Source of the DNA: Verrucomicrobiales bacterium
Lineage (GTDB): Bacteria; Verrucomicrobiota; Verrucomicrobiia; Limisphaerales; UBA9464
NCBI GenBank assembly: GCA_005801385.1
Contig: SYEM01000012.1
Span: 1 to 34,294, forward strand
Length of the DNA: 34,294 nucleotides
Direction of reading: 5' to 3'
Shown in pieces: positions 1-34,294 of the stretch. The position numbers and the translations under genes are program-made. Under the pieces are notes generated by a model. The model was not told the origin of the DNA, searched no databases, and saw only the letters and a program-made list of their open reading frames with translations. Each line of letters opens with the position of its first letter. The stretch's first letter is position 1.

Positions 1-570
1 CTCGGTCCAGTTCGACAGCGGGAATACGCGCATGTGCTCCCCGGTGTTCACCTTGGCGTTGTAGAGGTTCCAGATCTCGGGACGCTGGTTCTTGGGATCC
101 CACTGACCGAAGGCGTCGCGGAAGCTGAAGAACCGCTCCTTAGCCCGCGCCTTCTCCTCGTCGCGACGGGCGCCGCCGATGGCGCAGTCGAACTGGAACT
201 CCTCGATGGCGGCCAGGAGGGTCGGGATCTGCAGCCGGTTCCGGCTGACCTCACCGGGCGAGGGCACTGCGATGCCTGCCTTGATGGCGTCCTCCACCTT
301 CCGGACGATCAACCGGCCCCCGAGCTCCGCCGCACGGCGGTCCCGGAACTCGTTCAGCTCCGGGAAGTGGTGTCCGGTGTCGACATTGAGGAACGGCATC
401 GGGATGTCCGAAGGCCGGAAGGCCTTCTCGGCGAGTCGGAGCAGGCAGATGGAGTCCTTGCCGCCCGAGAACATCAGGGCCGGCCGCTCGAATTCCGCGG
501 CCACCTCACGCATGACGTGGATGGCCTCGGTCTCGAGATACTGCAGATGGTCGAGGTGGTAGGAGCTCAT
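1..570 (-). CDS. cysD: Sulfate adenylyltransferase subunit 2 (3' end outside the window)
   Basis: This is the small, catalytic subunit of ATP sulfurylase, which makes APS from ATP and sulfate in the cytoplasm together with the GTPase CysN. The first 190 residues are present of about 300 usual for the family; the C-terminus lies beyond the window edge. The PP-loop SGGKDS is at residues 35-40. It is followed by the typical FLNVDTGHHFPE stretch and by AIGGARRDEEKARAKERFFSFR-type residues, read here as GGARRDEEKARAKERFF. I chose the ATG at 568-570, which gives the usual short N-terminus before the PP-loop. It lies 23 nt after cysH on the same strand and is third in the cysI-cysH-cysD order. No clear Shine-Dalgarno sequence precedes it. 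CysN or a CysNC fusion would be expected just outside the window. Confidence 0.95.
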   Translation of the reverse strand, partial: MSSYHLDHLQYLETEAIHVMREVAAEFERPALMFSGGKDSICLLRLAEKAFRPSDIPMPFLNVDTGHHFPELNEFRDRRAAELGGRLIVRKVEDAIKAGIAVPSPGEVSRNRLQIPTLLAAIEEFQFDCAIGGARRDEEKARAKERFFSFRDAFGQWDPKNQRPEIWNLYNAKVNTGEHMRVFPLSNWTE

Positions 571-593
571 CGGATCCGTGACGTCAGGGAATT

Positions 594-1262
594 TCAGTGG
601 GCACCGGGCTTCTGGGCCGCCTTGCCACCCCAGGCGGCATGCAGACCGCACTCGCGCTTCTCGTCGGCCTTCGCCGGATCGAAGTAGTCCCACTCGTTGG
701 GCAGAGCATGACGCGCCAGGTAGTCGTCCATCTGGGCGTCGGTCCAGTGGAAGAACGGGCTGAGCTTGATGGATCCGAAGTTCCGGTCCTCCGACACGAT
801 GTCGAGCTCCGCGCGGTTCGGGTTCTGCACCTTACGCAGGGCGGTGATCCAGACCTTCGGCGCCAGCTCCTTCATGCCCCGCAGGAAGGGCTCAAGCTTC
901 ATCACGGCACTGAACTCCTTCAGCGCCTCCTCCTGCTCGGGCGTCGGGATCGGTCCGTGGATCGCATCCCGATGGGCCGGAGTCATGCGCGGCAGATAGG
1001 GCCGGATATCCAGTCCCAGTCTCTTCCGGAGCTCCTCGGCATGACGGTAGGTCGCCGGCCGGTTGTAGCCGTGGTCCACCCACAGCACCGGCACGCCCGG
1101 ACGGACCTGCGTCACAGCGTGGAGGATGACGGCCTCGTAGGGTCGGAAGTTTGTGGAGACCACGGCGCGGTCCCCGGCCTGCTCGAATCCCCAACGGAGG
1201 ATGTCGAGGGGATCCCGGCAGCGGAGCAGTGCGTTGGCCTGGACGATGTCTTGGGCGGTCAT
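594..1262 (-). CDS. cysH: Phosphoadenylyl-sulfate reductase (thioredoxin-dependent type)
   Basis: The enzyme reduces PAPS (or APS) to sulfite using thioredoxin, upstream of sulfite reductase. The 222-residue protein has the C-terminal RECGLH signature, with the catalytic cysteine at about residue 205, and the adenylyl-sulfate binding fold (VSTNFRPYEAVILH and WVDHGYNRPATY regions). The only other cysteine is near the N-terminus, in LLRCRDP. The CC and CxxC pairs that hold the 4Fe-4S cluster in APS reductases are absent. Family knowledge therefore points to the PAPS-using E. coli-like type, which needs an APS kinase. The frame extends upstream to 1325, but the ATG at 1260-1262 gives a normal N-terminus (MTAQDIVQANALL). 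It sits 69 nt downstream of cysI. Confidence 0.93.
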   Translation of the reverse strand: MTAQDIVQANALLRCRDPLDILRWGFEQAGDRAVVSTNFRPYEAVILHAVTQVRPGVPVLWVDHGYNRPATYRHAEELRKRLGLDIRPYLPRMTPAHRDAIHGPIPTPEQEEALKEFSAVMKLEPFLRGMKELAPKVWITALRKVQNPNRAELDIVSEDRNFGSIKLSPFFHWTDAQMDDYLARHALPNEWDYFDPAKADEKRECGLHAAWGGKAAQKPGAH

Positions 1263-1331
1263 GTCAGGAGAGGAGGTCGGGAGACGACGGGACGCGCGGC
1301 CCGGGCCGTCATCCCAGGACGACACCGGGAA

Positions 1332-3026
1332 TCAGGCGGCCAGCTCGGAGGTCCAGAACGCGCGATCAACCCAGTCGCCGAACGATTCGTCGGCCTTCCG
1401 CTCCGCCGCATAGCGGCTGAGCACCGGACGGAGCGTGTCGAGGATCTCCGAATCCTTGACCATCTCCTTCCAGGCCTTGGCGATGCGGGTGCCGTTGGAG
1501 TTGCCGCCCAGCCAGAGCTGATAGCGTCCGGGCGCCTTCCCGACGAAGCCGATCTCGGCCATGTAGGGACGCGCACAGCCGTTGGGACAGCCGGTCATGC
1601 GGATGACGATCTCCTTGCCCGGAACACCGACCTCGTTGCAGAGGCCCTCGATCTGGGTCAGGAGGTTGGGGAGGTAGCGTTCCGACTCGGCCAGCGAGAG
1701 GCCACAGGTGGGCAGCGCCGGACAGGCAATGGCGCCCAGGTGCAGCACCCCGGCCTGGTTCTCGAATGGAATCCCGTGCTCGGACAGGATCGCATTGATC
1801 TGGGATTTCTCGGCCGAAGCGATTGCGGCGAGGATGAGATTCTGGTTCGCGCTGAGTCGGAACTCCGCGGTCGGGAACCGCTCGGCGATCCGGCGCAGGG
1901 CCGTCTTCATCCGCTGGCCCTCGCTGTCCTTCACACGTCCCATGGAGACGTGCAGGCAGATGTGATGGGTGCCGTCGACCGACTCCGCCCAGCCGTAGGT
2001 GTCGCGCGTGGTCGTGAGCGAGTACGGACGGACAGGTCCCAGCGTGATGCCGGCCCGCTTCTCGATCTCGGCCCGGACGGCGTCGACGCCCAGTTCCTGG
2101 ACGACGTACTTCAGCCGTGCGTGCTTCCGGTCGGTGCGGTCGCCGAAGTCACGATGCACCAGCAGGACGGCCTTGGAGACCTCAATGAGGTGGGTGCGCG
2201 GGAAGTAGCCGATGACGCTGGCGAGGCGCGGATAGGTGGCCGCATTGCCATGGCTGCGACCCATGCCACCGCCGACGGCGAGGTTGTAGCCGACAATGTT
2301 GCCATCCTCCACGACCGCGATGAAGCCGAGGCAGTTGGTGAGAACGTCCATGTCGTTCACCGGCGGCAGCACGAAGGCGGCCTTGAACTTCCGAGGCAGG
2401 TACTGACGGCCGTAGAGCGGGTCGACGAAGTCCTTGTTCTCGGCGGACTCGAGGTTGAGCTGGACGCCGTCGAGCCAGATCGCGTGGTACGCGGGAGTCC
2501 TGGGCAGAAGCGCCTCGGAGACTCGCTTGGAATCCTCATACAGCTGCTCCCGGGCCTGGGTCGTGGCGGGCGTCGGCGAGGCCATCACATTGCGGTTCAC
2601 ATCACCGCACGCCGCGAGGGTGTCGACCATCGCCTGGTTGAGGCCCTTCATGAGCGCCCCGAGGCCCGACTTGGCCACGCCATGGAACTGCACGCTCTGG
2701 CGTGTGGTGATGCGGAGCGTGTCGTTGCCGTACCGGGTGGAGAGGTCGTCGAAGGTGATCCACTGCGCCGCGCTGAGCACGCCGCCCGGGATGCGTCCCC
2801 GGATCATCATGATGTGGACCTTGCCCTGCTTGCGCTTGTCGCGGTCGTCCTGCTGGTAGATGCCGTGGAATTTCAGGAACTGCTCGTCGTCCGCCGAGAA
2901 GGCGTCGAGCTCGGGATTCGACAGCGTCGCCGCGATGTTCCCCGCCAGGGTGGGGATCGCGATCTTGAGCTGCTCGTTCTTGGTCAGCGGCTTGGCCGCC
3001 GCGGAAGTGGATGCGGTCTCGGACAT
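1332..3026 (-). CDS. cysI: Sulfite reductase hemoprotein (siroheme/4Fe-4S subunit)
   Basis: This enzyme carries out the six-electron reduction of sulfite to sulfide in cysteine synthesis. The 564-residue product follows E. coli CysI along its whole length, with RFHG-like and YQQDDRD blocks near the start and ANQNLI before the cluster region. The cluster-binding cysteines are in CPALPTC (about C435 and C441) and CPNGC (about C480 and C484), nearly the same positions as in E. coli. KAPGRYQLWLGGN follows. I chose the ATG at 3024-3026 because the extra 52 codons available upstream are rich in Pro, Arg and Ser and look non-coding. It is the first gene of the cys operon. No flavoprotein subunit (CysJ) is seen nearby, so the electron donor cannot be decided here. 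Confidence 0.95.
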   Translation of the reverse strand: MSETASTSAAAKPLTKNEQLKIAIPTLAGNIAATLSNPELDAFSADDEQFLKFHGIYQQDDRDKRKQGKVHIMMIRGRIPGGVLSAAQWITFDDLSTRYGNDTLRITTRQSVQFHGVAKSGLGALMKGLNQAMVDTLAACGDVNRNVMASPTPATTQAREQLYEDSKRVSEALLPRTPAYHAIWLDGVQLNLESAENKDFVDPLYGRQYLPRKFKAAFVLPPVNDMDVLTNCLGFIAVVEDGNIVGYNLAVGGGMGRSHGNAATYPRLASVIGYFPRTHLIEVSKAVLLVHRDFGDRTDRKHARLKYVVQELGVDAVRAEIEKRAGITLGPVRPYSLTTTRDTYGWAESVDGTHHICLHVSMGRVKDSEGQRMKTALRRIAERFPTAEFRLSANQNLILAAIASAEKSQINAILSEHGIPFENQAGVLHLGAIACPALPTCGLSLAESERYLPNLLTQIEGLCNEVGVPGKEIVIRMTGCPNGCARPYMAEIGFVGKAPGRYQLWLGGNSNGTRIAKAWKEMVKDSEILDTLRPVLSRYAAERKADESFGDWVDRAFWTSELAA

Positions 3027-3198
3027 GTTCGGAGGTAAATCTCTACTGGAGGAATCAGGATTCAGGCCCGTTCCGAACCGGGACTGTCCACCAACAAACG
3101 GGTGTCGGGCAACGCGTTTTCGCGGAGCGCTGGCGGGATTCCGTCGGGGCTTTCGGTCAGGACGAGTCGGTTCCAACGGCACCGCGGTTTCTCATCCT

Positions 3199-3245
3199 TG
3201 AGAGGCACGGGAGGTGTGCGCGGATTTAATGCCAAACGGCTCTCA
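3199..3245. other. Inverted repeat in the divergent cysI / exported-protein intergenic region
   Basis: The 289 bp between the divergent cysI and the exported-protein gene hold an inverted repeat with arms TGAGAG (3199-3204) and CTCTCA (3240-3245), separated by 35 nt that include an AT-rich patch (ATTTAAT). It could form a hairpin in either leader transcript or be a regulator site. I see no canonical promoter boxes, no riboswitch consensus and no Shine-Dalgarno sequence for cysI. Confidence 0.25.
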
Positions 3246-3315
3246 GTTCCGAGAAACCCTCCCGCCTGGGCTCTCAGTGAAACCAATCCTTCCCATCCTC
3301 CGATCCCATCATTCC

Positions 3316-4026
3316 ATGAAGCCCATCCTGAGACACGATCCCACTCTACTGCTGATTCCCATCCTGACGTTTTGGTGCACCTCCTCGGCACTGGCAGCCA
3401 CGGGTTCCATCGTTCTGGAAAGCAACCAGTCCTCCACGCCAGGCAGCCTCAGGAATGGGGGCTCGCCGATCGGGGACGGAGACATCAAAGCCCTACCGTT
3501 CACTTCCGGCACCGGTGCCCTCGATCTGACATTGGTGGAACTTGGTCTTGTGACATCCTCGGCCGCAACGGCGGGAACCTACCAGGTCAATTTCAACCTG
3601 TATTCGGCGTCGGCCACCGGAGTTCCCCAGACGCTGTTATACACAGCCTCGTTCACCCCCAGCATCACATCCATCTCGGCGTGGTATTCCCTTCCGATTT
3701 CCTACTCCCTCACTCCATCCACTGCCTATGCGTTTGGATTCGAGGCCATCGGAGCCTCTGTCAACACGGACGTGAAGTGGTCGAACACCGCATCGCCCTC
3801 GCTTTGGCCACCGCTCGCGTCTAACGGCTACTCGGGCCTTGGATCCGACGCCTACGGCTATGACCTGGTGGGGGCAGGGAGGGTTTGGACGGCGAAACCC
3901 ACCGACAACGCCTTCCGGCTCTACGCGGTCCCTGAGACCACCGCGGGCGTCCTGCCGGGCCTCGGCTTCGGCCTCGCCACCTTTGGAGTCCTTCGGCTTC
4001 GACGGCGTCGGAATCAGGATCGCTGA
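3316..4026 (+). CDS. Exported protein with a PEP-CTERM-like C-terminal anchor
   Basis: The function is unknown. The 236-residue product starts with a signal peptide (MKPILRHDPTLLLIPILTF, cleaved near SALA-A). A beta-rich, Ser/Thr/Gly-rich body follows, with no cysteines after the signal region. The C-terminus has the order VPET, a hydrophobic glycine-rich helix, then RLRRRR. This is the tripartite PEP-CTERM sorting signal, with T in place of the final P of VPEP. Family knowledge: such proteins are cut and attached at the envelope by an exosortase and are often linked to exopolysaccharide. The frame is open from 3214, but the ATG at 3316 begins the signal peptide directly. It is divergent from cysI and convergent with the glycosyltransferase gene. 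No exosortase gene is in the window. Confidence 0.8.
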   Translation: MKPILRHDPTLLLIPILTFWCTSSALAATGSIVLESNQSSTPGSLRNGGSPIGDGDIKALPFTSGTGALDLTLVELGLVTSSAATAGTYQVNFNLYSASATGVPQTLLYTASFTPSITSISAWYSLPISYSLTPSTAYAFGFEAIGASVNTDVKWSNTASPSLWPPLASNGYSGLGSDAYGYDLVGAGRVWTAKPTDNAFRLYAVPETTAGVLPGLGFGLATFGVLRLRRRRNQDR

Positions 4027-4039
4027 CCGCCGGAGCGGT
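4026..4039 (+). terminator. Weak hairpin between convergent genes
   Basis: A perfect 5-bp stem (ACCGC with GCGGT, loop CGGA) begins at the last base of the upstream stop codon and lies before the convergent glycosyltransferase 3' end at 4057. There is no T-run after it on either strand, so its role as a terminator is uncertain. Confidence 0.3.
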
Positions 4040-4056
4040 GGGGAATCGGTCGTGGC

Positions 4057-5223
4057 TCACGAATCCCCGCAGGACAGCAATCGATGAAGGATCCGGAGCT
4101 GCCGCTCCGGATCGCTGACCTCGGTGGCGCGGGAGGGTCCGCGTTGCCCCAGACTCCGCCGGAGGGTCGGGTCGGTGACCAATCGCCGGAGCGCCGCCGC
4201 CACCGCTTCGACGTCGCCGGGCGGGGTTAGGATCCCGCAGGAGGCGTCGACGATCTCGGCGCCGCCGCCACAGTTGGACGTGACGACCGGCCGGCCGGCG
4301 TGGAGGGCCTCGACAAAGGCGATGCCGAAGGGCTCGGGTCCAGTGTTGGGCTGACAGTGGATGTCGGCCGAGGCGAACAACCGGTCCACATCGCGGCGCT
4401 GGCCCAGGAAACGGATGCGGTCCGCGATGCCCAGCGCCAGGGCTCGCTCCTGCATCTCCTGGAGGAACTGGCGTTCCCGATCCAGCTGGGCTCCGCCGGC
4501 GATCCACGCCACCCAGCCGGGGAGATCCCGGAGACGCCCCAGCGCCTCCACATGGACCCGCAATCCCTTCCACTCCTCCATCCGACTCGCCTGGAGGATC
4601 ACCACGTCATCCTCGGCCGTGCGGAGTTCCACCCGGGTGTCGCGCCGCACGGTCCCGGCCCCGGTCGGTTGCACGGCCTCCACCGGACAATGACAGATCC
4701 CGACCGGGACCCCCGGATACAACCGGTCGGCACTCGCCGCCACGAAGCGGCTGTTGGCGACCAGCAGGTCGACCGGCGTCCTCCGCGCCCAAAGCGCCAA
4801 CCACGACCCCGGCTCGAGCGGATTGTGCAGGAAGTGGACGAACCTCGGGATGCGGCGTCGGACCCCCGGTCCAAACATCGCCTGCTGCCAGTTGCCATGG
4901 GCCACCGCCACATCGAATTCCTCCCGCGTCAGGATCCGATCCAGCTCCCGCCGGGCCTTCAGCACCGTCCAGGGATGCCGGATCCGGACCTCCGGGACCC
5001 GATGCACCCGGCCTCCGGCGGCCCGAAGCTCGTCCTCGAACCGCCCCGGGAAACAGAGCAGGAACTCCGAGTCCATCCCGGGGCACCGATCCCGGTTCCG
5101 GACCAGTGTCATCAGCATGGTCTCGATGCCGCCGTAAAGGTTCCCCGCGCAAAGGTGCAACACACGGAGGGGCCGGTCGCTGGGGACAGGGCCTGCGGAC
5201 GGGATGGGGTCTGGGCGATGCAC
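4057..5223 (-). CDS. Glycosyltransferase family 4-like protein
   Basis: This is a predicted GT-B fold retaining glycosyltransferase that moves a sugar from a nucleotide-sugar donor to an unknown acceptor at the cytoplasmic side of the membrane. The N-terminal half has RVLHLCAGNLYGGIE, the glycine-rich first strand-loop of the family. The C-terminal half has SRMEEWKG (the basic donor-site residues) and the E-x7-E motif EPFGIAFVE, with the glutamates at about residues 297 and 305. CGGGAEIV follows. No ATG is available: the frame is open far upstream into the rhomboid gene, so the start must be a GTG. I used the one at 5221-5223, giving 388 residues; GTG at 5286 or at 5163 are alternatives. It follows the rhomboid gene on the same strand. 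Confidence 0.82.
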   Translation of the reverse strand: MHRPDPIPSAGPVPSDRPLRVLHLCAGNLYGGIETMLMTLVRNRDRCPGMDSEFLLCFPGRFEDELRAAGGRVHRVPEVRIRHPWTVLKARRELDRILTREEFDVAVAHGNWQQAMFGPGVRRRIPRFVHFLHNPLEPGSWLALWARRTPVDLLVANSRFVAASADRLYPGVPVGICHCPVEAVQPTGAGTVRRDTRVELRTAEDDVVILQASRMEEWKGLRVHVEALGRLRDLPGWVAWIAGGAQLDRERQFLQEMQERALALGIADRIRFLGQRRDVDRLFASADIHCQPNTGPEPFGIAFVEALHAGRPVVTSNCGGGAEIVDASCGILTPPGDVEAVAAALRRLVTDPTLRRSLGQRGPSRATEVSDPERQLRILHRLLSCGDS

Positions 5224-5377
5224 GGAGGAAGCTGGATCCAACCGGATCAGACTGTTTGGGCCGGAAATCCCAAAGCAAGCCTCCACTGGTCGTTCTCGGG
5301 TGCCTGAACCGGAACACGGCGTCGGCCCAACCCTAACGGAAGACGAGGGTGCTCGGTTGTTGGAACCCAACAAGGCC

Positions 5378-6259
5378 TCAGCCCCGGAGTGCCAACACCG
5401 TCGTGGTCGCCACCAGGACCCCAAACACACCCCAGGCCAGCCTCCGCAGGCCCGGCTCGAATCGATCAGGAAGGCACACCGCCACCCCACCCACCAGCAC
5501 ACCGCCCAGAAACCCACCCAGATGCGCCAACCGGTCCGAGTCGGGATCGGTCCCCAGCAGGATGAACAGCAGGGCGCCGGTGCCCAACGAGGAAACCACC
5601 CGGCGGTTGCCCCGCCGACCCCGACGCCACAACGGGATGGCCTGGGCCGCCAGCATCCCGAGAGCGGCCAGCACAAGCCCTGAGGCGCCCAGCCCGCGGT
5701 AGGGATCGGATCGGAGGGTCATCGCGAACACGTTCGCCGCAGCCCCCGCGAGGAAACAGCCGGAGAGCGTCACGCCCAGACCAAACCGGGCCGTCGCCAA
5801 CCCGAGGAACACCAGGCCCATGACGAGATTCGAGACCAGATGGGCCACATCCCGATGGAGCCATTCCGCGGTGAACATCCGCCACCATTCGCCCGCACGG
5901 AACCGTTCCGTATCGAACGCGGCGGACCCGACAGGGCCACCCGTCCAGGCAAAGACGAACGCAACCGCCAGCGCCCAGAAGACCACCCGGCCATCAAACC
6001 AGTAGTCCGAACCCGGCACCTCGTGCCGCCACTCGAACCCGCGGTTCTCCCGGAGATACTCCCTCAGGACATCCCGCGCCCGACCGGCATCCGAATCCGC
6101 CAGCCGCAGCTGCCACCGGGCCGTCGTCGGGTCGCGATCCAGGAACACCTCGATCCCCTGACTCGCCAGCACCAATGACCAGTCCAGGGCCTGACGCTCG
6201 GTCCGCGCAGGGATCGAGACAGGCATGAGATCGGTCGGGGTCACTCGGTGACTCTCCAT
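5378..6259 (-). CDS. Rhomboid-family intramembrane serine protease
   Basis: The 293-residue protein is a predicted membrane protease that cuts substrate helices within or near the bilayer. The rhomboid core is complete: HLVSN (H140, N144), the active-site motif GASG (S193) and the late histidine in HLGGFLGG (H246), embedded in about six hydrophobic segments. The first roughly 75 residues are soluble and resemble the small DUF2007-like modules sometimes found in front of rhomboids. Residues are numbered from the ATG at 6257-6259; an ATG 11 codons later is also possible. It lies 54 nt after the VIT/PEP-CTERM gene on the same strand, so it is probably co-transcribed with the operon upstream. The substrate is unknown; the membrane proteins encoded just upstream are candidates by position only. 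Confidence 0.88.
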   Translation of the reverse strand: MESHRVTPTDLMPVSIPARTERQALDWSLVLASQGIEVFLDRDPTTARWQLRLADSDAGRARDVLREYLRENRGFEWRHEVPGSDYWFDGRVVFWALAVAFVFAWTGGPVGSAAFDTERFRAGEWWRMFTAEWLHRDVAHLVSNLVMGLVFLGLATARFGLGVTLSGCFLAGAAANVFAMTLRSDPYRGLGASGLVLAALGMLAAQAIPLWRRGRRGNRRVVSSLGTGALLFILLGTDPDSDRLAHLGGFLGGVLVGGVAVCLPDRFEPGLRRLAWGVFGVLVATTTVLALRG

Positions 6260-6313
6260 GAGGGAGGGACCCTGGGCAAATTTCCGTTCAGCCGGAATCG
6301 TCCACGCCGTCCG

Positions 6314-8983
6314 CTACGTCCAACGCCGCCTGCCCCACACCAGCAGCACCAGACCCGCGGCCAGCAGCAGCCAGGACTGCGGTTCCGGCACCACCTGCGG
6401 CGTCGTCAACGGATCCACCGGCTTCAGCCCGGCCGCGGCATACTGGGCCCGGGTCTCCAACACCACCGCCCCGCTGACCGGGGTGACAAGCTGCCAGAGC
6501 CCTGCCCACTCGACCGCCTCACCCACCCTGCGCTGACCCGTCAGGTCCAGGATGTGGTCCCGGGCCCAGAGCCGCACGAGATGCCGGGAGCCGCGGGTCT
6601 CGACACCGGGGGCGACAACCACCCGTTCACGACGCCACTCGCGCCCCCCCTGCACTCCTCCCAGCTGGTCGAGACACCGCGTCAGATCCGCCTCAAGACC
6701 GTCGATCCGGGGCCAGACCCGGAGATGGGGTCGCGCCCCCGGGGCCTTCGTCACGAGATTGGGTCCCGGACGGATCTCGAAATCGACCATGGTGACGCGG
6801 CGATCCCCGACCCGGTCCATCGACTGAAGCCACGCGGCCGTGTCGCCGAGCAGGACGGGCACAGGCCCATGGATCCAGAGGACCTGTCCCTCCGGGGATC
6901 CCGTGACCCAGTCCCAGGCTGCCTCCAGCGCCGGGATCGGATCCTGGCCACCCACAAAGGGCGGGGAGTTCCAGACGAAGCGGTCCATCTGGTTCGTGGC
7001 CGCCCGGAAGGGGCCTTCCAACACCTCCGCCACCCGATGGACCCCATCGGACGCCACATAGATCCGGAGGTCGCCACGAGCCGTGGAGGCACCGAGCCCC
7101 TTCCGTATCGCCTCCCAGGCCTCCCGCCCGTCGACGCCTCCGTCCACCACGATCGCGAGACGCCCCGGAGGCGAGGCGGGCAGGTCGACCAGGGTCTGCC
7201 GCACCCAACCCGTCGGGGTGGACCGGTCATCCACCGCCCACGCGCTGGGACGCGGGGAGGAGTCCACGACAAACGGGATCGGATCGAATCCGTCGGACAC
7301 GCGGGACTGCTTCAGGCCGCTCCTCAGGACCTCGGGTTTCGAGGCCTCGGCGCGCCAGCCACTGGGAACGCGCGCAGGCGCCTGGCCACCTTCCAGCCAG
7401 AGGTGATGCTCGAGCGCGGGATCGATCCGGAAGTTCCGTTCCGTGAACCGGGGCCAGGTGCACTGAAGCTCCCCGGTGCCGATCGGCAGGAGCAACGCGG
7501 TGATGCCCAGACGCACCTTCATGGTCCCGCCCCGCGGCTCGATCGGGAAACACTGCATCAAGACGCGGTCGGGTCCAGAGGTCGTGACCAGGATCGGATC
7601 CCGTCGCTGCGCCACCGCCACCTGCTGGTACGCCGCCCGGGTCTCGCCCCGTCCGGCGAAGGCTGCCTCCCGTTCCTCGCCGTGCACCCACAGGGTGACC
7701 CGCGAGACGACACCGCCGGACGGCAACTGGATCTCCGCCCGAGCCTCCCGCTGGCGGCTGTCGTTGTCGTTCTGGAACTCCAGGGTCCACTCCACGTACT
7801 CCCACCCGTCGGGCACGGACACCTGGCCATCCAACCGGGAGGATCGCAAGGAAAGCCCGGACACCTGCCCTGCCACCGTCTCGCCTCCAAGGGACCGGTC
7901 CCACTCGAAATCCGACAGCACCTGTCGTCCTACGCCCCATTGATGGTTGAGGGGAGGGCGAACCGCATTGAACGGCTGACCCGTCACCTGAAAATAGACC
8001 TGATGGACGGCCTCGGCCTCCGGCGGGCATCGGTTCAGGAGATTGTCCCAGATCGCGACCCGGCGACCGTAGCACGCCCTCAGAAGGACGTCGGGATTCC
8101 CCCACCCCCGGAGGCGCTGGACGGCCTGGAATCGCTCGCCTTGTGAGTCGCCATGAACCGCGGTCCGAATCAGCTCCTCGGTCAGGAACCCCGGCAACGC
8201 CGCCAGGCCCAGAGCCGCCACCACCCCCCACGACAGCACCCACGCCCAACGGGGCCATGGGTGGCCGTTCTCCCTCGCCTCAATCCGGGCACGGCGCCAG
8301 AGGATCCACCCCACGATCCACGCGATGAGCGGCGTCAGCGGAATCAACCCGAGACCGAAGAACAGGAGTCCCAGCAACGCGAAGGGATAGGTCGGCGCAA
8401 AGGCGGCCGCGTACGCTCCAGAAACCCCAAGGGCCATGGCCAGGAGCCACGGATAGAGTCCGGGTGCGGAGCCTGGCCGACGGGACCGGAACCACAGGCC
8501 GAGTGCATACACCGCAGGCACCAGAAGCAGGAGGATTCCGTGGACGGGCGTGGGAATCGGATCGATCAGCTCCAGCGCCGAGAGACGCTGGGTCCACTCG
8601 AGGCCGATCGTGCCCAGCGGCAGCAGCACGCCGAACAGGCCGAGCAGGACCTCCACCGAGATTCTGCGGAGCCTGGATCGGGGAGGATCCGGAGGCACCC
8701 CGGGGAGGGTCGGCGGTGCCGGGTCGGCGATCGCACCTGTCCCGTCACCCGATTCCCCCACCGCCGGCTCCTCCAGCAGCATCGGATCCACGCGGGCCAG
8801 AAGACGTCGGACATCCACCTCGGTCACCACGGTCAATCCCTGGGCCGCCGCCTCCTGCATCACATGCTCCCGGAGGTCCGACATCACCTCGTCCGCCTCC
8901 GCACCATCGGCCTCGAATCGACGGCGATGGGCACGGAGACGCTCTTCGAGGAATTCCCGCGCCGGGGTCGTCCAGGAGCTCAC
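6314..8983 (-). CDS. Multi-domain membrane protein: HAAS, transmembrane helices, VIT domain, PEP-CTERM anchor
   Basis: The 889-residue protein has an unusual build. Residues 1-70 form a charged helical domain like the HAAS signalling domains that accompany PadR regulators. Residues 108-265 hold about six transmembrane helices. Residues 375-500 resemble a VIT (inter-alpha-trypsin-like) domain, with the ETRAAYQQ core. Residues 606-760 look like a vWA fold, but the metal site reads D614-G-G616-V-D618 instead of DxSxS, so it is probably degenerate. The tail is VPEP (865-868), a hydrophobic helix and GRRR, a textbook PEP-CTERM signal. The start is a GTG at 8981-8983 that overlaps the PadR stop codon (GTGA). 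The architecture resembles MSEP-CTERM proteins of other phyla. Its biochemical role is unknown; a sensing or envelope-scaffold role is inferred. Confidence 0.85.
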   Translation of the reverse strand: MSSWTTPAREFLEERLRAHRRRFEADGAEADEVMSDLREHVMQEAAAQGLTVVTEVDVRRLLARVDPMLLEEPAVGESGDGTGAIADPAPPTLPGVPPDPPRSRLRRISVEVLLGLFGVLLPLGTIGLEWTQRLSALELIDPIPTPVHGILLLLVPAVYALGLWFRSRRPGSAPGLYPWLLAMALGVSGAYAAAFAPTYPFALLGLLFFGLGLIPLTPLIAWIVGWILWRRARIEARENGHPWPRWAWVLSWGVVAALGLAALPGFLTEELIRTAVHGDSQGERFQAVQRLRGWGNPDVLLRACYGRRVAIWDNLLNRCPPEAEAVHQVYFQVTGQPFNAVRPPLNHQWGVGRQVLSDFEWDRSLGGETVAGQVSGLSLRSSRLDGQVSVPDGWEYVEWTLEFQNDNDSRQREARAEIQLPSGGVVSRVTLWVHGEEREAAFAGRGETRAAYQQVAVAQRRDPILVTTSGPDRVLMQCFPIEPRGGTMKVRLGITALLLPIGTGELQCTWPRFTERNFRIDPALEHHLWLEGGQAPARVPSGWRAEASKPEVLRSGLKQSRVSDGFDPIPFVVDSSPRPSAWAVDDRSTPTGWVRQTLVDLPASPPGRLAIVVDGGVDGREAWEAIRKGLGASTARGDLRIYVASDGVHRVAEVLEGPFRAATNQMDRFVWNSPPFVGGQDPIPALEAAWDWVTGSPEGQVLWIHGPVPVLLGDTAAWLQSMDRVGDRRVTMVDFEIRPGPNLVTKAPGARPHLRVWPRIDGLEADLTRCLDQLGGVQGGREWRRERVVVAPGVETRGSRHLVRLWARDHILDLTGQRRVGEAVEWAGLWQLVTPVSGAVVLETRAQYAAAGLKPVDPLTTPQVVPEPQSWLLLAAGLVLLVWGRRRWT

Positions 8984-9318
8984 TCGGCACCTCCCACCTT
9001 CTGTGCGCTGTCATGCATCGTCTCGATGTAGGCGTTCATGGTCTTGAGTGTCCGACGTCCCTCGGGGGTGAGGGCGTAGTATTTGCGGGCCGGACCGCTG
9101 GCCGACTCCTCGAGTCGGGTGCTGACCAGTCCGGCGACGCGGAGCCTCGACAGCAGCGGATACAACGTGCCCTCGGTGAGGCCCAGACCGGGCACCTCGG
9201 ACAGCTCCTTGACCAGCTCGTACCCGTAGCGCTCGCGGACGGCGAGGGTCCGGAGGATGCACAGCTCGATCACGCCCTTGCGGACCTGCACCACCCAGTT
9301 GTCGAAGAAGTCTGTCAC
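8980..9318 (-). CDS. PadR-family transcriptional regulator
   Basis: The 112-residue winged-helix DNA-binding protein has the family landmarks YGYELVKEL and EGTLYPLLSRL (recognition helix), the wing around RKYYALTPEGRR, and a short C-terminal dimerisation helix. It starts with a GTG at 9316-9318 that overlaps the stop of the membrane-protein gene before it, and its own stop overlaps the GTG of the HAAS/VIT gene after it. This suggests translational coupling. PadR proteins usually repress their own operon and release DNA when a signal arrives. Pairing with a HAAS-domain membrane protein is a known arrangement, so the two probably form one signalling unit. Confidence 0.93.
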   Translation of the reverse strand: MTDFFDNWVVQVRKGVIELCILRTLAVRERYGYELVKELSEVPGLGLTEGTLYPLLSRLRVAGLVSTRLEESASGPARKYYALTPEGRRTLKTMNAYIETMHDSAQKVGGAE

Positions 9319-9878
9319 GGAGTCCCCTTCCCTTCACCAAGGTGGTCCGCCGCAGCCACAGCGGACCGCTGAACTCGCCTCACCCGGAGGAGACTCCAAA
9401 GGCAGAGTCCAGCCGAGACCGCGACCCAGACGGGCTGGGCGGTCACCACCACGAAGGGCACGTCGATGAACCCCTCCCGGGTCTCCGCCCCACCCAGGAT
9501 GTCCCGGATCTGGCGCGGCAGAGAGACGAGTGTCAGCCACCCCAGCGGAAAGAGGAGCCCCTGGAGGCCGAGGAACCATCGGAGTCCCGGGCGCTCGGAT
9601 CCCGGAGTTCGGAGGAGCCCGACCAAGGCCACCGCCTGCGCCACGATCAGCAGATCACTGTAGGCGTAGGGCCACGTCCCCAGGGTGGAGAACCGGAAGT
9701 TTGACAACGCAATCCGGTAGTGTTCCCCCGACAGACGGTCATTGAACCCCATGGCATGCCCCGCACTGTCGACCGTCTCCCAGGGCGTGTTGGTCATCCC
9801 CGCATCCAGGGCGACCACCAGCAGCGTGACAACGAGGCTGGAAACGACCAGCACCACGGGGAGGAGACGGGTATGCAT
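9315..9878 (-). CDS. Four-helix integral membrane protein of unknown function
   Basis: I do not recognise this 187-residue protein. It has about four hydrophobic segments: residues 5-25, a pair around residues 72-90 and 100-120, and one around 145-165. An extracytoplasmic loop of about 45 residues follows the first helix, and a charged cytoplasmic tail ends the protein. The start is the ATG at 9876-9878, 4 nt after the lipoprotein stop. Its stop overlaps the GTG start of padR. By position it belongs to the PadR/HAAS/VIT operon and may be part of the same envelope module. Confidence 0.75.
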   Translation of the reverse strand: MHTRLLPVVLVVSSLVVTLLVVALDAGMTNTPWETVDSAGHAMGFNDRLSGEHYRIALSNFRFSTLGTWPYAYSDLLIVAQAVALVGLLRTPGSERPGLRWFLGLQGLLFPLGWLTLVSLPRQIRDILGGAETREGFIDVPFVVVTAQPVWVAVSAGLCLWSLLRVRRVQRSAVAAADHLGEGKGTP

Positions 9879-9882
9879 TGTC

Positions 9883-10263
9883 TCAATGCCCCGAGACCCG
9901 GTCCGAGACTTGGATCTCGAGGTCCGTGCCGATCACCGCCCGGATCCGATAGCCACCCCGGGGTTCCACGTATCCCTGGGATCCGGAGTCCATCCTCCGG
10001 CCCCCCGCCTCGAATTCGATCCTCACCCCGGATTCACTGATCGGCCGCACCACGATCCGTCGTCCCTCCCCCGCTCGCACCGTTCCGATCCGCTCCGTGA
10101 ACCCGGTGCCCGACACCACCAGATTGCTGACCGTCTGGGGCGAGTCGTTCCGCAGCTCCACCTCGGGACTGCCGGAGCATCCGACGAGCCCCGAAAGCAC
10201 ACCGACCAGGCACAGCCATCGACCGGGACTCCACCGATCTCTCCCGTTGCCATCGCCCTCCAT
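9883..10263 (-). CDS. Small lipoprotein
   Basis: The 126-residue protein has a basic N-terminus, a hydrophobic stretch and the lipobox LVGC (cysteine at residue 29). Signal peptidase II cleavage and lipid attachment are therefore expected; Ser at +2 would favour the outer membrane under the E. coli rule. The mature part of about 98 residues looks beta-rich (VELRNDS, RIEFEAGG) and has no recognised domain. It is the first gene of the run leading to the PadR/HAAS/VIT operon, with 4 nt to the next gene. The promoter should lie in the adjoining intergenic region. Confidence 0.75.
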   Translation of the reverse strand: MEGDGNGRDRWSPGRWLCLVGVLSGLVGCSGSPEVELRNDSPQTVSNLVVSGTGFTERIGTVRAGEGRRIVVRPISESGVRIEFEAGGRRMDSGSQGYVEPRGGYRIRAVIGTDLEIQVSDRVSGH

Positions 10264-10589
10264 GGGCTACATTTTTATGCAAGGTAGCTGGCGATGCAAG
10301 GTCGGAGTCGAATCCGGGGAGGGGACGGAGACTCACACGGCGACGCGGAGGCATGGAGCAAGTGTCGGAAGACAGGAAGGAGGTGGACCCGGCTTCGTCA
10401 TGGATCCCGTGGATCGGTTGAGTGGCAGCGCTTCGATGCGGGGAAGCCATGCCAGGAGGCTTCTCCTGTGAGGCGTACCAGGGCTCCCTCCGGCAGGTCC
10501 TCGCCCAAGATTCCAGAAGGAGGTCTCCCAAACCGTCTCTCCTCCGCGTCTCAGCGTCACCGCGTGAGTCCCCTCCCCTTTGCCGCTCC
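10264..10589. other. Intergenic region holding a repeat element
   Basis: This 326-bp stretch lies between the lipoprotein start and the recR 3' end, and I see no gene in it. It contains a repeat element with inverted ends (listed separately). The AT-rich patch ATTTTTATGC at 10270-10279, just upstream of the lipoprotein start, is the best place for that operon's promoter or leader, but no clear -35/-10 pair can be assigned. Confidence 0.5.
10318..10576. repeat. Dispersed repeat element with imperfect inverted ends, copy 1
   Basis: The left arm (10318-10350) and right arm (10542-10576) are imperfect inverted copies of each other. Both start from the outside with GGAGGGGAC and run through a CACRCGG-GACGC core to GACGCGGAG. 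About 190 bp of unique sequence lies between them. The same arms, in the same inverted arrangement, occur at 21277-21300 and 21594-21626. No ORF or transposase is present, so this is a short non-autonomous or REP/MITE-like element, or a pair of dispersed intergenic repeats. Confidence 0.55.
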
Positions 10590-11234
10590 TCAGCCGTCCG
10601 CCTTCAGATCCCGTCGCCCCTCGAGGGCGCGGCTCAGCGTGAGTTCATCCGCGAATTCAAGACCGCTTCCCGCCGGCAGACCTTGGGCCAGCCGGGTGAG
10701 TCGCACGCCGATGGATGCCAAACGTCGCGCGAGATAGTGCGCCGTCGCATCGCCTTCCACATCACTGCCCAACGCGAGGATCACCTCGGAAACCTCCCCT
10801 GCTCCCAGACGCTTCTCCAGTTCGGCGATCCGAAGGTCCTCCGGTCCGACCCCGTTGAGCGGACTGAGCTTGCCGCCCAGGACGTGATAGCGCCCACGGA
10901 AGGTTCCCGACTTCTCGAGACTCAGCACGTCGAGGGCCCGCTCCACCACACACAACAGCGTCGGCTCGCGTCGGGGATCGGCACAGACGGGACACGGCTG
11001 GGTCTCGGTGAGTGCCCCGCACTCCTGGCAGAACCCGACCCGCTCACGGGCCTCGACCAGGGCCGCGGCGAGATGTCGCACCGTCTCCGGATCGGACTGG
11101 ACCACATGAAGGGCGAGCCGCTCGGCGGAGCGGGGACCGATTCCGGGCAGCTGGCCGAGCGCGGTCGACAGCTGGGTGATGGCGTTGGGAAGACGGGGGT
11201 TCGACACAGGAGGCTTCCGGAGGTGCCCCACCAT
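10590..11234 (-). CDS. recR: Recombination mediator protein RecR
   Basis: RecR acts with RecO (and RecF) to load RecA on single-stranded gaps. The 214-residue protein, near the usual 200, has the helix-hairpin-helix LPGIGPRSAERLA (GIG at 31-33), a zinc finger with cysteines at about residues 69, 72, 81 and 84 (FCQECG and PCPVC), and a Toprim domain starting at LLCVVE. The C-terminal region is typical (ALGSDVEGDATAHYLARRL). The ATG at 11232-11234 gives a slightly long N-terminus; a GTG at SNPRLP, 10 codons in, is an alternative. No dnaX or YbaB gene, the common neighbours, is seen. Confidence 0.95.
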   Translation of the reverse strand: MVGHLRKPPVSNPRLPNAITQLSTALGQLPGIGPRSAERLALHVVQSDPETVRHLAAALVEARERVGFCQECGALTETQPCPVCADPRREPTLLCVVERALDVLSLEKSGTFRGRYHVLGGKLSPLNGVGPEDLRIAELEKRLGAGEVSEVILALGSDVEGDATAHYLARRLASIGVRLTRLAQGLPAGSGLEFADELTLSRALEGRRDLKADG

Positions 11235-11323
11235 GATGGAGCCGGGGCGGGAAAAGGAAAGGGTTTGCCCGGAAGGTCGACCGGCCGCCTGCGATCACCG
11301 GGCCGGAACACCACCACACCGCT

Positions 11324-11890
11324 TCAGAACGACATCCGGAAGCGGAGTCCGAATCCGAAGGCCTTGGGCAACCGGATCGGCATCGGCGAGTTCACCGGAA
11401 CCTGGCTTGGATCGAAAAACCCGAGGCCATCCGACTCCACCACGAGCGGATCCACCCGGGTCCTCAGGAAATGGTTCCAGTTGTCCTCGAACCGCTGCTG
11501 GTCTGCCGATCGCCATTCGCTCTGGAGATCGATGGGACGGGTTTGGGGAGCACCCGGAACCCCCGCACTGGCTCTGCGGTCGGCATCCGAGCGATCGAAC
11601 GCGATGGCGAGCAGGAGATCGTCGAACGCCTTGCGGGCCTCGTCCGGTCGACGCGTCGGCTCAGGGAGGATCCGACGCCAGGTCTCGGTGTCATACGTCA
11701 GATAGGTCGGGGGCTCGACGACCGGCTCGGGCTCCGGCGGCCGTGGTGGCGCGGGAGGAGGGCCCACCACCTGGGGCGGAACCGGAGGGATTTCCGGACC
11801 GCCCATCCACCGGGACCACCAGACGAGGAGCACGATCGCGGCGAGGGAGGCGAGGACCACCCACCAGACCCGTTGCCGCCCCAGTTTCAT
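11324..11890 (-). CDS. Membrane-anchored hypothetical protein
   Basis: I do not recognise this 188-residue protein. It has one N-terminal transmembrane helix (VWWVVLASLAAIVLLVWW), then a proline-rich linker (about residues 30-60) and a soluble domain with several Trp and Arg residues (WRRILPEPTRRPDEARKAF). The layout suggests a single-pass protein with its domain in the periplasm. The frame is open to 12133, but the ATG at 11888-11890 starts the hydrophobic helix directly, and the upstream part overlaps the next gene out of frame. It is 89 nt before recR on the same strand. Confidence 0.7.
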   Translation of the reverse strand: MKLGRQRVWWVVLASLAAIVLLVWWSRWMGGPEIPPVPPQVVGPPPAPPRPPEPEPVVEPPTYLTYDTETWRRILPEPTRRPDEARKAFDDLLLAIAFDRSDADRRASAGVPGAPQTRPIDLQSEWRSADQQRFEDNWNHFLRTRVDPLVVESDGLGFFDPSQVPVNSPMPIRLPKAFGFGLRFRMSF

Positions 11891-11963
11891 CGTCGCCAAT
11901 ACAGCACTCCGGGAGCCCCCGGGCAAGCCGCCCAGTCGGACAGACCGGATCGCGTCCCCCGGA

Positions 11964-12845
11964 TCACTTCGCCGGGTTTGCCGCCGTCCAGCCCCGGACG
12001 AATCCGATGCACTGGGCCACATCCGGAACGGAGTGGTCCCAGTTGAACTCGTATTCGCAGCTGATGTTGCCGTCGAACTTCTGACGCCGCAGTTCCGCGA
12101 GCACTCCGGCCATGTCGGTCGATCCCGTGCCAAAGATCAGGTCATGCTGTCCCGGACCGAGCTTCTCGCGCTCCTTGGCATGCATCGAGATCACCCGCCC
12201 CTTCAGGGCCTTGAGTCCGTCGACCGCCCGGATGCCGCTGGTCTGCCAGTGGCCGATGTCGGCGCAGGCTCCGATGCGGGAATCCCGGTTGCGGACCAGC
12301 TCGGCGACCCACTTCGGATCCCAGATCTTGTACGCCGGGTTCTTGGGCTGCTGGGCGTGGTTGTGGAAGGCGACCCGGATGTCGAACTCCTTCACGAGCG
12401 GCTCGAAGGTGTCGATCGAATCGGTCGACTCCGTGGTGATCGCGTAGAGGCCGAGTCCCTTGGCGAACTGGAAGAGCTTCCGGGCCGCCGCGGAGTCCTT
12501 CGGGATGTCCACGACGCCATAGTTGACCGCCTTGAGCCCATGCTTCCTGAGCTTCTCCTTGAGCTTGTCCAGCGCGGCGGCGGGCATCTCGTGACCCACC
12601 TTGGTGCCGCGATCCTCCGGACTCAGGGCCTGGCCAGGATAGAACTCGATGACCTTGCCACCGGCCGCCTCGGTCTTCTCGATCGCCTCAAAGGCGGTGA
12701 ACCGGTTGAAGGTGTAGGCCTGGCATCCGATCGCGAAGCCACCGATGCGGTACTCGGAGGCAATGGGGTCCGCCCACAGGGATCCGGCCAGGGCAACGAG
12801 CGAGACGACTCCGAGGAGTCGGGAGATGGGGGGAATGAAGTTCAT
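11964..12845 (-). CDS. Exported sugar-phosphate isomerase/epimerase-like TIM-barrel protein
   Basis: The 293-residue protein belongs to the xylose-isomerase-like TIM-barrel superfamily (IolE/hydroxypyruvate isomerase relatives). A signal peptide covers about the first 25 residues (hydrophobic LLGVVSLVALAG, cut near LWA-D). Likely metal-site residues are E in VIEFYPG, D and H in CADIGHW, H in ISMHAKE and E in CEYEF. Family members act on sugars or inositol derivatives; the substrate here is unknown. Export is common in Verrucomicrobia and Planctomycetes versions. The ATG at 12843-12845 begins the signal peptide; the longer frame up to 13058 lies inside the ABC ATPase gene. It follows the ATPase by 85 nt and may be a separate unit. 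Confidence 0.85.
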   Translation of the reverse strand: MNFIPPISRLLGVVSLVALAGSLWADPIASEYRIGGFAIGCQAYTFNRFTAFEAIEKTEAAGGKVIEFYPGQALSPEDRGTKVGHEMPAAALDKLKEKLRKHGLKAVNYGVVDIPKDSAAARKLFQFAKGLGLYAITTESTDSIDTFEPLVKEFDIRVAFHNHAQQPKNPAYKIWDPKWVAELVRNRDSRIGACADIGHWQTSGIRAVDGLKALKGRVISMHAKEREKLGPGQHDLIFGTGSTDMAGVLAELRRQKFDGNISCEYEFNWDHSVPDVAQCIGFVRGWTAANPAK

Positions 12846-12930
12846 GGGTGACGGGCGAATGAGACACCATCCGCCACCCACTCTCAACCCCGCCCTTCGC
12901 CCTCCACCCGCAGCGACCCTCCGGAGAACC

Positions 12931-13743
12931 TCACACGTAGCTGCGCTGCAGGAGCTCGGCGACGGCCGGATCGAGCTGTTCACGACGTCGGACCTGATCA
13001 AACCGGGCGAGGAGGTCCTCGGGACGCACGCGGGCCCGCTCCGCCCCCTGGAGGTCATGGAGAACCTGGCCGCGGTGCATCATGACGATGCGATCTCCCA
13101 GGTTGACGGCCTGCTGCATCGAGTGGGTGACCATCAGCGTGGTGAGCCGATCCTTCTGGATGATCTCGTGCGTGAGCCGGATGACCTGGTCGGCGCTCTT
13201 CGGATCCAAGGCCGCCGTATGCTCGTCGAGCAGCAGCAGCTCAGGCTTGAGCCAGGTGGCCATGAGGAGCGTCAGCGCCTGACGCTGCCCGCCGGAGAGA
13301 CTTCCGATCGCGTTGTCGACCCGATCCTCGAGTCCCATGTTGAGGGTCCGGATCCGGTCCCGGATCTCCCCCTTGAGCCGGGCATTGAGGGCCCAGCCGA
13401 AGCCTCGCGGACGTCCCCGCAGCGCCGCCATGGCGAGGTTCTCGGCGATGCTCATCGTCGGGGCGGTGCCGCTGAAGGGGTTCTGGAACACCCGTCCCAC
13501 GAGGCGCGCGCGTTGGTGTTCGGACCACCGGGTGATGTCCTGGCCCGCGAGGGTGATGCGTCCGGTGTCGACCAGGAAGGTCCCGGCCACCGCGTTCAGG
13601 AGGGTCGATTTCCCCGAACCGTTGGTGCCGATGATGATCAGGAATGAGCCGCGCTCGAGCCGCAGCGAAACCCCACGCAGGGCCCGGACCTCGTTGGGGG
13701 TGCCCGGGTTGAACGTCTTCAGGATCTGGTCCAGGTCGAGCAT
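12931..13743 (-). CDS. ABC transporter ATP-binding protein (TrpXYZ-like system)
   Basis: The 270-residue nucleotide-binding subunit is complete. Walker A is GTNGSGKST (39-47), the Q-loop is in VFQNPF, the signature is LSGGQ (149-153), Walker B ends in LLLLDE (D173, E174) and the H-loop is THS (H207). It should power the permease encoded 1 nt upstream. Together with the TrpX-type binding protein of the same operon this matches the TrpXYZ/YufPQ-like class of uptake systems, whose known or proposed substrates include tryptophan. The substrate here cannot be read from the sequence. It is the last gene of the partner-switching/ABC locus. Confidence 0.92.
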   Translation of the reverse strand: MLDLDQILKTFNPGTPNEVRALRGVSLRLERGSFLIIIGTNGSGKSTLLNAVAGTFLVDTGRITLAGQDITRWSEHQRARLVGRVFQNPFSGTAPTMSIAENLAMAALRGRPRGFGWALNARLKGEIRDRIRTLNMGLEDRVDNAIGSLSGGQRQALTLLMATWLKPELLLLDEHTAALDPKSADQVIRLTHEIIQKDRLTTLMVTHSMQQAVNLGDRIVMMHRGQVLHDLQGAERARVRPEDLLARFDQVRRREQLDPAVAELLQRSYV

Positions 13744-13744
13744 G

Positions 13745-14683
13745 TCAGGCGGGGTTGGGCTTGGGGACCGGGGATCTCAGGCGCCGCACGAGGTTGGGGG
13801 CGACGAGGGCCACGAACACGAAGACCGCGGTGATGAGCTTGAGGTCGTTGGGATTGAGACCCCAGCGGAGGGCGATCGCGACGAGCAGCCGGAACAGCAC
13901 CGATCCCATGACGGCCCCGGTGATGAGGAACCCGAACCGCTGGGTCCCGACCAGCGCCTCGCCGATGATCACGCTCGCCAGTCCCCAGACCACCATGCCG
14001 ATGCCCATCTGGACGTCGGCGAAGCCCTGGTACTGGGCGAGGAGGGATCCGGCGAGGGCCACGAGACCATTCGAGAGGGCGAGTCCGAGGATGAGGATAA
14101 AGTCCACGCTCACCCCAAGCGCCCGGATCATCTGGGGATTGTCCCCAGTCGCCCGCATCGCAGTTCCGAGATCCGTGCAGAAGAATGCGTAGAGGATCCC
14201 GCCGACGGCGCCGACCAGACCCACGGCCCCAAGAAGCATCGACAGGTCACGAAGGCCCACGGACCAGCCGAGGATACCGACATCCTGTTCCCCGCCCCGG
14301 AGACGCATGGCCAGGTGCTCGGCCGCGGTCGCGAGGGTCTTCTCGTTCAGGAGTGGCAGGTTGCTCTTCCCCATCACGTGGAGATTCACCGAGTAGAGCG
14401 CCGTCATCACAAGGATGCCGCTCAGAAGCCCATGGATCTTGAACTTCGTGTGCAGGATCCCGGTGAGGGCCCCGGCCAGGAAGCCGGCGCCGAATCCCGC
14501 CAGGGTCGCGAGGACCGGAGGAACGTGGCGGACCAGCAGGATCGCCGTCACGGAGGCACCGAACGTCAGCGAGCCGTCGACGGTGATGTCGGGGAAGTTG
14601 AAGATCCGGAAGCTCAGGTACACCCCCAGCGCCAGGAGGGCGAGGATGAGGCCGATGGTGGAGGCGCCGATCAGTAGGCTCAT
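13745..14683 (-). CDS. ABC transporter permease (branched-chain/TrpY-like)
   Basis: The 312-residue inner-membrane protein has about eight to nine hydrophobic segments and the landmarks of the PF02653-type permeases: the FNFPDITVDGSLTFGA start region typical of TrpX-linked permeases, and RATGDNPQMIRALGV, the coupling loop that meets the ATPase. It should form the channel of the uptake system with the ATPase (1 nt downstream) and the tandem binding protein. The ATG at 14681-14683 is 9 nt after the STAS-fusion gene. It is a single long permease, so a homodimer is expected. Confidence 0.92.
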   Translation of the reverse strand: MSLLIGASTIGLILALLALGVYLSFRIFNFPDITVDGSLTFGASVTAILLVRHVPPVLATLAGFGAGFLAGALTGILHTKFKIHGLLSGILVMTALYSVNLHVMGKSNLPLLNEKTLATAAEHLAMRLRGGEQDVGILGWSVGLRDLSMLLGAVGLVGAVGGILYAFFCTDLGTAMRATGDNPQMIRALGVSVDFILILGLALSNGLVALAGSLLAQYQGFADVQMGIGMVVWGLASVIIGEALVGTQRFGFLITGAVMGSVLFRLLVAIALRWGLNPNDLKLITAVFVFVALVAPNLVRRLRSPVPKPNPA

Positions 14684-14692
14684 GGCGTGTGT

Positions 14693-15964
14693 TCAGGAAT
14701 TCCGTGGACTGCGTCCCATCGACTCGATGGGGCCCGCCCAACAGGCCCCGCGCATCAGATCTGTCTGACCCACCCCCTCGAACGGACGTTCGTCCGCGAT
14801 GAGATGCAGGACCGTCTCGGCGGCGGAACCGGAGACCCAGCCCTGGACGGTGTCGACAAGGTCCAAGCGGCCCTTGGGCAAGGGACGATAGGGAAACACG
14901 GCGGCATGAAAATGGCCCTGGGCGGTGGTACCCGAACCGATCGGACGGAACCACGCGGCTCCGTCCTGCGAGGGATTCCGGGTCGCTACGCCGACGATCA
15001 GCAGTCCATGCCGCTCGTCGCTGCGCTCGGTCGTGAAACTGATCCAGTCGCGGACCCCGGGGAACGCGAAGGGATCCTGATCCGCAGAGGGCGATCGTTG
15101 AAGCGAGGCCCCGATGACGCAGGCGCCCTCGGCGAGGAACGCGAAGCCGGCCGCCGCCCATCCGGTGTGGTCCAGTATCGCCTCGACCGCCTCGGAGAGG
15201 CCGACCACCCCACGACCGGATTTCGCAGCCTCGAAGCGGAAGAGCCGGGACGGGGTGCCGCGCACACCGATGCCGTACTGCAGCTGGATCTCCGGGACCA
15301 GCTGACCCTCGGACGTCTGGTAGTCCGGGACACTGCTGCCATCGGTCGGCAGCGAGATCGCCGTCCCCGCCACCGCGAGCGATTCTCCCAGCCGCCCCAC
15401 CACGTCCGCCGCCTGGGTCCCAAACCCGCCCAGACCCACGAGCAGGGTGTCGATCCCGCATCGGACCGACTGGATGTCGGAAGGCCGAAGGAGTCCGGAG
15501 GCGAGGCCTGCCGGGTTGCCCAGGAGGATCGCCTCTAGGGAGGTGACCGGTCCAAGGTCATGCGACTCGAACTCGACGCCTTCCCTGGTCCAGCGAGTCA
15601 CCGCGGGCTCCGGGGTGCAGGCCGTGGCGACGGCCGCGACCACGGGAGCCACGGCGTTCTGAAGTCCCTGCACCAGCATCGAGGCGATCCCGGACAGCTT
15701 CAGCACGGAGAACACGGAGTCGGTCGGACGCACTACGCGGAGGTGTCCCTTCGCCGCCTTGAGCTGCTTGTAGTGCTTGAGCAGGACACGGATGCCGGCC
15801 GAGCTGACATAGCTGACCTGGGAAAACTCCAGAGTCACGCGATGGTGTCCGGAGCGGATCGCGGATTCGATCGTCTGGTCGACGAGGTCGGCCCAGTTGG
15901 CGTCGAGACGGCCGTTCAGCCTCAGTTCGTGGCCGTCGCTCAGAGAATGGGCGGTGATTTCCAT
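14693..15964 (-). CDS. STAS-domain protein fused to an unrecognised domain of about 300 residues
   Basis: Residues 1-105 form a STAS (anti-sigma-factor antagonist-like) domain with the phosphorylatable loop VSSAGIRVLL (S54/S55), as in RsbV/SpoIIAA. The remaining 318 residues are not a domain I recognise. They are rich in Gly and small hydrophobic residues, with GLGGFGTQAADVVG in the middle and GHFHAAVFPYRPLP near the end, and they have no transmembrane helix. The gene lies between the tandem binding protein (4 nt) and the permease (9 nt). The STAS part could be a target of the RsbW-type kinase of the same operon, or a regulatory subunit of the transporter as MlaB is in the Mla system; both are inferences. 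Confidence 0.8.
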   Translation of the reverse strand: MEITAHSLSDGHELRLNGRLDANWADLVDQTIESAIRSGHHRVTLEFSQVSYVSSAGIRVLLKHYKQLKAAKGHLRVVRPTDSVFSVLKLSGIASMLVQGLQNAVAPVVAAVATACTPEPAVTRWTREGVEFESHDLGPVTSLEAILLGNPAGLASGLLRPSDIQSVRCGIDTLLVGLGGFGTQAADVVGRLGESLAVAGTAISLPTDGSSVPDYQTSEGQLVPEIQLQYGIGVRGTPSRLFRFEAAKSGRGVVGLSEAVEAILDHTGWAAAGFAFLAEGACVIGASLQRSPSADQDPFAFPGVRDWISFTTERSDERHGLLIVGVATRNPSQDGAAWFRPIGSGTTAQGHFHAAVFPYRPLPKGRLDLVDTVQGWVSGSAAETVLHLIADERPFEGVGQTDLMRGACWAGPIESMGRSPRNS

Positions 15965-15968
15965 GGGG

Positions 15969-18038
15969 TCATTTGGAAGGGGTGGAGACCCCCGGGTTGG
16001 CTGGGGGCGATGCGGATCGGGTCTTTGCCTCGAACTCGCCGTAGGCCTTGAGCAGATCGTCGGGAAACCGGATCCCTAGCCTCTGGGCCCGTGCGATGTC
16101 CAGCCAGACGACGGGATCCGACACATTCACCAGCGGAATCCCTGCGGGCTTCTCGCCGTTCAGGACCCGGCCGATCGGCGTGGCGGCGGCGAAACCCGGG
16201 GCATAGAAGCCGAGTCCCACACAGGCCGTCGCACCGCGCTGCGCCGTGTCGGGATCGTCGACAAACACCGGCAACCGGGCCTCGTGGGCGACCGTTGCCA
16301 CAGCCTCGAATGCCTGGAGCACCGTGTTGTCTCCCGGCACGTAGATCGCCTTCACCCCACGTGCCGCCAGCGCCTGAGTGGCCTGGAAGACATCGGCCGA
16401 GGTGCCGACCGTCACCTCGGCCAGCTCGATCCCCTTCGCCTTGAACAGGCCACGGGCGAGGTTCACCACCTTCGTCGAGTTGGCCTCGGACGCGTTGTAC
16501 AAGGTGCCGATCAACGAGGCGTCGGGAAGCGTGCGCCGGATGGCATCGACCATCTCGGGCACCGGCGGGAACGAACCGACCCCCGTGATAAACGGCAGAT
16601 GGTTCGTGAACGTGGTCCCTACCCCGGCGGCCAGCGGATCGAAGCAGTAGGTGAGCACAACGGGTCTGTGCTTCACCATCGAGCAGGCGCCTGAGATGAC
16701 CGGTGTCGTCATCGGGACGATCAGGTCCACCTCGGCAGCATCGAGGGTCTGGAGGATGGCCGGGATGTTGGCGATCTCCCCCTGCGCGTGGGTGCGCTGG
16801 ACGGTGAGGTTGCGTCCCTCCTCGTAGCCGAGGGCCCTGAGCCCATCGAAAAGCCCTTTCATGCAGAGTTCCGCCCCGGCTTCGGGTGCAAAATAGGCAA
16901 GTCCGATCCGGTACTGGCGTCCGGGCACCGCCTTCGGGGATACCTCCTGGGGCACCCCACGCCGCATCATGCGGGGCACGGGCAGGTTGGTGGCCGTTGC
17001 CGTGATCCAGCCCGTGGCCTTCGCTCGGATGTCGGCCGGGAACGACCACCGATTCTTCAGCAACGGCAGCACGGTCTCGTTCACCAGGAACGTCTCGGGC
17101 ACGAAGTTCTCGACCGGAATCGTCGCCGGATCGCGGCCATCCAACACGTCAGCCGCCAGCTGTCCCACCGAGCGTCCGACCTCACGGTAGTTGGCGCCCA
17201 GGTCGAACAGGGCCCCGAGCTGCACATTCGGTGGCAGGCAGGTGAAGGCCGGGATGCCGGCCCGACGGGCGCTCATCAGCAGCGCCTCGGAGGCGGTCGA
17301 CACCGTGATGTCGCCACTCATCCACAGCGCCTCGATGCCACGCGAGAACAGCGATGCCGCAGCTTCGATGGCGGCGGTGCTGCTGTCGGCGTTGGCCTCG
17401 ACCAGCTCAATCCCCAGATCCCTGCAGACCCTGCGGGCGATCATCGTCTGGGCCACGGAGTTCGCCTCGGCCGCGTTCCACACAAGTCCCACCCGCCGGA
17501 GCTCCGGCCGCATGGCCTTCGCGATCCGCAGCGTGTTCTCGACCGGCTGCATGCTCCCGTAGCCGGTCATGTAGGGCGGATGCTGCAGGTGGTTGGTCGC
17601 ACTGATGCCGACCCCGAGGCCATAGGGATCGGTGACCAGACCAAACACATGACGGGTCCGGCTCCCGTTCTTGTTCGCGTTGGCGACCGTCTGCAGCGAT
17701 GGCGTGCTGAGGGAGATGACCAGGTCGTAACCGCCCCCGGTCACTTCGCGGGCGATGGTATTGGCCGTGCCCAGATCCCCCTCGGCATTGAACCGCTTCA
17801 GCCGGATCCGGCCCCCCTCCTCGTATCCGCGGGCCGCGAGGGCCTCGACGACCCCGTCGGCACCATCCTCTAAGACGACCAGGGAGGCATGCTGGACGAG
17901 GGCGACCCGGATCGGCTGGCCCGCCTTGCGGTTCCCCTGCGCCGAGCGACGCGAGCCGCGGTCGGAATACAACAGCACAGCGCCGGACAGGGCGATCAGC
18001 AGGAGACCCAGCGAGAGGCGACGGATGGCTTCGATCAT
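15969..18038 (-). CDS. Membrane-anchored tandem TrpX-type ABC substrate-binding protein
   Basis: The 689-residue protein has a single N-terminal hydrophobic helix (LSLGLLLIALSGAVLLY) with no lipobox or clear cleavage site. Two homologous binding domains of the ABC_sub_bind (PF04392) type follow, at about residues 42-345 and 372-675. The repeats align in order: IRVALVQ with YRIGLAY, LAARGYEEG with LRALGYEEG, YDLVISLSTPSL with VDLIVPMTTPVI, and VGLVWNAAEANS with IGTLYNASEANS. The usual family member has one domain and is a lipoprotein, so the fusion is notable. It should deliver ligand to the permease encoded downstream, or act as a ligand sensor for the STAS/kinase pair. It lies 24 nt after the STAS gene and 4 nt before the STAS fusion. 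Confidence 0.88.
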   Translation of the reverse strand: MIEAIRRLSLGLLLIALSGAVLLYSDRGSRRSAQGNRKAGQPIRVALVQHASLVVLEDGADGVVEALAARGYEEGGRIRLKRFNAEGDLGTANTIAREVTGGGYDLVISLSTPSLQTVANANKNGSRTRHVFGLVTDPYGLGVGISATNHLQHPPYMTGYGSMQPVENTLRIAKAMRPELRRVGLVWNAAEANSVAQTMIARRVCRDLGIELVEANADSSTAAIEAAASLFSRGIEALWMSGDITVSTASEALLMSARRAGIPAFTCLPPNVQLGALFDLGANYREVGRSVGQLAADVLDGRDPATIPVENFVPETFLVNETVLPLLKNRWSFPADIRAKATGWITATATNLPVPRMMRRGVPQEVSPKAVPGRQYRIGLAYFAPEAGAELCMKGLFDGLRALGYEEGRNLTVQRTHAQGEIANIPAILQTLDAAEVDLIVPMTTPVISGACSMVKHRPVVLTYCFDPLAAGVGTTFTNHLPFITGVGSFPPVPEMVDAIRRTLPDASLIGTLYNASEANSTKVVNLARGLFKAKGIELAEVTVGTSADVFQATQALAARGVKAIYVPGDNTVLQAFEAVATVAHEARLPVFVDDPDTAQRGATACVGLGFYAPGFAAATPIGRVLNGEKPAGIPLVNVSDPVVWLDIARAQRLGIRFPDDLLKAYGEFEAKTRSASPPANPGVSTPSK

Positions 18039-18062
18039 CGGGTGGTGGGGATGACGAAGGGC

Positions 18063-18452
18063 CTACTCCCCGGACCCATGGGCCTTCTGGCGGGCGATCA
18101 GATAGGCGTCGAGCTCCGCCGTGTTGGAGAAGATCTTCGTGCCGGGAACGGACCCAATGATCTGGAACACCTCCCGGATCTGGGGCTGCAGATGGACGAA
18201 GGTCACCTGCCCGCCCTGCTGTTTCTGCTGCTTGCTCGTCAGGAGGAACAGTCGGATGCCGGCACTGGTCACCAGGTTCAGTCCCCCGAGATCGAAGACC
18301 ACCTGGACCGGACGCGACGCCACGGCCGGCGTAAGTCGCGACTCCAGAAGGTGGACCGTGGTGCTATCGAGGGAGCCTGCGAGCTGGATCGTGACGCGAT
18401 CGCCCCCGCCGGCGGCGGGGTGGTGTTGGACGGTGACCTGGAGTTGGCTCAT
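18063..18452 (-). CDS. STAS-domain anti-sigma-factor antagonist-like protein
   Basis: The 129-residue stand-alone STAS protein has strand-helix order as in RsbV/SpoIIAA. The loop carrying the phospho-acceptor reads LVTSAGIRLFLL, with S63 at the position of the serine phosphorylated by RsbW-type kinases. The Asp usually two residues before the Gly loop is replaced (VTSAG rather than MDSSG). A C-terminal extension of about 20 residues is charged. I used the ATG at 18450-18452; the frame is open further up to 19037 but overlaps the kinase gene. It is 43 nt after the kinase gene, the usual pairing for a partner-switching module. Confidence 0.88.
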   Translation of the reverse strand: MSQLQVTVQHHPAAGGGDRVTIQLAGSLDSTTVHLLESRLTPAVASRPVQVVFDLGGLNLVTSAGIRLFLLTSKQQKQQGGQVTFVHLQPQIREVFQIIGSVPGTKIFSNTAELDAYLIARQKAHGSGE

Positions 18453-18495
18453 GGGCGGGAGGAGAGATGGGGCTGTCGAAAACGAGAGAGGATCC

Positions 18496-18927
18496 TCAGA
18501 CGGACGGCTCGGCGGCGGCCCGTTTCCGGAGGACGACCCGATTGTGTCCGTCGACCCGGGAATAATCCAGCGCATCGAATAGGTTGCGGAGGAGATGGAT
18601 TCCAAGACCCCCGATCGGACGGTCCTCCACGGGCAGATCGGTATCGGGCTCCGGCAACGACCGGGGATCGAACGGTTGGCCGTCATCCTGGATTGACACC
18701 ACCAGCTCGTCCCCGGACAGGCGGATGCCGACGCGGATCCAGTGCTCGAGGGCGTCGTCGTAGGCGTACTTGATGCAGTTGGTGACCAACTCCTCCACCG
18801 CGAGCAGCGCCAGATATTCCGCCCCGGCGAAGGCGCCCCGCGACTCGAGCCAACGGGAGATCGCCTCCATCGCCGGGGAGAGATCCTCGGGGCGGTTCCG
18901 GATCCGGAGCTCGAGCGGTTCGGCCAT
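18496..18927 (-). CDS. RsbW/SpoIIAB-type serine kinase (HATPase domain)
   Basis: The 143-residue GHKL-fold protein has the N-box EELVTNCIKYAY (E46, N50), the G1 box DDGQPFDP (81-88) and the G2 box GGLGIHLLRNLFD (106-118). These are the marks of anti-sigma-factor kinases that phosphorylate STAS partners. The ATG at 18925-18927 gives a normal start; an in-frame ATG 14 codons upstream is less likely. It is the first gene of the locus, followed by a STAS gene. No sigma-factor gene and no PP2C phosphatase gene (RsbU/SpoIIE-like), the other usual partners, is in the window. The kinase may therefore control something other than a sigma factor. Confidence 0.9.
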   Translation of the reverse strand: MAEPLELRIRNRPEDLSPAMEAISRWLESRGAFAGAEYLALLAVEELVTNCIKYAYDDALEHWIRVGIRLSGDELVVSIQDDGQPFDPRSLPEPDTDLPVEDRPIGGLGIHLLRNLFDALDYSRVDGHNRVVLRKRAAAEPSV

Positions 18928-19098
18928 GGGAGACGCGACATCCGGTGCAAGGTTCCACCCGGAGCCCAACCACCGTTCCCCAACATGGCGACCCGTGACG
19001 GGCTACGCCAAGCCCCTTCTGTGAAGTGCCCCGACACCCGGACCGCTTCGGGACTGCTTCGGGGTTTCCAAGGAGTCCGAACCCGCTACGGTCACCCC

Positions 19099-19344
19099 AT
19101 GCCGCTGTATGAGTACGAGCTCTGCGAGGGCAACTGCGCCGCCTGTGGGGGACGATTCACCCTCCGGCGTCCCCTCAGCGCCCCGGAGCTGACCGGATGC
19201 CCTGCCTGCAAGCGCCCCATCCGGAAGCTCCTCTCCGCCTTCAACACCCCCTCCATCACCAAGCCGGTCTCCCACTCCGATGCCAAGAAGGCCGGGTTCA
19301 CCGTCCTCAAACGCGTCGGCAAGGGCGAATACGAGCGCCAGTGA
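19099..19344 (+). CDS. FmdB-like zinc-ribbon protein
   Basis: The 81-residue protein begins MPLYEYEL, the hallmark of FmdB/putative regulatory zinc ribbons. It has two CxxC knuckles, C13-C16 and C34-C37, plus an extra cysteine at residue 9, then a basic C-terminal tail. FmdB proteins are thought to be small regulators, but their true role is unclear. The ATG at 19099 is divergent from the kinase gene, 171 bp away. That intergenic gap contains a CCCG-TGA-CGGG hairpin (18992-19002) and no obvious promoter. The next gene starts 19 nt after its stop. Confidence 0.87.
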   Translation: MPLYEYELCEGNCAACGGRFTLRRPLSAPELTGCPACKRPIRKLLSAFNTPSITKPVSHSDAKKAGFTVLKRVGKGEYERQ

Positions 19345-19363
19345 GGCCGCCGGCCCCGACCCC

Positions 19364-21265
19364 ATGGAGCCCCCCCTGGATACGGTGACGCAGCGGGTCC
19401 GGGAGACCGCCCGGCGACTCCGTCTCCGAAGAGGCTGGGAGACCGGCTGGACAGGTTCGACCTGGGGCCTGGCCCTCCTAATCGCCGGGGTTGGGATCCA
19501 CAAGTTCCTCCCCCTGTCCCAGCCCGTCCTGGTCGGGATCGCGTCATTGCCCGGGATCGGCGCGGGGGTCGGATTTCTCCTCGGGGGATCCAAGGCCATC
19601 GGCACCGATGCCGCAGCCCGATGGCTGGATGCCCGACTCGGCCTCCACGAACGGATTGCGACCGCGCTCGAGATCCCCTCGCTGGGACCCGTCGAGGCGT
19701 GGCACCTCCTGGTGGTCCGCGACGCGGCGGTCCGATGCCGTGACGTGGAGGTCCGACACCTCATCCCGCTCCGCCTCCCCCACATCGCCCGATGGACCGC
19801 AGTGCTCGCCGCAATTCTCGGCGCCCTGATTCTGGTCCCGGAGCACCGCCCCCCCGCTCGGGTCCAGGCCCGGCAGGAGGCCGAGGCGATGCGATCAGCA
19901 GGACGCCACCTCAGCGAGGTCACTCGGAAGACCCTCGAGGAACCCCGGAAACTCGCGGAACCAGTCCGGAAGGAGCTCGAACAGCTGGAGGCGCTGGGAG
20001 ATCGGCTGCAGCAGGCGTTGCTCACCCGGGACGAAGCCCTCAAGGAGGTGTCCCGGGCGGCCGACCGGCTCCGAGAGCAGGGACTCAACCTCGCCCAGAA
20101 TCCGATGATCCAGCGCCTCGGGAAAGCCGCCCGGGCAGGAGGCCCCGACACCGGACGGCCCCGCAGCGACGGTCAGGAGTCCGGCCCCAACCCGGGCGCC
20201 ACCGATGTGGAGTCGCTCCAGCAGAAGCTCGATGCACTCCAGAAGGCGGCCCGAGAGGCGGCCAACGGGATGAAGTCGGGCACAGCAGCGGATCGCCAGC
20301 CGGGTCTTACCACCGCCACCGAACAGCTTCTGGAAACGGCCCGGGACCTCGGACTCGACCTGCCCTCCCTTGGAAAGGCGCTCGAGAATCTCCGGGACCT
20401 CCAGGTGGACCGGTTCCTGAAGGACCTCGAAACCGCCTCGCGTGACCTCGGGGAGCTGGCCGAACGGGCCCGACGCCAGGAGGGTGCCGAGGCAGGCCAG
20501 GCCGGCAGGGACCTGGGACAACAGCTTCAACGCGGCCAGATCGATGCGGCCATCGCCTCGCTCGAGCGCCTCGAGAGGCTGATGCAGGAGACCCGGCCGG
20601 GAGACTCCGGCCGACGCGAAGGGACGGAGGAACTCCGGAGCGCCCTCCCTTCGGCAGAGGGTTACGGCGAGGTCGCCCAACATCTTCAGCGGGCTCTCGA
20701 TCAGTCCAACGGACGGAACCCCGCGGCAGCGGGGAAAGAACTGGCGGACGCCCGCAAGGCACTCGAGGCCCTCAGGGCCGATCTCCAGGACCTCGAGTCC
20801 CTTCGGTCGGCTATGACCGCCCTCGGCAAGGCCCGACAGGGGCTCTCGGGAGCGTCGGCCGAAGGGGGCGGCAAGGGTGCGGGCGGGCGCAGTCGGGGAC
20901 GCGGACGCGGAGGCTTCGGGGACTGGGCCGAGGACGATCCCTGGCGGATGCCCGAGGAGATCGCGGAGTCGTGGGACAGCTCTGGGCTCTCCCGAGGCGA
21001 CAAGACCGCCCGTGGACGATCGGAACGCACGACATCCCTTCCCGAGTCGCTGACTCCCACCCGTGCCCGAGGCCAGTTCCAACCCGGCAAGGCCATGCCC
21101 AGCATCACGGTCAAGGGATTGAATCTCCGGGGCGAGAGCCGGGTGGGCTACTCCGAAGCCGTCGAGGCCGCCCAGTCCGAGGCGCAGTCGGCCCTGAGCG
21201 AGGAGTCGATCCCCAAGGCCTATCGCAACGCCGTCCGGGACTACTTCGACGACCTCAAACGCTGA
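19364..21265 (+). CDS. Large coiled-coil membrane protein (DUF4175-like)
   Basis: The 633-residue protein has three N-terminal hydrophobic segments (about 32-49, 55-75, 144-160). A long, highly charged helical region follows (about 165-510, many Glu, Arg and Leu heptads), then a Gly/Arg-rich linker near residues 505-525. The conserved tail ends SEESIPKAYRNAVRDYFDDL. From memory, this tail and layout are those of DUF4175-like proteins, which often lie beside MoxR-type ATPase and BatA/BatB genes; none of these is visible here. The ATG at 19364 follows the zinc-ribbon gene by 19 nt, so the two are probably co-transcribed. The function is unknown; a role in envelope organisation is speculation. 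Confidence 0.78.
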   Translation: MEPPLDTVTQRVRETARRLRLRRGWETGWTGSTWGLALLIAGVGIHKFLPLSQPVLVGIASLPGIGAGVGFLLGGSKAIGTDAAARWLDARLGLHERIATALEIPSLGPVEAWHLLVVRDAAVRCRDVEVRHLIPLRLPHIARWTAVLAAILGALILVPEHRPPARVQARQEAEAMRSAGRHLSEVTRKTLEEPRKLAEPVRKELEQLEALGDRLQQALLTRDEALKEVSRAADRLREQGLNLAQNPMIQRLGKAARAGGPDTGRPRSDGQESGPNPGATDVESLQQKLDALQKAAREAANGMKSGTAADRQPGLTTATEQLLETARDLGLDLPSLGKALENLRDLQVDRFLKDLETASRDLGELAERARRQEGAEAGQAGRDLGQQLQRGQIDAAIASLERLERLMQETRPGDSGRREGTEELRSALPSAEGYGEVAQHLQRALDQSNGRNPAAAGKELADARKALEALRADLQDLESLRSAMTALGKARQGLSGASAEGGGKGAGGRSRGRGRGGFGDWAEDDPWRMPEEIAESWDSSGLSRGDKTARGRSERTTSLPESLTPTRARGQFQPGKAMPSITVKGLNLRGESRVGYSEAVEAAQSEAQSALSEESIPKAYRNAVRDYFDDLKR

Positions 21266-21276
21266 GCCTCAGAAGT

Positions 21277-21626
21277 GAGGGGACTCACACGAGGACGCGG
21301 ACAACAGCAACGGTAGGGCTGTGCTCCGCCACGGCCCCATCTCGATCCGATACGCGTCGTGCACCCGTGAAGCGGGATGGGGTCCTCTCACGCGTCAGAG
21401 GAACCCGGCTAGGCCGACCGGTCCGCCAGACCCTCGCGGGGAAGATGGGACGCAACGGAGCGCGTCCGGGGTGGGCGCTCCCGCGCCCAGTGATGCAGGG
21501 CACTGCATCACTTGCCCCTGCAGACCTGCAGACCTGCGGTCTGCGGTTTCAGACTCTCGACACTCAACTCTCAACACTCAACGTCCCGTCGGCCCGCGTC
21601 TCTGCGTCACCGTGCAAGTCCCCTCC
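21277..21626. repeat. Dispersed repeat element with imperfect inverted ends, copy 2
   Basis: The left arm (21277-21300) begins GAGGGGACTCACACG and ends GACGCGG. The right arm (21594-21626) is CCGCGTCTCTGCGTCACC followed by GTGCAAGTCCCCTCC, an imperfect inverted copy. The right arm is nearly the same as the right arm of the copy at 10542-10576, and both are followed by a CCTTTGCC stretch. The interior is unrelated between the two copies. Confidence 0.55.
21489..21512. repeat. Perfect 9-bp-arm palindrome
   Basis: AGTGATGCA and TGCATCACT flank a 6-nt loop (GGGCAC). It could be an RNA hairpin in a readthrough transcript or a dimer binding site. It lies 180 bp upstream of the subtilase start and inside repeat copy 2. 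Confidence 0.6.
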
Positions 21627-21692
21627 TCGACCCTCCCCCACCGTCCTTTGCCCTTTGCTCCGGGCTCCTGCAGCCTACGATCCGGACACGGC

Positions 21693-23087
21693 ATGCGGCG
21701 ACACCTCACGATCTCCTTCCTGCTCGGGTGGCTCCTGATGCTGACACTCGGGGCCAATGAAGCCGCGGGTCCTGTCCGGGTGGGGCTGACCTGGCCCAAG
21801 GGGGCGCGTTCGATCGACGCCCGGATTCCCGGATGGCCACTGACCCGGGTGGCGGCACGGATCTCCGCCGCGACGGGATGGGAGGTGTTCCTCGAACCCG
21901 GGTCGGACCATCCGGTCCGCGCGACCTTCACCAACCTGCCGCCGGCCGAGGCCCTGCGCCGACTGCTCGGCGGACTCAACTTCTCGCTGCAGCCCCAGCC
22001 CAAGGGGCCCTCCCGACTCTACATCTACGCCTCGGACCGGGATCGGGCAGTCCAACGCATCGTGGCTGACGATCAGAAACCCGGTCGGATCCCGAACGAG
22101 GTCATCGTCCGGCTCAAACCCAATTCCACCCTGACGATCGAGGAGATCGCGTCGGCGGTGGGCGGACGTCTCATCGGCAAGGCCCCGGCCCTGCGGGCGT
22201 ATCGGTTGCAGTTCGACACCGCTGAGGCGGCCGAGGCGGCCCGGAGGAAGATCACGGAGATGACCGAGGTCGCCGCCACCGAGAACAACTATCGCTGGGA
22301 GGCCCCGGATGCGCCCGAAGGATCCCCCACCGGAAGCGCCGCGGCCCCCGCCGCCAGCAGTCCCACCCTGAAGCCGCGATTGGCTCCGGACGGCAAGGAC
22401 ACCGTGGTGGGCATCATCGACACCGCCGCGCAGCCGATGGGTGCGGACAAGGAGGCGTTCGTGCTGTCGCGGACCGACCTGGTTGAGGGCCGTTCGTCGG
22501 ATCCGGGCATATGGCACGGGACCGCGATGGCGGAGGAATTCCTCAGGGGAGTTTCCATGACCGATACGGCCGCCGGCGGCTCCGCCGTGCGCCTGCGTCT
22601 GTACAACGCCTATGGGGCGAACGAGACGGCCACCAGCTTCGATGTAACCCGGGGCGTGCTCCAGGCGGCGGACGATGGCGTACGCATCCTGAGCCTGAGC
22701 CTCGGGGGTCCGGAACCCAGCCCGATGCTCCAGGAGGCGCTGGCCTCGTTTGCCGAACAGGGTGGACTCGTCTTCGTCGCCGCCGGCAACCAAGGCAGCG
22801 AGGCCCCGTTCTATCCCGCCGCCGATCCCAGAGTGATCGCGGTGACCGCCGTCAACCGGGAGGGCGGCCCCATGCCCTGGGCGAACCGGGGAAACTATGT
22901 CGACGTCGGTGCCCCGGGCGTCACCTACATCCCATTCCAAGGCCAGACCTGGGTCGTCCGCGGAACCTCGCCCGCCACCGCCCTGACCGCCGGGATGGCG
23001 GCCGGCTATGCCGACCGCACCGGTGCACCCCTCGGGGCGGTCCGGGACACCATCCTCCGGGATCTCTCCTTCCAGCCCAAACCCTGA
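21693..23087 (+). CDS. Subtilisin-family (S8) serine protease with an N-terminal STN-like domain
   Basis: The 464-residue exported protease has all four catalytic positions: D243 in VGIIDTA, H275 in WHGTAMA, the oxyanion N366 in AAGNQG and S426 in GTSPATA. A signal peptide covers about the first 23 residues. Residues 45-100 (VAARISAATGWEVF to ALRRLLGGLNF) resemble the STN domain of secretins and TonB receptors. Residues 125-205 resemble a fervidolysin-type or I9-like propeptide (PNEVIVRLKPNS), then a Pro/Ala-rich linker. The ATG at 21693 starts the signal peptide; the frame open from 21321 runs through the repeat element and is rejected as N-terminus. The protease should act in the periplasm or outside the cell. 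The target is unknown. Confidence 0.9.
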   Translation: MRRHLTISFLLGWLLMLTLGANEAAGPVRVGLTWPKGARSIDARIPGWPLTRVAARISAATGWEVFLEPGSDHPVRATFTNLPPAEALRRLLGGLNFSLQPQPKGPSRLYIYASDRDRAVQRIVADDQKPGRIPNEVIVRLKPNSTLTIEEIASAVGGRLIGKAPALRAYRLQFDTAEAAEAARRKITEMTEVAATENNYRWEAPDAPEGSPTGSAAAPAASSPTLKPRLAPDGKDTVVGIIDTAAQPMGADKEAFVLSRTDLVEGRSSDPGIWHGTAMAEEFLRGVSMTDTAAGGSAVRLRLYNAYGANETATSFDVTRGVLQAADDGVRILSLSLGGPEPSPMLQEALASFAEQGGLVFVAAGNQGSEAPFYPAADPRVIAVTAVNREGGPMPWANRGNYVDVGAPGVTYIPFQGQTWVVRGTSPATALTAGMAAGYADRTGAPLGAVRDTILRDLSFQPKP

Positions 23088-23094
23088 TCGGGCG

Positions 23095-23110
23095 CGGCGT
23101 GGAGACGCCG
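23095..23110 (+). terminator. Hairpin after the subtilase gene
   Basis: A perfect 6-bp stem CGGCGT/ACGCCG with loop GGAG begins 8 nt after the stop codon. Only a weak pyrimidine stretch (CTTCTCTC) follows, so termination efficiency is uncertain. Confidence 0.4.
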
Positions 23111-23231
23111 GGCTTCTCTCCATCTCCCGGGTGCGCGGGCCATCCGGGCACAAAAAACCCCGCCCTGGCCGTATGAGACAGGTCCCTTCTACCGAAGAGA
23201 CCAGGTGGGAACAGCGGGCAGCCTGCCGCCT

Positions 23232-23420
23232 TCCTATATAGGAGGCCTGGCGTGGGACTGCTTAGGTAACCGCTTTGATGTTCCCGAGGTTGAGATAAGG
23301 TCGAAGGACGCTGTCTCGATTCACGCACCGGGCAGGGAAAAACTGAAAAGGAACAACCGACAGGCTGACGCTAGGCCTCGCGTCGGACCGGTTCAAGCCC
23401 GACCCTCGTCCCTTTTTTTT
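23232..23420 (+). ncRNA. Possible structured small RNA ending in a T-run
   Basis: Read on the plus strand, GTTGAGATA (23289-23297) pairs with TGTCTCGAT (23312-23320), with three wobble pairs. An inner GTC-GAAG-GAC stem lies inside it, and TTCCC/GGGAA (23281-23285 and 23335-23339) may enclose it. A single-stranded A-rich part follows. Then AACCG/CGGTT (23355-23359, 23389-23393) encloses a perfect GACGC/GCGTC stem (23367-23371, 23380-23384). The sequence ends in eight T residues (23413-23420). No match to tmRNA, RNase P, 6S or a known riboswitch was recognised. The 5' end and the strand are uncertain. Confidence 0.3.
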
Positions 23421-23470
23421 ACCCCACACATCGCGGTCTGCTCCGGAACCGCGGGCGGCAGAGGCCGCCG

Positions 23471-24931
23471 CTAGGCGAGGAGTTCCTTCACCACGCGGCT
23501 TTCCTCGACACCGGTCAACCGCTGGTCGAGCCCCTGGTACTTGTACGTGAACCGGTCATGCCGGATCCCCAGCAGGTGCAGCACGGTGGCGTGCAGATCC
23601 CGGATGTGCACCGGGTTGTCGACGATGTTGTACGAGAAGTCGTCCGTCTCGCCGTAGACCGTTCCGCCTTTCGCCCCGCCGCCGGCCATCCACATCGAGA
23701 AGCAGCGCGGATGATGGTCGCGGCCATAGTTGTCCTTCGAGAGTCCGCCCTGGCTGTAGATGGTGCGGCCAAACTCGCCACCCCAGATGATGAGGGTGTC
23801 GTCGAACAGGCCCCGCGCCTTGAGATCGGTGATCAGGCCGTAGATGGGACGGTCGATGTCCTGGCACTGCATCGGAAGCCGACCTGCGATGTTGCCGTGG
23901 TGATCCCAGTTGTTGAGGTAGACCTGGACGAAGCGGACGCCCCGCTCGACGAGGCGTCGGGCCAGAAGCGCCGTGTAGCCGAAGCTGCCCGGCTTGCGGG
24001 CTGATTCGCCGTAGAGCTCGTAGGTGGAGGCCGGCTCATTGGCCACACGGGTCAGCTCCGGAACGCTCGACTGCATCCGGAAGGCCATCTCGTACTGCTG
24101 GATCCGGGTCTCGGTCTCGGGATCCCCCAGGCGCCGGTGCTCGAGCTCATTGAGGCGACGGAGTCCATCGAGCTGGAGCCGTCGGAGATCGGAGGGCACC
24201 CCGGGAGGGTTGTTGATGTAGAGGATCGGATCGCCGGCGCTGCGGAAGGAGACCCCCGCATGTTCCCCGGGCAGGAAGCCGCTCGACCACAGACGGGCGC
24301 TGATCGCCTGGATCTGTTCCTTGTTCGTGGGCTCCGCGACGAGCACCACGAAGGTCGGGAGGTTCTGGTTCATCGACCCCAGCCCATAGCTGACCCAGGA
24401 CCCCATGCAGGGCCGACCCGAGTTCATGTTGCCGGTCTGGATGTAGGAGATGGCCGGTTCGTGGTTGATCGCCTCGGTGTGCATCGACCGGATCAGGCAG
24501 AGGTCGTCGACGACCTTGGCGGTGTTCGGGAGCAGCTCGGAGTTCATCCAGAGCCCGTTCGATCCCGCCTGGCTGAATTTGAACTTCGAGGGAGCGATCG
24601 GGAATCGGGACTGGCCCGAGGTCATGGTCGTGAGTCGCTGGCCCTTCCGGATGGAGTCGGGCAGGTCCTTGTCGTACCAGTCCACCATCTTGGGCTTGTG
24701 GTCCCAGAGGTCCATCTGGGCGGGACCGCCGACCATGTGGAGGTAGATGACCCGCTTGGCCTTGGGGGCGAAGTGGGGCAGAAGCGTCTCGACGGGTGTT
24801 CCCTCGGCGGCCCAGGTCCGGAGCCCATCGCCCAGAAGGCTCGAGAGGGCGGCGTAGCCGAGCAGGTGACGACCGCGGCCGAAGAAATGACGGCGGGTCT
24901 CGCGGCGTGCGAATTCAATGATGGGGTCCAT
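23471..24931 (-). CDS. DUF1501 domain-containing protein with a Tat signal
   Basis: The 486-residue protein is of the type found in large numbers in Planctomycetes and Verrucomicrobia. It has a twin-arginine signal (TRRHFFGRG, RR at 13-14) and then the DUF1501 body, distantly related to sulfatases/alkaline phosphatases: IYLHMVGGPAQMDLWDHKP near the start, VYLNNWDHHGN in the middle, and IIWGGEFGRT with GRDHHPRCFSMWMAGGG later. The exact activity is not established. The ATG at 24929-24931 has a good Shine-Dalgarno (GAGGAG) about 10 nt upstream, one of the few in the window. It lies 25 nt after the DUF1549/DUF1553 gene, its standard partner, and the two form one operon. Confidence 0.93.
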   Translation of the reverse strand: MDPIIEFARRETRRHFFGRGRHLLGYAALSSLLGDGLRTWAAEGTPVETLLPHFAPKAKRVIYLHMVGGPAQMDLWDHKPKMVDWYDKDLPDSIRKGQRLTTMTSGQSRFPIAPSKFKFSQAGSNGLWMNSELLPNTAKVVDDLCLIRSMHTEAINHEPAISYIQTGNMNSGRPCMGSWVSYGLGSMNQNLPTFVVLVAEPTNKEQIQAISARLWSSGFLPGEHAGVSFRSAGDPILYINNPPGVPSDLRRLQLDGLRRLNELEHRRLGDPETETRIQQYEMAFRMQSSVPELTRVANEPASTYELYGESARKPGSFGYTALLARRLVERGVRFVQVYLNNWDHHGNIAGRLPMQCQDIDRPIYGLITDLKARGLFDDTLIIWGGEFGRTIYSQGGLSKDNYGRDHHPRCFSMWMAGGGAKGGTVYGETDDFSYNIVDNPVHIRDLHATVLHLLGIRHDRFTYKYQGLDQRLTGVEESRVVKELLA

Positions 24932-24956
24932 GGGATCGGTCTCCTCGGGGCTTGGG

Positions 24957-27900
24957 TTATTTGTTGAGGACCTCGTCGAGATTGAACAGCTGGTTGGCCA
25001 CGAGGGTGAGGGCGGCGAGGTCCGGGGCGGGAAAACCACCGGAGGGCTTGAGCTCGCCGATGCCCATGAGCTGGTCGGCGGCCTCGGGATGGCCGCGATA
25101 GAAGGTGGAGAACTCGTCGAAGGACCGGCGGACCATTCCCTGCTCCTCAGGATTCAACGGCCGCAGGAGCAACCGTTCCGAGACCCGCTCCACCGCCCGA
25201 TGGGGGTTCCCGGACGCCTCGGTCCAGGCCATCTCCGCCAGGCGTCGTGCCGCCTCGATGAACTGGGGATCATTCAGGGTCGCCAGGGCCTGCAGCGGCG
25301 TGTTCGTCCGCTCGCGTCGGGTGCACGACACCTCGCGGCTGGGCGCATTGAAGATCTCCATCGATGCCGGGGGTGCGGCGCGTTTCCAGAAGGTGTAGAG
25401 GGAACGACGGTACAGGGCATCGCCCGAGTCCCGTTCGTAGCGCTTCGTGTTGCTCTCAGGCATCGCGACCGCCTCCCAGACGCCTTCGGGCTGGTAGGGT
25501 TTGACGCTGGCGCCGCCGACCTTGGGCATCAGGAGCCCACTGGCCGCCAACGCTTGGTCGCGCACCATCTCGGCATCCATGCGGAACCTCGGTCCCCGGC
25601 TGACCAGACGGTTCTGGGGATCCTTCTCCAGCTTCTCCGGGGTGACCCGGGCGTCCTGACGATAGGCCTGGGACATCACCACCTGCTTGAAGAAGCGCTT
25701 CACGTCCCAGCCACTCTCGCGGAAGTCCACCGCCAGCCAGTCGAGGAGTTCCGGGTTCACCGGGGTCTCGCCCATGATGCCGAAGTCCTCGGTGGTCTTC
25801 ACAAGACCGGTGCCGAAGAGCTCCTGCCAGAACCGGTTGACGGTGACGCGGGACAGGAGGGGATTCTCGGGCGACACCAGCCAGAGGGCGAGACCCATCC
25901 GGTTCCTCGGGGCGCCCTCGGGCAGCGGGTTCAGCGCCGCCGGGACATTGGCCTCGACCCGTTCGCCGGGCTTGTCGTACTGGCCCCGTGACAGCATCGC
26001 CGCCATGGGCTTCGAGTCGAACTTCTCCCGTTGGATGTGGGTGACCGGATGACGCTGCCGGATCCCCTCACGCTCGGACTCGAGTCGGGCCAGGGCCTCA
26101 CGCGCCTGGAGCACCGGCTGGAACTGGGTACGGGTGAAGGTCTCCAACAGCACGCCGCGGACCTCGGCGTTCCAGTCGGGAACGGGTTTTCCGACGACCT
26201 GGAGCAGGAGAGGATTCCGGGCCAGCGCCGTGACCTCCGTCGACGAAAGCACCCGGGAGAAAACCCGGACGTCCTGCAACGCGATGCCATCGAAGTGGTC
26301 GCCTCCAGACCGCTGCGCAAACGTCAGCGGCGCCCGGGCCCGGATGGTCCCGGTCAGGGGCTTGTCGGTCTCGATGGACACCGGGACCGGGATGCCGTCG
26401 ACATGGATCGACACCCCTGAGGCCTTGCCGGAGCCGTCATAGCCCATCCACACGTGCTGCCACTGGCCCTTCCGGACTACGGGGTCCTTGGTGGCCACCT
26501 TGATCGCGCTATCCGGCCATTTGTGGATGATGTGGGTGGCGAACTGGCCACCCTGGACCCAGAGATCCCAGCCCCTGTAGGACTCCGACGGCGGATCCAT
26601 CCGGGCCAACAGCGCGGCGGTGGCGGTGGAGTCGGCAGGCACCCGGATCCAACCGCCGAACGAGAAGGCCTGGTTCGTCTCGAACGCGCCGGCGTCCTCG
26701 ACCCGGGCGGTGGCATCCTTGCCAAAGACAGAAGCCGGTCCGAACAGGCCGTTGGTGCGAAGGGTGATCGGTCCGGCGGTCGGGACCTCGATCCCCTTCC
26801 CCGCGACAGTCACCGGGATCGGGTTCGTGTGGCCGGTGGCCAGTGCGGCCCGGAAGTTCTGGCCCGGGAGTTCCAACGCCGACTCGAGCGCTGGTTTCCG
26901 GAGGCTGCCAATCCAGCGCTCCATCGCGGGTCCAGCCTCCGAACGGGCCTGGTCGACAGCCTTCTTCGCGGCGTCGATCTGCCCCGGCAGCGCGGCCCAC
27001 CGGTCGGCGTCGACGGGAGTGGTCACGACGACCATGCTGGCGTTGGCGCCATCCTTCACATTGCCGTCGAACCCCGACTGCTGTGTGTTCCGGAAGAACG
27101 CCGCCATGGAGTAGAAATCCCGCTGGGTGAAGGGATCGAACTTGTGGTCGTGGCAGGCACTGCAGTTGGTCGTGAGCCCCAGGAAGACCCAACCGGTGGT
27201 CGAGACTCGGTCGTTGGCGTAGCCGACGAGGTTCTCCTCCTCGATAGTGCCTCCCTCGTTGGTGGTCATGTTGCACCGGTGGAAGCCGGTGGCCACGAGC
27301 TGATCTTGGGTGGGATCGGGCAGTAGATCGCCAGCGATCTGCTCGACGACGAACCGGTCGAAGGGCTGGTTCCGGTTGAAGGCCGAGATCACCCAATCGC
27401 GATAGGGCCACATCTCACGATAGTTATCGAAATGAAGACCGTGGGTGTCGGCATACCGGGCGGCATCCAACCAGTAGCGGGCCCGATGTTCACCCCAACG
27501 GGGGCTGTCGAGGAGGCGGTCGACCCAGCGCTCGTAAGCGTCTGGGGAGGTGTCCTTCACGAAGGCCTCAACTTCCCCGGGCAGCGGGGGGAGTCCAGTG
27601 AGGTCGAGAGCCACCCGACGCGCCAGCGTCCGGCGATCCGCCTCCGGGTTCATCGCCAGCCCCTTTGCCGCCAGTTTCGCCGACACGAAGGCGTCAATGG
27701 GGGTGTGGCCGGATGCCTTGGGTGCCGCGGGCCGCTCGGGTTTGAGGAAGGACCAGTGGGGCTGCCAGGCTGCCCCCTCGAGGATCCAGCGTCGGATCAG
27801 CTCCTTCTGCTCGGCCTTCAGCTCCTTGTGCGATTCCGGCGGCGGCATCAGTTCGTCGGGATCGGTGTGCACCAGCCGTTTCCAGAGGGCGCTCTGTTCG

Positions 27901-28151
27901 GGCTTCCCAGGCACCACCACCGGTCCCTCGCCCTTGGTCTGGCCGAAGAGGCTTTCCCGGGTGTCGAGCCGCAGGCCCGCCTTGCGGGACCCGGGGTCGG
28001 GACCGTGACAGGCGAGGCAGTTCTCGGAGAGGAGGGGGCGGATGTCCCGGTTGAACTGGAGGTCCTGGGGGGCGCCGAGGACGAGTCCGGATCCGAGGAC
28101 CAAGGGAATCCACCGGGCTGTCTTCAGCGGCCGCTGTCGGGAATCGAGCAT
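24957..28151 (-). CDS. Planctomycete-type cytochrome / DUF1549 / LamG / DUF1553 protein (PSD1 class)
   Basis: The 1064-residue exported protein starts with a signal peptide (hydrophobic WIPLVLGSGLVLGA). A cytochrome-c-like domain carries heme motif CLACH (45-49), and the Met in LMPPP (M102) may be the distal ligand. DUF1549 follows (WLDAARYADTHG; GTIEEENLVGYANDRV) with a second CxxCH, CSACH at 330-334. Residues 470-640 look like a LamG/concanavalin-like domain (FSFGGWIRVPA). DUF1553 closes the protein (NRFWQELFGTGLVKTTEDFG; NTPLQALATLNDPQF). I prefer the ATG at 28149-28151 over one 12 codons upstream, because the latter lies inside a palindrome. Such proteins are thought to work with DUF1501 partners in polysaccharide breakdown; this is family inference. 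Confidence 0.93.
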   Translation of the reverse strand: MLDSRQRPLKTARWIPLVLGSGLVLGAPQDLQFNRDIRPLLSENCLACHGPDPGSRKAGLRLDTRESLFGQTKGEGPVVVPGKPEQSALWKRLVHTDPDELMPPPESHKELKAEQKELIRRWILEGAAWQPHWSFLKPERPAAPKASGHTPIDAFVSAKLAAKGLAMNPEADRRTLARRVALDLTGLPPLPGEVEAFVKDTSPDAYERWVDRLLDSPRWGEHRARYWLDAARYADTHGLHFDNYREMWPYRDWVISAFNRNQPFDRFVVEQIAGDLLPDPTQDQLVATGFHRCNMTTNEGGTIEEENLVGYANDRVSTTGWVFLGLTTNCSACHDHKFDPFTQRDFYSMAAFFRNTQQSGFDGNVKDGANASMVVVTTPVDADRWAALPGQIDAAKKAVDQARSEAGPAMERWIGSLRKPALESALELPGQNFRAALATGHTNPIPVTVAGKGIEVPTAGPITLRTNGLFGPASVFGKDATARVEDAGAFETNQAFSFGGWIRVPADSTATAALLARMDPPSESYRGWDLWVQGGQFATHIIHKWPDSAIKVATKDPVVRKGQWQHVWMGYDGSGKASGVSIHVDGIPVPVSIETDKPLTGTIRARAPLTFAQRSGGDHFDGIALQDVRVFSRVLSSTEVTALARNPLLLQVVGKPVPDWNAEVRGVLLETFTRTQFQPVLQAREALARLESEREGIRQRHPVTHIQREKFDSKPMAAMLSRGQYDKPGERVEANVPAALNPLPEGAPRNRMGLALWLVSPENPLLSRVTVNRFWQELFGTGLVKTTEDFGIMGETPVNPELLDWLAVDFRESGWDVKRFFKQVVMSQAYRQDARVTPEKLEKDPQNRLVSRGPRFRMDAEMVRDQALAASGLLMPKVGGASVKPYQPEGVWEAVAMPESNTKRYERDSGDALYRRSLYTFWKRAAPPASMEIFNAPSREVSCTRRERTNTPLQALATLNDPQFIEAARRLAEMAWTEASGNPHRAVERVSERLLLRPLNPEEQGMVRRSFDEFSTFYRGHPEAADQLMGIGELKPSGGFPAPDLAALTLVANQLFNLDEVLNK

Positions 28152-28171
28152 GATATGACGGGTGCCGGAAC

Positions 28172-28198
28172 CATCGTAGGAATGCACTTCCGACGATG
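28172..28198. promoter_or_regulatory. Imperfect 27-bp palindrome upstream of the DUF1549/DUF1553 gene
   Basis: CATCGT-a-GGAA, a 5-nt centre and TTCC-g-ACGATG form two half-sites with ten matched pairs and one mismatch. It ends 20 nt before the chosen ATG, where an operator or a leader hairpin would sit. It is not followed by a T-run, so I favour a regulator site. Confidence 0.45.
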
Positions 28199-28298
28199 TC
28201 CACCGGACGATCTACAGGTTTGGACGACTTCCGGGGAACGCCTCATCAAAGAAACTCCCACCGGAACCCCAACCGGATCGGTGCGTGTGGTCCACTCC

Positions 28299-28312
28299 GG
28301 CGCCCGGGCGCC
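28299..28312. terminator. GC-rich palindrome just after ispH
   Basis: The 14-bp sequence GGCGCCCGGGCGCC is a perfect palindrome 10 nt beyond the ispH stop codon. It has no T-run, so it may be a Rho-assisted or 3'-stabilising structure rather than an intrinsic terminator. Confidence 0.3.
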
Positions 28313-28322
28313 TCGCCATTTC

Positions 28323-29585
28323 TCAGCGGGCGCGGGTTGGCGTCGCCAGCAGATCCACCACCGAGATGCCTCGCAGCTCGAACAGGCGCCGGATCGTGTC
28401 CTCGATCAGGTTGTTCGGACAGCTGGCCCCGGCGGTGATGCCGACCGTGACGTCGCGGTCCATCGGATACCAGTCCCGGGTCTCGACCTCCTTGCAGGTG
28501 TGCTGGTTCCAATGCTCGATGGCATGGGCCGACTTCATCTTGGAGGCGTTCTTGATGAAGAAGGTGGGGAGGACCTTCTCGCCCATCTCGGCCAGATGGG
28601 AGGTATTGGAGGAGTTGTAGCCTCCGACGACGATGAGGAGGTTCATCGGCTCCCGGAGCATCCGCTGCAGAGCATCCTGACGGTCCTGGGTGGCGCCGCA
28701 GATGGTGTCGAACACCCGGAAATGCTGGGCCAGTGCCGCGGTGCCATGCCGCTTCTCGATGGCGGCCCGGATGCGACGCTGAACCTCTTCCGTCTCTCCC
28801 CGCAGCATCGTCGTCTGGTTGGCCACACCCACCGCGGCCAGGTGGACATCGGGATCGAAGCCCTGGGAGTAGGCGCCCCGGAACCGGTCGAGGAACCCCT
28901 GCCGACCCCCCCCGTTCACGATGTAGTCGCAGACAAAATCAGTCTCCTGGAGGTCGAACACCACGAGGTAGTGACCGTTGCCGTAGGCGCCGGCCTGGGA
29001 GGTCGTCGCCTTGGTCTCCTCGTGCTTCGCCTTGCCATGGATGATGCTGGTGACGCCGTCGCGGCTGTACTGGCGGACCCGCTTCCAGACGCTCATCACG
29101 TCGCCGCAGGTCGTGTCGACCGTCTGGCACCCGGTGGCCTCGAGACGGCGTCGGGTCGAGACCTCGGTGCCGAAGGCCGGGATGATGACGACGTCGTCGG
29201 GTCCGAGCGACAGTCCGGCGATCTCGTCGTCGCTGGGCTTGGGGGAGATGGAGACGATGCCGAGGTTGCGGATCTGGTCGTTGACCTCGGGGTTGTGGAT
29301 GATCTCGCCGAGCAGGAAGATCCGGGTGGGGTCCGGAAAGACGTTCCGGGCGGCGTAGGCAAGATCGATCGCCCGTTCGACCCCGTAGCAGAAGCCGAAC
29401 TCCTTCGCGAGCTTCACGGTCAGACCCGCATGCGAGAGGAGGCCTCCCTGGGCCCGGATCCGCTCCACCAGCTCGCTGCGATAATGGGCCACGACCTGGG
29501 CGGAGACGGCCTCCATGACGTCGGGCCGTCGGAGGTTGATCTTCTTCGGGGAGTTCTCGGGCGCGTTCGGGGGAATGGCGGACAT
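28323..29585 (-). CDS. ispH: 4-hydroxy-3-methylbut-2-enyl diphosphate reductase
   Basis: This enzyme does the last step of the MEP isoprenoid pathway, making IPP and DMAPP with a 4Fe-4S cluster. The 420-residue product is of the long form seen in cyanobacteria and plants, rather than the about 315-residue E. coli form. The three cluster cysteines are in GFCYGVERA (C66), TTCGDV (C160) and TICGAT (C296). The substrate-site histidine is in EIIHNPEVN (H97). VGGYNSSNT and GASCPNNLIE are also typical. The ATG at 29583-29585 is preferred over a GTG four codons earlier. It follows argF by 67 nt on the same strand. Confidence 0.95.
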   Translation of the reverse strand: MSAIPPNAPENSPKKINLRRPDVMEAVSAQVVAHYRSELVERIRAQGGLLSHAGLTVKLAKEFGFCYGVERAIDLAYAARNVFPDPTRIFLLGEIIHNPEVNDQIRNLGIVSISPKPSDDEIAGLSLGPDDVVIIPAFGTEVSTRRRLEATGCQTVDTTCGDVMSVWKRVRQYSRDGVTSIIHGKAKHEETKATTSQAGAYGNGHYLVVFDLQETDFVCDYIVNGGGRQGFLDRFRGAYSQGFDPDVHLAAVGVANQTTMLRGETEEVQRRIRAAIEKRHGTAALAQHFRVFDTICGATQDRQDALQRMLREPMNLLIVVGGYNSSNTSHLAEMGEKVLPTFFIKNASKMKSAHAIEHWNQHTCKEVETRDWYPMDRDVTVGITAGASCPNNLIEDTIRRLFELRGISVVDLLATPTRAR

Positions 29586-29652
29586 CGTCGTCGGCACAGC
29601 CTAATCGAGTCGACCGGATCGTCGAGCGATCAGTGGAGCCGGGGCCCGGGTC

Positions 29653-30615
29653 TCAGGAGACAACCCAGTCGACGATCGCCTTCTGGACGTGGAGCCGGTT
29701 CTCGGCCTCGGCGAAGATCGTCTCGGCGTGGTCCTCGAGCGTGTCGGCGTCGATCTCCTTGCCCCGATAGGCGGGCAGGCAGTGCATGACGAGGGCACCG
29801 GGCCGTGCCCGTTTCACGAGGTCCCGGTTGATCTGGTAGCCACTCAGGTCGCGCACTCTCTGGGCGGACTCCGACTCCTTGCCCATCGACACCCAGACGT
29901 CAGTGTAGAGGAGATCCGCCCCGGTCGCCGCCCAGGGGAGGTCCCGGGTGAGCACCACATGCCCACCGGACTGGAAGTACCAGCAGCGTGCATCGGCCGG
30001 GAGTCCCGGGATCGCCGCCCCGAGGGTGCCCCCGGCACGGACGAGGAGGCCGTCGGCCGGCTGGTACGAGGGTGGCGCCGCCAGCCGCAGCTCGAAGCCG
30101 AGCCGGGCCGCCGCGAAGATCCAGCTCGCGGGAACATTGCACGCCGCGTCCCCGACGAAGGTGACGACCTTCCCGACGATCGGCTCGCCCCGCCGTTCCT
30201 CGAAGGTGTGGATGTCGGTCAGGATCTGGCAGGGATGCTCGTCGTCCGTCAGGGCGTTGATGGTGGGGACGCCGGAGAATCGGGCGAACACCTCGACATC
30301 CGATTGCGCGTAGGTCCGGATGACCGCCCCATGGACCATGCGACCCAGCACACGGGCCGTGTCCTGGATGGGCTCGCCCCGACCGAGCTGGATGTCGTTG
30401 GCGTTGAGGAAGAGCACGTGGGCGCCGAGCTCCCGGAGACCCACCTCGAAGCTGACGCGGGTGCGGGTGGAGGACTTGCTGAAGATCATCGCCCAGGACT
30501 GGCCCTCGAGCGGCCTCGCGTGGGACCGCCGATTGCGTTTGAAGCCGTCCACCCGGTCGAGGATCGACCGGAAATCCCCGACAGTGAGCGACTCGAGACT
30601 CAGCAGATGTTTCAT
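29653..30615 (-). CDS. argF: Ornithine carbamoyltransferase
   Basis: The enzyme makes citrulline from ornithine and carbamoyl phosphate in arginine synthesis. The 320-residue protein has the carbamoyl-phosphate site SSTRTR (48-53), HPCQ (127-130), the ornithine loop DVWVSMG (239-245) and HCLP (278-281). The conserved FSKSSTRTR lead-in and SMG loop separate it from aspartate carbamoyltransferase. The family often has HCLPAHR; here the sequence is HCLPAYR, with Tyr at that position. The ATG at 30613-30615 has a purine-rich AAAGGG a few nt upstream. No other arginine gene is in the window. Confidence 0.95.
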   Translation of the reverse strand: MKHLLSLESLTVGDFRSILDRVDGFKRNRRSHARPLEGQSWAMIFSKSSTRTRVSFEVGLRELGAHVLFLNANDIQLGRGEPIQDTARVLGRMVHGAVIRTYAQSDVEVFARFSGVPTINALTDDEHPCQILTDIHTFEERRGEPIVGKVVTFVGDAACNVPASWIFAAARLGFELRLAAPPSYQPADGLLVRAGGTLGAAIPGLPADARCWYFQSGGHVVLTRDLPWAATGADLLYTDVWVSMGKESESAQRVRDLSGYQINRDLVKRARPGALVMHCLPAYRGKEIDADTLEDHAETIFAEAENRLHVQKAIVDWVVS

Positions 30616-30799
30616 CAGACCCTTTCAGCTCGCGGCGAAAGCCGGAGACTGAAGCGCCATCCGGGGGCCTTGTGAATCGAAATCCTTGTCGTAACCCAGG
30701 CCCGGGGCGGCCCGAAGCCGACATCGAGGCATCGGACCAACGTCCCCAAAAAGTCCCCGGTTCCGTTTTGGACTCCGATCCGCTAGGCTCTCGCCAGTG

Positions 30800-30949
30800 A
30801 TGCTGACGCCCACCCGTTCTGAGAAGCGCATGCTGCAGCTGGTGCTGCTGCTGGCGGTTTCCGGACTCGTCGGCAAGGTCTGGCTCCGGACCCGTCCCCC
30901 TTCCCCGGAACCGCCGGCCATCGCACAGGGCGTTGGCGGGATCCGCTGA
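30800..30949 (+). CDS. Small single-pass membrane ORF
   Basis: This 49-residue ORF has one hydrophobic helix (LQLVLLLAVSGLVGKVWL) after a basic N-terminus and then a proline-rich tail. It ends 2 nt before the start of the Minf_1886-type gene, which suggests translational coupling. A GTG directly precedes the ATG, so either may be used. The N-terminal style recalls the membrane anchor of ComEA-like proteins, but no helix-hairpin-helix part follows. It may be real or a leader ORF. Confidence 0.5.
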   Translation: MLTPTRSEKRMLQLVLLLAVSGLVGKVWLRTRPPSPEPPAIAQGVGGIR

Positions 30950-30951
30950 TC

Positions 30952-31356
30952 ATGGCGCAGGTCGACCTCGATTCCCTTCTCAACCCGGTCCTGGAGCGCG
31001 ACCCGCGCTATGCCAGGGCCGCATACCACTTCGTCTGCGAGGCCCTCGACCACACCCAGGGTTTGCGCGGCTCCGCACCGGGACGGAAGACCCACGTGAC
31101 CGCCCAGGAACTGCTCGAGGGGATCCGCCAGTATGCGCTCCAGCAGTTCGGCCCCCTCGCCTACACCGTCCTCGACGAGTGGGGGGTGAGGTCGTGTCCC
31201 GATTTCGGCGAGATCGTCTTCAACCTCATCGACCACGAGATCTTCTCCAAGACGGACACCGACTCCCGGGAGGGCTTCCGGGAGGGCTTCGATTTTGAGG
31301 GTGCATTCCGACGCCCCTTCACCCCGGGCCAGGCACTGTCGCAGGGGGAGTCCTGA
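30952..31356 (+). CDS. Minf_1886 family protein (Verrucomicrobia/Planctomycetes-restricted)
   Basis: The 134-residue protein matches the small family named for Methylacidiphilum Minf_1886. The landmarks are RDPRYARAAYHFVCEALDHT, a TAQELLEGIRQYAL helix, VLDEWGVRSCPDFGEIVFNLI and a C-terminal SRE-DFEGAF-type segment. The function is unknown; its value is as a phylum marker. The coding sequence contains a perfect 12-bp tandem duplication (31267-31278 and 31279-31290) that encodes REGF twice near the C-terminus. It follows the small membrane ORF by 2 nt and is 127 bp before the M16 peptidase gene. Confidence 0.9.
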   Translation: MAQVDLDSLLNPVLERDPRYARAAYHFVCEALDHTQGLRGSAPGRKTHVTAQELLEGIRQYALQQFGPLAYTVLDEWGVRSCPDFGEIVFNLIDHEIFSKTDTDSREGFREGFDFEGAFRRPFTPGQALSQGES

Positions 31357-31483
31357 CGTCCCGACGCCCTGTCGCCCCAGGAACCCACCCCCGGTCCAGC
31401 CCCCCGGGACCCGCCCATCCTTCACGGAGCGGATGCCGGGTCGGGATCGACCCACAACCCCTCCTCCCCGAAACTTGATTCCA

Positions 31484-34030
31484 ATGACCTCCAACCCCTC
31501 CTCCCCGACGACCGACGGCGTTGTCCTGACGACCCTCCCCAACGGTTTCCAGCTGATCCTGAAGGAGGATCACAGCGCGCCGGTGGTCAGCGCCCAGGTC
31601 TGGTGTCGCGCCGGAAGCATCGACGAAGGCCGATGGCTGGGGGCGGGTCTTTCGCACGTCCTCGAGCACATGCTCTTCAAGGGCACCTCGACCCGACCGG
31701 GGGCCCGGATCGACCAGGAGGTCCAGAGCGCCGGCGGCTACATAAACGCCTACACGTCGTTCGACCGCACCGTCTACTGGATCAACGTTCCGAACACCGG
31801 CGCCCGGGTCGCCATCGACATCCTGTGCGACATCGTCCAGAACGCGACGCTGCCCGAGGACGAACTCGTCAAGGAACTCGACGTCATCCGGCGCGAGATG
31901 GACATGGGACAGGACGACCCCGGCCGCCGCAGCGGGAAGCGCCTCTTCGAGACTGCCTACGTCCGCAGCCCCTACCGGTATCCGGTCATCGGCATCCCCG
32001 ACATCTTCAACCGGATCACACGGGCCGACCTGCTGGCCTACTACTCGGAGAAATACGCACCCAACAACTGCTTCCTTGTCGTGGTGGGTGACTTCCAGGT
32101 GTCCGAGGTGGTGGACCAGGTCACGAAGGCCTTCACCGGGAGCGGGGCCCGGGCTGTCCCACCGGCCCCGGTGATCCCGGAGCCTCCCCAGACCGCCCCC
32201 CGGGAGGTGGTGGAGGAGGCGCCGGTCGAGCTCTGCCACTTCCACATGGCCTGGCATATCCCGGACGTCCGCCATGAGGACGCCCCCGCGCTGGAGGTGC
32301 TGGCGACGCTGGCCGGACACGGGCGGAGCTCGCGGCTCTACCGCGAGGTCCGCGACCGAGCCGCACTGGTGCATTCGGTGAGCGCCTGGACCTACTCGCC
32401 CGGGCACGAGGGGCTGTTCGGGATCAGCGGGACCTGTGACGGCCCGCGGTTGTCGGAGGCCCGGACCGCCATCCTCGGGGAGCTGGAGCGGATGAAGACC
32501 GAGCGGGTGGGAGGCGATGAGCTCTCCAAGGCCCTCAAGCAGTTCACCGCCGGAGCCCTTGCCAGCCGGAAGACGATGGAGGGCCAGGCCGAGGACCTCG
32601 GCTCGAACTGGATGCGGGCCCATGACCTTGGATTCAGTGAACGCTTCCTGGAGGCGATCCGCCGGCTCACCCCTGCCGACCTCCAATCTGTGGCCCAGCG
32701 CTACCTGACGGAGGCGAACCGGACCGTCTACGGCCTCGTCCCGGAGGACCAGGTCCCCAGGACCGTCTCCCGCCCGACGATCGTGTCGGAGAACCCGGTC
32801 CGACTGACCCGGCTGCCCAACGGGCTCCGGCTGCTGGTGAAGGAGGACCATCGCCTGCCCTTCGTGGAGTTCCGACTCGCCCTGCATGGTGGACTGCTCA
32901 GCGAGTCGGAGTCCGACTCCGGCATCGGCACCCTGCTCTGTCGGATGCTCTCCAAGGGGACCCATCACCGGAGCGCCGATCAGCTGGCCGCGGCCATCGA
33001 GGGCCTTGGGGCCAGTCTGGAGCCCTTCGCCGGAAACCACAGCATGGGGGTCACGGGCGAGTTTCTCCGGGAGGATTTCGCGACCGGGCTCGACCTGCTC
33101 ACCGACGTCCTCCTCAACCCCGCCCTGCGTCCGGACGCCCTCGAGCGGGAACGGGCTGCCCAGCTCGCCGCGATCCGGGGACAGCGCGACCAGCTCCTCA
33201 AGTGCGCCTTCACGGCCATGCGCCGCGGCCTGTTCGGACCCCGGGGCTACGGTCTCGACCTCGCCGGCACCGAGTCGTCAGTGAATGCCCTCAACCCCAG
33301 TACGCTCGGGGCCTTCCATCGACGCTGGATGACCCCCTCCAACGCCGTGCTCGCCGTCTATGGCGATCTCCAGGCCGATGCGGCGATCGAGGCGATCCAG
33401 GCCTCGCTCGGGTCGTGGACCGGTGCGGCCGTCACCCCGGACCTCAGCGGAGGGGTCGGCATCCACCAGGCCCGGCACCTCGAGACCCGGGACAAGGAAC
33501 AGGCGGTGATCGCCCTGGGGTACCCGGGGACGACCTTCGACAACCCCGACCGCTATGCGCTGGAACTGCTCCAGGAGGCCTGTTCGGACATGGGGAGCCG
33601 ACTGTTCCTGCGGATCCGGGACACGCTCGGGCTCGCCTACTACGTGGGGGCCTCGCACTTCGTCGGCCGCCGCCCGGGCTACTTCGCCTTCTACTGCGGG
33701 ACCGCACCGCAGCACTGCGAGCAGGTGGAGTCGGAACTGCGGGCGCAGGCGGAGCTGCTGCGGACCGGAGGCCTGACCCCCGAGGAGCTGGCCCGGGCCA
33801 AGGCGAAGGTCATTGGACAGAGGAAGATCGCCCGACAGGATCTCGGGCACCAGGCCATGACCGCCGCCCTCGATGAGCTCTACGGGCTCGGCTACCAACA
33901 CGGGGACACCGAGGACGCCCGATTCGAGCGGGTGACCCTTGAGGAGGTCGCCGCAGCGGCAGGACGCTACCTTGTGTCCGACCAATCGGTCGTTTCAGTG
34001 GTCCGCGGTCAGGACGCCGGAGCGGCCTGA
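31484..34030 (+). CDS. M16-family zinc metallopeptidase (two-domain, pitrilysin-like)
   Basis: The 848-residue protein is a fusion of two M16 halves. The first half has the inverted zinc motif HVLEH (H58, E61, H62) and the downstream glutamate helix [14 protein letters not shown]. In the second half (from about residue 440) the equivalent motif has become [10 protein letters not shown] (483-487 region), so only the first half can be catalytic, as in known two-domain M16 enzymes. I chose the ATG at 31484. The frame is open from 31295, but that part is Pro/Arg-rich and overlaps the preceding gene. No signal peptide is clear, so the protein is probably cytoplasmic. Its last 22 bp overlap the 3' end of the convergent gcvP gene. 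Confidence 0.92.
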
Positions 34031-34294
34031 TAGGCCTCCATGCCGACGCAGGAGCAGACGAGGTTCCGATCCCCGAAGACGTTGTCGACACGTCCGACCG
34101 CAGGCCAGAATTTGAACTGGCGCAGGCCGGCCACGGGATAGGCGGCCTGTTCGCGGCTGTATGGCCGATCCCATCGGTCCGCCGAAACCACCTCGGCCGG
34201 ATGCGGGGCGTTCTTGAGGGGATTGTTCTTCGGATCCACCGCCCCGGACTCCACAGCCTGGATCTCGGCGTGGATCGCGATCATCGCGTCGCAG
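34009..34294 (-). CDS. gcvP: Glycine dehydrogenase (decarboxylating), C-terminal end
   Basis: Only the last 94 codons are in the window; the rest lies beyond the right edge. The end reads [11 protein letters not shown], then [17 protein letters not shown] and [10 protein letters not shown], with [20 protein letters not shown] near the end. This is the very conserved C-terminus of the P-protein of the glycine cleavage system, which decarboxylates glycine with PLP and passes the aminomethyl group to GcvH. The stop at 34009-34011 lies inside the M16 coding region on the other strand. Confidence 0.93.

Follow-up and report, generated by a model that had tools for sequence, protein, structure and literature searches.

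A PadR gene coupled to a HAAS-VIT-vWA-PEP-CTERM protein gene in Verrucomicrobiota: a probable autoregulated HAAS-PadR dyad

Locus organization and conserved core

Here we analyze an operon in the window (the whole 34,294-nt stretch of DNA under study) whose genes lie on the minus strand: a 126-aa lipoprotein gene (9883-10263), a gene for a 187-aa four-TM (four-helix) protein (9315-9878), a 112-aa PadR gene (8980-9318; PF03551, 75 bits) and the gene of an 889-aa large protein (6314-8983), followed by a rhomboid gene on the same strand (5378-6259; PF01694, 62 bits). A sequence-only reading had placed these together as an envelope-sensing unit, and its account of the open reading frame of the large gene and of the joints holds: the 187-aa gene and padR, and padR and the large gene, each share 4 nt in a GTGA overlap, and 4 nt separate the end of the lipoprotein gene from the 187-aa gene.

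Among 320 genomes from the order, the large gene is present in 58, and padR stands directly 5' of it at all loci with intact upstream DNA, apart from one exception. The spacing of the two genes runs from -17 to +2 nt across these loci, i.e., they are translationally coupled; the PadR orthologues in this position are 53-99% identical, and the coupling is kept where the identity of the large protein falls to 33-55%. The arrangement is that of a dyad in which a standalone PadR-like winged-helix gene adjoins a HAAS gene, here upstream, overlapping and conserved; the window PadR is also the sole PadR in its genome. As judged from gene order, the conserved core is padR plus the large gene only, smaller than the unit first drawn, with the lipoprotein, the four-helix protein and the rhomboid outside it. 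The 187-aa protein, found in the same genus only, is as far as sequence comparison reaches a lineage-specific operon member; a same-operon TM gene at three other loci (L033, L100 and L101) is faintly similar to it (DxAGxxxGFND, E about 0.01). Homologues of the lipoprotein, from the same family, lie either between the operator described below and padR or just 3' of the large gene, and the lipoprotein is, by this homology, an accessory operon gene of its family. The rhomboid gene does lie 3' of the large gene, as first read, but it adjoins the unit in the same genus only, as do the glycosyltransferase, recR and ABC genes, and we rejected all of them as unit members; the rhomboid was likewise rejected as a rhombosortase, since its 45 bits fall short of the cut-off of 84.

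Domain architecture of the large protein

Pfam and NCBIfam profiles, together with an AlphaFold model of the 889-aa protein (mean pLDDT 83.5), give the order HAAS, five TM helices, VIT, vWA and PEP-CTERM, so that HAAS is fused to a TM/sensory part, as in a dyad (five TM helices plus a VIT-vWA ectodomain). The helices appear in the model at residues 102-277 (8153-8680, minus strand, as for all features below), and Arg-rich loops alternate between them, placing the N-terminus inside and the ectodomain outside.

The HAAS domain (residues 1-70; 8774-8983), predicted to be cytoplasmic by the positive-inside rule, scores 14-18 bits in the window copy, well below the PF22564 cut-off of 27. Its assignment to HAAS, which the sequence-only reading had made, rests on the orthologues and is borne out there: the family consensus of these N-termini reaches 36.4 bits, two orthologues exceed the cut-off (G046, 31.6 bits; G106, 27.7 bits), and a profile built from large-protein N-termini retrieves bona fide PadR-adjacent HAAS domains. 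In HAAS domains of dyads, the third of three helices is kinked at a GxP motif. In the model, the domain forms three helices (pLDDT 91.7) with a break in the third at residue 66; among the 33 N-termini that were aligned, about half carry GxP, and the window copy and others of its family have VDP instead. Some members also match a rival Pfam family, PCP_red, at up to 24.9 bits against a cut-off of 32.5, and a fold search with the HAAS domain gave no match at E <= 0.001, the best being a weak one to a PCP_red domain.

Outside the membrane, the predicted ectodomain begins with a VIT domain (residues 390-492; 7508-7816; PF08487, 3.3e-8) that is found in 34/34 orthologues and lies above the Pfam cut-off in the window (34.1 against 26.5 bits). 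The vWA domain (residues 600-780; 6644-7186), though invisible to Pfam, is clear in the structure model (Z 13-16 and rmsd about 3 A against PDB entries), in agreement with the vWA-like part proposed earlier; its metal-site motif is reduced, reading DGG in the window, and 26 of the 34 orthologues have S as its third residue. The modeled order, VIT then vWA, is that of ITIH-like proteins. The C-terminus (6317-6400) carries a predicted PEP-CTERM signal of P-x3-PEP, TM helix and RRR tail; the window copy lies just below the PF07589 cut-off (20.3 against 20.7 bits), 25 of the 34 members match at E <= 0.05, and P862, P866, E867 and P868 are invariant across the 34 orthologues. With C-terminal PEP, TM helix and Arg-rich tail, the protein has the sequence features of a PEP-CTERM/exosortase substrate. 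In the literature searched, we found no description of the HAAS-TM-VIT-vWA-PEP-CTERM architecture, no paper on exosortase together with a VIT domain and none naming PEP-CTERM together with PadR.

A candidate operator over the operon promoter

A 21-bp palindrome, CTACCTTGC-N3-GCAAGGTAG, lies once per locus over the operon promoter. It was spotted by eye in the upstream sequences and afterwards tested with a matrix, which gave 48 matches scoring over 15 in 733 kb and 0 in shuffles; simple dyad counting on the same upstream sequences missed the operator because it is degenerate. The palindrome is present in 52 of 54 PadR-bearing loci (L139 is one where it was not found), a count that takes in distant Lentisphaerota, Planctomycetota and Kiritimatiellota loci outside the matrix training set. 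Since gene coupling and operator are kept over dozens of divergent loci, the unit is not a chance arrangement.

In the window, where the sequence-only reading had proposed a search for PadR sites upstream of 10263, the candidate operator CTACCTTGCATAAAAATGTAG sits at 10267-10287, just 5' of the operon's first gene (PWM score 19.6). A weaker second copy, CGACCTTGCATCGCCAGCTAC, is shifted by 17 nt (10284-10304; score 12.5), and similar tandem copies occur at two other loci (L044 and L075). The promoter predicted by eye (10272-10299; -35 TTGCAT at 10294-10299, -10 TAAAAA at 10272-10277) has its -10 within the operator; likewise, at 17 loci a TTGAC or similar -35 begins 19 nt before the operator, which puts the -10 inside it. 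A genome-wide pattern search in 20 genomes returned chiefly the site of the operon itself, in most cases with no other, as expected for autoregulation, and we accordingly rejected a wider PadR regulon. The extra TACTTTG-N5-CAAAGTA matches lie beside creD-like genes and are likely the sites of another regulator, as no PadR is in reach.

Joint presence and absence of HAAS, PadR and operator

The family offers a clean natural test: the large protein occurs in versions that have HAAS and in versions that lack it, and the distribution of PadR and operator matches. Scored for joint presence or absence, HAAS and PadR gave 55/0/13 with one exception (Fisher p 4e-13); padR and palindrome are absent from 13/13 homologues without HAAS, and one genome (G105) has kept HAAS and palindrome and lost padR. 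The sequence-only reading had held that homologues of the large protein without PadR or HAAS would weaken the unit. Such homologues exist, but they lack both, which strengthens the link. HAAS, PadR and operator thus come and go together, and from the comparative side this is strong evidence for communication between HAAS and PadR, as first suggested; the envelope-sensing half of that suggestion would be a further step.

It is very improbable that common descent alone explains the pattern, through a single ancient acquisition of a padR-HAAS cassette whose parts are functionally unlinked. HAAS-bearing loci do cluster on the tree, in which many forks are unresolved, but HAAS and PadR change together about 7 times on the ML tree, in several separate joint changes, and both the coupling (at the large-protein identities given above) and the operator have been maintained. 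Another reading would have an ordinary small-molecule-responsive PadR control a surface-protein operon, the HAAS-like domain being a non-signaling, membrane-side helical appendage. Small-ligand binding is common among PadR proteins (LmrR, PadR; PMC6624303), and the window HAAS score is weak; yet HAAS is missing exactly where padR is missing, with the rest of the protein kept, and as one would not expect a passive appendage to follow the regulator in this way, we consider this reading unlikely.

Exosortase context and proposed mechanism

An exosortase, which the sequence-only reading had suggested looking for, is encoded elsewhere in the window's genome (G000:C170, 133 bits). We rejected exosortase co-occurrence as evidence, since it is uninformative: 57 of 58 genomes with the large gene have one (the exception is G290), as do 232 of 262 without it and 289 of 320 overall.

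Adjacency bears on a further reading, a regulated exosortase sorting system in which the VIT-vWA protein would mainly be an effector, as a substrate or partner of exosortase, and PadR-HAAS would set its amount by product feedback, with no outside signal. Most HAAS-less homologues adjoin an exosortase (11 loci), along with a K1 gene; at three loci, PadR, HAAS, exosortase and K1 all stand together in a single run; and the NCBIfam families nearest to the large protein are those of exosortase-type VIT proteins. However, no exosortase is adjacent in the window or at most Verrucomicrobiota loci, and we regard this reading as possible, if doubtful. It overlaps the explanation that we prefer, and both may hold at once.

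That preferred explanation, an autoregulated HAAS-PadR dyad with an exosortase-type VIT-vWA sensor, we consider probable. PadR would bind the 21-bp palindrome, which lies over the -10 region, and repress its own operon. The large protein would sit in the inner membrane, with HAAS cytoplasmic, the VIT-vWA ectodomain outside and the PEP-CTERM tail available to exosortase for cleavage. A change in the ectodomain, the membrane or tail processing would be relayed to HAAS, which may contact PadR physically and alter its grip on the operator, tuning the operon to envelope state. With such a switch, the cell could probably monitor the condition of its envelope or of surface-protein sorting, and adjust the operon. 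In a narrower form, the sensor would be its own substrate: cutting of the PEP-CTERM tail by exosortase, or a failure to cut it, would alter VIT-vWA tension or fold and act through the TM helices on HAAS and then PadR to switch the operon; we think it rather improbable that the system works in this specific way.

The preferred dyad is directly testable in vitro, given its 21-bp operator and short operon. The family ties an unstudied regulator to exosortase sorting in Verrucomicrobiota and neighbors; to our knowledge, hardly anything is known about how the exosortase sorting system is regulated.

Comparison with known systems

The ectodomain resembles human ITIH1 (PDB 6FPY/6FPZ; Foldseek 4.5e-18 for model residues 374-850; Z 16.6 over 423 residues, rmsd 7.7), whereas the large protein is bacterial, membrane-anchored and 11-12% identical to it, with a reduced metal-site motif. 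The profiles TIGR04477 (XrtN system VIT protein) and TIGR04286 (MSEP-CTERM) match 34/34 orthologues, mainly over VIT (best orthologue matches 1.9e-39 and 1.4e-17, respectively), and these proteins share an exosortase-type C-terminus with the large protein. The latter differs in its scores, which stay below the cut-offs of 250 bits for TIGR04477 (110 bits) and 150 bits for TIGR04286 (41 bits), in having HAAS, PadR and a PEP tail, and in having no adjacent exosortase; we rejected it as an XrtN system VIT protein on its TIGR04477 score and this lack of adjacency. Proteobacterial VIT-vWA proteins (L159, L160, L166, L171, L174, L180 and others) are 34-39% identical to it over TM-VIT-vWA-tail and adjoin an XrtQ/XrtT-related exosortase; unlike the window, their loci are without HAAS, PadR and operator, and have exosortase and K1 downstream.

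On the regulatory side, the Listeria PadR-DUF1700 operon (LltR-Lmo0600), an example of a HAAS-PadR dyad, is autoregulated, and its autorepression has been measured (PMC6624303). HAAS-PadR pairs were earlier proposed, from gene context, as an alternative to two-component systems, and a published model exists for such dyads (Ravi et al., 2024; PMC11237479). That paper lists HAAS fusions to PspC, LiaI-LiaF, Toastrack, FtsX/MacB, FtsW/RodA, VanZ and uncharacterized TM parts; the terms exosortase, von Willebrand and Verrucomicrobia do not occur in its main text. The window shares with the dyads described there a standalone PadR gene adjoining that of a HAAS-bearing TM protein, and differs from them in the fusion of its HAAS to five TM helices, VIT, vWA and PEP-CTERM.

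Operon organization and domain content

Four consecutive minus-strand genes encode a lipoprotein (9883-10263), a 187-residue four-TM protein (9315-9878, 4 nt from the lipoprotein gene), PadR (8980-9318) and an 889-residue protein (6314-8983), with GTGA overlaps on either side of the PadR gene and a rhomboid gene 54 nt beyond the last. The coordinates given in the sequence-only reading, which had proposed an envelope-sensing unit, are all correct by ORF check. Of the domains it named, PadR (75 bits), VIT (34.1 bits, cut-off 26.5) and rhomboid are confirmed by Pfam, whereas the window copies of PEP-CTERM (0.4 bits below cut-off) and HAAS (14 bits, far below the cut-off of 27) are not. The PadR gene is unique in the window's assembly (3.9 Mb, 80% complete, 330 contigs); the nearest locus, 90% identical, belongs to a Verrucomicrobia MAG, and close loci all carry Verrucomicrobia names. 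Elsewhere in the window, two STAS-domain proteins (14693-15964 and 18063-19037) lie either side of a gene (15969-18038) whose product carries an ABC substrate-binding domain at its C-terminus, and ABC permease and ATPase genes are adjacent.

At the family level, the HAAS consensus reaches 36.4 bits against PF22564, with the orthologues of genomes G046 and G106 above the cut-off and PCP_red as a weak competing match; its profile also retrieves, in G106 and G105, HAAS domains of different architecture that adjoin further padR genes. Modelled alone, the domain has a pLDDT of 91.7, its third helix broken at residue 66. In an AlphaFold model of the large protein built with 34 orthologues (mean pLDDT 83.5), residues 1-70 form three helices at the N-terminus and residues 75-102 a disordered linker; TM helices lie within 102-277, followed by VIT (beta-rich) and vWA (Rossmann-type) domains and one last helix. 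Loops rich in Arg, ahead of residue 108 and around 166-171 and 230-237, alternate with the remaining loops, and the topology predicted from this sequence pattern places HAAS on the cytoplasmic side and VIT-vWA outside as an ectodomain. Structural comparison pairs residues 374-850 of the model with human inter-alpha-inhibitor heavy chain 1 (6FPY/6FPZ; Foldseek 4.5e-18; VIA-align Z 16.6 across 423 residues, rmsd 7.7), and residues 600-780 with numerous vWA domains (Z 13-16, rmsd about 3). At the vWA metal site the first Asp is invariant, and the third position is Ser in 26/34 orthologues and Gly in the window copy; the P-x3-PEP tail motif is likewise invariant, the preceding TPVSGAVVLE stretch nearly so.

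A conserved pair with exchangeable partners

Searches of 58 near relatives and of 320 genomes of the order Limisphaerales placed the large gene in 58 of the 320 (E <= 1e-20). Across about 50 of its loci, surveyed over up to 19 kb, the sole recurring neighbour is padR, immediately upstream wherever upstream sequence is intact, with one exception in genome G105 (locus L076/L136). The frames overlap by 4, 8 or 17 nt or leave a 1-2 nt gap, and this coupling persists while identity of the large protein falls to 33-55%. Gene order is conserved for padR and the large gene; the rhomboid gene, like the glycosyltransferase, recR, ABC and sugar-isomerase-like genes, adjoins the unit in the same genus only. 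The lipoprotein is an accessory of the same family, its gene either following the large gene or filling the slot that separates operator from padR; different small membrane or secreted proteins fill these slots in other lineages, among them a multi-TM protein with a 4-nt overlap with padR and a family of small proteins sharing the motif RLxLGxWP...W..D, found on either side. The operon is thus a constant two-gene core to which interchangeable small envelope proteins are added.

The RLxLGxWP...W..D family of small TM proteins lies upstream or downstream within the padR operon (L030:7261-7641, operon orientation, genome G001; also L032, L033, L038, L068, L071, L077, L083, L084, L089, L091, L100 and L101); the two members scanned gave no Pfam family above cut-off. 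In the sister genome G001 its gene stands between the lipoprotein and four-TM genes, and the window is without it. At L040 (~8690, operon orientation, genome G048), a frameshift within a run of Gs splits the large gene in the linker that follows HAAS; either HAAS is truly separated from the sensor here or the assembly is in error.

HAAS, PadR and a predicted operator occur together

Scanning 85,000 species genomes yielded 79 loci of the large protein, many of them beyond the order, in Lentisphaerota, Kiritimatiellota, Planctomycetota, Pseudomonadota and Desulfomonile. In the Pseudomonadota and Desulfomonile homologues the match begins near residue 112; TM, VIT, vWA and tail are present and HAAS is absent. 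When HAAS and PadR were scored independently, with profiles built from the window family and loci at contig ends excluded, 55 loci had both, 13 had neither, one (L136) had HAAS only and none PadR only (Fisher p 4e-13, only indicative because the rows are related). A tree of the shared part implies about seven joint changes plus one additional padR loss, although 20 of its 75 inner branches are unresolved and fewer changes may be required when only well-supported branches count. Homologues lacking PadR or HAAS, expected to weaken the proposed unit, thus exist in the letter; as the two are missing together, they support HAAS-PadR coupling.

The operator follows the same division, occurring in 52 of 54 loci with both HAAS and PadR and in none of the 13 HAAS-less loci (best score 12.2), and is also present in phyla outside the matrix-building set. 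The single padR-less HAAS locus retains a palindrome (score 13.4): in G105 (L076/L136), padR is lost, and the HAAS protein remains with this palindrome 67 nt upstream of it, a ready test case for HAAS without its regulator. A second PadR-HAAS dyad of other architecture, with HAAS at the N-terminus of an open frame of more than 1800 codons, occurs in the same genomes (L198, G106:C187; L199, G105:C176).

The operator itself, first spotted by eye in upstream sequences and then modelled by a matrix from 19 sites, has the consensus CTACCTTGC-N3-GCAAGGTAG, with TACTATG a frequent variant of one arm, and lies upstream of padR or of the operon's first gene. Across 733 kb of locus sequence the matrix gives 48 hits above 15 bits, about one per locus, and in shuffled sequence it gives none. 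A -35 element of TTGAC type begins 19 nt before the palindrome in 17 loci, and this puts the -10 element inside it; judged from sequence, this placement is that of a repressor site. Upstream of 10263, where PadR sites had been anticipated, the window carries a candidate palindrome at 10267-10287 and a second, weaker copy offset by 17 nt (10284-10304).

A consensus search of 20 whole genomes, whose pattern misses the window's divergent site, returned mostly the operon's own site, so in those genomes the regulator appears local to its operon. An additional palindrome, TACTTTG-N5-CAAAGTA, lies beside creD-like genes with no PadR nearby and thus presumably comprises sites of another factor. It occurs in several copies per genome (L189, L193, L194; creD-like neighbours in L189 and L193), and most of the seven pattern matches in genome G299 have this form.

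Exosortase context

In 11 HAAS-less loci the large gene is followed by an XrtQ/XrtT-like exosortase gene and by K1, an accompanying gene resembling the C-terminal part of XrtT (exosortase T); L153, L164 and L169 hold padR, HAAS protein, exosortase and K1 in a single tight run. K1 lies downstream of the exosortase in L159, L160, L166, L171, L174, L176 and L180; in Proteobacteria and others it appears to be a constant companion of exosortase and VIT protein. Across most of the order the exosortase seems to stand away from the large gene; the window's genome has one elsewhere (G000:C170), a search for which had been suggested. Since exosortase is widespread in the order (289/320 genomes; 57/58 with the large gene, the exception being G290), its presence alone is uninformative. 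Two exosortase-type VIT families are the closest named ones, TIGR04477 (XrtN system VIT protein) and TIGR04286 (MSEP-CTERM); both match all 34 orthologues, the window protein lying well below both curated cut-offs. A secreted protein at 3214-4026 (plus strand), with a PEP-CTERM-like VPE..TM..RRRR C-terminus and no Pfam call, is a possible second exosortase substrate.

Proposed mechanism and relation to known systems

We propose that PadR occupies its own operon's promoter and that the large membrane protein, translated from the same transcript, would report to it via HAAS. The input may be a ligand or stress felt by the ectodomain, which would be membrane-tethered at both ends until tail cleavage; alternatively, it may be the large protein's own amount or its exosortase processing. 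Ravi et al. (PMC11237479) proposed HAAS-PadR as an alternative to two-component systems, in which a fused sensor changes HAAS, which alters the adjacent PadR via a GxP-motif groove. The window copy has VDP in place of GxP, and the groove detail may differ in its lineage. A Listeria PadR-DUF1700 operon is strongly autorepressed, and its repressor mutant shows a mild rise of phage-shock genes (PMC6624303). The present operon fits the frame of these two studies. The main text of Ravi et al. makes no mention of exosortase, von Willebrand or Verrucomicrobia, and our literature search found no paper linking PEP-CTERM with PadR or exosortase with a VIT domain. The HAAS-PadR kind of regulation is thus already known, and the VIT-vWA/PEP-CTERM sensor is, as far as the papers searched show, new to it.
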